From positions 97,099,343-97,163,342 of the forward strand of contig CP136065.1 of the NCBI GenBank assembly GCA_032622095.1: a stretch of 64,000 nucleotides of DNA. Direction: 5' to 3'. Each line of letters opens with the position of its first letter. The stretch's first letter is position 1. This document shows, piece after piece, positions 1 to 64,000 of the stretch. A program made the position numbers and the translations under genes. The notes under the pieces were generated by a model. That model saw only the letters and a list, made by a program, of their open reading frames with translations. It was not told where the DNA came from and ran no database searches. This DNA comes from Siphonodentalium dalli. Its lineage: Eukaryota > Mollusca > Scaphopoda > Gadilida > Siphonodentaliidae.

Positions 1-1081
1 AATGCATGTACAAAAGACGCACCGATTCCAATATCGACGTCTTTAATACTTTCGATAGATTAATTAAGCCGATACTGTTATATGGTAGCGAATTATGGGG
101 CGTTGAAATAACCACTAAAAATCACGACCGCCTGCCATGTGAAAAGGTACACTTAAAATACTGTAAAAGGTTACTCGGAGTCGGTAAATTTTCTCCGAAC
201 AACGCTGTCCGCGCTGAGTTAGGGAGTCACCCACTATTCATTGATGTGGCATGCAGACTGTCGTCATATGTAATTAAGTTAATGTCACGATCGGACTGTA
301 ATCTTCTCCGCAGTGCTGCGTTGGAACAATAGGTGGCATCGGTTAAGAAATCAATCTATAAAACGGCAGAATCAATGGGGTGGAATATTGCAGACCTCCA
401 AAACGCTAGTCCCGTACTGGGTCAATTCAAAAGAAATCTTATTGAAGATTATTATATATATTTTAGACAGAGTCTCACTAACGAATGTTCAAAAACGGGA
501 AGTAATAAGTTACGAACATACCTACTTTTCAAACTTAAGTACGAAATAGAACCTTATCTTCTTCACACAACATCAATAGAAAATAGAATCGTTTTCACTA
601 GACTGCGAATAAGTAATCATACATTGGCTATTGAAAAGGGACGCCACACACAACCGCCGACGGCAGTGGAACAACGGTTTTGTATATTTTGTTCCGATAA
701 TGCTATTGAAGACGAAGAACATTTTCTTTTAGAGTGCAGCGCTTACCGCACACAACGTCTCAAGCTCACTAACCTTATGAAGACACAGTTCTCAGACTTT
801 GAAAGCATGACCCAAACTGAACAGCTTGTCAAAATCTTATCCAACAATGTGTCAAATACATGCACTTCAATTTGTCATATGATCCGAAGATTATTCTCCG
901 CACGTGATGAGCATCGTATCATAAATCAATGAACAAATACAGAATAGATGATTCAGCTTGACCTTATATTAATATTATTTATTATACTGTTCAATACACA
1001 ATGTACAAGTATATATTATTATGTATGCATACTGTCCTTATAGGGATGTTTTTGCAAATTAAACTTATCTATCTGACTGAT
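1..1081 (+). mobile_element. LINE (non-LTR retrotransposon), 3' end, enters from left edge
   Basis: The window opens inside the second ORF of a non-LTR retrotransposon. The coding part runs to 932. It is followed by about 150 bp of AT-rich 3' UTR that fades out near a TATCTATCTGACTG motif around 1065-1081. I take that as the probable 3' terminus; no poly-A tail is visible. The endonuclease and reverse transcriptase domains would lie left of the window. The exact LINE clade cannot be named from this part alone. Confidence 0.75.
6..932 (+). pseudogene. LINE ORF2 C-terminal region with one in-frame stop
   Basis: This is the post-polymerase tail of a LINE ORF2 protein. Early residues contain KPILLYGSELWG and KYCKRLLGVGKFSPNNA, the thumb-like motifs that follow the RT in many invertebrate LINEs. 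The second half has a C-terminal zinc knuckle, CIFCSDN...EEHFLLEC (CxxC...H...C). Both halves are in the same frame and are separated only by a TAG at 330-332, so this is one reading frame with a single nonsense mutation. The natural stop is the TGA at 930-932. The light decay suggests a moderately recent copy. The 5' part is outside the window. Confidence 0.8.
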
Positions 1082-1967
1082 ACTCCATATTCCAACGCAA
1101 CACATCCACCGGATTGGAAGTAATATGGACCAAACATAGTATTGTAGTCTGTGCACGATTTGAAAGCTCAGTAAGAGGCTGAGTACATTCCATAGCTAAT
1201 AATATGGTAGCTGAAGCATTGAAGCTATAGAACAAATCGGTTTTGTGTCATTTTGTTGGGCAGTACCTGGGGAAAGACATATCCAAAATCCTCCAAAATC
1301 CGCATTGGAAAAATGTTTCTAGAGCTCTTTTAAAAATAGGTCATATTGTTGGCTGTTATGCCAAATTTTCCACTTCAATGGCATTTAAATTTATGTAATA
1401 AATATGGCAGAATCATGCAACAGAAACAAGTTGGTATTGTTGTCATGGCTGACATATGTCACTGCGTTTACCATTCTCTAAATCCAAAATGACGGACAAA
1501 ATGGCGACCGAAAATGTTAACATTTCGGCAATGTTTGCTAAATTTCAGCGGATGTTTTCATTTATAAGAACTATATTGGTTTAAATGGTCATTTGTGCCA
1601 ACATATCCCAAGTTAAATACATATATAATAATCGTGAGCCATGTCACGAGGATTAGGACCATCATGTCCCTCAAATTCGAAATAGATGTATTCAATTTCG
1701 AATAAAAATCAATATCCGGAATCGTACACTGCAGTATACTGAATACTAATTAGATTTCAGATATGAACCACTAGTGTCAATGGACCTTTCCACAGCTGTC
1801 AATCAATTAACTATTAGCGGATATTTTCGAACAATCAGCGATGATGCCATGATGTTATAAATTTATCCGTGATTATAACAATGTTTTTCATTTGCATGAC
1901 ACTTTTCATAATATTCACATTTAATGCCAACTCGAATATGTGTTCTCTGGTTTAGATATAATAAAGA
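1082..1967. other. gene-free stretch
   Basis: AT-rich sequence with no long reading frame, splice-linked exon or strong repeat that I can recognise. It contains only short motifs of the kind seen in old repeats (for example around 1484-1530). Confidence 0.5.
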
Positions 1968-2075
1968 GATCAGGAATCTGTCTTTCTGTTCTGGTCTGTT
2001 TGCGATTTTTCTTCCAGAGCCCTTAGCCGATTTCAACCAAATTTGGTGTGGTGCTTCGGGGAACGGCCTTTTTTT
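1968..2075 (+). repeat. dispersed repeat, second copy near 53,690
   Basis: The segment holding GATTTCAACCAAATTTGGTG followed by a TGG-rich stretch recurs at about 53,698-53,745 (CAATTTCAACCAAATTTGGTG). Only the core of roughly 40-60 bp is shared, so full element limits are unknown. It is followed by T-rich low-complexity sequence to about 2145. It is probably an old transposon fragment. Confidence 0.5.
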
Positions 2076-2706
2076 TAATTAAAATTTTTTCAACAAAGTA
2101 AATTTTAATTTAATTTGTTTTCAAAATATTTTTTTTTTTTTAGCGAGAATATTCAATCTAAAATCTAAAAAGAAAATAGAAAATTAACAAATTATATTAT
2201 CATTTGAGGCTGTTATCCAAACGGCGTTATGTCTATTAGAAGGGTTTTTCAAGATTTCAGTTCGAAAGATTAGGTTCATACCGCTAATGGGCCAGGTTCA
2301 GGATATGTTATGAAACAATGCTTTCACAACTATTAAGAACTGCATGTATACTAATTGTTCCAAAATCGGGTTGTGCGTCTGGTGCGTTTATCACATGTGC
2401 AGTGCTAATTATTGTCACGCAAACCGCGTTATTCAGATATAATATAATGGGTTTTGCAAAAAACTCCAAAGATTATATGTCGCAATTACGATGCATGATA
2501 ATTTATACAGTAAACTGGCGACTAAAAACAACCAAAGCTAGTTCTGGATAATAAGAGAAGTTTACCATACAGTTTATTTTAAATATCCCGTAATGTTTTA
2601 TCTCATCATTACTAGCAATCAGAAACAAATTATTCGCACGATGGACGATTAATCCCGGCGAAATTAAGATGGTGCTAATTGCATTTGGGATGTAAGATAT
2701 GACTTA
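2076..2706. other. gene-free stretch
   Basis: T-rich low complexity to about 2145, then unremarkable AT-rich sequence. Reading frames here are short and resemble nothing known. Confidence 0.4.
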
Positions 2707-2874
2707 GGGGATAACGGTGTGATGTTTTGTGATTTCGGAAATGTACAGGGCGAATATACTGTGGCAAATTTAGTTAATGGGCGACGGCGGATCCGGAGCC
2801 CATTAACAGATATTTGCCACAGTATATTCGCCCTGTACCTTTCCGAAATCACAAAACACCACACTGTTATCCCC
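2707..2874. repeat. foldback hairpin, ~76-bp arms
   Basis: The left arm 2707-2782 is an imperfect reverse complement of the right arm 2799-2874. The loop is about 16 bp. The arm reads GGGGATAACGGTGTGATG... and ends TTAATGGGC. Mismatches are few (for example AATGTACAGG versus AAGGTACAGG). A third, diverged copy of the arm lies alone at about 3290-3363. This looks like a small foldback-type MITE rather than a chance palindrome. Confidence 0.85.
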
Positions 2875-3949
2875 ATTCTAATTATCTTCGAACTTAAAAC
2901 GTTATATTTCGACACACACGTGCCTTGTAATTATCGATGAAATGTGCAGACATAGACAACACTCAGCCAATTCACGACTTTTTGTTTTAATTTTAATGCA
3001 CTGGATAGAATATAGTCCCTCAATTACCATCCCTCTTATCGTTAAAAATGCTGATTAACATGAAAAATTGCCACCTCAAATAGAAATAAATATGCACAAC
3101 AATTAGTTTCTGCATGTACCTGGTGTCTTTTACAGATGTTTACCACTTACAAATTGCTGTTTTGATTTTACCGCGAAATTGAAGTTGAATTAACAATGGG
3201 AAATTGTTTACTCAATGCGATGTATTTCACGCCGTGTCTGTCGCGGTTTCATGTCAATAAATTTGGTCAAATGATATCGAGACATTGATGGGATATAACG
3301 GTGTGGTGTTTTGTGTTTTCTGAAAGTACATGTATACAGGGCGAATGTACTGACTGTCAAATTTCGACAAAAGCGATGCCGCTGGTTTGTTTATATAGCA
3401 ACAAGCTAGTAATGGAAGTCAGTAGCAAAGGTGCCAACTCTATACATCTACTCCGTAACGTCGCCGGCATGTATTGCGTAAGTGTGACGTCATGGAGAGA
3501 AACGGAACAGTGAGCGGGCTGGATTGGGCATGGCCGAGATTAGGAATTCAGCTGACGGCAATATTGGCACGTAGGAATATCTAACATTGAAGTGGTGAAC
3601 CGGACTATACATTGCGACATGTTATCGATGAATACCCCCCCCCCCCCCGCAAATATGTGATGTTTCCGGGGGTATATTGGCTTAAATGCATTAGAATATT
3701 GTTTTCATGTCCGATGCATGATTTTACCATGGTTTCGTGGTAGAACAATTCTCAGACTGAATGTTTTCTATACTCAACTATACAAACTATATAGTTCACA
3801 GTGGTATATATAATGCCAGCACCAAGTTTTATTATACTCCGGTTATATAACATGCGCGTGGTATGTGACAATGTTCTATATCTGTGTGATCATAAACTCT
3901 GGATTCGCGTGTTATGAACATGGTTTTACGATATATAATCCATGGTCAA
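2875..3949. other. gene-free stretch with poly-C run
   Basis: Apart from the solo hairpin arm at 3290-3363 and a run of 14 C at 3635-3648, this is AT-rich sequence without recognisable coding potential. From about 3720 to 3940 there are scattered ACTATA/TATAGT and CCATGG words like those in the arrays at 9-10 kb. Confidence 0.45.
3290..3363 (+). repeat. solo copy of the 2707-2782 hairpin arm
   Basis: GATATAACGGTGTGGTGTTT and then ACAGGGCGAATGTACTG repeat the arm of the upstream foldback element, with an extra 6-8 bp (TGTATA) inserted. No reverse-complement partner is seen immediately downstream, so it is a solo or half element. Confidence 0.6.
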
Positions 3950-4400
3950 CACTGTAAAAATAGGTGTTTAGGATCTCAACACAATCTTAAACGCAATACC
4001 GTTACAGTTTTCACACGCGTCAACGCATTTATTTTCTAAATGGAATGTTTATTATCTAAACGTCACGTTTTTAATGAATAAATGTCAAATATGTTTAGAA
4101 AATAAATTAATGTGTTTAAGTAATCAACACAATATTGTTAACATGGCGTTTAGTTTCTAAACATATTGATGTGTTTATGACCTAAACACCACGTTTGTGT
4201 CATTAAACACATATAATGTTTTGGAAATAAACGCATTATAATAACATGCCATTTAGGTTATAAACATAATAATGTGTTTAGCTGATGTGTTGATGTGTTT
4301 AGGTTAAAAACACATCCGGGCGTTTATGGGGTTGTTCCACTTTACACACACATGGACACGTTTATAAGACGAAATATGTTTATAAAATAGAATGTGTTTA
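3950..4400. repeat. array of GTTTA/TAAAC self-complementary units
   Basis: TGTGTTTA and TAAACAC/TAAACGC words alternate about every 15-30 bp over 450 bp, for example ATGTGTTTAGG, TTAAACACAT and ATAAACGCATTA. The block begins next to AACACTGTAAAAATAGG, which resembles DNA-transposon termini of the ACACTGTAAAAA type. The unit is near-palindromic and degenerate rather than a strict tandem repeat. A shorter related patch with similar words occurs around 7870-8000. Confidence 0.65.
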
Positions 4401-4964
4401 TTCAAGTAGCATATTTAACAGTAACAGGATAGTCAAATTTACATATGTGTAACAGCTACAGACAAAACATAATTAAAATCATACATTCTCACAGTTCAAT
4501 AGTTATATACATATTTTCAGGCTGATTTTGATATTAGGTCTAAAAAAAAAAAATGATGTTTCCGCTAACAGACGGGGAAAAAATTAGGGGCGGGCGTAAA
4601 TAAAATTGTTGGTTTTTTTTAACATTCATATATGGATTATATTCATCTGTTTTTCCAAGGGACTTGTAATAAACATAGGGTGCTAAATAAGCACTGTAAT
4701 GGTGGGATTTGAACACAAATGAGCCTAACTACATGTACCTTTATTCGGGTCCAGAGAATATAATCAGAGATGATAAAGGAAATTTTAATTAGGTTTTTGC
4801 ATGTATTAATTTTTTCACGGGTTCAATACAATAGATGGGGCGTACGTCCGGAAATATCACTATTGTTTGGCCTAAGCAGTAATGCATTGGGAAAATTTAT
4901 ACATTTCTCAGGATTCCGGAGACCTTAAAGGGGTAATGTATACTAAATCCGGTCATTTTTGTAC
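4401..4964. other. gene-free stretch
   Basis: AT-rich with short A and T runs. No gene or strong repeat seen. Confidence 0.4.
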
Positions 4965-5130
4965 TGTACAGTGCATAAAGAGTGTGCGATAATCAAAACA
5001 CTCAACAATGGGCAGACCCCACTATGAAATATTTGGTTAAAATTGAAGCCAGATTATTTACAACATACCGATATAGATGGGTTCTAATTTCCAACATGTT
5101 ATGTTTTAAAATAAGATCCAGAAACAGTCC
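4965..5130 (+). mobile_element. MITE copy, same family as 31,751-31,975
   Basis: The stretch ATAAAGAGTGTGCGATAATC, then AAAACACTC, then GGTTAAAATTGAAGCC and TTTACAACATACC matches the left part of the element at 31,751-31,975. The far inverted terminus is not clear here, so this copy is probably truncated or degenerate. Confidence 0.55.
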
Positions 5131-5954
5131 GATATAATGAGTCTAAAAGAGGAATAAACTATGTTTTGCTATACAGTTCCTTCGACGAATTAAGTCCGAG
5201 AATTTTGTTCCTTTTTAGAATAATACATGTGTGTGACCTCGACTCACTATGTATAGTGTCGGAGTATAGTCCCCAAATTTCACAATCACAACACTTTTGT
5301 GAGTACCAAATTCACATATATTTTTGGGGGTAGAGAAATCTCGTGTAGTTACTGCATGCGGACCTTGAGGAAGCCGCACACGTATTTCCGTCCTGTTATC
5401 AAACAGTAACGCCGACGCACAGAATGACACTGACGCAACGAACGCACAGCGAAATACTTTTCCAGATAGATGTAGCATTTTAGCTAAACATTCGTATTAG
5501 TTCTTGCTTCCAGTGGTCCAGTACAGCTTTTGCATTTAGTAATATCCATATATATGTACATCCGTTGACATTCAGCGTTTATCGTCACATTTCATACAAC
5601 CATGCACAGCTTATGGGTAATTTTTCTGTAAAATTCCCGATCACTTCCGAGTCATGTATGGGAGAGCGGTCACAACACGTTTGATTTTTGCACCATTCCG
5701 AAGTGTCCTGTCGATAGCTTTTGATATTCGTTCTGGTTCGATCGAACTTATATCTGGAAAAGAGATATAAATAATTGTTAATAAAATTGAAATTCTGTGT
5801 ATATATGCGCACATGCGTGTATCGATGCCGACGAAGAGTGATAAGGAATTACTGAACACACTCGTTATAGTGATTATGGACAAATAAAACGTGTATCCTC
5901 AAATAAAGTCATCGATGACCACCTGTGTCTTACTTCATTACTTTCATAGCAGTA
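5131..5954. other. mostly anonymous sequence
   Basis: Outside the weak candidate exon at 5242-5478 nothing convincing is seen. A minus-strand frame at 5585-5758 with an acceptor-like TCTCTTTTCCAG in front is listed among the rejected items. Confidence 0.35.
5242..5478 (-). CDS. possible first coding exon of an unrecognised secreted protein
   Basis: On the minus strand an ATG at 5478 opens a frame that starts MLHLSGKVFRC, then a hydrophobic stretch (AFVASVSFCASALLF, about residues 10-25) resembling a signal peptide. About 55 polar residues follow. A good splice-donor match, ATA followed by GTGAGT, lies at about 5247-5255, after the codons for TPTLY. Without splicing the frame would stop at 5215. 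No homologous family is recognised and no partner exon is identified. The support is only the signal-like N-terminus plus the donor, so this may be chance. Confidence 0.2.
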
Positions 5955-6270
5955 CGGGCGCCCGAAATTTTAGGTAGATATTTTTGCCCGAATTTGTGTA
6001 CATGATGGTTGTAACGCAGCTTTTGTAGTATAATTATACATCTTGTATATACATAGAAATATAACACATTACATTCAAATTAATCTTAAATTTGAATAAT
6101 TTGGGCATACATGTGAAAAATATTGCCACGATTTCCCCCTGAAATATCATTCTGAAATTTGCCAGAAAATTGTCCGAATTTTACAGAAAATAACTCCAAT
6201 TTGCCCGAACATTGTCCGAATTTATAGCTTTCAACACATTTGTGGGGGCTGCAGTCCCCACAGCCCATGG
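5955..6270. repeat. degenerate repeat with TTGCCCGAA/TTGTCCGAA words
   Basis: GCCCGAAATTTT, TTGCCCGAATTTG, ATTGTCCGAATTTT, TTGCCCGAACATTG and TTGTCCGAATTTA occur in succession. They are bounded on the right by GGGGGCTGCAGTCCCCACAG, which contains a short palindrome. It has the look of an old dispersed repeat; no coding content. Confidence 0.45.
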
Positions 6271-8209
6271 TCCGTACGGCTATGATTACTTTACTTATAT
6301 AAAGTACATAGTATATATCGGTACTCGGTTAGTTGAACGTATACAGAGTGTCGCAATATTGTAAAATTATAAAATGTTGAAATTAAATTGATAACAGAAC
6401 GTACCTCATATCCGTGTTTTGCATCTGTGGTAGTTCTGTGGTAGTTCTTCATACTATAGACCTGTGAATTTGTGATGGCCTGCTGTGGCTATAAAACTCT
6501 GAATAAACCACATCTGTTATTCATATACAACCCATGGTTAGATGCCTGGACATATTACATAATGTATTCGCCCTGGTATCATTAGCAATATATGTCTATC
6601 AAATTACACAAGGACTGACCGTGCCATTGAGATCAAATTCAATTGATGTATAATATAACGTAAGCAGCGCTATATATACTTGCTATATCTGAGTACATAT
6701 GAGAACGTGTGATATGTTCTAACTGTCGAAGTGTTTGATATATTGTAGCTTTATGATACACATATAGACTTCTCTCATCATTATCATTGATAATAACGCT
6801 AAATTATTATATTACTCGATCCACTTTCTCTGAGTAGACTTCCTGAAGTAATGGGAATTTCTTTGCTCTTTCGAACTTTCCACACAAACGCTCTTCATTT
6901 TACTATACATTTCGGGGAGAAATAACAATGAATGGTTTAAATTTTGCATACTGTAGAATGGCTGGAGCGTAGAAGCGAAATCTGTTTTTTCTTCTGAGAC
7001 GACAATTTCGTTCACGTTAAAAAGACTTCCCGAAGCACACATTTATATGTATCGACATATTTTGATATATTGAGGCTTGGGTGTGTGTCGCTTTAATTAA
7101 AGTATCATATACAATGTTCTTACCAAAATTTAATGAAGCGCATCTACACAAAGCCATATATACCTATAGGTTACAACATGTTTTCATTCTTTTATCTCAT
7201 TTTTTAATTATTATTATTATTATTATTTAGTATCATTTCGGATAAAGTTACTTAGGTATTGATCTATTCAGACATAGCCTACATGGTAATATACCCAGGT
7301 ATTCAACGATATCTTCATTAATGCATGGGACGCGAACCTCTTTTTTTTTAAATCGCGCCGTAAACCGACGAAATCAAGTGGGTTATATTCTGAGTAACAC
7401 GATACAGACGTTGTTGGAACTACAGCATCGCCTTTCCGTGATATCGCTTAAACGCCAATATGGCTATTTTAATGGACATTGAATAAACGCCTCGTTTATG
7501 TGTAGGTTCTGTAACAGGCCGAGATTTTCCATTACTGTGGAACATGATCAGATACGTCAGATAACTACATCCATTGATGCTAATTCCACGTATATTTAAC
7601 TCATTTGAAATATCAGATGTAACGCATACACATATATTTTATGTAGATTAGTGAACTCTATACTTATACAGGCAGACCTTAATACACATGCATGATGTAC
7701 TGGATAGGGGCACTAAGTTAGTATTATAATCCACCAGCAGGCGATCTAACAACCGGTGGAAAAATAGTTACGAGTGCAATCACTTGCACTGATTGCATAT
7801 GTGTACGTTGTTCTTCTAAAGTCGGTGTTGAGACAATTGCTACAACCACTTGTGATTTGGACAAATGGTGTAGTAACCTAAACACTTCATTAGTATACAC
7901 CGGAAAATAAACACAAACGCAAAATCCATTGAAATATTAAACAACCCGTTTAGATTCTCAACGTATTATACACACATGGATGTCTGATAAACGCATATAA
8001 CGCCAATTAGTATTTACAGTGAAGGTATATGCCTACATGGTAAATTAAGCCATACTATTATCAAGCATGTTCCATGGTCACTGTAGTTAAACCATAGTTT
8101 TACTATAGTGTATAATTATAATCGTATCCACACGCCCACATATCGATTACATTCACTATACAGTTTTACCAACAACATCACGGTAAACCAAAACATATGG
8201 TATATAGAC
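6271..8209. other. gene-free stretch with (ATT)n
   Basis: AT-rich with a short (ATT)n microsatellite at about 7206-7229. TAAAC/GTTTA words around 7870-8000 and ACTATAGT words around 8040-8120 echo neighbouring arrays. No coding region is supported. Confidence 0.45.
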
Positions 8210-8334
8210 AGAACCGCATGAGTGTCTGGATTTTGACGTAATTGTCGCACGAGATTTGTTGGCGGAGAGGTATCGCGTTCCGCCAACAAATCGAGTGCGA
8301 TAATTCGTCAAAATCCAGACACTCATGTGGTTCT
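8210..8334. repeat. foldback hairpin, ~57-bp arms
   Basis: The left arm 8210-8266 (AGAACCGCATGAGTGTCTGG ... TTTGTTGGCGGA) is matched by its reverse complement at 8279-8334, with about four differences and a 12-bp loop. The short loop and long arms are typical of a foldback MITE or a hairpin RNA source. No open frame spans it. Confidence 0.85.
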
Positions 8335-8969
8335 ATTTGTATTACATATCTCCGTATCATAGTAAGTTGACTCACAATCGTACATCTCCGGTACAGAAAA
8401 TGTGATCTGAATTGAGTTTTAACGTAATTCTAGGGTTAACGCAACAATCAGACAGGGAGCCCGTCTATCCGCTAGTGACCTTGGCCCATCTTGATGAGTT
8501 TGAAATTAAATTCTGTGCCTCGACAAACATATTCTTAAATGAAACTACTTGAATGAATCATCTCATCGATTGATCGCTTGTTTCTTTATTGTCGTGATTG
8601 AAAAATTAAAAATAGTAACGGCGAGAACCAGTTTAACAACACTGAATGAAATAATTCCGTCGACAGATTGCACTAGTGCGATTCTGAGAATTATCACACG
8701 CCTGGAAACTCGTGCGATCATGCGAATTACGTTGATACATATGTAATAAATATGCAAATACAACAATCATAGGCTACCATGAATATACTTTAGAAAAACA
8801 TGGGAAGTTGTTATAAGAGTATGTCATTGTTTCTCCATTCAACAACGCATATGTGGAAAATATCATGAACACTACGCGAGTGAATTCTTATGAAAAAGAT
8901 GGGTCCCATAATCCCTAAACCTAGATTAGTGAATCGGCCGACAGAATACTAATATATTGGAAATGATCA

Positions 8970-9262
8970 TGTGTTCACTATGATACTTACTATGGTTTCC
9001 ATGTTTTACTATAGAACAATCGTACCATTGTATTTATGAAGGCTTTCAGAAATCGATCCACTATAGCATTACTCAGTAAAACTTTATTGTTTACTATATA
9101 CAATACACTACTGGCATAGTATTGTATTAGTACTACATAAAGACTATAGTAACGTTATATTATAGCAATAGTAGACTATATAGTATTGCTATGGTAAAAC
9201 TATAGTGATATACTTATCAGTACTATTGAAATACTATATATTCACTGTATGTAGTAATAATA
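8970..9262. repeat. array of ACTATAGT-type units, left block
   Basis: The near-palindromic word ACTATAGT and variants (ACTATGG, ACTATATAGT, TAGTATTG) recur every 10-25 bp. A second block with the same words lies at 9525-9925. The ~260 bp between the blocks lacks the motif. The two motif-rich blocks could be the ends of one DNA element. That is inference; no clean terminal repeat or target duplication was found. Confidence 0.6.
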
Positions 9263-9524
9263 TGTGGCATTTTGGGATTTTAAAGACCCCCCATCTTTAA
9301 TATCGTATAACAACTGTACTTTAAAAACTACTTTGGTGATCAGCATCAGTTGTACAATTATAAAAGTGGGATTTAACTGTTTATCTGAAAATGATGATTG
9401 TTTTAATTTTTTATTTAAACCTATGTACTTGTTTGATATTCGAATCCACACGGAGGTTACCATGAAAATATAAGTTCACAATAAAAGTAAGCCAAATTTA
9501 TATTTCCATGTAAAAATTGAACGC

Positions 9525-9925
9525 ATGACTAATATTCCATGGTTTATGTAGTAATATAGTGATATACTATAGTAATACCACAATGAAATATAGTAAAGTT
9601 CCAGAATTATATGAATGTTCCATAGTATTTCATACTGTACTGTTTTATACTATAGTTGTATTACAGAATATAGCTATAGTTATACATTAGTGTTGTATGG
9701 TATACCATTGAATACTATAATATTACATACATATATCACAACATAATATAGAAAAGTCCATGCAGGAGTACTATGATAGCTTCATTTTATTTTGTACTGT
9801 AGTATAGAATACTATAGTTATACTGTAGCGTACATTGGTATACATTGGAATACTATAGTATTATCACAACAAACTATAGTAAAAGTCCCAGAGTATTATG
9901 ATTGATGTTTAGTATTTCACTTACC
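9525..9925. repeat. array of ACTATAGT-type units, right block
   Basis: Continuation of the motif class at 8970-9262: ATACTATAGTAATACC, TTATACTATAGTTGTATTAC and TAGAATACTATAGTTATAC occur among others. CAACAAACTATAGTAAAAGT and CACAATGAAATATAGTAAAG are spaced like diverged longer units of roughly 100-150 bp. Confidence 0.6.
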
Positions 9926-9944
9926 ATGTTAGACCCCTTTAAAA

Positions 9945-10095
9945 AATTATCTTTTTAATATCTTTTATTTGTAATTGGCAGATAATCACAAACAAAACAA
10001 TCAACATTATTGGAATTATATTAACGACAATAAACGAAATTGAAATTCCCAACTGTACCCTTTACCGAACTCGGAATCGGAATCGGACAACAACT
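9945..10095 (+). mobile_element. 5'-truncated LINE 3' UTR fragment
   Basis: The sequence TTTTATTTGTAATTGGCA ... ACGACAATAAACGAAATTGA ... TTCCCAACTGTACCCTTTAC matches the 3' UTR of the LINE copies at 17,262-18,555 (minus) and 41,944-42,402 (plus). Only about 150 bp are present. The family signature near its 3' end, CCGGATTCGG/CCGAACTCGG, is recognisable. Confidence 0.75.
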
Positions 10096-11040
10096 TTTAG
10101 TGTGACCATCGTAGTGCGCGATCAACGGCCATTGCTTTAAGGTTTAACCAAATCAGTCCAATGTGACCTTCAGGGATATGTTTATCAAATTTTAAAATGG
10201 GTAGAAAAGTATCAAAAACGTCACAATATTCAAAGAAAACCACAATCAGTGTATCATATGTAATAAATAACACTATACTGGTAGCAGATTAAAATATATA
10301 GCTCATACTTACCAACCACACTCTGACTTCGTGCGCACGTACAGACATAACAGTCAGCTAATTTCCATAAAAGAAAGTACACCATGATTCAGTAGAACTC
10401 CGTAAGAAATGCTTTGTTGAGAAATCCACATTTTATAATAACAACACGTATTTAAGGTCTTTGATAGAGTTCAAATAAAGGATTCTATTCATGTATATTA
10501 GTAATCACAGAAACCGTGCCCATTGATGGGACATTTTAAGAGTATACCTCATGGTGGATTATGTTAGAAATACAAAATGTGAACTTTATTGAGATTTAAA
10601 AAAAATATATCTGCAGGCAATGGTCCAAGAAAAATAAAGTCCATATCTAAGAATCAAATATGGGAATATGTACTGAACACTGTGGTGAATGATGTTCTAT
10701 AAAAAATATTATATTTCATGAGTGTTCTTTGAAACAAATACTTAGAACCAGTTGTTGGCAAATGATACACTAACTTCATAATATGCTTGACTGAGAGCCA
10801 GCAGTTTATAGGTCACCTTTTCGTAGATTATGTCCATTTATGTCCGTAATAAAATACGAGTAAGGTAGTACCTGTCAAAAACAAGTGCAGTTCCAGTCGG
10901 CATACATTTGCTTTCATCGACACTTCGAACTTGAAGACTAGATACATGTATATTTCGTATCGACTAATAATATGTATAATTAAAATGTAATACCAAATTG
11001 AATAATTAAGCATTGATGTTTTCTTAGTTGATTCTGCTTA
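10096..11040. other. gene-free stretch
   Basis: AT-rich, with no coding region, splice-linked exon or repeat that I could recognise. Confidence 0.4.
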
Positions 11041-11700
11041 ACGATTGTCTATTTTATTAGTAATGTGGTTATTTATCACAGTTTTACCACCCTGAACTCC
11101 ATTGTAGATACATTGTTTTGCCATCAAAACATCGTTTTCATTTGAGCGATAAAACTATGGTAGTACCCTGGTAAGTTTGTCATATAGTTTTATATACTGT
11201 ACACTGTAGTAGAAAATGCAGTTAATTTACAATAACTATTTTGGTGGTGAAAACATTGTAAATTTACAACGGTGTTTTGGTTGTAAAACTAATATTAATC
11301 ATCATAATACCATGGCAATTACAACGGAGCCATACATGTAGTAATCAGCATGGAGGTAAATTAACTACTGTTGTTTTACTATAGTTTTACCTCACAATTA
11401 CTGTTGTAAATTAACTATAGTTTCAGATAGACTTGTAAATTAACGATAGTTTCACATAACCGTTGTGAATTAACTGTTGTAAAACTATGGTTTCACTATG
11501 GGTTTCACCACACAAATAACCGTTGTTAATTAACCACCCAAAATAACCGTTATAAATTTACAACCCAAATCACCATTGTAAATTTACCACCCAAAATAAC
11601 CGTTGTAAATTAACTATGGTTTCAGATAATCGTGGTAAATTAATTATTGTTTTTATTATGGTAAACCATGATTTTACTATGGTAAAAAAGTAGTAATTTT
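11041..11700. repeat. array of TGTAAATTAAC / TTTAC self-complementary units
   Basis: CGTTGTAAATTAACTATAG and variants (GTTGTGAATTAACTGTTG, CCGTTATAAATTTACAACCC, CCATTGTAAATTTACCACCC) recur at roughly 30-45 bp spacing, densest from 11,380 to 11,650. GTAAATTTAC and GTTAATTAAC are palindromic cores. It ends with ATGGTAAACCATGATTTTAC. Such a block is expected at the ends of some DNA elements with many subterminal repeats; no transposase is present. Confidence 0.7.
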
Positions 11701-13490
11701 ATTATAAGGGACATACTCGAACTACCTTCCTACGAGAATTATATGTCCCAGAAAGACGCATTGAAGTAATAAAAATAGAATATAGAAAAGAACGTTCAGT
11801 GTTAGTCTATTCCTGATATGGTAAATGGTAAAGATTGTTTCCTTCATTTACAAGTATGTGCGAAAAATAGAAAACAGCTGGAAAATTACCCCGAGTTCAG
11901 ATAGATTTTTTCGACCACGTTTGTTATTTTCGATAATTTTTCAGCGGTTTGATGGTTGACTACTTCATTCCTTGATAGGATAGGGTGTGTACACAACGTA
12001 ATTGATAGGATATGATGCGTATACACCACATCGTAATTATTGGGATATGATCTCAATAACAACACGATCCAGTATAAAGCTGCATGGTGGACACGACTGA
12101 AATCGGTTCTATTTGCAACTAAACAGAACGTCACAATACATTAGTATGTTAATGGGTTTGTTGAGACACCGCGAATACCAGGGCAGAAAATGGAACCAGT
12201 AGTGCAGGATTGAGTTCTATCCTTCTGCGATGAAATAAGTTCCCCATTAAGGGTCAAACGCACGTTTTGCCAAATTTTCCTGGTATTTCAAAATGGACTT
12301 TCTCAAAATCTGCCAGGAATTTATTTCTATAATTTGGTAAAAGCGGTTATTATGACACGGTATGTAAGAACTATCGACCAATTGGATATTATAACCCTCA
12401 TTTACTTAACTTTTTTGGCATGAAAAATATTTAAAATTTCACTGTTTTTCAGTTATAAAGAACTTCTGTAAAATATATTTTTTTCAAAAGTGCAGTTCAT
12501 ATATCCATGAGATCATATCCCAATATCATCAAGAGGAGACTTAATTATGCTTGATTCGTGAAATTTCATTATGAAACTACCCATAAATAATTTTCTATAT
12601 TTGAGAATGTTCATGTCACGCCTGTTCATCAATGAACTGATAAGTTCGTGGGTCACGGTTTCATAACCAAGTTAAAGCTTACCACCATATTTCTTAGCTC
12701 TGTGGCATAATTCCAATTGATAGCTCCCTGCTTGCGTGGACCACATTGTATATCAACATTAGTTGTCATTGCTTTCGTAGCCCAATGGCAGTAGCTAATA
12801 ACTAGGGTTTTCAATTATGAGCTTTTGTGATTGTTTTCGACATACTTAATACCTATGGATGTAATGAAATAAATGTGGATTTCGCAATGCCTGTGTGATA
12901 CGAATGATATTTGGTTTTGGTAAACGGACAGTTGACTAAGGAATTTCTGAGCTATTTTGTTTCTAATCGGACGGGGTTTTGAAGATATTATTTTTCGAAA
13001 CGGTTCGAATGACGAAAACATTTGCACGGCTATTGCATTAATTAGTTCAACTTTCCTACTCACGTGTATTTGATGGAATGGATAATCCGAATTGCAGCAC
13101 GGAAATGCACAAAAGAACCAAAAAATATGTGTTTCCCATTCTAAGTCCAGGATTGATATAGACTGAGAACACCCCGATTATTTCAACATATTGCATTGCC
13201 AATTCACGGAAAATATGACACACCGGAATTGGAGCACCACTTAGATACCCACTCATCGCGAATTAACCCTGACGTAACGATGCGGTAATATACTATACAC
13301 ATGTATTATCATAACATCAAACAAAGTAATATAACACGAAGAGGGAGAATGAGAGCTGATTGAAGAACAGGTGGGAGAAGGACGCAACTGCACCACCAAC
13401 TGCAAGACATAGTTTGGTCCTCTGCTACGCTGGTCTGACCACTGCCATACATATATGCACGTAATTGAATCTAACATTTTTTATTGAAGA
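11701..13490. other. gene-free stretch
   Basis: Aside from the dispersed repeat at 12,240-12,540, no coding or structural feature is evident. Several 60-80 codon frames on the minus strand (12,815-13,477) have no recognisable domain. Confidence 0.4.
12240..12540 (+). repeat. dispersed repeat, copy 1 of 2
   Basis: Shares a diverged block with 15,385-15,620. The shared order is ACGCACGTTTT, ATTTCA(A/G)AAT, ATTTGGTA and GCAGTTCATATAT-CATGA. Identity is patchy, so this is an old repeat family. Confidence 0.5.
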
Positions 13491-13561
13491 GTTGTTGGTT
13501 ACAATTCATTCTAAATAAATAAATTTCTCAGATTAATGTAAATTTAATTGTGACCAACAAC
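13491..13561. repeat. short inverted repeat, 16-bp arms
   Basis: GTTGTTGGTTACAATT at 13491-13506 pairs with AATTGTGACCAACAAC at 13546-13561 with one mismatch. The ~39-bp spacer is AT-rich and rich in AAATAAAT. Small MITE or hairpin. Confidence 0.65.
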
Positions 13562-13753
13562 AGTCTTTTAAACAAATTATTGTGTACGTGAAGGCAGTGC
13601 TCAGACTGGAATAGGCAACTGAACTCTGCATTCGTCATAATGTCTAAATATTTCATCAATGTCCCTCCTTCCTACGACAGTGCAATACGGTAATGGAGCC
13701 TATCGCTCGCAATATAATGTTCATGTTATGTAAACATTTTATGCTAACCCGAT

Positions 13754-14030
13754 CATCAATGAACGAATTAAGAACAAGGAGTTTCAAACACGACTCTAGG
13801 GTCATATGCTGCTAAGCTACTAATCAATGAAATATTTAAGAAAATATAGTTTCAAACTTGATTTTAGCGGTGCTATCCTGCTAAACTGCTAATCAATTAA
13901 ATAATTCAGAAAAGAGAGTTTCAAACTTGATTCAAGCGATGCTATTCTGCTAAATTGCTAATTAATGAAATAATTAAGAACAAAGTTTCAAACTCGATTC
14001 TGGCAGTTATATGCAGCTAAACGGCTAGTA
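13754..14030 (+). repeat. 69-bp tandem repeat, four copies
   Basis: Four consecutive units begin ATCAATGAA/ATCAATTAA/ATTAATGAA. Each carries AGTTTCAAAC(T/A)(T/C)GA at about position 27 and ends GCTAAACTGCTA or similar. Unit 2 counts 69 bp. Units differ at roughly 10-25% of positions, so the array is not recent. It lies 0.9-1.1 kb upstream of the GT92 start codon. Confidence 0.8.
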
Positions 14031-14280
14031 GGTGTAAAATTAGAAATATCCAACAGTTGGGATAAAATACAATTGCAAAAGAAATTAACTAGACTTGGGT
14101 TGGGAATTTAGGACTTGTTCGTGGGCGTAATTTGAAATTATAAGGAATCGTTTCGCCACATCACTGCTAATTTCTTCTAGATAGCATTCGGTATGTGAAT
14201 TTGTGTAATATATGTACATGTTTAGGATTGTAAATCAATATATTTGCACCAGTGGTTAAATGGGTTCTGAAGTTGCTAAT

Positions 14281-14600
14281 CAATTGGTGCATACGAAGCT
14301 GATGCAGCACCACGCAGATCCGTGATTAATTATGCAGTTATGACAAACCAATCGAAGCGTCAGAACGCAGTTGTACCCATAACATCTATATATCGCATAC
14401 AGGGCACACATTTAGAATTTTGCAGGAAGAGAACACCTCTGAAGTAGCGAACCAATGAGTTGAGGTACCACCACGCATATCCGTGATTGGAGTATTAACA
14501 AACCAATGGTATAATCGGAACGCTCATGAACCCAGAACCTCCACATCAGTATCCGCATACATGACACACATTTAGAACTTTGCAGGAAGAGAACACTGTA
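14281..14600 (+). repeat. 160-bp tandem duplication upstream of the GT92 gene
   Basis: Two units of about 160 bp sit head to tail. ACCACGCAGATCCGTGATT at 14309 repeats as ACCACGCATATCCGTGATT at 14470. CACACATTTAGAATTTTGCA at 14405 repeats as CACACATTTAGAACTTTGCA at 14565. Both units end GGAAGAGAACAC. The duplication ends about 290 bp before the GT92 ATG, so it may overlap the promoter or 5' UTR. No TATA box was convincingly placed. Confidence 0.8.
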
Positions 14601-14885
14601 ATGTTATGGTTCGGAGCGACCTCTTTGTTTGTTTGAACATACGTTATTGATCATCCCAGAATCTAATATCACACATTTTGCTCTGATCCCATTTACTGGG
14701 TATACGCGGAACATGACGTGTTCTCAGTGTGTACACATTTCGCCTTTGTGACGGAATATTCAGAGTTAGTAATAATCAATAGGGGAGCAGTTTTGTTTGA
14801 AACCTTTGCGATAGACATGACATAAAACATTTGTAAGGCGTCGTGCTATGTACATTCATCACAAACCAGTTATCTCTAATACAGT

Positions 14886-15328
14886 ATGCGTTTCATTCTC
14901 TGGAAACGCAAATTTAGGAAGTGCTTTGTTTTCTGTTGTGTTCTGATACCTGTTGTACTCCTGATTCAACTGATTACCTATGTGTATACTCCGATTAACT
15001 TAATAGAAATGGACGTGGCACCTGCATTCTTCGTGGACGTGGAGCCAGTTGCACAGCCATCAGTGGTTGATTGTGGAGGGGTGGAACGATTACCCCCCGC
15101 GATAGATACTTCCGGAAACTGGCTTCGAGTATCTGTTTCACACAAGGAGAGAATGATTTATTCCGCGTTTCTTTATGAGATCGGAGGGAGGAGAGTAGTG
15201 CGTGTAATCGGCCTGACGTCTCAGCGACAAACGAAAGCACCGCTCTGGTGTTTCCTCTGGTTTAGTGATTCTGAAGTAATTGTTGAAAATTCTAACGTTG
15301 AACCCTTTTTGGATAATCACGACCTAAC
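14886..15328 (+). CDS. GT92 (DUF23) glycosyltransferase, exon 1
   Basis: First coding exon of a Golgi-type glycosyltransferase. The ATG at 14886 starts MRFILWKRKFRKC. A single hydrophobic segment follows at about residues 13-33 (CFVFCCVLIPVVLLIQLITY). The basic N-terminus plus one membrane segment is the type II topology expected for Golgi transferases. Residues ~34-148 form the stem and the beginning of the GT92 fold (ERMIYSAFLYEIGG, VRVIGLTSQ, LWCFLWFSD). The exon ends within the codon for T148 at a strong donor, AAC followed by GTAAGC, with GT at 15329-15330, leaving phase 2. Without splicing the frame hits TAA at 15330. The matching exon is at 39,391. Confidence 0.88.
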
Positions 15329-15384
15329 GTAAGCATTTCTTAAATCATTCTGCTACATTGCAAATGTATAGAGGTATTTTCGAC

Positions 15385-15620
15385 TATTTAGTCATGGTTT
15401 AAGACGCACGTTTTATCAAAATGTCCTGCTATTTCAGAATCGATTTTTTTTAAATCACTTGGGAATATATTTTTTAATTTGGTACTTATACGTTGACAGT
15501 CCCACATAATTGCAGAAGCCCACTTTGGTTTATTTCGACATGGAACATCTATAAAATTTCGATGTTTCATGCACCAAGAACCTAGTGCAGTTCATATATA
15601 CATGATATTACATGTGAAGA
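15385..15620 (+). repeat. dispersed repeat, copy 2 of 2
   Basis: Partner of 12,240-12,540: AGACGCACGTTTTATCAAAA, TATTTCAGAATCGATTTT, TTTAATTTGGTAC and GTGCAGTTCATATATACATG appear in the same order. It begins just 60 bp inside the GT92 intron. Confidence 0.5.
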
Positions 15621-16639
15621 ACATGAGATTTTGATTCAAGAGCTACATAAATATTTGCATTTAAATAGACAACCACCCACACCAAATTCTATAAATGTGA
15701 GATTAGATGCATATAATCATGCAAAAGCTGGTCACAGTATATTTGAGTACCGTTGCCTATTTGTAATTGAGTACTGACTTGACTAAACCAGACTGAATAT
15801 AACATTTGTATTTATATATAGAGCTCAAATAGTTGTGGCTGTTTCATTCTTCGTGGTAATTTATGGGTGATATGCTGTCATGCAATTACAATTTAGTTCA
15901 ACATTATGACGCACATGAAGCTCCATCTCTCTCTTCTCTCAAAGCGGCAATAATATCAGATGGTTGGTCGTTAACTTCTCGGTGATATTATAAATTATTA
16001 TTGAAGTTTTTGCTTGGAGATGTTATCATTCGTGCATGTATAGCGCAGTTCGTTTTTAATTATGTGCCAAGCGTCGATTTATTCCAGGATGTCAACAATA
16101 TACGTCACCGATTCCCTTGCATGTGGATTAATATCATGTGTATGTGTCCATGTTCTGGTCTTCCTATCTGTCTTGGATAAACATTTCTCAACCTGTCATG
16201 ATTCATTCACGTTGTGTATATACTTATATTACAATATATGTTCAGAGCTTGTGCTTGTATTAGGACCTGCATTATTATTACTACCAGATATCCGCATATT
16301 GGAGTTTCACCGCATCAGATGTAAAATTCACGTTGCTCCAACCCATCGCGGTAACTCCGAATAATTGCAAAATAACAAATAAAATACACAGCCACCCTTC
16401 TTCGTTATTTGACAAAATTACCAGAGATCACACACTCAGTTATGACCAGGCGAAACATAATTGTATTAAGTTTGACCATCCTTGCCATGCATGTAATGCT
16501 CTATTGACAGACAGCACGACAACGCCTGGGTAAATATCATCTCCTATCAACATGATTATCGGTCGATATTGCCTTCCGTTCATCTTGTGCAAATATTGGA
16601 GATACCGTTCAGGCAAACAGAAGAGTTCACATTTTAACA
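15621..16639. other. gene-free intronic stretch
   Basis: No reading frame with recognisable domains. A 100-codon frame at 16,062-16,364 has no resemblance I can identify and no splice context. Confidence 0.4.
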
Positions 16640-16760
16640 ATGCATATGTGTCTTTTGTCTGATGTGTGTTATGATTTGCTGGGTGGTTTAAAGCCACATG
16701 GCGGTTTGCGCTCCAACATGCACATAATATTATTCACTTTTGATTTTTGCATAATTCGAG
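16640..16760 (+). mobile_element. small LINE RT fragment
   Basis: AAAGCCACATGGCGGTTTGC followed by GCTCCAACATGCACATAATA closely matches the minus-strand LINE at about 48,790-48,860. Upstream bases also track its codons for LYVNDLIRGIKATW at lower identity. It is a ~100-bp relic of the same LINE family in + orientation. Confidence 0.55.
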
Positions 16761-17261
16761 TCGTGTCAAGTCGTGGAGTTGTTGGATACAGGTAATGAAT
16801 TGGTATATTCATGTGCTATCTGTTACGTCTTGACTGATGTATGATAGAATGGGTGTCATGAGAGCACTACATACACAGTCGTATATGCAACATGTTTGTG
16901 TCACTTGTCGTGTCGGTCACCACTCACCATCTATATTTAATCAATCCATACATTGGATATTAACTATGACAATAATATATAACTGTTATAATTATTATTG
17001 AGCAGTGCCGTATAGTCCGCATATATATTCAGTGGGCTCTCAATTGTTGCTCTTTCCAAAATTCCAGATAAACATTCGTTTCTTTGTCTATTGTATATTG
17101 GGCAGTGGAATAACAAAAAAACTACAACCAAGTCGCAATCTGCAGTGATGTATTTGCGCTGGGCGTGAGTAATAGAAGTAGTGATATATAAGGCTATGAT
17201 TATTATCCGTGCTTCATATTGTCGACTTAAAGTCACACAATGTTTCACACCTCCGCACGTT
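16761..17261. other. gene-free intronic stretch
   Basis: Nothing recognised. A minus-strand frame at 16,964-17,248 has no known domain. Confidence 0.4.
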
Positions 17262-18555
17262 ATTACGCGCGCTCTGTGTGTATACTAATGTAGATATTCT
17301 CGTTTCGCCTGGGCGCATGTGTGTTTTATTTAAAGAATGATAATATTTGGGAGGATTAAAAGTCGAACTGGAACTGGAGGCCGAATCCGGTAAAAGGTGT
17401 AGTTGGGAATTTAAATTTCATTTATTGTCGTTAACATTATGTCAATAATGTTGATTTTTGGTTTGTGATAAGCTATGTCAATTACAAATAAAAGAAATTG
17501 AAAAAGATAATTTGTAAATCTTATATTTCAACTTTTATAGACATTTTTCGTTCTGCAGCCCACTGGGGGTTGTGGTCGGAGACGGCCGAGTCGGTCGCTG
17601 GTTCGTTACTTAGGTGCTGGTTGTTATTGTTATTTTAACGGAATTCTGAGTTAGTCATTCGTGAAACCAATATGTTTTATATTCTATAATTACATCATGG
17701 GTATATAATATATGATATATGGTCTTGAGCGCGTTACAATTTCTGACATTGGTTTTCTTGTCTGGTAGTGTGTTCCACATCTCGACGGCTGAAGGAAGGA
17801 AGGAATTTTCGTATGACGCAGTATCACGAGAAGGGTTAGTTAGGTGATGCTTTCTCATTGGATATCGGTGCATATTCTCTGTTGATCTCAGAACTAAGAT
17901 ATATAGATATGAGGGTGTCATTTTATAGAACATTTTATAGAATTGGCATAATTTGGAGATTTACCGACGTACAGACAATTTTCCCCATTCAGTTTCCATT
18001 ATAAGATTTTCATTACTCCAGCTTTTTGTTACTCCAGTTGCTATTCTCGCCGCCTCATAATGCAGTTTTTCGAGCATGTCGCTTTTGCCATTAGTACAGT
18101 TGTCCCAGCCAGGAGAAGCATACACGAAAATAGGACGTATGTAAACAAAATAAATTTTTCGAGGGTTCTCCTGTCTAGGACAAAATGTGTTGTTTGCACT
18201 GGCAAGCGAAGGCACTTTCTCGCTGCTATCTTTTTTCAATCATGTGTTGGCTCAAGTTACCTTTGTTGTTAAATGTCACTCCTATCTGTTTATAAGTAGA
18301 CACAGTTTATATTACTTCATCGCCCATTATCAAAGGTTTGTGTATAGATTTGATATTATCAATAAACTTTGTTTTAGGGGCACTAAATTTGACATTCTAC
18401 TGCTTGGTCCACCTCATATGTTTTTCTAAGTCAGAATACATGACATCAGCCGCGAAATATGAATCGTCTTTTGATAGATACATTGATTTATCGTCAGCGA
18501 AGAGCTTTATATTACATGTGAGGTCATCCACGTTATCGTTTATGAGGGTGACGAC
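17262..18555 (-). mobile_element. 5'-truncated LINE (CR1/L2-like), antisense in GT92 intron
   Basis: Minus-strand LINE covering the end of the RT domain, the C-terminal region and a ~390-bp 3' UTR. The 3' UTR (17,262-17,650) is shared with copies at 9,945-10,095 (+), 41,944-42,402 (+) and 43,374-43,665 (-), which fixes the family. The 5' truncation is near 18,555, where the frame encoding LINDNVDD starts abruptly. Confidence 0.85.
17655..18555 (-). pseudogene. LINE reverse transcriptase C-terminal part, decayed
   Basis: Reading right to left, the first segment encodes NIKLFADDKSMYLSK, with the RT catalytic box as FADD. Next come IGVTFNNKGNLSQHM and YFVYIRPIFVYASPGWDNC (the post-RT YIRPxxxYASPxW motif), then LHYEAARIATGVTKS and the C-terminal FLPSAVEMWNTLP. 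Frames change between 18,240 and 18,420. A TAA at 17,961-17,963 lies in the same frame as the final segment, which ends ...TYWFHE at 17,655. Several lesions make it inactive. CR1/L2 group is the likely affiliation. Confidence 0.82.
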
Positions 18556-18904
18556 CCCCTCCCCCTGGAATCCGGCTTAAAACTGACCCTGGCATCCGGA
18601 ATACTCCATAACAGAGAGATGGCATCCGGCATATTCTTTTCACTAAATTTATTGAAAATAAAATGACTGATGAAACAAAAGTGGACATGATGCATGCATT
18701 GGAATTAGTCTGCATATTGGCTGTAGTAAGCTAGTTATTTGCCTTAGCAGCAGTTATAATCTGATAACACATACATGAATATATTGGTATAGGATTATGT
18801 TGAAACATGCATTAGAGTACAATTGCAAACATGTGTGCATATTTTTGTGTAGAAACAAACCATTGAAAGTTCGTTCACTTGACATCAGTTAATATTTCCT
18901 TATT
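18556..18904. other. gene-free intronic stretch
   Basis: GGCATCCGG words repeat three times near 18,563-18,630; otherwise anonymous. Confidence 0.35.
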
Positions 18905-19345
18905 GAAAACATTCTGGTCCGATTTTCACGGAATAAATGGCATTGTAATACGTATATAGTGTGCCGTTGACAAATAATTAAGATACCTCCCAAAATGTTT
19001 ACCACCAACCCACTGGGTTTCCTATCCTTCCCTGCGACCAAAAATGGAAAATGCCCGAACTCATCTTTCTGGTCCGATGTTCACGGATTAAACGACATTG
19101 TAGGGTGGCTGTTGGCGATTAATTAAGATTCTTCTCAAAATATTTACCACAAAACCGACTGGCACTGGGTTTCCATACGTACCCTGCGACCGAAAATGGA
19201 AAAATGCCCAAAATCGCCTTTCTGCATCGTCCAATTTTCACGGATCAAACGGCAGGGTGTAGGGTACATGACCGTTGGCGAATATTAAGATGCAACCAAA
19301 AACAAAACAATTACTACTCAAACCAATGGGGTTCTATACCGTACG
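18905..19345 (+). repeat. ~155-bp tandem repeat, about 2.8 copies
   Basis: Units start TTCTGGTCCGATTTTCACGG at about 18,910, TTCTGGTCCGATGTTCACGG at about 19,067 and CGTCCAATTTTCACGGATCA at about 19,225. Each continues with GTTGRCRAATAATTAAGAT, TTTACCACnAAnCCnACTGG and CTGCGACC(A/G)AAAATGG. A piece of the same unit (CTACCACAAAACCGACTGG) reappears inside the zinc-finger element near 54,840. Confidence 0.78.
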
Positions 19346-20109
19346 ACTCATGTACTAATGTCGTTATTACAATGTGCGTATTGTGGCGGGGGGTGACTAC
19401 CAAATGGACAACGGTTCAGTGAAGTAGCTGCATGATATCGCAGAAAGAGCCAATGCCCAACTGGATTATAACCCTTCCATCCAGGGAGGGTCTTGACTTG
19501 CCGAATATCCCATCCGGCCTCGATTTGGATTTAATCCAATAAAACTCAGAATCTTCAAAAACTAAATTTATGTATTATTAATCCTTTGAGTTTTGTAAGA
19601 TATTTGTCGCATTTATGATCATGCAGTGTCAAAAGATTGACAAATTTCGCATTTTGACTTGCAAATTCTTCCAATTCTAACAAATTTCATTCAATCAACG
19701 TAGTCCATGAGCCAGGACCGAGAATGATACCATTTTGGTTGGCAAATTCTATCAACATTTTTCTCAAAGCTTATAATCTGAAGTTTATCTGAGTGCTGGG
19801 GCGCATTGTGCCAGTGTAGCTTAGTGTGCAAAATATATGTTTCCATGGCAAAAACGTTGTAACTAATACTACTTGTAAAGACAGCTTAATTGTCATTGAT
19901 GATCTCCATAAATTCTAGAGTATATATATGGTGTACAAGGTTACTTCCTGAATCGCGCTGTCCACATGTTTTCCTAAATATTTGTTGAATATTTTGATTT
20001 AGCATTGGCCAAATTCGAAACCCCATTCAAACTGTCATGTGAACTTTGGGACATATGTAATCAATATACATATATATTAATATAATTTCGCCAATGGATG
20101 ATAATTAAA
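19346..20109. other. gene-free intronic stretch
   Basis: No gene or clear repeat recognised. Confidence 0.4.
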
Positions 20110-20310
20110 GATATAATGTTGACACTGAAAGTTCGTATCAACTTGAGCGCAGAAAATGCAGTCGGTAAATACATCTTTAGTTATTGAACATGCACAGTGG
20201 CGATAATGTTTTGGGAGTGTTATTCAATGTGACCCACTCAACCCCGAAATCGACATACGACATATTACATATTACGTGTGTTGCTTATCGCACACTCTTT
20301 ACATATTCTA
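20110..20310 (-). mobile_element. MITE copy, same family as 31,751-31,975
   Basis: The right end, TTGCTTATCGCACACTCTTT at about 20,282-20,301, is the reverse complement of the terminus AAAGAGTGTGCGATAA found at 4,965 and in variant form at 31,760. The left terminus is degenerate. Confidence 0.45.
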
Positions 20311-20899
20311 TTCCGACCTCGAAATTAGTTTATTGAATTGAATTGAAATGAACTCAAATTATTGCTCAATTATTAACGTTATTGTCTTCTTTTGTTGAAT
20401 TCAATGCATTCAGTGATTTTGTATAAATGACATGGGCACAGCACTTGTGTTATGTTACGCCAATAGCAGGTATTGGTAAGTGGACCCTGAAGACACCACA
20501 TGTCGATCCATATAATATAATGTAAATGTAAAACGTATTATGTCTTATAAATGCCTAATCCACTTGTATTCACTGTGTCACGACGTGTTTATACATGTAC
20601 ATGTTTTGTGGTAACAGACGTCAAATATTTCTTTTATTAATTTTTGTAAAGGGCCCCGAACACCATCCGCGCCATTAAGATAGAGACACCTTTGCTAGTG
20701 CTATAAACCACAACGTTACATTCCTGGTAAATATTACCTCTATTAGTCCTATAGATGGCCTCATTATTTTCTATATATAGTGGACATGCAGACAGACAAA
20801 TGTTCGAACATATATACAGATACTAGATAAAACCAGCTGTGTCAGTATATTGTATCGCTTCAATCACAGGCCTAAAATGTTATGTTAATATATTTAAAT

Positions 20900-21080
20900 A
20901 AAGTAAAATATAAATAAAATTGCATATCTTAATTAAGGTCCATATCAGTATGGGTCCGTATAAGCCACGGCCCGTATATGCCGAGGGTCCGTATAAGCCA
21001 GGGTCCGTAACATTCTGTGGTCCGAATAAAAGTCAGGGTCCGTATGCATGCGCCAGGGTCTGTATCAGCCTCATACCGAC
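20900..21080 (+). repeat. GGGTCCGTATAAGCCA short tandem repeat
   Basis: About seven variants of (G)GGTCCGTATAAGCC(A/G) at 16-25 bp spacing follow an AT-rich leader (ATAAAATTGCATATCTTAAT). A second locus with the same leader and unit is at 24,602-24,695, so leader and repeat move together as one element. Confidence 0.75.
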
Positions 21081-21269
21081 GTGTGCACGCCTGGATCGGA
21101 AGCATTTAATCTACATAGTAGTATATGGCTACATTTTCTCTAATAACAAAATAATGTATATAATTATCTTGCAGGGTGAATTTGTAACTGGAATCAACAT
21201 TAATTGAACTTATGAACATAATATATTTTAAAAGATTACTGAAACACTTGTCTCTACGCTAATATTCTC

Positions 21270-21289
21270 TACGCTAATATATTAGCGTA
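21270..21289. repeat. perfect 20-bp palindrome
   Basis: TACGCTAATATATTAGCGTA is perfectly self-complementary. Half-site copies flank it: TCTACGCTAATATTC just upstream and CTAATATTTTAGCGTATC about 35 bp downstream. Confidence 0.8.
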
Positions 21290-21539
21290 ACGGGTTGACG
21301 TAAAATAAGAGTTATTCTAATATTTTAGCGTATCTGTTTCAAAGGGTTAACAATTAACTAGTTATCTCTGTAGGTCCGTGTGGACTTTCCACTTCCTAAG
21401 ATAGCTCAGGTGTGGAAACCCATTACGTCGGGTTTGATTGTGACTTTTGTATCTGTATAAACACAAGGCTCGTCAGATTGCCCAGTGTAAGCGTTTGCTT
21501 TTTCAACTGTTCCGCAAATATTAATGTCATTGACATGGG

Positions 21540-22440
21540 AACTATATTTTATCTGGATATATGACTCCTCGTCTAGGCACGCCCCGTCTAAAAGTTTCCA
21601 CAATAACCAAGAAATAGATAAGTGCAGTATCGTGCTTTAGTTAATGTCACAAATCGTGTTTATTTTGTTCTGATTGTATCTCAAGGGTAATGTATCATGA
21701 GTCATGTATTACCACAAAGGTATGCATGAGGATGGGGATTGCTTTTATGACTAACCTACTAGAGGTAGTGGATTATGAGCCAAATTATAAAACATAGACC
21801 AAATATTACATATTCCCAATGACATTGACTGTAGCAATTGACATTGACCCTATAACGCATATGGCCCAGTCAATTGATGGATCCTTAATTGGCAATATGA
21901 GTTCACATCATTTCTTCAAACAAAATTAGGCTCAGGTTTCCAGCAGTTGGATTTTCAATAATAATATTTGATGCTGTTGCCATGGAAACCAGATTTGTAT
22001 CTCGACAGTTTGTGAGACCTCTCACTGGGCATCCCCCCAAAAAGTGTTCATTATAGCTACGCGACACATATGTGAAGTTTCATGATTTAGTTACTAAAGT
22101 CACAAAAATTTCAGTTATTTTGGTATTGATGGTAATTCATCGTCGCTTATGTAGTGTCACAATTACCGCAACAAGGCAGTACTTAAAAGCAGATTAAAAT
22201 GTAACTAAAATGTTCCATACAACAACAAAAAAATACACAAGGTTCGTTGATTCTCAAAAGAGGCATTTTTTTAATTTTTCTTCAAATATATGGTGTCGTT
22301 GTCACGGAAACCTGGGTTTATAACGACATTTCACACCACCCCACCGGGACACGCCCTCCAAAAGTTTTCCCTATTACTAAGTATATATTTGTATAAGTTT
22401 CGTGCTTTAGTCAATAAATTCACAATTCAACCTCTAAAGG
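21540..22440 (+). repeat. degenerate ~320-450 bp repeats, three copies
   Basis: A block reading AAAAGTTTCCACAATAACCA ... TCGTGCTTTAGTTAATGTCA (from 21,591) recurs. Its copies are at 22,039 (AAAAGTGTTCATTATAGCTA ... TCATGATTTAGTTACTAAAG) and at 22,361 (AAAAGTTTTCCCTATTACTA ... TCGTGCTTTAGTCAATAAAT). Each is preceded by a CGnCC-rich stretch and GGAAACC. No coding content. Confidence 0.65.
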
Positions 22441-24469
22441 ACCCCAGATAAATAAATAACTCTATAATATACACAAAAGCACGATATCTTGGGAAATAAC
22501 TGATTTTGACCCATTTTGGAAAATGGCCACAAAGTTTAGAGGTCTTTATCTGATGTCTGCCATGTCAGTTGCAACCATAACACAGTTCTCCGTGTATCCT
22601 ATATGCTCTAGATTTTTCCGAGTAAAGATAACGTATTCAAAACTGATATATAAACTCAGTGGGAAGAAACTGTGTGACCCGATATGAAAAAAGCTAATAT
22701 TTTGGTCAATGACCTTGACCTTTGTATATGACCTTGACATATAGTGGTGAAATCTCCAGTGTCAAATGAAAGCCCACCAAGGATAGCACCCCATACCAAT
22801 GCCAAGATAGAGGTAGTGCATTAAAGGTACTCAATTACTATTTCTGTGGCTTCTGGGGTAAAAAATATTTGATTCGAGTCGAGGAACCCACCCTTCAAAG
22901 CTCAGAGTGATCAGATATCGATTTTTGAAATGTGTTAAATTTTGGAGATGTGGGCCACTTCCACGTCTCAAACGGACAAATTACGGACAAATTGCGGGTT
23001 AAAGATGGATAACTCTAATGAACTAATGAACCTTCATTAGTTGGAAACGTCATTTCCTTGTGATGGATATATTCTTATGTATTTTTATTTTAGTTCTGAA
23101 TATTGATGTCAGGTCCTCTGTGGTTGTGTTTTCCATGACTGAGAGGTAATTTATATAAGTAAAATTTGCGTTGTCGTAGTTCCAAATTGTCCTGAAATTT
23201 CTCTTGTATTTCTCAGAGGCTCAAATCTAAGCTCAGCACAACTGGGCAGTGGTATCTTATTAGATGCTATGAATAAATTCCTTTTTGTTTGTAATCAAGA
23301 TACCAATCAATGTTGATGAAGATTCCGTGAAATGGGTTGATTCATCAACCATGCAGTTGGGTATTTCTAGGTCGAATCTTCTCCTTTTTTGGCGGGGTGT
23401 TTTTAATGTACGTGAGACTCCACCTCCAGTGGGTTCTGTTACTCGGTCACATCTTTCTGGGCAATGAAAACCGGCGATACTTATTGTTTAGTCGTCAATA
23501 TTACTGAACAGCCAGGTTTCGGTGAAAGTCGTCACACGATAGGCAAAGGATTTGGCGCGAACCAAGTCAATTTTATGTCTTAAACTTTGAATATTCATGT
23601 CCATCATTCGAAATTTTTAATGATCTAATTGCGTGGAAGTGTTCTCTGTGTTCACAGACGCAAATAGCAACAAAATAAATGTTATTCCTGCCAGCGAAAG
23701 TGTAATTGCTAATTCTATTTCCCTTAATGGCAGTGCATGTTTTATATATATGTCACAGCACTGCACCAGCCTTAGATACTTTCGGTCTTATGAGAGATCA
23801 TCTGAGTTGATAGACATGCAAATACTTCACTGATTAGCTTGATGCACTGATGACAGTTATTTTCTAGCCATTGATAGTTACATTAATGTTTGAGACGGTT
23901 GCTCGCTCTTTTTCCATGCATACAATGGTCTAGGCTTTAGTTACATCAGGACAAGTTTATTTATTTCAGTTTTACATTTCTCGAAGCTTCTTCTTTCCGA
24001 AGGGTGTCGGGAAGGAATTTATTCACCCCACCGTCCCATATGCAATGTGCCATAGCTTAATGTCATCTCCGCTGAAGCGCATCTGAGGTCCCAATAACAT
24101 ACATATGATGTATTGCAGTTATAAATTCTTATATGTTTTAAACTTTTACAAATGTCAAATATGGGCACAAAAGGTATTTAGTGAAAAATTTGCATTAGGT
24201 TGTAAAAAACACGTTTTTCCCCTCATGTCACCCACCAACCCCGGCATACCTTCCTGCAATTTGTTATTAGCCCCCCCCCCTGCATAAACAATAAAATAAA
24301 ACCACTTACACGGACATGCAATTATGGGTTGGGGTGCTGTTGGCAATTCCAAGCTGGACACCCAACTTCGTTAAAAACAATTCAACAGTTTAATGCCTAA
24401 CACACCATGCATTGGCAATTTCGCATCGACAATAGGTTTGCAAATGGTTTCATAGTTTGATTTTTCAAC
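22441..24469. other. gene-free intronic stretch
   Basis: No domain-bearing frame. A C-rich run near 24,270-24,281 is the only low-complexity tract. Words of the GGAAATT/AATTTCC type begin near 24,340. Confidence 0.4.
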
Positions 24470-24600
24470 AAGTATTTAGTGTGAAATTTGTCGCAACTAA
24501 ATTAGCATCAGTTGGAAATTCCTAACAGGATAGGATAGTGGCCCTGTTAGCAATTAGAAATTTCCAACAGCGTGTTGGGAATTTCAAGCATATTTTTATG
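24470..24600. repeat. TTGGAAATTCC / GGAAATTTCCAA inverted words
   Basis: CAGTTGGAAATTCCTAACAG, AGAAATTTCCAACAGCG and TGTTGGGAATTTC occur within 90 bp and can pair with each other. This is a small cluster of self-complementary units beside the tandem repeat that follows. Confidence 0.55.
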
Positions 24601-24601
24601 A

Positions 24602-24695
24602 ATGTAAAATATCAATAACATTGCATATATTTTAATTGAGGTCCGTATCAGCCGGGGTCCGTATAAGCCAGGGTCCGTATCAGCCGGGGTTCAGT
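24602..24695 (+). repeat. second GGGTCCGTATAAGCCA locus
   Basis: The leader ATAACATTGCATATATTTTA, then GGTCCGTATCAGCCG, GGTCCGTATAAGCCA and GGTCCGTATCAGCCG. It matches 20,900-21,080 but has only three to four units. Confidence 0.72.
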
Positions 24696-25479
24696 CACCA
24701 GTGTTCAGGATTATAAATAGAGAATTTCTATGTGACTGACAATCATGATAGAATTCTTTGGTCGACCACCCAACAAAATTTAAAACATCACCCCAGTAGC
24801 TGATTGGTCAATTTCAGGCAAGTGATCTTATTAATATGATTTATTTCCCTGCATGTGAATTCCACTTGGGGGAATACCAAGCCCCATTGCTCTGAGGTGA
24901 GTCTTATGTCACATGTCCATATCCAAATGCCCAGCTGATCAGGTATATATAATAATGTGTCATATTTCTAGTTGATTGCTTAGGTGGATATCAACATTTA
25001 TATTTATTGGGCTGAAATATGTGTGGTTGCTTTGTTCTTCGTTGTACTAGCTTAAGAATTAAGTAGTTTTATGTATAGGTCCATCAAAAAATATAAGATA
25101 ACAAGTTAAGATATGCGTGGATATCCCTTAAAGATAATGTTTATCTTAATTTTGTAACTTTTTCCGGATCATTGAAAGTTATGAAAGCAAAATTTCATTA
25201 CTTTTCATTGTGATGGTAATGAATTTATTAATACGTGATATATGAAATCGAGTAACGTGAAGTATGTTGATATGAAATGTGTAGTAATATTGGCTTACAT
25301 ACTCGTTTCACCGCATATTCACATTACTAGATCTCTTATCATTTCAATTAACTTTGAGATAATGCGAAGCAAATAAACCGGATGAAGTGCGAAGAAAATA
25401 AACCGTAATTATTCGTAACGTGTCATGGTAGAGGACGCAAGTAACTTAGAAGCAAGAATGCATGCAACAAGCAAATTAA
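24696..25479. other. gene-free intronic stretch
   Basis: AT-rich sequence with no recognisable feature. Confidence 0.4.
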
Positions 25480-25580
25480 CCCTTCCGTGACTGGAGCTTC
25501 CTAAAATTTTACGAAAACCCTGTGTCAATGCAATCTCTCATATACGCGAGCCTCCCATATGTAGCCTACATTGGCACATG
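25480..25580 (+). mobile_element. partial MITE, family of 38,703-39,085
   Basis: TTAACCCTTCCGTGACTGGA followed by GCTTCCT is the same terminus as at 38,703. The next ~80 bp (AAACCCTGTGTCAATGCA, TATACGCGAGCCTCCCATA) is the reverse complement of the right end of that element. Only one end is present here. Confidence 0.65.
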
Positions 25581-25682
25581 ATCTTTATTGCTGCACCAGC
25601 AGCCCGTCATGAAAGGGCTAAGGAAGTAGTTACACGTACGCGTAGATTATCAAACCATGAGGACGTACCTCCTCATAATAAG

Positions 25683-25790
25683 ATATGTAGCAATGTTGTT
25701 GTCAACTTATATCAGTTGTTTATTTACGCATCGTACATGTACAGTGGCCAGAAAGGCAGTCAAGGGGGAAGCATAATTATACTCAGTCTA
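25683..25790 (+). repeat. isolated diverged unit of the 95-bp minisatellite
   Basis: TATCAGTTGTTTATTTACGC, ATCGTACATGTACAGTGGCC and AGAAAGGCAGTCAAGGGGGA match the unit of the array at 26,806-27,611, about 1.0 kb downstream. It may be the progenitor unit or a remnant separated from the array. Confidence 0.75.
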
Positions 25791-26805
25791 TGTAAACATA
25801 CACTCAGATTCATACTGATACTGAGTCTATTGCATTCCCATCAACTTTTCATTTCTGAACGGTTGTGGGCTTCCCCAAAATTACGTCACACCGCACTAAA
25901 TATAAATATGAAATTAGTTGATTGACAGGCGTAAACATGGTCACGTGCCAGTACCGTCATGGCCGCTTCAACCATGTGAAGCCGATTCTAAGAATCGGAA
26001 TTAATAGTTGCAGGGTTTGTGACTTTTCGTTCGGCGGTTGTTTTACTGACAATAACGGGAAACAGCTAGCTTCCGGGATCCAAAATAATTTGTACAATAA
26101 CTAAGACACAGATCTTCTTGAAATTATAAAAAATGGCTGTGGATCTCTTGGACTCGGAACGAATTATTTTTTAGATTGGCCAGGCGATTTGCCCCCCATG
26201 TTGTCAAAAAATAACACAAATCAACGGCCACAAATCAAAAATACATGAATGTCGGGACTATCTGCTAAAACAACTACAGAACTAAAAAAAAGTTAAATGA
26301 CATAACAAAACGATCTATGTCATCTATCAGTTCCCCAGTACCGGCAGTAGTACCACCGCAGCCAAAACGAGCGTAGAGCAACACAATTCTACCACCAACC
26401 CCACCGAAACCCTCCCGACCTTACACAGCCGTATTATTAGCTCCAAAGATTGGCCAGTTGTACCCTAATTACAGTTGCCTGAAATCCAAATTCCGGTGAT
26501 TCTTGATTTTAAACTTTCGACCGCTCGTCAACAATCTACTTTATTTGTCGATTTGTGAATTTCTCTTCCGGTATAACATGACGTCATGGATACTATTTTA
26601 ACAACATTTAGCCACACCTTCGGAATTTCCACACCGAGAGCACGTGACATGTTACTAGTTTTTTATTGGGGCACACATTTCTTAGAGCTAAGTTTTGATT
26701 GGCAGTAATTACAAGGAATCCCGGGTTTGGGAAATGAAAACTGAACGAAAGGTCGTCAGACCCACTATTTTTTATATGTGGGTATGTAGTTTACTCCAGA
26801 CTGAA
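25791..26805. other. gene-free intronic stretch
   Basis: No recognised coding or repeat content. Confidence 0.4.
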
Positions 26806-27611
26806 TTATACTCAGCATCAAATTTGTTGCAATTCTCTGTCAGTTGTTTAATTACGCATCGTACATGTACAATGGCCAGAGAGATAGTCAAGGAGGAAGC
26901 ATATACTCAGCATCAGATCTGTTGCAATTCTATATCAGTTGTTGAGTTACGCATCGTACATGTACAATGGCCAGAAAGGCAGTCATTGAGGAAGCATATA
27001 CTCAGCATCAGGAATGTTGCAGTTCTATATCAGTTGTTTAGTTACGCATCGTGCATGTACATGTACAATGGTAAGACAGGCAGTCAATGGGGAAGCATAT
27101 ACTCAGCATCAGGAATGTTGCAGTTCTATATCAGTTGTTTATTTACGCATCGTACATGTAAAATGGCCAGAAAGGCAGTCAATGAGGAAGTATATACTCA
27201 GCGTAGGGAATGTTGCAATTATATATCAGTTGTTTATTTACGCATCGCACATGAACAATGGCAAGAAAGGCAGTCAATGGGGAAGCATATAGTCAGCATC
27301 AGGTATGTTGCAATTCTATATCAGTTGTTGAGTTACACATCGTCCATGTACAATGGCAAGAAAGGCAGTCAATGGGGAAGCATATAGTCAGCATCAGGTA
27401 TGTTGCAATTATATATCAGTTGTTTATTTACGCATCGTACATGTAAAATGGCCGGAAAGGCAGTCAATGAGGAAGTATATACTCAGCATCGGGTATGTTG
27501 CAATTCTATATCAGTTGTTTATTTACGCATCGTACATGAACAATGGCAAGAAAGGCAGTCAATGGGGAAGCATATAGTCAGCATCAGGTATGTTGCAATT
27601 ATATATCAGTT
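26806..27611 (+). repeat. 95-bp minisatellite, ~8.5 units
   Basis: The unit carries ATACTCAGCATCAGG, TATATCAGTTGTTTATTTAC, GCATCGTACATGTAC and ATGGCCAGAAAGGCAGTC. The last motif occurs at about 26,873, 26,968, 27,068, 27,162, 27,257, 27,352, 27,447 and 27,542, giving a 95-bp period in the later units. Neighbouring units alternate in small variants: CAAGAAAG with GGGGAAGC, and CCRGAAAG with GAGGAAGT. The last four units show a two-unit (190-bp) higher-order pattern. The unit is not a multiple of three, so overlapping open frames up to 230 codons are repeat artefacts. Confidence 0.92.
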
Positions 27612-27800
27612 ACTGTTTTATCCATTATGGCTGCAGAAGCGAAATCGCCGGAATGGGGAGGCAGTGTGAATATCCAACATATCCTGGCTCAGATAGGTTC
27701 ATATTTGACCTATAATATTCACATAGGTTCATATTTTATTCTGAAAAAGCCCATAGTGGACTTATATCCGTTATTCCGTTTTATTAATACAGTTATGATC

Positions 27801-27974
27801 TAATTAATCGACTGCTTAACCACAGCATAATTATGGGTACACTTTTCAGGATTTAGTCGGAAATATGGCTTTCTCTCGGGGAGAGCTTTCCGATGAATGG
27901 CAACAAGCCATATTTCCGACTAAATCCTGACAAGTTACCCATAATTATTCTGTGGTTAAGCAGTCGATTAATTA
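27801..27974. repeat. foldback hairpin, ~70-bp arms
   Basis: The left arm 27,801-27,870 (TAATTAATCGACTGCTTAAC ... GTCGGAAATATGGCT) pairs with the right arm 27,906-27,974 with only a few mismatches. The 35-bp loop contains a smaller GAAAGC/GCTTTC pairing. This is the best preserved long hairpin in the window, with no coding content. A foldback MITE or a small-RNA source are the plausible readings. Confidence 0.88.
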
Positions 27975-28859
27975 GGGCATTACTGTACATGTTTGATTGC
28001 TTCTTGCCAGATAATTGCATGCCATAATTACGGACACATTTTAGTTACCTTCGTTATATGTGGAACTACATATATATTACTTCTCACGTATATTTAATTA
28101 TATGCTATATGCATGTTTCCATTCATATGCTGGAACCATATGGTTTCCACAACGAAATACTTGCAAAACATATATACCGCGCAAATGTGCGAGCATGTGA
28201 ACACACCCTATGCCATATATTTTAGTTCAGAGTCACTCCGAGTCCGTGGCATTGTATTTGAAATGACAAATGTATTATCGGCTTAAATATAATATCTGTA
28301 GAAGCCGGACCACATGATGCAAACTAGTTAAAGAAAGTGGCTAGAATAGCAGACAGATGAAGCTGAACCTCAGGCTCAAGTCTGCATCGAATGACTTATT
28401 TGTTTGAATTTGTGCGATGTATACATTCATAAATAATGTGTTAAATACATTGACGGACCATATACTACATAAGGTTATTATTCATTGGTAAGAACTGTTC
28501 AGATAATAACATCAACAAACGGCCTATGAACGTTTTGTTCAACATAATCTCTTAACATATTCAGAGGGAACTACTGGTCACTGACTACTTAATAAAGAAC
28601 TGTTAGATCACTTACATACTGACTCGACAGGATTAGGATTGAACATGAGTTTACAGCCAACGTGCACGATGGAACCAACGGCAGAGAGCATTGTGTGTGG
28701 TGTACGCCTTGTGCATGGTGGAGAAAAGAGTGGTGCATGGTTGGCGCAATACGAGTACATGTTTCGTAAATGAGTTATACAGTCCGACGACAAAGATAAA
28801 GGTTATACTTGCTTACCATGCAGCTTGGTGACAACTGAGGCAGCTTTTAGAATATAGAC
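27975..28859. other. gene-free intronic stretch
   Basis: Nothing recognised. Confidence 0.4.
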
Positions 28860-28945
28860 AATAGTTAACTGTTCTGAGTAGCATATGTTTTTTCTCATCT
28901 CACGAGAGGAGTAAAGGCGTACGCTACTCAGAACAGTTAACTATT
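28860..28945. mobile_element. 86-bp MITE, termini with TTAA
   Basis: AATAGTTAACTGTTCTGAGT ... and its reverse complement (28,923-28,945) form perfect 23-bp ends. Read as CTGTTCTGAG ... CTCAGAACAG flanked by TTAA on both sides (28,865-28,868 and 28,937-28,940), it is compatible with TTAA-targeting elements such as piggyBac or Kolobok relatives. The palindrome continues past the TTAA, so the exact limits are uncertain. A second copy is at 30,784-30,935. Confidence 0.75.
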
Positions 28946-28978
28946 GAACAGGTTATTATATACTCTATACCAGTACAA

Positions 28979-29024
28979 AGTTGATGAAAATATAATAAGA
29001 CGTTTTATTATATTTTCATCAACT
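28979..29024. repeat. perfect hairpin, 20-bp arms
   Basis: AGTTGATGAAAATATAATAA at 28,979-28,998 and its exact reverse complement at 29,005-29,024, with a 6-nt loop. It sits between the small MITE and the LINE ORF1 relic. Confidence 0.88.
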
Positions 29025-29039
29025 GTTTATGTCAACATA

Positions 29040-30632
29040 TAAATGCGTAAATAAACATAGATGTGACGTCACAATAGCCAGCCATTCATGAAAAAATAAG
29101 CTTCGTAAAATAACGAGAAAAACTAAAAAAAACGGCAGAAATGACGCCGAAATACTTCTACAAAATGACTGTTATATGGCATGGAACTTACGTGTGAAAT
29201 TCTTATGGAAAATTCGTGGATGTTTGGAAGTTATTCGATTCTAATTTTCTTAATATACCTACAGGAACATTCTTGTTAATTTAGCCTTAGCAACGACGAT
29301 GGGTGAGTTAAAACAAAACAGTAACTCCAACGTGTGCACAGATAAGTGTTTTTCCTGTGATGGAACCTTCAAGAAACTAAGTTACAAAATAATATGTGAT
29401 TTTTGTAAGCACGCTTTCCGTGTCAGCTGCCAGGGAATTGAAAGAGAAGATGCGGAATATCTCGTCAAACGATCAAAAGCCATTTTATGGCCATGTAAAT
29501 GCTGCAAAAATACAAAAACTCAAGAAAAGAAACATAATCTAGCCTCAACGGACTTAAGACACGAGACAGAAATACAAGGAGAAAATAACTAAGTACAACA
29601 AAAGACACATGGATGTAAAGACACACCTAGCACGATGAAAGCAGTAGAAAAACGAATGGAGCGCATGGAAGTATTATTAGAAAAAGTAGTCCTTAGTCTT
29701 GAACAATATGATTTGCGTTTTGAACGATTTGAGAAGAAACAACAGACAGAATGGAAACGCACACAACAGAAAACGCAGTATTATGTTGAAAATGGAAACC
29801 AGGATATTCAAAGTAGAAAAGCGGTTATCAAATCATGAAGACAGACAAGCTATCGAGAGAGGTGAGTTTCAAACAAAACATGACGCCTTGAAAAGAAAAA
29901 AACGGACAATCAAATCAAGGAATGTCAGCAGAAACAGCAAGCACAATCTTTTGAACTACAGAAAACTGAGATAAAGCAATTAAAAGAAAGGTTATAAATG
30001 AACATAAACGAGACATTGAAAAGTGTTAGAAAAAAACTAAAACATCGTAGAAAACATAAACAACAACATCATAGTAGCAAACATACCCGAGGGAACAACA
30101 GAAGAAGCAGATCTGACTCAAATATCAAACACAGTAATAAAAATGACAAAATGTGAGGCGACTGAAGTACTGTCATACCAGCGGATTGGTCACAAAACTG
30201 AAAGCAAACATCGACCAGTGAAATTGTTATTAAATTCTAAACATTCACGAGACCAAATGATAAAAGAAGCGATTTTATTCAATAAAAAAGAAACCGGAAT
30301 AAAGGGACAACTAAAAATATATTTCAATCGAGAGTATTCAAGAAAGCAAATAGAAGAACTTTATAAACTCAGAGTTGAACTAAAGAAAAAGAGAGAAAAT
30401 GAACCAACAAAAAGTTTTTTTATCCAAGACATGGTAATTGTCGAATGTCGATGACTTACTACCTATTGTGACAAATTGAAAATTGTTAATGTTCACATTT
30501 GTAAAATTGGGATAAGAGTCCACTCGACTCTGTCTCCCAATTAATTGATTACAAATACATGTATATCATTAGTACAGGAGCAAAAAGTCGCAAGACTTGT
30601 TCCAAGAACACGATGATGATGATGATGGTGAT
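29040..30632 (+). mobile_element. LINE relic with ORF1 only
   Basis: This region has a plausible 5' UTR (from about 29,040), a decayed ORF1 (29,299-30,454), a short 3' region and a (GAT)n tail, CGATGATGATGATGATGGTG, at 30,611-30,630. The 3' SSR tail is typical of CR1/L2-type LINEs. No endonuclease or RT sequence is present between ORF1 and the tail, so ORF2 was deleted or the copy was made from an ORF2-less transcript. It is in sense orientation within the GT92 intron. Confidence 0.65.
29299..30454 (+). pseudogene. LINE ORF1 protein: PHD finger, coiled coil, RRM-like domain; frameshifted
   Basis: ATG at 29,299 (MGELKQNSNSN). An N-terminal PHD-type zinc finger follows: CTDKCFSC, then IICDFCKHAFRVSC and LWPCKCCKN (C2-C2-H-C-C2 spacing). 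After a TAA at 29,590-29,592 the same frame resumes as a charged coiled coil (VEKRMERMEVLLEKVVLSLE). The frame then shifts by one near 29,780 (KMETRIFKVEKRLSNHED), with further shifts to about 30,060. The last segment is open to 30,454. It has an RRM-like start, NNIIVANIPEGTTEEADL, then VLSYQRIGHK, RPVKLLL and a basic C-terminal domain (GIKGQLKIYFNREYSRKQ). ORF1 proteins of this layout bind LINE RNA as chaperones. Confidence 0.75.
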
Positions 30633-30783
30633 AAATCATATCCCCACTCACAGAAGACAGATCGTGTTATCCAACTCTCAAAATATTATCCTACTCTCAG
30701 AACTCCGTATTAGGTCTAACCATGTGTTTCAGTGTGGTCTGGGTCGTAACGAACTGGTATAGAAATGATAATAAACACAAAAT

Positions 30784-30935
30784 TCAACTGTTCTGAGTAG
30801 CGTATTGACTTTCTCATCTCGTGAGACTAGACGCGACGGCTTTTTTCACTCGGCTAGCGCCTCGTAGCTCCTCGTAAAATAATCCTCAGAATCCCACTCG
30901 ATGAGAACAACCGTACGCCAATCAGAACAGTTCAC
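30784..30935. mobile_element. second copy of the AACTGTTCTGAGTAGCG MITE
   Basis: Left end AACTGTTCTGAGTAGCG, right end CGCCAATCAGAACAGTT. The interior is longer than in the 28,860 copy and holds TCTCATCTCGTGAGACTAGA and CTCGTAGCTCCTCGTAAAA. The two copies bracket the ORF1-only LINE relic, 1.84 kb apart. Confidence 0.72.
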
Positions 30936-31750
30936 ATTTGTATAACGATATTCTGTGAGTGTGGATACGATTTATATTTTGACGTAAACAGCGTATGAAC
31001 ATATAATAAAATGTAGTTTAATTCAAACCGGACATCGCAACCTAGTGTGATACTTAACTCGACCGCTGATATTGACAGCTCATAAACTACAATATACGAA
31101 TACACAAAGGATGTGTTGATGTTTATTCCAGTACATAATCACATGCAAATGTGGCACGATAAACATTAAACAACATAAATAAGTAATGCGGCTTTCATGT
31201 CATCGCATATATATTTATTTATCACACAGATTTCGTTTAGTTTATTGCTGCACTGTGTTAATCCTGTGCTCACTATTCAACACAAAATCTATAATATTGG
31301 TATTTGAAGAATTGAGCATATAATTATGTCAGTCACAAATTACAACTCCGTGTTACGACGAGTGAATTCCACAGTGACAGTGGTGTGTACTTGGGCCCCA
31401 CCATGTTAAGTATATGCATAAATGCATTATCTTTCGGTTTGCGTGAACGGTGTTTGTGAGATTTTTGCAGGTGACACGACAGGTGTTGGCAATCGGCAAC
31501 TCGATGATATGCAGCAATACAATACATCGACGTTGTCTGTGACTGGTCTTTGTACTGGAAATTAAAGGCATGGATGCCTTTACGTGGGTATTGCTATTAA
31601 AATAGTCACCTCCGTTAAAACTGCCATATAAACAGAAAGAATATTAAAACTGTATACATATTTTGTTCTTATACATATCGTGCAAATATTATGTTTTTGT
31701 CAAGTTTGTACGCTATGTGATGTAAATAAAAGCAAAATTATGTTACAACA
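30936..31750. other. gene-free intronic stretch
   Basis: No recognised coding or repeat content. Confidence 0.4.
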
Positions 31751-31975
31751 CATTACGTAAAGAGTATACGATATAAGCAAAACACTCGACACCGGAGAGA
31801 CCCAATCAGTGAATGTTGGTTAAAACTGACATCGTGCTGTTTACAACATACCAGGACCAGCGCTCGCTAATCCTCACAGCTCAAGATGTTGGTGTTGAAT
31901 GGGTCCCCGTGAATCACTCTCCTAAAAAATCACCACAGTGTATTGTTTTGATTATCGCTTACTGTTTACGTGATG
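31751..31975. mobile_element. ~225-bp MITE with ~35-bp TIRs
   Basis: Left end CATTACGTAAAGAGTATACG then ATATAAGCAAAACACT. The right end, reverse-complemented, is CATCACGTAAACAGTAAGCG then ATAATCAAAACA. Related copies are at 4,965-5,130 and 20,110-20,310. It has no coding capacity for a transposase, so it is non-autonomous. Confidence 0.78.
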
Positions 31976-32275
31976 TATATACTAGTAAACCAACGTTCAA
32001 CCCACACAATGTGTGTTTTGTGGATAATGTCGCACACGTATACTATCGTTATACCATACTATTAGTATATTCTTGAGGACATTTTCATACTTTGGTAACT
32101 GTAATTGCCTCAAATGTGCTTAATTCACTATGCGTGAACAAATTCCAATTGGTTATCGAAATGGCCATGTATTGATCGGAATGGCACATTTAGATCCTCA
32201 ATCAAGTTCAGCACCAACTTGAATTGTAACATACGGAGCTGATACGATTCTTGGCATTATCAACCGAACACTTAC
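31976..32275. other. gene-free intronic stretch
   Basis: No recognised coding or repeat content between the two DNA elements. Confidence 0.35.
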
Positions 32276-32913
32276 TAGTCCAGGAGATATTGGTCAACCT
32301 CTGCACCCCCCCCCCCTGTACATATATATGCATGGGTGTTGTTATGATAGCAATAACATTCATTGATTCGAAACATTACATCACGTTATTAGCGTTGATT
32401 CGGATTTGACCTATTATACCGGATTTGGGAAAACGTGATAACGGACAAAAATATCCCACAATGAATGTATATTATGATCCCCATGTCTTCGCCAATGACT
32501 CTTCTATGCGATAAATGTATAACATCATGCCAAAATGCCAATATTTTCCCACAGAGACAAACGAAAGGTGGTGAAATGTCAGAAAAATAGCATATTTTCA
32601 CATTTCGGCGGCCATATTGGATTCTGGTGTCGGATTTTTGGCTAATTTGTAAGGGTTGTATATTAGCATAACGAATCGAGCGAAAAACAAGACCGCATGT
32701 GATATCATCTTTACTATAACGGCGATCAAAGAGACCTGGTGCATATAAAAAAAATGGCCGCCATGATGGACGCCATCTTGTCTGGAGTCTCTACGGCCAC
32801 TTTTTTTTCTTGTTAACAAGTGAAAAAAATTAGAGGAGACATTAAGAAAGAAAATTAGTGGGGTGAAGTGGAGTCCTGGGGGGTGCAGAGGTTGACCAAT
32901 ATCTCCTGGACTA
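32276..32913. mobile_element. non-autonomous DNA element, ~30-bp TIRs, TA flanks
   Basis: The left end, GTCCAGGAGATATTGGTCAA then CCTCTGCACCCCCC, starts at 32,278. It is the exact reverse complement of the right end finishing at 32,911. TA lies immediately outside both ends, matching the TA target duplication of Tc1/mariner-type elements. The 0.63-kb interior has no transposase motif. A minus-strand frame at 32,598-32,936 runs through the right terminus and is not credible as a gene. The identity of the ends suggests a fairly young insertion. Confidence 0.85.
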
Positions 32914-33318
32914 TACCAGCTTAGATATTGATACATTTAGTGTCGAATTTCAAATTGTTTAATGCAGCTTGGATACTCACATTTATTCATAAGATATGAC
33001 ATTTTTGCCCAGAATGGTATGTTATCGAACTAGGCTAATATCGCCATTAAACCGAGTTATATCAATTTGCGACATCTCCAACCCGAGTAATATGGATTTA
33101 CAACATCACCAAGTGCATCAACTCTACTTCGCTGTAAAATTATTAGGTGGATATCGATTTTTTGTCACGTCACTTATTTGAAAGAGTTGTCTTTCGTTCA
33201 CTGTAACCAAGCGCACCAAGTTGGTTCAACTCTTCTGAATGAATTGGAGCAGATAAATTTTGGATCACATTGAATTCGATTTCCTTAAACACTGATAAGG
33301 ACGAAGATATGATGTCGT
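32914..33318. other. short gene-free stretch before the recombinase relic
   Basis: No recognised domain. ATGTCGTTTGACATTGATG and then TTTTTTCCAG just before 33,341 could be the 5' part of the recombinase gene with an acceptor-like site, but this is unsupported. Confidence 0.3.
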
Positions 33319-35755
33319 TTGACATTGATGTTTTTTCCAGATGTAAAGGAACGAGATGAAACCTCGAATGTGGTTACTGAAAACCGAAAAAGACGATTAA
33401 AAATTTTTGGAGATGGCGACACCTCGGATTTCGTAAACAAAGTGAAAAACGTCAATACCGTAAGAAAAACTACAGCATATCTCCGATTAATTTGCAAATA
33501 GTTATCGGAAAATAACGAAATACGATATGAGACTATTGCTGAGATGCCTCCACACGAACTAGATCTGCAACTGCAAAGTTTGTTTTATGTCAGCCATACG
33601 ATTAGAAGGTGGCGAATATGAGCTCGGGACACTGGAAACCTTCCAGTTGAGCATCCAGCTACATTTGCGGAAAGTAGGGTCTAATATGAACATTATGACA
33701 GACCAAGAGATTAAACATTCTAGAGATGTCCGTTATGCAAAGATGAAAGATCTCAAAGGAGAGGGAATGGGAAACAAAATAAATAAGGCAGACAGTTACT
33801 CGCGACAAAAAGTTAACATGCTTTGGGAGAAAGGGATATTAGATGCAGGAAATCCTGATTCCATTGTTAACACAATGTGGTTCAATATGACAGCCCATTT
33901 CATAATACATGGTCACCATGACCACACCTCTATGTCATGAGTTATACTACATGCTCGCCAGGACCACACCTCTATTTCATGGGTTATACTACATGGTCGC
34001 CAGGACCACACCTCTATTTCATGGGTTATAATACGTGGTCGCCAGGACCACACCTCTATGTCATGGGTTATACTACTTGGTCGCCAGGACCACGCCTCTG
34101 TGTTGTGGGTTATACTACGTGGTCGCCAGGACCACGCCTCTATGTTGTGGGTTGTGCTACGTGGTCGCCAGGACCACGCCTCTATGTTGCGGGCTATACT
34201 ACGTGGTCGCCAGGACCACACTCTATGTCAAGGGTTATACTACGTGGTCACCAGGGCCACGCCTCTGTGTTGTGGATTATACTACGTGGTCGCCAGAACC
34301 ACACATCTATGTTCTGGGTTATACTATGTGGTCGCCATGACCACGCCTCTATGTCATGAGTTATACTACATGGTCGCCAGGACCACACCTCTATTTCATG
34401 GGTTATAATACATGGTCGCCAGGACCACACTTCTATTTCATGGGTTATACTACGTGGTCGCCAGGACCACACTTCTGTCATGGGTTATACTACTTGGTCG
34501 CCAGGACCACGCCTCTATATTGTGGGTTATACTACGTGGTCGCCAGGACCACGCCCTATGTTGTACTACGTGGTCGCCAGGACCACACCTCTATGTTGTG
34601 GGCTATACTACGTGGTCGCCAGGACCACACTCTATGTCAATGGTTATACTTCGTGGTCGCCAGGGCCACGCCTCTGTGTTATGAATTATACTACGTGGTC
34701 GCCAGAACCACACATATATGCTCTGGGTTATACTATGTGGTCACAAGGACCACGCCTCAATGTCATGGGTTATACTACGTGGTCGCGAGGACCACACCTC
34801 TATGTCATGGGTTATACTATACTTGGTCGCCAGGACCACGCCTCTATGTTGTGGGTTATACTATGTGGTCGCCAGGACCACGCCCTATGTTGTACTACGT
34901 GGTCGCCAGGGCCACGCCTCTGTGTTGCGGGTTATACTACGTGGTCGCCAGGACCACGCCCTATGTTGTACTACGTGGTCGCCAGGACCACGCCTCTATG
35001 TTGTGGGCTATACTACGTGGTCGCCAGGACCACACTCTATGTCAAGGGTTATACTTCGTGGTCGCCAGGGCCACGCCTCTGTGTTATGAATTATACTACG
35101 TGGTCGCCAGAACCACACATATATGCTCTGGGTTATACTATGTGGTCGCATGGACCACGCCTCTATGTCATGGGTTATACTACGTGGTCGCCAGGACCAC
35201 ACCTCTATGTCATGGGTTATACTATACTTGGTCGCCAGGACCACGCCTCTATGTTGTGGGTTATACTATGTGGTCGCCAGGACGACGCCCTATGTTGTAC
35301 TACGTGGTCGCCAGGGCCACGCCTCTGTGTTGCGGGTTATACTACGTGGTCGCCAGAACCACACATCTGTTTTGTGGGTTATACTACGTGGTTGCCATGA
35401 CCACACCTCTATATTGTGGGTTATACTACGTGGTCGCCATGACCACGCATCTATGTTGTGGGTTATACTACGTGGTCGCCAGGACCACACGTCTATGTCG
35501 TGGGGAGATGTATAATTGAAGCGAACATCTTGGGACGAAGAGTAATTGGAATTAACGGAAAGGGCAACATAAACAAGAAATGGAAATACATCGACAAGAA
35601 AATTTGCACCGAAGATGTTTGCAGTCCCTGGCAACCCTATATGCCCTATGTTTGTATATCTGGAAGTGTGTAAGAGACGACCTGCCGATTACCTTGAGTC
35701 TGAATCGTTTTTATTGGGTTGGATTGTCAAGGGGACCCAAAAACATTTTTCACAC
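33319..35755 (+). pseudogene. Crypton-like (DUF3504) tyrosine recombinase pseudogene, split by a minisatellite
   Basis: This is a relic of the eukaryotic tyrosine-recombinase family found in Crypton elements and in ZMYM/KIAA1958-type domesticated genes. It starts in frame 1 (DFVNKVKNVNTVRKTTAYL, then TAG at 33,499). After the stop come AEMPPHELDLQLQSLFYVS, a 1-bp shift at about 33,587, and RLEGGEYELGTLETFQLSIQ. Then follow SRDVRYAKMKDLKGEGMGNK, VNMLWEKGILD and NTMWFNMTAHF. The next motif is box I, in intact relatives like GLRGRQEHxxLxWGDV; here it is replaced by ~39 tandem 42-bp units. Beyond the array the same frame resumes: LRGRQDHTSMSWGDV, stop, LKRTSWDEE, stop, LELTERAT, stop, TRNGNTSTRKFAPKMF, AVPGNPICPMFVYLEV, CKRRPADYLESESFLLG, ending at TAA near 35,755. 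The C-terminal part with the tyrosine nucleophile is missing. At least five stops and one frameshift make it dead. Confidence 0.85.
33905..35500 (+). repeat. 42-bp minisatellite (~39 units) derived from recombinase box I codons
   Basis: Consensus unit: GGGTTATACTACGTGGTCGC followed by CAGGACCACGCCTCTATGTT and GT, 42 bp or 14 codons. I count about 39 GGTCGCC(A)-type cores between 33,911 and 35,472. Most are 42 bp apart; some are shortened (27-32 bp) or lengthened (44-45 bp). In the recombinase frame the unit reads LRGRQDHASMLWVI, a copy of the family's box I. Each unit contains the hairpin GTGGTC-GCCAG-GACCAC. A ~405-bp higher-order block (about 34,560-34,960) is repeated at about 34,965-35,300. 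All three forward frames are open for long stretches (up to 387 codons), which is a property of the 42-bp period, not evidence of a gene. Confidence 0.93.
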
Positions 35756-37569
35756 AGCTAAAAACAAAAACTCCTCCATATTGTTCAATTATGCTTGTCC
35801 TAAAAACGTAGAGGTAATGTAACATTGAAACTGCCTTTAAACAGTCAGAGTAGATTGTTTCTTGTAAAATTACTAAGTATCCGGTATACATATATCAGCC
35901 TAGGTCACTCCGAACATAAACTGCATGGACACATTATAAGCAATCACTGCCATATTAAAATGAGCTAATCACATTCACAAACCTGTAGTTGATAGGACAC
36001 TGACAGTAAGTGGTGAACATTCTAATATTTTTCCGAAAAAAGTTTATTTCTGTTTTTTTTCAGGGGTACCCACCAGCCCCTTCTTGCAAAAAATACATGT
36101 TTTTTGGGACCCACCCCCAAACTCGCATTGCAATTGATTTTCCAGGACTGTTCTGGTATTATATACTGTTCCGTATCGTCACCCATACTTAAATTTAATC
36201 AGTATCCACTATCCACTCTGATCCTACCTAGACACATCTAGAAAGTTCAAAGTTCAATTTGACTGAAAACAATTGGTCAAATATTAATTTTATGTCGATT
36301 CAGCTTGATTGAATATATAGAAGCTTCTTACAAGTGTATTATACAGTACTTGTCTAATATAACTGAATATGCCAGAATATAAAATCAATGAATGCATTGT
36401 GATTGTGGTTTGCAGATGTCCTATCCAAAGATTATTGTTATTAAATGTTGTTATTCATCAGTCCAACACCTCTACTGGACGGGGTGAATGTCTCAATGGT
36501 GATAAATGTGCCTGAGCGACGTATTGAAACATAAAAAAAAATCCTGCATATATGTGCATATACGACAAAAATATATGGGTGACATAAATTACACAGCCAT
36601 TAACGCTCTCGCTGCTAATTTTACATGTTACGACGTTGGGACCGCTATATCGGCCTGCCGCGGCCAACTGGGGAGCAGTCATATCACCCTGCCGCGGTAA
36701 AAGGGTTCGGAAACACGTTGACGCTAAAATTGCAAAATGCAAACAACGAGCTATCTATGTAAATTAACGTAAGTGACATTGAATGGTGACGCGCATTTCG
36801 ATTCTCATCGGACGATTGAAGTTAAGCAACACCGAGTCTAGTTAGTATGTTGATTGAGGCATTTAGCCCATTCATGTAAATGTATTGGACCTGTTCATGT
36901 CAACATTTTCAATGCAATGCCATTAAGAACACGATGCTTAGATGTGGTATCATCTTAGCTGTGAGAACATACACTTATCACAGTAATTGCGTGCAGACAG
37001 ATACACAATGAATGATATAGTCACCAAAACACTTCAACTGTCTTTTGCCAACCTGGTCAATGGGATCTGTATCTAGTATATTTAGTATGCCACATGTGTT
37101 ATATAGATGATAACACAATAAAACAAATCATCATATGGGTAATTACCTTTGTAATTAGGTGAAGAAAAGCCAAAAGGAAAACGATTGGAAAAACCGGAAA
37201 AGGGCGTGTTTTCTCGACCTATGAATGCCCTGGGAATTCTCTAAAATATATATTTTAATACTGGTCTTTAAAGAGGTATAATAATAGTTTGGGATATAGG
37301 TGTGTTTAACTGGTGCATTGTTCGGATATGCATGTGGTGTATATAAGAACGTGGTGTAAATAAGAACATGTTTAGCCAAATAATTCAGCCTGTCATGTGG
37401 GATTGAAGTTGTGATAGCTATGCCATTATATCCTCCCATCACATTCGTTCAATTTAGATCTAATAGAATAGCGATGCAATGGAAATTGATCATTTAGCAA
37501 TGAATATTAAGCATCATACATTTACGGCAGTGTTGCAATTAGAGTTATTCTTCGTGTAACTTAGTAACT
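35756..37569. other. gene-free intronic stretch
   Basis: No continuation of the recombinase domain and no other recognisable coding sequence. CTGCCGCGG appears twice at 36,656 and 36,690. Confidence 0.4.
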
Positions 37570-37813
37570 GTGGCTAAGACCATAGTTAGTCATAGTGACT
37601 CGCTGATAGGTGTGGTTTAGTCAAAGTGACTCCAAATGCTTGTGAATAAGCCTAAGTTAGTCATATTGATTTGATCCCAGTGTATGAGCAGAACAAATAG
37701 AAAAATATGCTTTCCAAAAAATACTGTCGGGGGAATCCTGACGTATCTGACTCGTACACCTAGTCACGTGACTAGTACACCTAGTCACGTGACTCGTACA
37801 CCTAGTCACGTGA
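37570..37813 (+). repeat. TAGTCA..TGACT words and a 21-bp tandem repeat
   Basis: From 37,585 to 37,675, TTAGTCATAGTGACTC, TTAGTCAAAGTGACTCC and TTAGTCATATTGAT recur. At 37,749-37,813 a 21-bp unit, CTCGTACACCTAGTCACGTGA, is repeated three times. Its core AGTCACGTGACT is a perfect palindrome containing the E-box CACGTG. Both parts share AGTCAnnnTGACT. Confidence 0.78.
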
Positions 37814-38702
37814 ATGTGTACTGTGGCAGTGTATGCACACCAGTATATGTACGCATTTGTGCCGCTATTTATGTGTATGATTGGGTAAGTGTTTGTTTTT
37901 GGATGAAGGCGTGTGAGTGTATATTTATACTAATATTTACTTCATTGTGTTGTACTTATTTCCTTCACACATTTTGTCCAAGGGTATGTTACATTCTTCG
38001 GCAATAGTTGACACAATTCGCGTAATGAACTGCCACTGATAAGAATTACGTATGGCTTATAGTAGTCGTAAATGTTTTTTCTATACGCAGAATTGACGAC
38101 TACGAGTCCATTTGCGAGAAAATAGTTCGCTCAAACTTCTTGCCGCTCTCAGTAAGGTGATATGATTATCTTTGCTGTTATTAGTTTGTAATTAATTGTG
38201 ACACAACAATTAGTATTAGCATTTCCACCTAGCATGAACAATACATAACAAACTCTTTGCCGTGTAAGTAACTGTTAATTGATTGTGTTGTCAGGATATA
38301 GTCAATTGCACGATCGATGAGTTTAAGCACAGCTCGCGTTCACTTGCTTCACTTCTTCAAGCCGTAATCGTAACTACAGATATCGTAAAATGACAACTGA
38401 AAGAAATAACACACATTCTAATGACGTAGTACCCTATCTGTAATTCTGATCACTAGTAGTTATTATACGATAGGTGTGACATGCTGGGTATAAAATTCTA
38501 CAGTATATTAATTTTCTTCTTTATTTATTAAATTATGCATCTGCTCCAATAGAGAGGTTTCGAAAAACTCACGGATAGAATTACGGCTAAGTTTATGGGG
38601 TACTTTGTCAACAAATTACGCATACGTTCAATTCGTAGCCGTGATGTCCTAACCGTCATAATGGATATGATATCAATTTCTTATGTTTGTACCGAAAACA
38701 TA
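37814..38702. other. gene-free intronic stretch
   Basis: No recognised feature. Confidence 0.4.
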
Positions 38703-39085
38703 TTTAACCCTTCCATGACGGGAGCTGTGCTGGGTACAGCATTAAATATCATTTGCCAGTGCATTTTCCTATATATGCGAGTATCCCATAGGGAGCCTCG
38801 CATATATAAGAGAATGCATTGGCTTACACGGTCAATTTAAGTATTGTTAAGCCAACGCTTGACTGGTCCCCGGACTATAAACCTTGCCATCGCTCTGCTT
38901 TGGACGTCTTATGGGATGGCACGTCACAGAGCGATAGCGCCGTAGTGTTTCACATATGAGCCAGAGACGAGTCTAAGCCAACGCATTATTTTATATGCGA
39001 AGCGTCCTATGGGAGACTCGCATATATAAGAGAATGCATTGAGACAGGGTTTCGCAATATTTCAAGAAGCTCCAGTCATAGGAGG
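38703..39085. mobile_element. MITE with nested inverted repeats
   Basis: Left end TTAACCCTTCCATGACGGGA, right end (reverse complement) CCTCCTATGACTGGAGCTTC. Internal ATATATGCGAGTATCCCATA / GGGAGCCTCGCATATATAAG blocks occur twice, and CATCGCTCTG pairs with CAGAGCGATAG. A partial copy is at 25,480-25,580. TTAA at the left end suggests, but does not prove, a TTAA-targeting family. It lies ~300 bp before GT92 exon 2. Confidence 0.68.
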
Positions 39086-39390
39086 CCTAAAGACACACAC
39101 AAGTCAATCAGCTTTGTCTGATCGTACACCCACCATTTATGAAGCCTCGGGCAACTTTATCCCCAATTAGTCGATTATATAGAAGATTAATGCACGCGTT
39201 GTGTTTAATGTGGTAGATCGTGCAATTGGGAAAATCTCCATGCGCATGATTTTCCACTCATTCAATAATCGTTATTTTGTTGGCCCTATATGAGTTGTGC
39301 GACTAAGAATAGCTAAGTGTTGTCGAAACTCTATATATCCGTATCTCTTCATTGATAATCATTAGTTTACACATTATTTATATCTTTCAG
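39086..39390. other. intron end before GT92 exon 2
   Basis: Anonymous sequence ending in the pyrimidine-rich acceptor TTATATCTTTCAG. Confidence 0.5.
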
Positions 39391-40354
39391 CGTAACCGAT
39401 GCGTTCTTCACGTGCAATATAACTGGACAAAGGGATCCTATTTGGGTCTCGATTGTGGATCGGAAATGTGCAGCGCCGATATCTCGCCTTCCTATTCACG
39501 ATTCCACGACCAGAGCCGGTAAATCTAGAGAACACACTTTCACGGTTTGTTTCTCACCTTTCTGGCAATACGACAACATCGCCCAACTTGTATCGACGAT
39601 AGAGACAAACAGAGCCTTCGGAGCAGAAAAATTCGTTATCTACAACAACAGCGTTGGGGCAAGAGTTAACAGTGCATTGCATACATATATTCAGGATGGT
39701 ATTGTCGATGTGTTACCATGGAATATAGATCTTCATTTCCAAAAATGTTCTACGTGTAGAAACGAAGCGGATAGGAATGAGTTACATTACAATGGACAGA
39801 ACAGTGCCATAAACGACTGCCTGTACAGGTATAGAGATCGCAGCGAGTTTCTTGTGTTCGCGGATTTGGATGAACTGGTGGTTCCAAAAAATCAAAATTG
39901 GTTTGGACTTATGAAAAACTTACCACATGCACCTAGTTATCGGTTCCGTAGCAGTTTTTTCAAACTAGAATTCCCAGATAGGCCGAACTGCCCAGACACA
40001 ATCTTAAAATATCGGATAGAACCTCTTCAAAAGATGTTTAGAGAGGATTACATGTTTCCACATGACATTCGACCCAAGAGTATCATCAGGCCAGAAGAGG
40101 TTGATTTGATGGGCATTCATCAGGTGTTTGGTTTTAGGGATAAAAAGAGTGTAGACTTTATGGTTGATTCCTCGTTAGCGCTGGTAAACCATTACCGCAT
40201 CGGTTGGTGGGGCGAAAAACACCCGCCAATATTGGATTCTACAATAAAACAATTTGAAGGACAAATCATCAATAATGTCAGAGGCAGGTGGAACATTATT
40301 TGTGATCGACACAAATCATATTGTTTACAAAATGTTCCTGTCGGTGATTCATAA
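39391..40354 (+). CDS. GT92 (DUF23) glycosyltransferase, exon 2 (catalytic domain)
   Basis: The second and last coding exon completes the Thr148 codon and runs VTDAFFTCNITGQRDPIWVS to the TAA at 40,352-40,354. The full protein is 468 residues. GT92 landmarks in order are FTVCFSPFWQYDNIAQLV (about 198-215), FVIYNNSVG (229-237), GQNSAINDCLYRY (283-295), FADLDELVVP (304-313, with the acidic DLDE metal/nucleotide-sugar motif), ALVNHYRIGWWGEK near 411-424, and a Cys-containing C-terminus. Known GT92 members such as C. elegans GALT-1 transfer galactose to fucose on N-glycans. The precise acceptor here is unknown. All motifs are intact and there are no internal stops, so this is probably a working gene. 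No AATAAA was found close to the stop. Confidence 0.92.
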
Positions 40355-41217
40355 CCCCCATCGTTTGTGCAGAAAAATGATGAGTCAGTTTCGTCCGATC
40401 TTTAATACTCGAAATTAGGAAAACGGTCTGGTGAACAGCTGACATTTGAACGTGAATGACAACCATATTAACGGATATTATAGTTGTGACAGACCAATTC
40501 CGCTGCCGGGTAGTTGTTATTGTGATATTTCGAAGGAATTGTTGGTAACTGGACAATTTTGGTGACAGAATGTGCGGAAGACACCATAGTATAATACATC
40601 TACGTGTTTTCAACATGGGCTTAATACTACTTTATGAATTTCAAGGCTGCAGGCCGAAATGCTATGTGTAAAACTAGGCATCATATTCATGGAGCAAAAA
40701 TACACTAGGTGCATTCCAACATTAGGCACAATTATACGTACGATATTATACCACCAAAATATGTATGGCTTGGTTCATAATCTCCAGTTTGACCCTGGAT
40801 TACCGAAAACTTCTAGATTTAAACCGCCGTTCGACAGCTAAAATCATAGTCTAAACTCAAGACTGCAGGTTTAAATGACGTATGCATCATATATCGTTTA
40901 AACCAGCTCCAGCTGTGCCGTTTTTTAGTAGTATTGTCTCTATATATATCGTCTCACTAAACAACCATACCTGTCTAATGCTGACGCTCGCGTTCTATCG
41001 ACAGCAAAATCGACAATTAAGATAACAAACATATTTTGTATTGGAAATTTATAATGTCAATGTTGCAATGTCCTTTGTTTGGCAACAAATGAACTAGTTC
41101 AAGGGAATGTTGTGCGTTGATTCCTGCAATACTGTCTGTATATTACAGTTCATACAATGCATTTGATAAATGAAAGTGTCAGTGACCACGCGTGTCATCC
41201 TATATAAACCGCACTGC
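40355..41217. other. GT92 3' UTR and downstream, no other gene
   Basis: No domain-bearing frame. The 3' UTR must begin here, but its end cannot be fixed. Confidence 0.4.
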
Positions 41218-41275
41218 ATGCATGCATGCGGGCAGTAAACCGGCCTGTGAGCGTCAGTAAACCGCACCGCATGTT
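41218..41275 (+). repeat. GCATGCATGC and CAGTAAACCG(G/C) repeats
   Basis: CTGCATGCATGCATGCGGGC is followed by two CAGTAAACCG words spaced 24 bp. GTAAACCGC also forms the arms of the hairpin at 42,719-42,764. Confidence 0.5.
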
Positions 41276-41329
41276 ATAACAAGAAAACCAATGTCAGAAA
41301 TGGTAACGCGCTCAAGATCATATATTATA

Positions 41330-41945
41330 CGGACTGGTTAGAGTGCCGTATACGGCACTTTAGCCAAACTGCTAAAGTGCCGTGTACGGTACTTTAGCCA
41401 AACTGCTAAAGTACCGTAGATATATGCGCTGCTTGCATGACGTCATTTGTCACGTCAAATGCGCGCGTTCGTCACAACAATAGCAGCGCCCGAGCGCTGA
41501 TTTATTCAACGACGATTCCACGGGCACATGTATGCTCAATGGAATTCGAGCGCTTTCAGACAACACTAGATAATTGGGGATTTGAATCCTCGTATAGGAT
41601 GTTCCATTTCCAACATCTAAATCACGTGGCTGGTTATAGTATTACTTAAAGTATGGACTCGAAAGAGACTATATATGAAATACCATTACAAAACGATTTG
41701 TGCATGGCTCAAGGGCTGTCCAGACCATCACGTTCATATACGAAATAAAGAATCATTATTCTAAACACAATTATGTCTGTATAATCGCGTGGCATGTGAA
41801 TCAAAATATAGGCGTTCGGTACTCTAGTCAAACTGCTGAAGTGCCATATATGTACTTTAGCAGTATGCTTAGCGTTTGGCTAAAGTTCCGTATACGGTAC
41901 TTTAGCAGCCCGACTAAGTGCCGTATACGGTACTCTAGCCACGGC
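41330..41945. mobile_element. foldback element with palindromic arrays at both ends
   Basis: The left block (41,349-41,413) has GTGCCGTATACGGCAC, TTTAGCCAAACTGCTAAAGT and GCCGTGTACGGTAC. The right block (41,818-41,940) has CGGTACTCTAGTCAAACTGC, TTCCGTATACGGTACTTTAG and TGCCGTATACGGTAC. The two blocks are mutually inverted and each unit is itself palindromic (CCGTATACGG, GCTAAAGT/ACTTTAGC). The ~400-bp interior has no transposase. A LINE tail begins where the right block ends. Confidence 0.72.
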
Positions 41946-42402
41946 CTATATTATATATTCATGATTGTAATTATAGAATATAAAATATATTGGTTTTGCG
42001 AATGACCAACTCAAAATTCCGTTAAAATAACAATAACAACCAGCACCTAATTAACGAGCCGGCGGCCGACTCGGCCGTCTCCGACCATAACCCCCAATGG
42101 GCTGTAGAACGAAAAATGTCTATAAAAGTTGAAATATAAGACTTACACATTATCTTTTTCATTTCTTTTATTTGTAATTGGCATAGCTTATCACAAACCA
42201 AAAATCAATATTATTGACATAATGTTAACGACAATAAACGAAATTGAAATTCCCAACTACACCTTTTACCGGATTCGGCCTCCGGTTCGCAGTTCGACTT
42301 TTAATCCTCCCAAATATTCCCATTCTATAAATAAAACCCCCATGCGCCCAGGCGAAAAAAGAATCTCTACATTAGTTATACACGCGGAGCGCGAAACAAC
42401 TA
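41944..42402 (+). mobile_element. 5'-truncated LINE, same family as 17,262-18,555
   Basis: It begins within the last codons of ORF2 (VIIEYKIYWFCE, stop near 42,003) and runs through the 3' UTR, matching the minus copy at 17,262-17,700 almost end to end. It is inserted at or beside the edge of the palindromic element at 41,330-41,945. It ends near ACACGCGGAGCGCG. Confidence 0.85.
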
Positions 42403-43373
42403 GAGCTTGCTATAGCAGAGCTAGTCTAATTAGTCGAAGTTAGAAGTTATAACTATAGAAATGTAAGACGGCTATGATGGGCAATGCCTATTTATGATGT
42501 GACAGTAGTCCAGAGAAAAAATAGATATCAGTTTCCGAGTTTTCGGTGTTAATTTGAGTTTCATTCAGCAAAACATTCACTACTCGAGAAACTGTTCGAA
42601 AATATGGAGATATGTATATGGGACAATCGCCCATGGACGTGATTTTATACTAAGAACTTCAAATCCCTATCCTGAAACTCGAATACAGACATTTTTCCAG
42701 AGATATCGTACAGCAGCTGTAAACCGCGACGCGGGCAAAAATCGTGCCCCGCGTTGCGGTTTACTCCCGACACCGTGTGTCACACATATGCAATTGCCAA
42801 TATTTCCCTTGTTAAATGCGGCAAATTTTACTGTGAATGTAGCATTATCTTCCTAAGATATCCATATCAACGGAACGTTGAGTGCTGCTCCAGAGCTTGG
42901 ACTTGTGGCAATTGGGAGCGGGGCGGGGATGGATCCAGTGTGGCCGTGACTCAGTGAAAGGGCGTATACATGTTTACTTGGATGGCGCTTTATGTTGACA
43001 TAATAACAGCCCATGATATTTCATGATATTTTCATATTATTTTCATTCTTTATTTAAAATGTCGTATTAACTACATGTACCATTTTTTAAATTGTTTCTT
43101 GCGCGATGTGATATTTCGTTCTACATTGTATAGTATAACACGACGTATTGGTCTATATACAATTATATAGCTATACTATTTGCAGCTGGAACACTTTTAT
43201 TTATCAGTAACAGGGTTACCATGCGTTGCCCAGGTTAAAGTGATGTGAAACCCTCTGCTGTGGACATTTGGTTGGAATAAAAATACTCTTGCTCAAAGTG
43301 TTACACGCATTCTCATAAATTGCATATCAAAATGGCATCACAATACTCCATTCTTCTACATGGATTATTCCCC
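42403..43373. other. gene-free stretch with one hairpin
   Basis: Apart from the hairpin at 42,719-42,764, nothing recognised. Confidence 0.4.
42719..42764. repeat. GC-rich hairpin, 18-bp arms
   Basis: GTAAACCGCGACGCGGGC pairs with GCCCCGCGTTGCGGTTTAC (42,746-42,764) with one mismatch and one bulge over a ~9-nt loop. It is markedly GC-rich for this window. Confidence 0.78.
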
Positions 43374-43665
43374 GCGCCGGGTGTATACTGTTTCGCTGTT
43401 TCTTAATTACAGTGGGAGCATGGGCGTTTTATTTATAGAATGTGAATTTTTGGATGGATTAAAAGTCGAACTGCTACCCGAGTCCGGTAAAAGATGTAGT
43501 TGGGAATTTCAATTTCAATTGTTATTCGGATGGCAAGAAGTGCAAGGCGATTAATTTTATGCGTTGGTCATTAGAGAAACCAATATATTATATATTATAT
43601 AATTACAATCATGGGTATATAATATATGATCTTGAGGGCGTTACCATTTCTGACTATGGTGCTCT
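43374..43665 (-). mobile_element. LINE 3' UTR fragment, internally deleted
   Basis: Matches the 17,262-17,720 LINE tail: GTGTATACTGTTTCGC, GCGTTTTATTTATAGAATG, GGATTAAAAGTCGAACTGCT, AAAAGATGTAGTTGGGAATT. It then jumps to the ORF2-end part (GAAACCAATATATTATATAT, TTACAATCATGGGTATATAA), skipping ~200 bp. It lies inverted relative to the copy 1 kb upstream. Confidence 0.78.
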
Positions 43666-44554
43666 TGTAATTAATAGTACACCTTTCGTCCCACCAATAG
43701 AGAAGTATTTATTTATAGACAACTGAGCGTATTACAGACGTTACCATTTTAAATCGAACAGTCGATGTGGTTGGAATTGACGGTATAGTTCTGTTTTTGT
43801 TTTTGTTTTTAATATTTTTATTGGGATCAAAACATGAACATTAGTTAACAAATACGACAATTGGGCTTTGCAATGAGACGTATAAATCAATCTACTGGGC
43901 TAGATTAACATTTCAAGGACACCTGGCTATCATATTTCCATGAAGATACAGATGTTTTAAAGATATGTCCATGTTCTCCTCTGTTCATGGTATTCTACTG
44001 GCTAATTATTCTAAGTTTACAGCTGTATCGACACAGAGCGAGATTTTAAGTTGTTTATGTTAGGTTGTGAGTCTGTTCTAACAAAAATGAAATAGTCCTC
44101 TGTATCGGGCAAATGTACCGTTGTCAGATGCCAGTATTGTAAAATCTATCTTGAAAAGTCATGTGCTACCGACTGTTTTATCTCAGAAGAAACTATATTG
44201 GACTGCACACTGTGACCACTAATTTTGAACAGGCCTTCGATACATTTCCATCTCTGTTGACAAATAGTATCGTTTTTGTGGAAAATATCTTGAATGGGAA
44301 AGACTCAATTGTGTTATAAAACATGCGCCATTCTAATATACCATCCTCTTACGGTTCAAGGTCCCTCATTTTGCACGAATATATGTATCTCTTAAACAGA
44401 ATGATAAATATACTTCTATTGCATTCTTCTATGCATATTTTACTAGCCCAATATATGAATTCCCCGATTCCCCTTCCCCATATAAACATGACAGTTGAGA
44501 AGGTATAATTGTTCAAGTGACTTAATTCGGTCACTATTTGTCGAGGTTGTGAAT
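43666..44554. other. gene-free stretch
   Basis: TTTTTGTTTTTGTTTTT low complexity near 43,793-43,811; otherwise nothing recognised. Confidence 0.4.
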
Positions 44555-45340
44555 TTGAACGGCAAATACTCATCAGAACGAATTGTGGAGATGACTTTAT
44601 ATAACTTTGGTGGATAGCAGCGACTAAACAAATTCGTATCAAATGTTGTGCCCCCCTCCCCCCCCCCCCCACCCATCTCTCACCCAAACGGCACCAAGTT
44701 GGCGTCTTTAAATCACACGATTAGATTCCTCGTTTCACAGAGAGGAACGTTTATAAATTTGGTTGAAATCGGCGCTAACAATAAATTGTAACAGTTTTAT
44801 TGTCCCTCCCCTCCACCCACCACTGACTCGAGCTGCAGCACCTTTGACGTGTTTCAACCGCACAATTCGACGATATCACGAAGATTACTATTTATAAGTT
44901 TGATGGTAATTTTATCAGATTTAGTACTCCACCCAGTCTCTCACTTAAACGGCACAAATTTGCCGTCTTTAAATCACACGATCAGAATCCTTGTATCGTG
45001 GAGAAGAATGTGTATCAATTTGGTGGAAATCAGCGCTAAACATATTTTTATCAATGTTGGTGCCCCTCTCCCCCGTGGTGCACATCTGGTTCGAATAACG
45101 CCACTATTGAGCTATAAGCCACACCAATAGACTCTTGATAGCTTGAAGATGATTATGTATCAGTTTGGTGTAATCGGCGACTAAAAAAATTATTATCAAA
45201 CGTAACGCCCCCACCCCATCTCTCACCCAAACGGAACCAATTTGGCGTCTTAAAATCACACGATTAGATTCCTTGTATCGTGAGGGAAAATGTGTATCAA
45301 TTTGGTGGAAATCGGCGCTAACAATTTTTTTTATCAATTT
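44555..45340 (+). repeat. ~260-280 bp satellite-like tandem repeat, about 3 units
   Basis: CTCTCACCCAAACGGCACCA / AGTTGGCGTCTTTAAATCAC recurs at about 44,680, 44,938 and 45,218. Each is followed by CACGATTAGATTCCTTGT, TGTGTATCAATTTGGTGGAA and ATCGGCGCTAAC, with a C-rich tract at each unit boundary (C-run near 44,649-44,670). A half-unit spacer with similar TTTGGTG..ATCGGC words sits between copies. No coding content. Confidence 0.82.
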
Positions 45341-45879
45341 TTAACATTCTATAATTTTTCATTACAATCTCACTATAATAATAAAATGTGATTGCTATGT
45401 TCTTTATATGGCTGAGGTTAATTCAGAGAGCACTGTGGCACTCGGCAAGCTGGAAGAAGATCCCAATTAGAAAACATCCCTGGCCCAGGTGGCATATACT
45501 TTGGTGAGCAAGACGATGTGACTATTTTACAATTACCGGATTGACAGTAGTTTTTCCCAAAATATGTTCTTGATAATATATCTACAAGTGATGAATGTCT
45601 ATTTGTTTTTCACCTGAACTGACTATGTCTTAATTCCCGCTGGAATGACTTTAATACGTTAACGTTTGAATTACAAAATAATGAATCAAAATTTGGAGCT
45701 AACTGAAATCTTCAGGACTCCAGCTTGTTTTGAGTTTCCACTCAATGGATACCATCCATTGATTAATTGATGCTGTCCGTATGGAGATGACTGTCATGAT
45801 CAGAAGATTTAACAACGTGTATTCCTCGTGTATTTGAGTCACTTTTTTTTAAAGTGTTGAATAAAAAAAAATAAAACTT
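45341..45879. other. gene-free stretch
   Basis: Possibly degraded 5' sequence of the LINE that follows, but no motif is secure. Confidence 0.3.
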
Positions 45880-48560
45880 ATATAGTTGGAACTATTTACA
45901 TGCCTAATACAGCGCCAAAAGCAGACCTTGAAAAATTTATCAATCTCATTAACGAGAAAATGGATCAATTTAATAGATAACGTAAAGGGAACGGTTTTGA
46001 TAGGAGATTTCGATTTCGAATTATTGAAATACAGTAGGAACGATGAAACCAATAATGTTCTTAACTATGACATTGACAAAACCAACTAGAGTGATAGCCT
46101 TTACTGCTACTTTGATTGATCAGATTCTAATAAATTACCCCACTATTGATTATGAAACGGGCATATTACTAAGTGAATTCTCTAACTGACCACCTCGGTA
46201 CTTTCATCTGTTACAAGAGTAAGCAAAATAAATCTTTTCAAAACTCCAAGACAGAATACCTGCGAAACTATAGTGATGAAAATGTATCATGCTTCAAAAG
46301 ACTGATAAGGACGGTTAATTATAATATTATTGTGGGAAGAGCGTGCACACAGTAGTCATACAAATAATTTATGGAAATTTATTTAAATAGAAATATTTGA
46401 AATATATTTTCCACTAAAACTATCAAAACCAAAATCTACAAAACAGAAACCATGGATTTCCAAAGGAATGATGACATCATCTGAATATAAAGCTACACTT
46501 TTTCGCAGTAACTTTTGAATACAATTAATTTTTTAATTTGTTTAATAAAATAAAACGAGAAAGTAAGACCTTGAATTATAAAGATATGATAAATGAATAT
46601 AAACATAATATGGAAAAAAACATGGAAACTTATTGATGAGATAACGCAACAAAGATCTAAAAAAAAATAGAGTATCCTGTATCATTCCTCATTGCAGCTG
46701 CCAAAGAACGAATAAGAAGCTGCTGACGCCTTTAATGAATATTTCTCTACCATTTGTGATACTGCTGCTGAAAAAATACCACACACTTGTAAAAACTATT
46801 CTTCATAATTACCTACACCTTTTAGTGAAACAGTGTTTTGTTCTCCAACCCACTACACTGGAAAAAATTCAAACAACGGTTACCTCAAGTAAAGGGAAGC
46901 ACAGCATTACCAACTATGGTCTTAGCTCTTTCATTATCAAGAAAGTAATCAATGAAATTTCATAACCCTTATTTCATATTTTCTACATCTCAATAGAAAC
47001 AGGAACTATTCCAGATGACAAGATAGCAAGGGTTATACCCCTCTTCAAATCATGTGATAAAAATATGGGCAACTATCGCCCTATCAGTATTCTCTCCATT
47101 TTTCTAAAATCGTCGAAAAGATTGTATTTCACAGACTAGTTGTTTAAAAAAAAAAAAACACTCTCTATCATAATCAGTATTGGTTTAGAAAAGATCACCC
47201 AACAATTCATCCAATTTTTAAGCTACTCTTTGATGTGGATTTGAATAATGATAAGGATAAAGATTGTACTCTTATCTGTACTTATTGAATTTTCCAAAGC
47301 CTTTGACACAATAAATCATGAAATTTTGTCGAGTAAACTTGATTCTTATGGAGTAAGAGGCAGCGCCAACGAATGGTTTATAAATTAGCTGACAAGTATA
47401 TCTCAATGTGTGGAATTGGAAGGTATGGTTTCTTCCAAACTTCCAATTACACGTGGAGTCCCCCAGGGATAGGTTGCTGGGCCGATTCTTTTCTTAATAT
47501 GAGGGCTATTTAGATATAATATAGACAATTATATTTGCATGCGGGGAAACGAATCTCAACGACATTATCCTTATGTATGCTTCAAACGTTGTTAGATCTT
47601 TCGTGTTTAAATACTTCTAATACACATATTCTAGCTTGGAGGTGCACGAAATCACGTCTCCGTATTTACAGATTCTTTCTGAAGTCAGCAAGTCAAGTCA
47701 AGTTCAATTCCAGGATGTCCGTGAATATTTATTAATTACCAGAAGGCTAAATTGTACCATGGATGCTGTGCTTACATACTTTGGATGAATATTTGTGTTA
47801 TATTCGATTTATATTTTCTTCGAGGCTGTCTTTCATATATACAGATGTATAATTAGAGATAATTAACAACTGAAAATGTCATCAGATACAAGACTTTTAC
47901 GCAATATTTCTGTCAGTTTTGAATTCGCGCACCAGTGTGCGCGAATTCAAAACTGAGCGAAAAATAGTACTGCGCGAATTTAAATACGAGTAAGGTACGC
48001 TATAAATCGATTCAAAACTGTCCTTCCTTTCGAATGTCTTAGAATGCTATATACCTTACCTCAGTACATTCTCATATTATTAATGAAATTGAATTAGGTG
48101 GGAATGCGAGAACTCAAAATCAAGCTATTAATAAAAACGCTACAATAGTCACACCCAACCATTATTCAAAATTAATAACATTTTGAAGTTGCAGGATGGG
48201 TATATGAATTGCATATATCTAGTTATGCTTAAATTGACTTATGTGAACGTTCCTATATCATTTGTTAATAGTTTCAGAATATATAAAATTTCCAGTATGA
48301 GTACTAGGTGATCATTTAAAATACAAGAAACAAGGGCTCGCATTAAATTCACTGAAAAACTACCCCTCCATGTATTTCCAAAAGTTTGGAACACTCTTGA
48401 CAATACTATACAAAATATTCGATCGAAGACGGGCTTTAAGAACAAATTTACCAATTATATTATTGACAATTATTCTTTGAATATTAAGTGCGAAAAGAAG
48501 TTTTATCCAGATTGTACTAAAATGGTAGTATTATCTCTTAACTTTTGTGATTGAACAAAA
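45880..48560 (+). pseudogene. LINE ORF2: APE endonuclease, reverse transcriptase, C-terminal domain
   Basis: Fragments in order across three frames are listed here. The APE end has YMPNTAPKADLEKFINLINE and VLIGDFDFELLKYSRND. TATLIDQILINYP and SLTDHLGTFI follow. A linker carries TTLEKIQTTVTSSKGKHSI. RT block 1 is KSCDKNMGNYRPISILSIF. Block 2 is NQYWFRKDHPTIHPIFKLL. Block 3 is [20 protein letters not shown]. The PQG region reads GVPQG-like with a stop (near 47,457-47,470). The catalytic YADD region is degraded. The C-terminal signature KFTEKLPLHVFPKVWNTL is at about 48,345-48,395. Non-functional relic. Confidence 0.83.
47913..47956. repeat. perfect hairpin, 20-bp arms
   Basis: TCAGTTTTGAATTCGCGCAC and its exact reverse complement, with a 4-nt loop (CAGT). 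GCGCGAATT and GATTCAAAACTG words recur over the next 70 bp. It lies inside the decayed LINE, so it is probably a small insertion. Confidence 0.88.
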
Positions 48561-48599
48561 TAAAATAAAATAAATATTAAGCCGTTTTCAACTTTTCGC

Positions 48600-50100
48600 C
48601 AGAAGTCAGATAAACGCTCTTTATTGCTACCATATCAAGAAAAGACTACTACGGAACGCTATTTTATGTTCTATGTCGTGCAAATGGCTCTTTTGTGTTT
48701 GGGACCCAAACACCGTTGTATTTTTCATTTCTTCAATGCGTCTTTTTGGGTTACATAATGCTCGTAGAAATGTAGTTCAGATATTTATCGACCTATCTCG
48801 GGAATAATTAAAAGCGAATAATATTATGTGTATTTTGGAGCGCAAACAGCCATGTGGCTTTAATTCCACGAATAAGATCATTAACATACAATATAAAGAG
48901 CGTTTTGGAAATATTGTCACTCTGTGTCACCCCAAAGTTGTAAGCAAATGTGTCAGATATGAGTTAATTTATTCGTACGCGTGAGTATATCCTGATACAT
49001 GCTTCTTATTGATAGGGTACATGTTACCATCCACGCCACATTTAAATAGTTTGTCAACACATTCAAACGCTTTACGGAAGTCAATACATGTGGTGAATAG
49101 CTGTTTCTTCCCATTTATAAGGCTCGACAACATAAAAAATATTGTCCAAACACCACCTCCCGGGTCTAAAACCATTTTTTTCTTCATTCAGTGTTTCGTG
49201 CACCTCAAAAAATTGCATTCTGTTGTTAAGTATATTACTATATAGTTTACTGCATGTGGGGAATAGAGAGATTCCACGGTAGTTCAATGGGATTATAGGA
49301 TCCAGTGTTTTGTCTTTTGGCATGGGATATATCAAAGATTTATCCAGATCGATGGGAAAACATCGGTGTCATAAAAGATGTTGAGCAGAGATTACAATAC
49401 AGGATTAATCGTATCATATTTTAAACACTCATGTGGATTCTTGTTTGGTCCGGACGATTTACCGTTTATTGCATTTGAAAGGGCACTTTCTATTTCTTCG
49501 ACAGTAGTAGTGTGTTTCAATATATGGTTATCCTGGTAGAGTGGTTCCAGTAACTTGTATTCTAAAAACTGTTTTCTTTTAGTACTTCGATTTTTAAGAT
49601 TTCATCAAAATTACTCAGACTGATCAGGGTTATCTAATTTTTTTAATAAATTTGTCCATGTTCCAAGAACTCTATCATTGTCGTTACTAATTGATCCATC
49701 TGATTTATAAACTTCAGAGGTTATTTTAAAATTACGTTTTGGCCCCAATATTTTACACCGACTTCAATATTTAACATTAGTTCCCGTTTATATTGGCGTT
49801 CAGTAGATCGTAATTTCTTATTAAACATTCTCTTTAAAACGACGGAGGGCTAATTTTCTCTCGCGTGATTTAGTTATGTTATGCCACAATTCGGTCAATT
49901 CCTCGTTCCAAAATGGTTTATGATATTTAAACGTTTTCTTAGATTTTGGAAATTATTGAAATATGGGACTTGTTCTTGTAATTCATGTATTATATTCCTC
50001 GAGAAGCGTTCATAAATTTCATCCACCGTTTTCTGGAACTCATGCCTTCGATTTCCGAAACGAGTGAATCATGTTAACAATTGCAACATGTTAATCGTAT
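48600..50100 (-). mobile_element. decayed LINE in antisense orientation
   Basis: Minus-strand LINE fragment running from about 50,100 down to about 48,600. It is tail-to-tail with the + strand LINE that ends at 48,578. It covers the region after the endonuclease, the RT N-terminal half and the palm up to the block before the catalytic site. A 100-bp relic of the same family is at 16,640-16,760. Confidence 0.8.
48790..49990 (-). pseudogene. LINE reverse transcriptase, N-terminal half, decayed
   Basis: Read right to left: KPFWNEELTELWHNITKSRE (linker typical of LINE ORF2), VYKSDGSISNDNDRVLGTW, LDPIIPLNYRGISLFPTCSK (RT block 1), LNEEKNGFRPGRWCLDNIF (block 2), FTTCIDFRKAFECVDKLF (block 3 with the FDxFD-like region) and FGVTQSDNISKTLFILYVND (the GxxQGDxLSP block). 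Frames shift at least at 49,150 and 48,970. The catalytic YADD/FADD block was not found, so the element is truncated. Confidence 0.8.
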
Positions 50101-50179
50101 CTTCGATACTACTTCCCTTCATAACTAGCGCTAGATAGAATTACTTCCCTTACATTGTGTACTTTCGCCTTTTTGTTTA

Positions 50180-50560
50180 CATTTGACAAATATGATAGGC
50201 CAAACGAAGAATTAGCGGAGACAAGGAGTACGAGTCATGCTGGGAATACTATTAAAGCCAACAATAGTGTAGCTGGGATATTTGGTGAATATCTGAAAGG
50301 GAAAAAAACATGGACATCGAGTTTGAACAATATGGCAAAGTTGCACTCTCTGAGGTCTTGGGACATTTCTATTTTGAGGCAAGAAAACCTGACGGCGAAC
50401 GATAAAGGCCAATTCGTTAGAGAGCCTAAGGCATGTGTTAAGCCGGTATCTCTATTCTCCACACTACAATAACAACTTTGAGATTATAAAGAACCCTGAA
50501 TAGTTGGATGCAGATTCGATGTTCAATGCTGCCACACTGTTTTAACGGTCCGTAATCTGA
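50180..50560 (+). pseudogene. second DUF3504/Crypton-like recombinase fragment
   Basis: N-terminal part of the same recombinase family as at 33.3 kb, but from a different subgroup. GNTIKANNSVAGIFGEYLKG lies in the frame that begins at 50,155. A 1-bp shift at the A-run near 50,305 leads to FEQYGKVALSEVLGHFYFEA and RKPDGER (family form: EELxxxLxxFFxEARKPDGExY). Further on, NNNFEIIKNPE and LDADSMFNAATLF resemble the segment before the core catalytic domain. Box I and everything beyond are absent. No minisatellite occurs here. Confidence 0.6.
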
Positions 50561-50834
50561 CACCATAATTGGGGCCATTTTAGGCCAGCTCACGGTTCTG
50601 TGTTGGGTTATCTGATACAATTGTAAACAGCACTGCGATTCCTCCCCTATAGTGATAAGGGACATGCAATTAAACATATCTAGTTTATGTACACAGCAGA
50701 CCGTGGCATGTATATTGGGGTATCGGGTTCCTACCAATTCATGGAATCAATCTGATAAACATAGCTATAGGTTTCTGTTTCAATGGATAGACTGTACTTC
50801 GACTTTCATTTAGTGAGACATCATTCTCGACAAT

Positions 50835-50919
50835 ATGAATTGTTATTTTTTCCAATTTACTATAGTTACCGGTACCAGCATTATTTTTTTTATAATTATA
50901 TCAACTACAAAGTACAAAG
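50835..50919 (+). CDS. possible short first coding exon with signal anchor
   Basis: ATG at 50,835 encodes MNCYFFQFTIVTGTSIIFFI and then IISTTKYK. This is a single hydrophobic segment that runs directly into an ideal donor, AAAG followed by GTAAGT, at 50,920. Twenty-eight codons plus one base (phase 1). No matching downstream exon was identified. It resembles first exons of type II membrane enzymes, but the evidence is thin and chance is possible. Confidence 0.2.
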
Positions 50920-53689
50920 GTAAGTTTTATTTAACTGTTTTCTTTTATTTACTCGCGCCTGTGGCTACAACTGCAATTCACCTTTCCGTCAGTGGCCTAT
51001 AATCTCGCCCACAGCTAATTATTTCATAGAGCTAGCTGTGGTAACACAAACAAATGGTAAAAATGAGTGAAACTGTGAAGCGCGTATAGGAGCTCTGTCT
51101 GATTTGCCCGACAACTTTCGTTAAATTCTTTTTTAATTCGGTGGATACAAAAAAATCCCGTCAGTAATGTTTCAGATACTATAGCGAAGGTTATGTCAAC
51201 AATGTGTCAATAAATAATTCGAAAATAAACTTTTTGTTGGAGCGAAATGTCAGCGAAGCCAGAGGGAAAATTAAAGTTCATACCACGTCGATTTCGAGGT
51301 TTTATTCATCGACTATTTTCGATGTACACTGCTCTTGTCAATCTCGTTGAGTGCAGTAATCACATCTTTCTATACTAATGCTGAGTTAGTTTGTGAATAT
51401 ACACTGTTCTACTGTGTAATTCACCATACATTTGTCGAATCTACGAAGACTATGTGGACATTTATATATATATATATATCCGATCCGTAAATTCGTCTGA
51501 TTGTTAATAACGAGTGATAAGTGTTCGGAAACGAGGTATCTAACTGTGTGGGATTCAGATAAAAGAGCACTGCCGGTTTGTTTTGATAAGTCAATACAAG
51601 TCATATTAGCATAAACTCAGATAGTTGAAGCCTAATATTTAGTTATTATACTTCCACAGTGTGACAAAGAAGTATGTTGTCATCCCTATTTATCTTTACT
51701 TTGAATTCATAGTCCCAAATGAGCAACTTTGGTAAACGTGCAACGAATCAGTATGGACACTTCCTTCGTCAGACATTCTTCCGTTCATGGCCTGGCGCTG
51801 AACAACGTGCATATGTGATCAGCTATGGTCCACATCCAGTAAGAAACAATGTCTTTGGTTGGACAAAGAACCGCGCAACATATCCCATGTTACCTCTACA
51901 GCCGTCAACATACGGGAAACCAAAACAACCATTGCATCGCCTCTCGCTGGCCTGCTTTTTTCATAACGTCATTTATGTTGAACAACTTTGTGGAGAGAGA
52001 GAGAGAGAGAGAGAGAGCGATTTTTACATTTTCTGCTGATCAATCGTAGGAATAAATGTAAAATTTATATGAAAGCCCAGGGCTGTCGGCAGGGCTGTCT
52101 GCAGAACATATACGTTATCGTTGTGGATTGGCCGTAACATGGTGTGGCATTGACTGCTTGGAGCAATAACTTATAAAATCGCGAGTCCTCAACAGAGCCA
52201 TTCTACTATTCAATGTATTCTGAGGGGAAACCAGAACATGAGTCTGTAAAAGAGATGTTAACTGAAGAAGAGTGTCAGCTTGAACATTTTTGAATATATA
52301 TTCAAGATAGACGGACAGCCATTATAATTGGCAAGTCGTGACTGGCCTGACAGTTTTTAAAGTACACAGTTATATGCACTATGAAGTATTATGTCAATTA
52401 CAACAACCGCATTTTATTGACACTGTGTTCGATGCTAAAACCAAGTACTGAAGATTGCCTCGGCAAATGTTGGACTTAACAAATCAATATGTTGTTTTAA
52501 TTTGATTGCCATATACAAATCAAATATTCGATAGTAGTGATACATAGCTGAAGCGTTGAACCATTTAGCTACTACATAGAGCTGCCTCTCGGTATACCTC
52601 TCCATGGGGCGACAAACGTGACCAGAACCAAATTCTGGCATACAACATTACGGAATACGAAAGTGAAGGAAACATGAGACGATAGAAACAATGCATGAGT
52701 AAGCAAAAAACAAAACTTGAAATTGCAGAGCAACATTACAGCATAAATTTAATCTCAAGCCTTGTGCAGAGACACGAATGGCCGCTTAATTTAGCCAGGT
52801 TAATCCACCACTGCCTTGAAGCTACGTATGACCTAAGTGGTGGGATAATATGCTAAGACAGAACCGCATGTCGATGCCTCACTATTATCACCAGGAAGAC
52901 AACACCACGCTCACGTGATGAACCCCACGGCAGATAGGGTGACACTTTGGGGTGTTCTTAATCCTCGTAGTGGGGCGATGGACACATTTCCCCCTAGCCG
53001 ACACGGGCTCTCTCTCTATTTCTAGTAATGAAAAGCACGGACATAGGTTGTCTCTAAAACAAACAAGAAGTTCCCATACACGGTTAGGAACTATGTGGTC
53101 TCTTTACGAAATAGAATTACAGCTAATATGTTATTCGAAGGAACTTGACACATTAATTACGTCTAGTATATAGCCAATTATACTAAAATAATCGCTAGTT
53201 TTCTCTTCCAATGGAAGGATTTATAGAATACTGATGGATATGGTCGCTCCTTTGTGATATGATACTTATAAGTGATATTCTGATTTGTCGCACCAGCCTA
53301 TTTGAAGTCTCAAATTATACTTCCATGTATATGCCTATTTTTGTCACATGCATAGGAATTATTGTTATACGGACTGTAATTATCACAGAAAGACGTACTC
53401 AAGGTGTAGATAGTTATCACTCCCGAAAGAAAATTTAACCTTATTGTCTTCAGTATGACACGATACACTGGAGAGAGTTTAAGGTGAGTCTATTCCTAAT
53501 ATGGTAGACTTCATGAGCACTAATGTTACGCCTTTGTAAAACTTGAAAACACATTATTAAACTCACAACCTTGAGAAATCGACCACAAGGTGTATCTGAT
53601 AACCAAAACAGTACTGGCACCATTACCTGCGATGATACATGTGGGTCAAGTTCAAAGTGTTTCCAGTTGTGTTTTATATAATAAATATT

Positions 53690-53760
53690 GTGTCTAAACC
53701 AATTTCAACCAAATTTGGTGTGGTGACTCTGGGTACCCCGCCAGGCGGAGGTTATAATAG
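53690..53760 (+). repeat. dispersed repeat, partner of 1,968-2,075
   Basis: CAATTTCAACCAAATTTGGT followed by GTGGTGACTCTGGGTACCCC shares its core with GATTTCAACCAAATTTGGTG at about 2,030. Confidence 0.5.
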
Positions 53761-54303
53761 GCGCTAGTTTTATAAAATAAATTGATTTAAAAACATTAAT
53801 TAAATAAATAAAATAACACAAATTAGAATAAGCTCACTGTGGGCCTATTTCGGAATCAAATAAATCTGAATATTTACGTTCAATGTGAACCTATTTGAAG
53901 ACCAGTTGTATGCTCTTTATATGTGTTTCACTATGGCCCGCACCATCCAACAGAATAACGGTCATAAGTCCATAATGGGCTTGACTTATTTTAGAATCAA
54001 ATGAATCAAATGAACCTATGTGAATATTTAGGTCCAAATGTCCAGTTGATACCAGAGAATGTAGTGATAACCAGAATGTAATCTTGGAATGGCAGTCATG
54101 ACGTCCAAACAATATTTTGGGTGAAACGAATATGACGATCGACGCAAAGCCTTGTCTTTCGTTTCTTATAAATCCTAAAGTAAGACGGATATGCCACATT
54201 ATGGTATACCATGAGAAACTACTGCCAATTAGCTATTGTTTGATATATAATTTATTGCTGTATGCGGAATTATTTTTATCAGAGGTAGATACGATTACGT
54301 AAA

Positions 54304-54529
54304 ATGGCTTACTTAACACAACGGCCGTTGGCATTCTGCTACATAATTTACTAATATATAGGTTGCTGTCTACAGACTCGAACATTAAAGTAAAAACAGT
54401 ATATAATGTACCTCCTGACTCGAAATTTTAATAATTATTAGATTCCCCCCAAGATATGATATAAAACGCAATTTGTTTATTTTCCGGAAGGCAAAAAATA
54501 AAAGAATATAGTAAGGGGTGGAGCTAATT
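54304..54529 (+). repeat. ~300-bp tandem repeat unit A, left part (interrupted)
   Basis: CTTAACACAACGGCCGTTGG, ACTCGAACATTAAAGTAAAA, AAGGCAAAAAATAAAAGAAT and ATAGTAAGGGGTGGAGCTAA align with 56,205-56,400. The unit is interrupted at 54,530 by the zinc-finger element and resumes at 56,066 (GTATACGGCAACTTCATTCC, CAAGATGGCTGCCAATATGG, to about 56,178). Confidence 0.75.
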
Positions 54530-54729
54530 CACGGCTGGTAATCTATACATGCACATCCAAATAATGGACAGAATTGGATCATCCTGTTGTGCATGTATAG
54601 ATTGATTTCTTCACCTCGACAGGTAGGTACCTCATCTAAATTCACTTTTTTTGTTGATTTCTTCATTGTTTTCGCTAAAACCACTCTTACGTTGGGATGT
54701 GGGGATGGTTAACGAACGACTACACATAG
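54530..54729 (+). repeat. left TIR of zinc-finger element
   Basis: Includes the internal motif TATACATGCACATCCAAATA and its partial inverted echo TTGTGCATGTATAGATTGAT 40 bp later. The TIR end can therefore itself fold into a hairpin (AATCTATACATGCACA / TGTGCATGTATAGATT). Confidence 0.92.
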
Positions 54730-55146
54730 GTTTCCACGCCGCATGTGTCCCCGATTAAAATATCTCGGCGTTGTCATCGGAATTTTTTATTGTTTTTTTC
54801 TTCCCGGCGAAGAAAAATTATCACATTTTGGCATATTTCTACCACAAAACCGACTGGTATAGGTTTACCCATGATGTTATGTGTGATGTGTGGGCTAACG
54901 AACCATTTGCAACCATTCCCCGCTCGTCATTTTGCTGTTTACGCGAAAACCAGGACAAATCATTTCACATTTATTGTTGATCGGCATAATTGTTGAGACT
55001 GTGTAGAATTGGAGAGGCCATCCTCGCCACTAAATATCGCAATTTTCGACCTCATTTGAACACACGGGGTCCAATTATACATGCCATGTTACACTGGGGA
55101 ATATGTTTTCAATATACGAACGTGTGCACATAAAAATACGGTCGTG

Positions 55147-55206
55147 TATAACAGAGACCTGTATTGCACGTACGTAAATATTTGCAATAGACTGTTGTCA
55201 TTATGT
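55147..55206 (+). repeat. inner inverted repeat, left copy
   Basis: AGAGACCTGTATTGCACGTA, then a TAAATATTTGCA-type stretch, AGACTGTTGTCATTATGTC. It is inverted relative to about 55,808-55,868 with a few differences. Identity stops right after ATTATGTC, which is where the zinc-finger codons begin in the other copy. Confidence 0.85.
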
Positions 55207-55402
55207 CTGCATTTGATGCGTCGTTGGCTCAACTGTAATATCGACTACCGTGCTGTACGTCGTCTAGAACTACCAATCACAACATGTCAATGAATGTGTT
55301 AGTTGTAAACGTCGGCTATATTTGTTGCCACTTGTTTTAAATTTAACACACGTACGATGTTTGAGTGGACCCGCTACTTGCAACCCGTAATTTTGTGGCA
55401 CA

Positions 55403-55825
55403 TCAAAATATAACGTGGTACACATAAATTACGGAGCATTGAAAATCCTCGCACTCATCGGCCTGTTTCCCGCACCGCTGTTTGTGGTCAAGCAGGTTGT
55501 ACTTGTAAGCAAATTCGATTTGGCATACAGGACATCTTAGCTTTGTCGTAGAATGACTTAGTCGTCTGTGGCCGAGGAGGGCATACTTGCTAGTGAACTC
55601 TTTGTCACAATCACCACATGCATGCGGTTTCTCGCCCATGTGGATCTCCCTGGTGTGTTTTTTAAAACCATACACGGTCGTCAATGTTTTTTCACAAACG
55701 TTGCATTTGGTGTTCGACCCTCCTTCATGGATCACTTGTTTGTGAACAGTCAATTTACACCTTTGCGAAAAAGATTTGTCGCATCTGTCGCACTCGTGTC
55801 GCTTTCGTGAATGACATAATGACAA
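55403..55825 (-). CDS. four-finger C2H2 zinc-finger fragment captured in a DNA element
   Basis: The frame runs from about 55,837 to the stop at 55,403 on the minus strand. Four fingers occupy about 110 residues: C12-C15-H28-H33, C41-C44-H57-H62, C70-C73-H86-H91 and C98-C101-H114-C118, the last a C2HC variant. The Krüppel-type linkers are clear (HMGEKPHACGDC between fingers 2 and 3). No stop or frameshift interrupts the fingers. However, no in-frame ATG precedes finger 1: the listed position 55,825 is a TTG, an upstream TAA lies near 55,848, and the first in-frame ATG falls before finger 3. It is thus a 5'-truncated capture, or an exon entered by splicing (an AG lies just before ACTGTTGTC). 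It could bind DNA; its role in the element is unknown. Confidence 0.8.
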   Translation of the reverse strand: MSLCHSRKRHECDRCDKSFSQRCKLTVHKQVIHEGGSNTKCNVCEKTLTTVYGFKKHTREIHMGEKPHACGDCDKEFTSKYALLGHRRLSHSTTKLRCPVCQIEFAYKYNLLDHKQRCGKQADECEDFQCSVIYVYHVIF

Positions 55826-55866
55826 CAGTCTATATGCAAATATTTAAGTACGTGCAATACAGGTCT

Positions 55867-56065
55867 CTATGTGTAGTCGTTCGTTAACCATCCCCACATC
55901 CCAACGTAAGAGTGGTTTTAGCGAAACAATGAAGAAATCAACAAAAAAAGTGAATTTAGATGAGGTACCTACCTGTCGAGGTGAAGAAATCAATCTATAC
56001 ATGCACAACATGATGATCCAATTCTGTCCATTATTTGGATGTGCATGTATAGATTACCAGCCGTG
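55867..56065 (-). repeat. right TIR of zinc-finger element
   Basis: Reverse complement of 54,530-54,729, ~99% identical. It has one T fewer in the run that reads GTTTTCGC on the left. Confidence 0.92.
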
Positions 56066-56204
56066 TAATTGGTGTATACGGCAACTTCATTCCATCTTGG
56101 ATTTTAAAAAAATGGCATACTAACCAAGATGGCTGCCAATATGGTTGCCAGGAATATAGGTGGAAATTGTGAAATATGTAAGAACGCACGATTACTTGCT
56201 TATA

Positions 56205-56490
56205 TGTCTTAACTAACACAACGGTTGTTGATAAACTGCTACTATAAGCTGTAGTTTAAAGTATAGATCCCCATGTACAAACTCGAACACTAAAGTGAAA
56301 ATATTTTCTCCAAAAATAATCTAAAGCCATTTTGATCGTCTTCTCAGAAGGCATAAAGCGCAGAATATAGTGTGGCGGAGATATTAACGGCGTACGATAA
56401 TTCATTGTCGTGTTTGGATTAAAATGGTTTACTAACCCCAAGATGGCTGCCAATACGGTGGTCAGAATAAATTAAGAAATATCTCATGTT
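56205..56490 (+). repeat. ~300-bp tandem repeat unit B (uninterrupted)
   Basis: CTAACACAACGGTTGTTGAT, AACTCGAACACTAAAGTGAA, CAGAAGGCATAAAGCGCAGA, ATATAGTGTGGCGGAGATAT and CCCCAAGATGGCTGCCAATA align with the left and right parts of unit A. It passes through the insertion point without the zinc-finger element and so approximates an empty site. Confidence 0.75.
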
Positions 56491-56499
56491 TCATTTAAT

Positions 56500-56875
56500 C
56501 GCCATCATCGCCGCAATACAATATATCATACAACCCAAAGTATTATATTTATTGTATCATGTTACTCCGGGTCATAATGATCATAATAATCTGTGCACAG
56601 GTTCCCATTGTACTAAATATCTGTGCAAAGTTACAAATAAATTACATACAAATGTTGGAATAAAAGCTCGGACAAAATTATACATGTTGCGAAACTTTTC
56701 TAGTTCAAAAAGGGGGATAACTTCACCACGGAAAATGATAAAAAAAAACGACTGAGAACAACTCCGGACAAATTTGTGTCCACGGACGACGGACGGACGG
56801 ACGACAGGCGGACGGATAAGCTGATTCCAGTATACAACCACAACTTCGTTGCGGGGGGTATAATTACTTAAACCC
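56500..56875 (+). repeat. common invertebrate repeat ending in GGAC-rich and GTTGCGGGGGG motifs
   Basis: GGGGATAACTTCACCACGGA, then CACGGACGACGGACGGACGG, TGATTCCAGTATACAACCAC, AACTTCGTTGCGGGGGGTAT. I recall sequences of this type as frequent in mollusc genomes. That statement is from memory and unchecked. Confidence 0.6.
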
Positions 56876-59800
56876 GACAATAGAAGGTCAGTCTTCTCAA
56901 TGAATATTTATCCACGTGCTACCAAATATGATGGTATATATGAGGCGGATAAGTCGCGGATACATCATCGAAGTCTGAGCTAGACGACGTTGGCGCGGGT
57001 TCGCACCCCCGACTTGATTGGGCAAAAATCGGGACGATGTTTAAGCTAGATGTGATTTGAGGAACTTGTGCCAATCCGATAAATACATGACTATTTCGAT
57101 AAGAAATAACAACAAAAATTCACACTCACTGAAGCAACCACACTTGAAGCAATGATACTGATTCTGAGTCAGTGCCTCCATTAATCTGTTATGTATACAA
57201 TGTACCATTGTTGTCGTTGTGGATACAATAACTTCGACCACTAGAAGACGGTCGTGATAACACAGAGTTAATTCTTCCAAACCCTAAATCACCATCGCCG
57301 TTTTCATTGACTAGTGTCCAATAACACAAAGAAGATGAAATTCAGAAAAGATAGCGCTCGTCGTACAAAATGAGTTCAGAATTTGAATCTTCTGAAAAAC
57401 TATCCGATCAGTGATAAACATAGGAATAGTCATGTCCAGAATGAGAATCCCTCTTGTGTGTCTAACTTAATTATGTAGTTTATGTTGAACAAGTTCGCCA
57501 AGAAGGACTGCTTTATTTGTAATATATGAACGTGATAACCTTCAGAAATATCAAATGTTGTTTTCAACTTGGTGGAAAAGTAAACTTGTCTACGTGTTAT
57601 AGGTACGGTTTTTATCTGTTTTAGTAAACTGCCACTTGTATGTATCATGATACTTGCGATCGTCCTGTATTGTTATTTCAGCATGTTATGGGTTAACTAA
57701 AATGTGTATCGGTGTGTATGCGCGTGAGAGCGAGCATGAATGAGTGTGTCACATGCACACTGATTAGCACTCACATGTTACTGGCGGGAAAATTAGCGCG
57801 TCTGGGGGTCATTCAGTAATTAGTTTTTGAAATAGTCAGACGCACGATATTGATTTACCCGTTTGAGATCATATGATTAAATGAAATGCAAATTTCATTT
57901 TTAAGGATTATCTTTTATATGTGGTTTATTATATTGGCTGTGCTGTGATAACTATGTTTAAGTTTTTAAGTTTTTAAATACACTTTATCGACCCAATTAC
58001 TTTGTTGTTGGACTCTACGAAATCTTAGATCCAGCGGTATAACAAACTTGACGCCCGATATGGGACTTTAAAGTGAAAAAATCAGCGATTTCAGAGAAGA
58101 AATCGATGTCCCTGACTCGCCGCTCGGTGAATCGCTCGGGGTAAGCTTTGCTTGCAACATCGTTTTCGGAGGAATCGGCTGTTGTGTGTGTATTTCTGCA
58201 GTACGGATCGAGAAGTTATCTCATCTATTCAACACTCGAAGAGGTGGGAGACGGCTACTGTGTGATTCTGAGGAAGTGGTAGTGTTTCATTCTCAGATAT
58301 ACATGTATGGTAAACTGGAAGCGTTGTGTGCAGACTATAAAGGTAACATAACGTTAAAATAGACCCCTCTCCCAGAGAACTGAGATGCCCGGTACTTATT
58401 TCGATCACCATGATCAATTGAAGGTCAAATCGGGTAAACCGGATGGATTTCGACGGGTACTTTTGTCCGGGCAGTGTTTTGGACGGGTCAGATCGTTACC
58501 CCACCTGACCGTGACCTTCAAATTGGTCAATTCAAGGTCCAAGCCCGGACGAAGTCGGGTCACGTTCTAGTTGATATATACAATTGAACAGGACTAGTCG
58601 TCTTAAAACAACCCCGCCGTTCTGTTTCACGCAATAGTTAAGATAGTTATTATCCACCGAACTGAACTGAACTAACTGTTACATAAGTTCTTCGCCATTG
58701 ACAAGCTGTAGTTCATTGTGGCTTTGGAAAGCAATGAAACAAATCCGAGTAACTGTGCAACACAATGCTTGTTGAGTATTTCTAATTTTTGCTATATATC
58801 CTATTTTATGCATCTAAGCGGCTTGTTGTCTCGTTAGATTCCACATGTTACACGTGAGTCTTTCTGGACTACCTGTTCTGCATGGTTATTATTTCTTTGT
58901 TATGAATATTATTGTAGATATATTTTCCATGTTGGAAGTTAAGATATCCACGTTAATCTATACTGCACCAGATTATGTTCACACAATGCCAATTTCGCCT
59001 GTAGAATTTCCCAGACGAAATTGAGTGAAGTGAATTATCTATTGAAAAACTTCACAATTACAGAGTCCGTGAACTCGATTGTGTTGTAACTGTGACCAGG
59101 TGTATGGAAGTCCGTAAATATAATTTTAGCCGACATTTAACGACTAATACCGAACAACTGTAAAGACATGTGCATGACACCACTTGCACGGGCAACCAAA
59201 CCTGTGGTAGCGTACAAAACATCAAACGTGGTGTATCTTTCGCTATTGTACTCTAAATGGACAGTAAGAAGTCTTATCCCTCAAGGACGGAGTACCCCGT
59301 AACATTTAAACTGACATCGCCCTTTTGATCATCCAAAGTATGTCTACGTAAATTTCAAGGAGGGATAACATAGGTCGATAATACACGAAATATGGTTCTG
59401 TAGATGCTTCATATACTCTGAAAAAGTCCTGCTACATGACACAAAAACAAACGCTCTGTTCATCAGGGTTGGCGCTGGACCAAAACTGTCTTTTGCCAAA
59501 CGTTTTGCCAAATGAAATTTTATTCTGCATGGCAAATTTAATTCAGGGGAAATTCTCATTATTTGTATCTTTGTAATATAATGTAAATCTAATCACGGAC
59601 ACAGGTAAAATGAGCTGGCAAAGCAGGCTATTAGTATTAATATATATCAAAATAGCAAGAAATTTGCCCATTCAGCATGTATGCCGGTCGTATTGGGACT
59701 ATTACTTACATGAAATGTTCCGTATTGTCCCACGATGAAGATAAATCTGGGATCGAGATAACAAATAAAAGAAAGGTCACACATGCTAAGATTATATATA

Positions 59801-60504
59801 TGCGGTAAGAATAACTCCAGTCATATTTCCTCCCCGGCAATCTACCACCAGGATGGAGTGAACGCGATCGACAAGCGTTCACTACATGTGATTTTTTCTA
59901 TTGCACATGATAAAATATCAATTTTATTTTCATTGCCGTACAATCAAACGTCATCAGAACGAAACTATTCCACTGAATATATGATACTATATAATTCATT
60001 GAGATGCAATCACAGGTCCTTGGGGGAAGATACCAATATAGCCTATACCATGCATCACTCATACAACGAGCTGTAAACTGGACCCAAATGTACAGCTATA
60101 AGCTGTAGAATAGCATACATGTATGTTAGCACAAAGATTCCATTCATTACCAATTTACAACTACCAGCCGTTTTAACGGACAAAGCTATATAGCTCTCAC
60201 AACTAATCAACATGGATTGCGTACATGGATCTGTACATGGGTGCCGAGGTAGGTATTGCATGGCATATCCTGTTTACGCTATCAATTACACACCGGTGTA
60301 GACTATTATACAGCCACGCTGTTAGATTTAAATTCCATCACATCGTTAAGAATTAAGATATAGTTTTAAACAGCCTGTTGATACGGTACCAGTTTCTCAT
60401 TTTCGCGCTTCGATCTTCCATAAAGTTGCTTTGTTTTGTTCTCGAACATATTTGATCAGCACTTCTCCTGTGTGTTGTGTTGTGATCTTCATAGAATTAC
60501 CATA
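56876..60504. other. gene-free stretch
   Basis: A B-box-like GCGGGTTCGCACCCCC near 56,995-57,010 lacks a tRNA fold. Around 58,410-58,560, GACCATGATCAATTGAAGGTC-like words recur inverted (GACCTTCAAATTGGTCAATT). No coding region is supported. Confidence 0.4.
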
Positions 60505-61812
60505 GGTAAGTACGCTATATTGTTCCATTCCCGGTATGATTTGATTTTTGATTGGCAATAATGTCTCACCCTACCCAACATTTGGTAAAAGTTTCCAACG
60601 GTTGTAAATTTGGAAAACAGTGCAAACGATAATTTTTTAACCATATTCTGTCACATATATGTTGAAATTGTTCTCAAACTAGTGGGGAAAATGTTGTTTT
60701 TAGACAACAACAGCATATATTTTTCAGTTTGACATAATATTAGGTTAGATATTTCTAACACTTCGACAGTTCGAGGTACTTGGGAGTTCGGACTGGTTCA
60801 ATGACAGAGGTATCACTAAGTGGTTTACAGCCATATACCATTACGATATAATAGCACCCCCCCCCCACGGGGGGGTCGAGATCGATCGTATATATAGCCC
60901 CTGCGTCGGTGGAATACTGGTCCCATCCCTGTTCCGATGTCTAACTCACCCCCGCAACGGAACCCATATGTTCACGTTCATATATATATGCTACAGGTTG
61001 GATAACAATGATCGGACATAATTATTACGATATGAAAATTTATTCCGGTGGATATGTTCAGTAGGAAGTCCCTCATGTGTGTGGGGAACACCTCAAGATG
61101 TTGCCAAGTATCATTGAGAAAGAAAGAAATAACAAAATAATAAGTAGATGCTCAGCGTGATTATTGTTAAAAATGCCAATGTATACATAACTTGATCAAA
61201 GAGATAGAAATTGTTTTAAAAGTGAGTTTCTGTCTAGTACATGCAGATCACAATGCATCCGTTTTAAATTCTAACTATCCTCGTCCACAACCGTGATTTT
61301 TTATATATTATCCATCTCGCCGTGTACTTGGGTATTCACGAATGGAACGCGGAAATGAAAAAATTTCGTGAATTTTGAGATGCAAACGTCTTGAATATTA
61401 ACCAATAACCACTGATAACCACATTTACATTGGTCTCAAATGTTTATAAGTCCATCTTCCATGAGAAGGTAATTCAATTACGTACATGTACTTGCATGTC
61501 TCATTTGAAGCGCATTGATGCATGTGCACTGGTTGACCCAACCAGCCAACACGGCAACATGCCAACCCATTGTTTGGTTCGGTGAGAATAATTTTGTATA
61601 ATTTTGGAAGACTGTTGTCTTTTAATTGGTAAGGTATTATTCTTAAAATCAAGTTACATGTACTCTGGTACAATACCATAATATGATTTTAGTCGAGAGT
61701 CTTAGAAAAAAGTGCAGGCAGGTAAGATGTCACCCTAAATTGCCTAATAACAATCATAATTAGGATGCAATTCAATGAGTCACTAATATATTAAATTATT
61801 CTTTCTTTCAGG
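60505..61812 (+). other. candidate splice pair of a possible noncoding or 5'-UTR transcript
   Basis: An ideal donor (CATAG followed by GTAAGTAC, GT at 60,506) and an acceptor with a good pyrimidine tract (ATTCTTTCTTTCAG, AG at 61,810-61,811) face each other across ~1.3 kb. Flanking sequences are not clearly coding. They could mark a 5' UTR intron of a gene extending right of the window. Suggestive only. Confidence 0.2.
60857..60875. repeat. poly-C/poly-G mini hairpin
   Basis: C10, then AC, then G7 form a short C/G stem in an AT-rich context; a possible assembly- or replication-sensitive site. Confidence 0.7.
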
Positions 61813-61935
61813 AGCTAAACTCAGCTTGCACAGGTTAGCATCAACCCTGTTTCTGCGAAAAAACATCGGACACAACATACGGATGGTATAATCTTCTCAA
61901 GTTGATGTGTAATAACCGAATTACCAGTACCGGTA

Positions 61936-62732
61936 CTACACTCTCAAATAAAGCAATTGATTTAGGTACCTCATGGAACCTAAAGCCGCGATAGTACCAG
62001 ACAGTTTGGTACTATAAGCCTTTAGTGCCTATTTAGCGTTATAGAACCACATGAGTTGGTACTCCACAGAGTGCCAAACGTTGGCTCCATGCTGATTGGG
62101 TGAGACCGTGGGTGTGTCAATATCGAGTGCCGTGTGCAAACGATTAAATTAAAGTGAAAAATGGCCGCCCGTCGACTCGCGGTCGTAGATCTGTCGGATT
62201 ATTTCATTTAGCACTATGCAAGGGAGTCTTTGTGGTTTTGTACTTAATTGGATGTTTAAACGAGGCAGCATAATTTAGAATCTAACATGTCACATTGTTA
62301 AATTTGCCGGTATCAGGGCTGTTTTGTTCTCTGGAGTATCAAATTGCTGGATCTATGCGTAGTACCTAAATACTTCAGAGTACCTGTCTTGATATTTGGT
62401 ACTTCAGATAATATATAGGGCGTATCATGAAAGCATCTATTTCTTGGCACCTCATATCGTGAGCGTCATGGCTTCGGTGACATAAATGCGGGGTTGGTAT
62501 TATATGCACAATGCCCGGGTAGAACTAAAATAATTATTAGGTAATCCAGAGTACCAACAATTTGGTACTCTAGAGTACCAAGAAGTTGGTACTCCAGAGT
62601 ACCAAACATTTTGGTACTCTAGAGTACCTAAACTTTTGGTACTCCAGAGTACCAACAAGTTGGTACTCCCCCTGGGACAAAGCTTAGTACCTACATAGGT
62701 ACTCTGAAGAACCTATATTTTTAAGAGTGTAG
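61936..62732. mobile_element. ~0.8-kb MITE with GGTACTCTAGAGTACC palindromic array
   Basis: The termini are CTACACTCTCAAA on the left and TTTAAGAGTGTAG on the right (inverse). Next to both ends lie GGTACC/GGTACT words. The densest block (62,548-62,700) repeats AACAATTTGGTACTCTAGAG, TACCAAGAAGTTGGTACTCC, AGAGTACCAAACATTTTGGT. In this block GGTACTCTAGAGTACC is a perfect palindrome and CCAAnnnnTTGG links adjacent units. No transposase. Confidence 0.75.
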
Positions 62733-63689
62733 GCCTAGGGTGTGTGTGCGAGTGTGACTGAAGAACAGATTCCTTGATTGGTTCAATGAAATCTGGTATC
62801 TACAATTATGGTCTATTACATGTAGCACCATCTCAAACATATTCTAGTGAATTATGGACTGTTCCGGTCTTGCTGGTGTCAGCTGGTTCCAATAAATCGA
62901 GAATGTTCAATATGAACTGGCACAGAAATGCACGGAATATAATGTTACAAGATTTGTGGAAATTTAAGTGACTGAGATATTCTGATACACGAGACAGTTC
63001 AAAGACTCGAATATAAGACTCAGCGACGACAACCAGCTTTCCTAAAGCATGCGATGGCAACTGATGCACTGTCTGATATATACAATTGACAGCTGCAGGA
63101 CGGTGATGTTTAATTTAGTTGTTCAATGATATTTCGGATGTTCTTTCAAATGAACTGGATTTTCGTGAAGAAAATCTGTTGCCAATACATTGGCTGACCA
63201 ACCGGACATGGAAATTTCTGGATATGTATACTGTTATGGAGAAATCAAGTACATGGATAGAGGAATATGTTGACTGTTTGTCACTGATTCATCAGTTTAT
63301 CAGGTCCATTAAATGTTATTTGTCTACATAATATTTACATTTTACTATTAAGCAAAGATGTTGTCTTTGTATGTTTTTTTCAAAGAGTTTTCTATCCTGG
63401 AAACGCGCTAACCTATATGCGATAACCGTCTGTGCGTTTTATTTAATAGACTCCATTGACACTCTATACTTACTCAAACTATACATACTTGAGGTACATA
63501 CAAAGACACTTTCAGCTTTACTAAGGTTGTATGAAACCAGCCCCAGTTGCATATGCATTTCACGTAATACACATAATACACATAATAAATACATTTGAAA
63601 TTATAAGGAATAGATTTTCAATTTTCAATCATCAGGCCTATATTAATGACCACAAAAGTCAATACATGAACAGACTAATACTAAGAATT
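62733..63689. other. gene-free stretch
   Basis: Two overlapping 60-75 codon frames (62,774-63,331) have no recognisable domain. An ACACATAAT short repeat lies at about 63,569-63,596. Confidence 0.4.
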
Positions 63690-63990
63690 TTACGGTGTGA
63701 CTGTAACTGATAAGTGGGCAGACCGTGAAAATTCACTGTTTTGCTGTAAATTTTTTAACAGCATAACCGTTTAATTCTACGGTTCAATTGTAAAGTCAAG
63801 AACGGACAGACCGTGAAAAATTCACGGATTGGCTGTAAATTTTTTAACGGACAGACCGTGAAAAATTCACGGATTGGCTGTAAATATTTTAACGGTAAGA
63901 CAGTGAAAAATTCACGGTCCAACCGGTCCCCGAATTGCCGGAAAATTCACGGTTCTGTTTTAATAGTGCAGTGTCAAGATGTTTATCCGA
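63690..63990. repeat. array of CCGTGAAAAATTCACGG palindromic units
   Basis: GACCGTGAAAATTCACTG, GACCGTGAAAAATTCACGGA (twice), GACAGTGAAAAATTCACGGT and GGAAAATTCACGG. Between them lies TTGGCTGTAAATTTTTTAAC, giving a longer unit of ~58-60 bp. CCGTGAATTTTTCACGG is a palindrome with a T/A spacer. The array nears the window edge. Confidence 0.85.
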
Positions 63991-64000
63991 TTTTCATAGT

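Follow-up and report, generated by a model that had tools for sequence, protein, structure and literature searches.

A minisatellite formed from the box I codons of a decayed Crypton-like tyrosine recombinase in Siphonodentalium dalli

A minisatellite in the genome of the scaphopod Siphonodentalium dalli consists of repeated copies of one short run of codons, box I, of a DUF3504/Crypton-like tyrosine recombinase, and occupies the position of that box in a decayed copy of the gene. The array (locus A) lies in the stretch of 64,000 nucleotides that we analysed (‘the window’, C5:97,099,343-97,163,342, within a 2.23-Gb genome of nine contigs). A second array of the same unit is present in a sister copy of the element (locus B), and the two loci share both the junction between units and lesions in the surrounding gene. 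In the explanation that we regard as quite probable, box I was duplicated once in the common ancestor of the two loci, the already broken element was inserted twice, and the two arrays then grew separately.

Division of the array into individual units and analysis of the window with TRF both gave 39 copies, in agreement with the approximately 39 copies of a 42-bp unit reported in an initial annotation of this DNA. TRF placed them at 33,902-35,504, with a period of 42, and also identified a higher-order period of 405 bp. Unit lengths were 42 bp (24 units), 41 bp (seven), 35 bp (four), 44 bp (two) and 40 bp (one), with n = 39 when the last unit is included (its parsed length of 43 bp is an alignment artefact). 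Their translation in the forward frame is (I)LRGRQDHTSMLWV. The array contains 38 matches to a hairpin (described below), as compared to none expected from shuffled sequences, and a chance origin of the pattern is not at issue.

The corresponding gene is intact elsewhere in the same genome. One such relative (L053) encodes 422 amino acids from its ATG, and reads ...VNTMWFNTTTHF-ILRGRQEHTSILWG-DIELKETSQ... through box I. It matches the Pfam profiles PF12012 (DUF3504; 5e-21) and Phage_integrase (3e-6), and also contains a QRICH1 domain. A model of the recombinase fold was weak (pLDDT 65, pTM 0.45), with QRICH1, XerA and Cre as the best matches in the PDB (E ∼1e-6, with low TM-scores). Alignment of 18 relatives from the genome showed that R235, G236 and E239 of box I are invariant and that K268, H362, R365 and H388 are nearly so, followed by a tyrosine within an LNxY motif (LNEY or LNNY). 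Since this is the residue pattern of a tyrosine recombinase, we take R235 to be the first catalytic arginine, as is established for the family. An R-H-R-Y tetrad has been described for Crypton recombinases (PMC3212892). The genome is rich in DUF3504 recombinases: a first look gave 1171 candidates, the best 150 of which were scored and all exceeded the cut-off, with many of those 150 loci containing open frames of 550-660 amino acids.

The array sits exactly at the box I codons of this recombinase (ILRGRQEHTSMLWG, residues 233-246 of the intact relative). The site reads HF-ILRGRQEHTSMLWGD-I in single-copy relatives and HF-(units)-GDV in the window; no residue is lost and no foreign sequence is present between HF and GD, such that locus A corresponds to one box I, repeated. 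The window encodes ...VNTMWFNMTAHF ahead of the array and ...SWGDV*LKRTS... past its last unit. Residues 131-247 of L053 match window positions 33,584-33,934 with 55% identity, and residues 237-333 match positions 35,465-35,755 in the same frame with 58% identity; the two matches overlap in box I only. A single box I is found in L053-L060, L064 and L085, and in the nearest outgroup of the two array-bearing copies (L062). The initial annotation had identified the unit as the recombinase's own box I, which is borne out by its place and by the single-box relatives; the unit also contains the invariant R235. That annotation had also proposed tandem duplication in place as opposed to random insertion, and the array indeed replaces exactly one box I. 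The idea that a pre-existing satellite was inserted into the gene, its likeness to box I being due to chance, can for practical purposes be set aside: the structure of the array is that of an ordinary minisatellite, but the unit encodes most of the box I residues at the correct place and in the correct frame, the flanks continue without a break into the first and the last unit, and elsewhere in the genome the unit occurs only in the sister recombinase copy.

Table 1. Features at locus A (window coordinates)
Feature	Position	Strand	Remarks
5' terminal part of mobile element	32983..33191	+	TTATTCATAAGATAT...; sister copies TTATTAATTAGATAT; homology of A, B, L053-type copies and many dispersed elements begins at 32983
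N-terminal recombinase codons (L053 aa 55-131)	33355..33585	+	frame differs from that of the next part
Frameshift: 2 nt inserted as compared to intact relatives	33582..33583	+	also in locus B; none in L053, L055 or the nearest outgroup L062
Left recombinase flank	33584..33901	+	ends ...NTMWFNMTAHF; translation and L053 match
Minisatellite	33902..35506	+	built of 39 ∼42-bp units, the two end units counted; source, box I codons I233-G246
Higher-order block, copy 1 (405 bp)	34529..34933	+	398/405 identical to 34,934-35,338, ungapped
Higher-order block, copy 2 (405 bp)	34934..35338	+	ungapped comparison with copy 1
Last unit	35465..35506	+	continues into unbroken right flank, LRGRQDHTSMSWG-DV
Right recombinase flank	35507..35726	+	to about aa 322-333; three in-frame stops; sequence beyond lost
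TAA stop	35513..35515	+	two codons past GD of box I; common to A and locus B
Dispersed high-copy repeat, ∼330 bp	35727..36055	.	adjoins truncated recombinase

The copy of the gene in the window is a pseudogene, with frameshifts, stop codons in both the array and its flanks, and loss of the C-terminal catalytic part. The flanks had been assigned to one recombinase in one frame. Comparison with L053 upholds this from position 33,584 onward; the sequence 5' of 33,585 is in a shifted frame, as indicated by the match of L053 residues 55-131 to positions 33,355-33,585 (a match in which the query numbering begins 4 residues before the ATG). On the right, the earlier reading of SWGDV followed by LKRTS had elided three stop codons (DV*LKRTSWDEE*LELTERAT*TRNG). 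A search of the window with L053 returned no residues past approximately 333, such that the catalytic H, the second R and the Y are absent from this copy. In a check against the DUF3504 profile, the left flank gave a weak match (PF12012, E 1.8e-5) that falls below the cut-off, and the right flank gave no match.

The array had been described as a ‘coding minisatellite’. This description is not supported: the copy is dead, the array contains stop codons and out-of-frame stretches (neither mentioned in the initial annotation) and is not one open reading frame, and the gene carries a frameshift and a stop that are shared with locus B. One might nevertheless suppose that box I expanded, and the expansion was retained, while the recombinase was still translated, with the additional copies of the catalytic motif altering its activity (as a functional or decoy repeat-bearing protein) and the element moving before it died. 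The unit does correspond to 14 codons, the left and right flanks are in one frame at both loci, and the clusters of indels in array A (-1 and -2; -8 and -1; +2 and -8, where the shift of -8 is seen as units of -7 and -1) each total a multiple of three. A unit length divisible by three is, however, expected one time in three, and the flanks share a frame because the indels in the array cancel to multiples of three, which represent at most three independent cases and are probably due to chance. The agreement in frame between the flanks is weak evidence, and does not show translation. The 42-bp unit is furthermore free of stops in all three forward frames, so that its openness in any one of them means little. 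Given also the stops within the array, the units shifted by -7, -1, +2 and -2, and the frameshift and the stop right after box I that A and B have in common, we consider an expansion under translation very unlikely; as judged from its sequence, the array has no sign of a constrained frame.

Searches of the genome with the unit DNA and with a five-unit protein sequence matched the window and one other place only, in searches that skip very common words and score the best candidates, so that this absence is not absolute. The unit thus does not appear to be a genome-wide satellite, the outcome that the initial annotation had named as refuting its reading. Locus B (L021; C5:13,363,486-13,363,884) belongs to a sister copy of the element and comprises ten units, mostly of 40 bp. 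A decayed left recombinase flank precedes them, the last unit continues into GGGGAGATCTATAATTG, and downstream lie remnants of the remainder of the gene, among them a sequence resembling HRNTLSLNEY. Identity between the A and B flanks is approximately 75-81%, varying with the part compared. The two loci form a clade with 100% bootstrap support, for which the single-box copy L062 is the nearest outgroup (77% support).

Roughly 60 further recombinase loci were read and none contains an array in the recombinase domain. Several candidates for additional arrays or duplications were rejected. The low-identity protein matches were regarded as other repeats, and the two that were read, L092 and L093, proved to be unrelated minisatellites with 42-bp units (which are 97-98% homogeneous). 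No repeated box is present in L082 (C2:70.98 Mb) or L083 (C2:39.11 Mb), which had been candidates for a duplication; L082 has a deletion. A candidate array on C3 (L084), located 5' of a right-half fragment, was dismissed, the left half of the gene being absent there, and the left-half relatives L086-L089 stop short of box I.

The units of both arrays are joined at the same point, TGGG-TT-ATA; this is clearest in A and in several units of B. Alignments indicated no short repeat at the two break points, either in the relatives or at the joint itself. A and B also have in common a +2 insertion at a KFF site, absent from L053, L055 and L062, and a TAA codon two codons past box I, absent from L053 and L062. 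The shared joint and the shared lesions together place the founding duplication and both lesions on the stem of A and B; the open reading frame of their common ancestor was probably already broken when the two loci split. The shared TAA could, for its part, have formed twice in parallel, by a C-to-T change in the CAA codon of each copy. On the proposed stem (leading to the window and to C5:13.36 Mb), a 42-bp stretch extending from two bases before I233 to the first G of G246 would have been duplicated in tandem once, and the +2 frameshift and the stop just past box I would have been acquired by the same lineage. That there was one founding event is an interpretation of these shared features, and the data do not explain the choice of box I over another segment.

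At column 20 of the unit, all 39 units of A contain C and all ten units of B contain G, which argues that most of the growth of the arrays was separate. This difference would also fit two separate duplications at one place, and we weighed the possibility that a duplication-prone box I was duplicated independently in A and in B after they split. Such a history would account for GAC in every A unit and GAG in every B unit at the same column, for the lack of any unit type clearly in common, and for the differing unit lengths (42 in A as compared to mostly 40 in B). It would, however, require the same joint to form in both arrays with no microhomology favouring it, in a segment for which a duplicated box was seen in none of the roughly 60 other recombinase loci, and we therefore think it unlikely. 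Under a single founding duplication, unequal exchange or slippage, free of coding constraint, would have lengthened and shortened each array separately, to 39 units in A and approximately 10 in B.

Growth of array A continued until recently. The two 405-bp blocks are 98.3% identical, as compared to ∼75-81% for the flanks of A and B; the block copies are thus far closer to each other than A is to B, indicating that array A changed long after the two loci split. The comparison shows that this block, about ten units in length, was duplicated recently; the array was thus still expanding, as non-coding DNA.

The C at column 20 of the A units (which would have arisen by a GAG-to-GAC change) creates the hairpin GTGGTC-GCCAG-GACCAC. 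All six of its pairs are intact in 19 of the 39 units, and another 19 retain five. Folded as DNA, the A consensus reaches -8.0 kcal/mol (a value matched by 0.4% of shuffles), versus -3.9 kcal/mol for the single box of the relatives. The hairpin is missing from array B and from the relatives; it therefore arose after the founding duplication and cannot explain the start of the array, contrary to the suggestion in the initial annotation that it may have driven slippage. It may have aided growth in A, where the variability of the hairpin columns ranks fifth lowest among 42 circular shifts (the observed position included), which is not significant. We also considered whether the units might be recombinase binding sites, amplified for a role in transposition. 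The A consensus unit has the inverted arms (7 bp) and short spacer (5 bp) of such a site, in addition to its folding energy, but those arms are missing from B and from the relatives, known sites have arms of 11-13 bp and spacers of 6-8 bp (PMC3212892), and the array lies within the reading frame and not at the ends of the element. We give this reading almost no weight.

The homology between A and B begins at the base where every member of the family starts (TTATTAATTAGATAT, window position 32,983), and their upstream flanks are unrelated. This 5' boundary, the one feature here that speaks for transposition, would fit two insertions and not a segmental duplication. The element that inserted at the two places would have been broken and would have carried the duplication. 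Because the reading frame of the ancestor was probably already broken, movement in trans, by means of the recombinase of an intact relative, would be the likeliest route.

The ends of the element were compared among its relatives. TTATTAATTA is a direct repeat at the two apparent ends of L054 and L055 and is missing from those of L053 and L059; the window copy has no 3' end. In L053, L054, L055, L060 and L064, TTATTAATTAGAT is found at the 5' end and its inverse approximately 150 bp from the 3' end. The elements resemble Crypton and CryptonA elements and DUF3504 genes (PMC3212892) in being DNA elements with a tyrosine recombinase, in combining DUF3504 with a QRICH1-type N-terminal domain, and in their pattern of R, K, H-xx-R, H and Y. 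Cryptons are, however, described as having no terminal inverted repeats (PMC3212892), whereas the relatives examined here have a 15-base inverted motif near both ends (the window copy itself being dead). Given the ends observed, we refer to the family as ‘Crypton-like’ and do not file it as Crypton.

Intact recombinase elements end in a near-perfect palindrome of ∼140 bp immediately after the inverted 5' terminal motif (L053 2817-2954; also L054 and L059). The 5' end of the element (∼210 bp, 32983-33191) is also found in a high-copy dispersed family, and in L090 and L091 that ∼210-bp end is present at both termini, as inverted copies that enclose a long self-complementary middle. Copies of this type resemble foldback or miniature elements, and may use the Crypton-like recombinase.

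Minisatellites and satellites derived from the bodies of transposable elements, including segments of their reading frames, have been reviewed (PMC9659126, PMC6947457); a partial CR1 ORF and L1 ORF2 are listed among the sources of arrays (PMC9659126), and such minisatellites have been surveyed in humans (PMC3389668). The claim in the initial annotation that no such expansion had been described must therefore be narrowed: in the open-access literature, which we covered in part, we found no description of a minisatellite located in a Crypton or at the site of a catalytic motif. Like the reviewed cases, locus A is a short segment that was tandemly duplicated and expanded within a transposon copy, and its unit is homologous to a single-copy segment of the element. 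Unlike them, it repeats a short catalytic motif taken from a tyrosine recombinase, and its founding junction is common to two insertions. Short flanking repeats, on which one route proposed by Haber and Louis depends (cited in PMC6947457), are absent here; that route is not a requirement for a minisatellite of this kind. Tetris of Drosophila virilis (PMC4079207) is likewise a DNA transposon with internal tandem repeats, which seeded a satellite. Tetris is described as a foldback element, whereas the repeats reported here lie within the reading frame of a recombinase and are confined to two places.

Minisatellites born from transposons are thus already known, and locus A is an unusually legible case, in which the birthplace, the founding junction and the later growth of one minisatellite can all be read. 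It is legible in that the source codons are known, relatives with a single box are available, the junction recurs in a sister copy, and one block was duplicated recently. Pairs of this type separate the start of an array from its growth (here, the hairpin postdates the birth of the array). The case also suggests trans mobilisation of a broken recombinase copy; on protein function it has no bearing.

The window contains a second large minisatellite at 26807-27611 (95-bp unit, 8.4 copies), as well as a tandem repeat at 13755-14027 with four copies of a 69-bp unit (a length of 23 codons).
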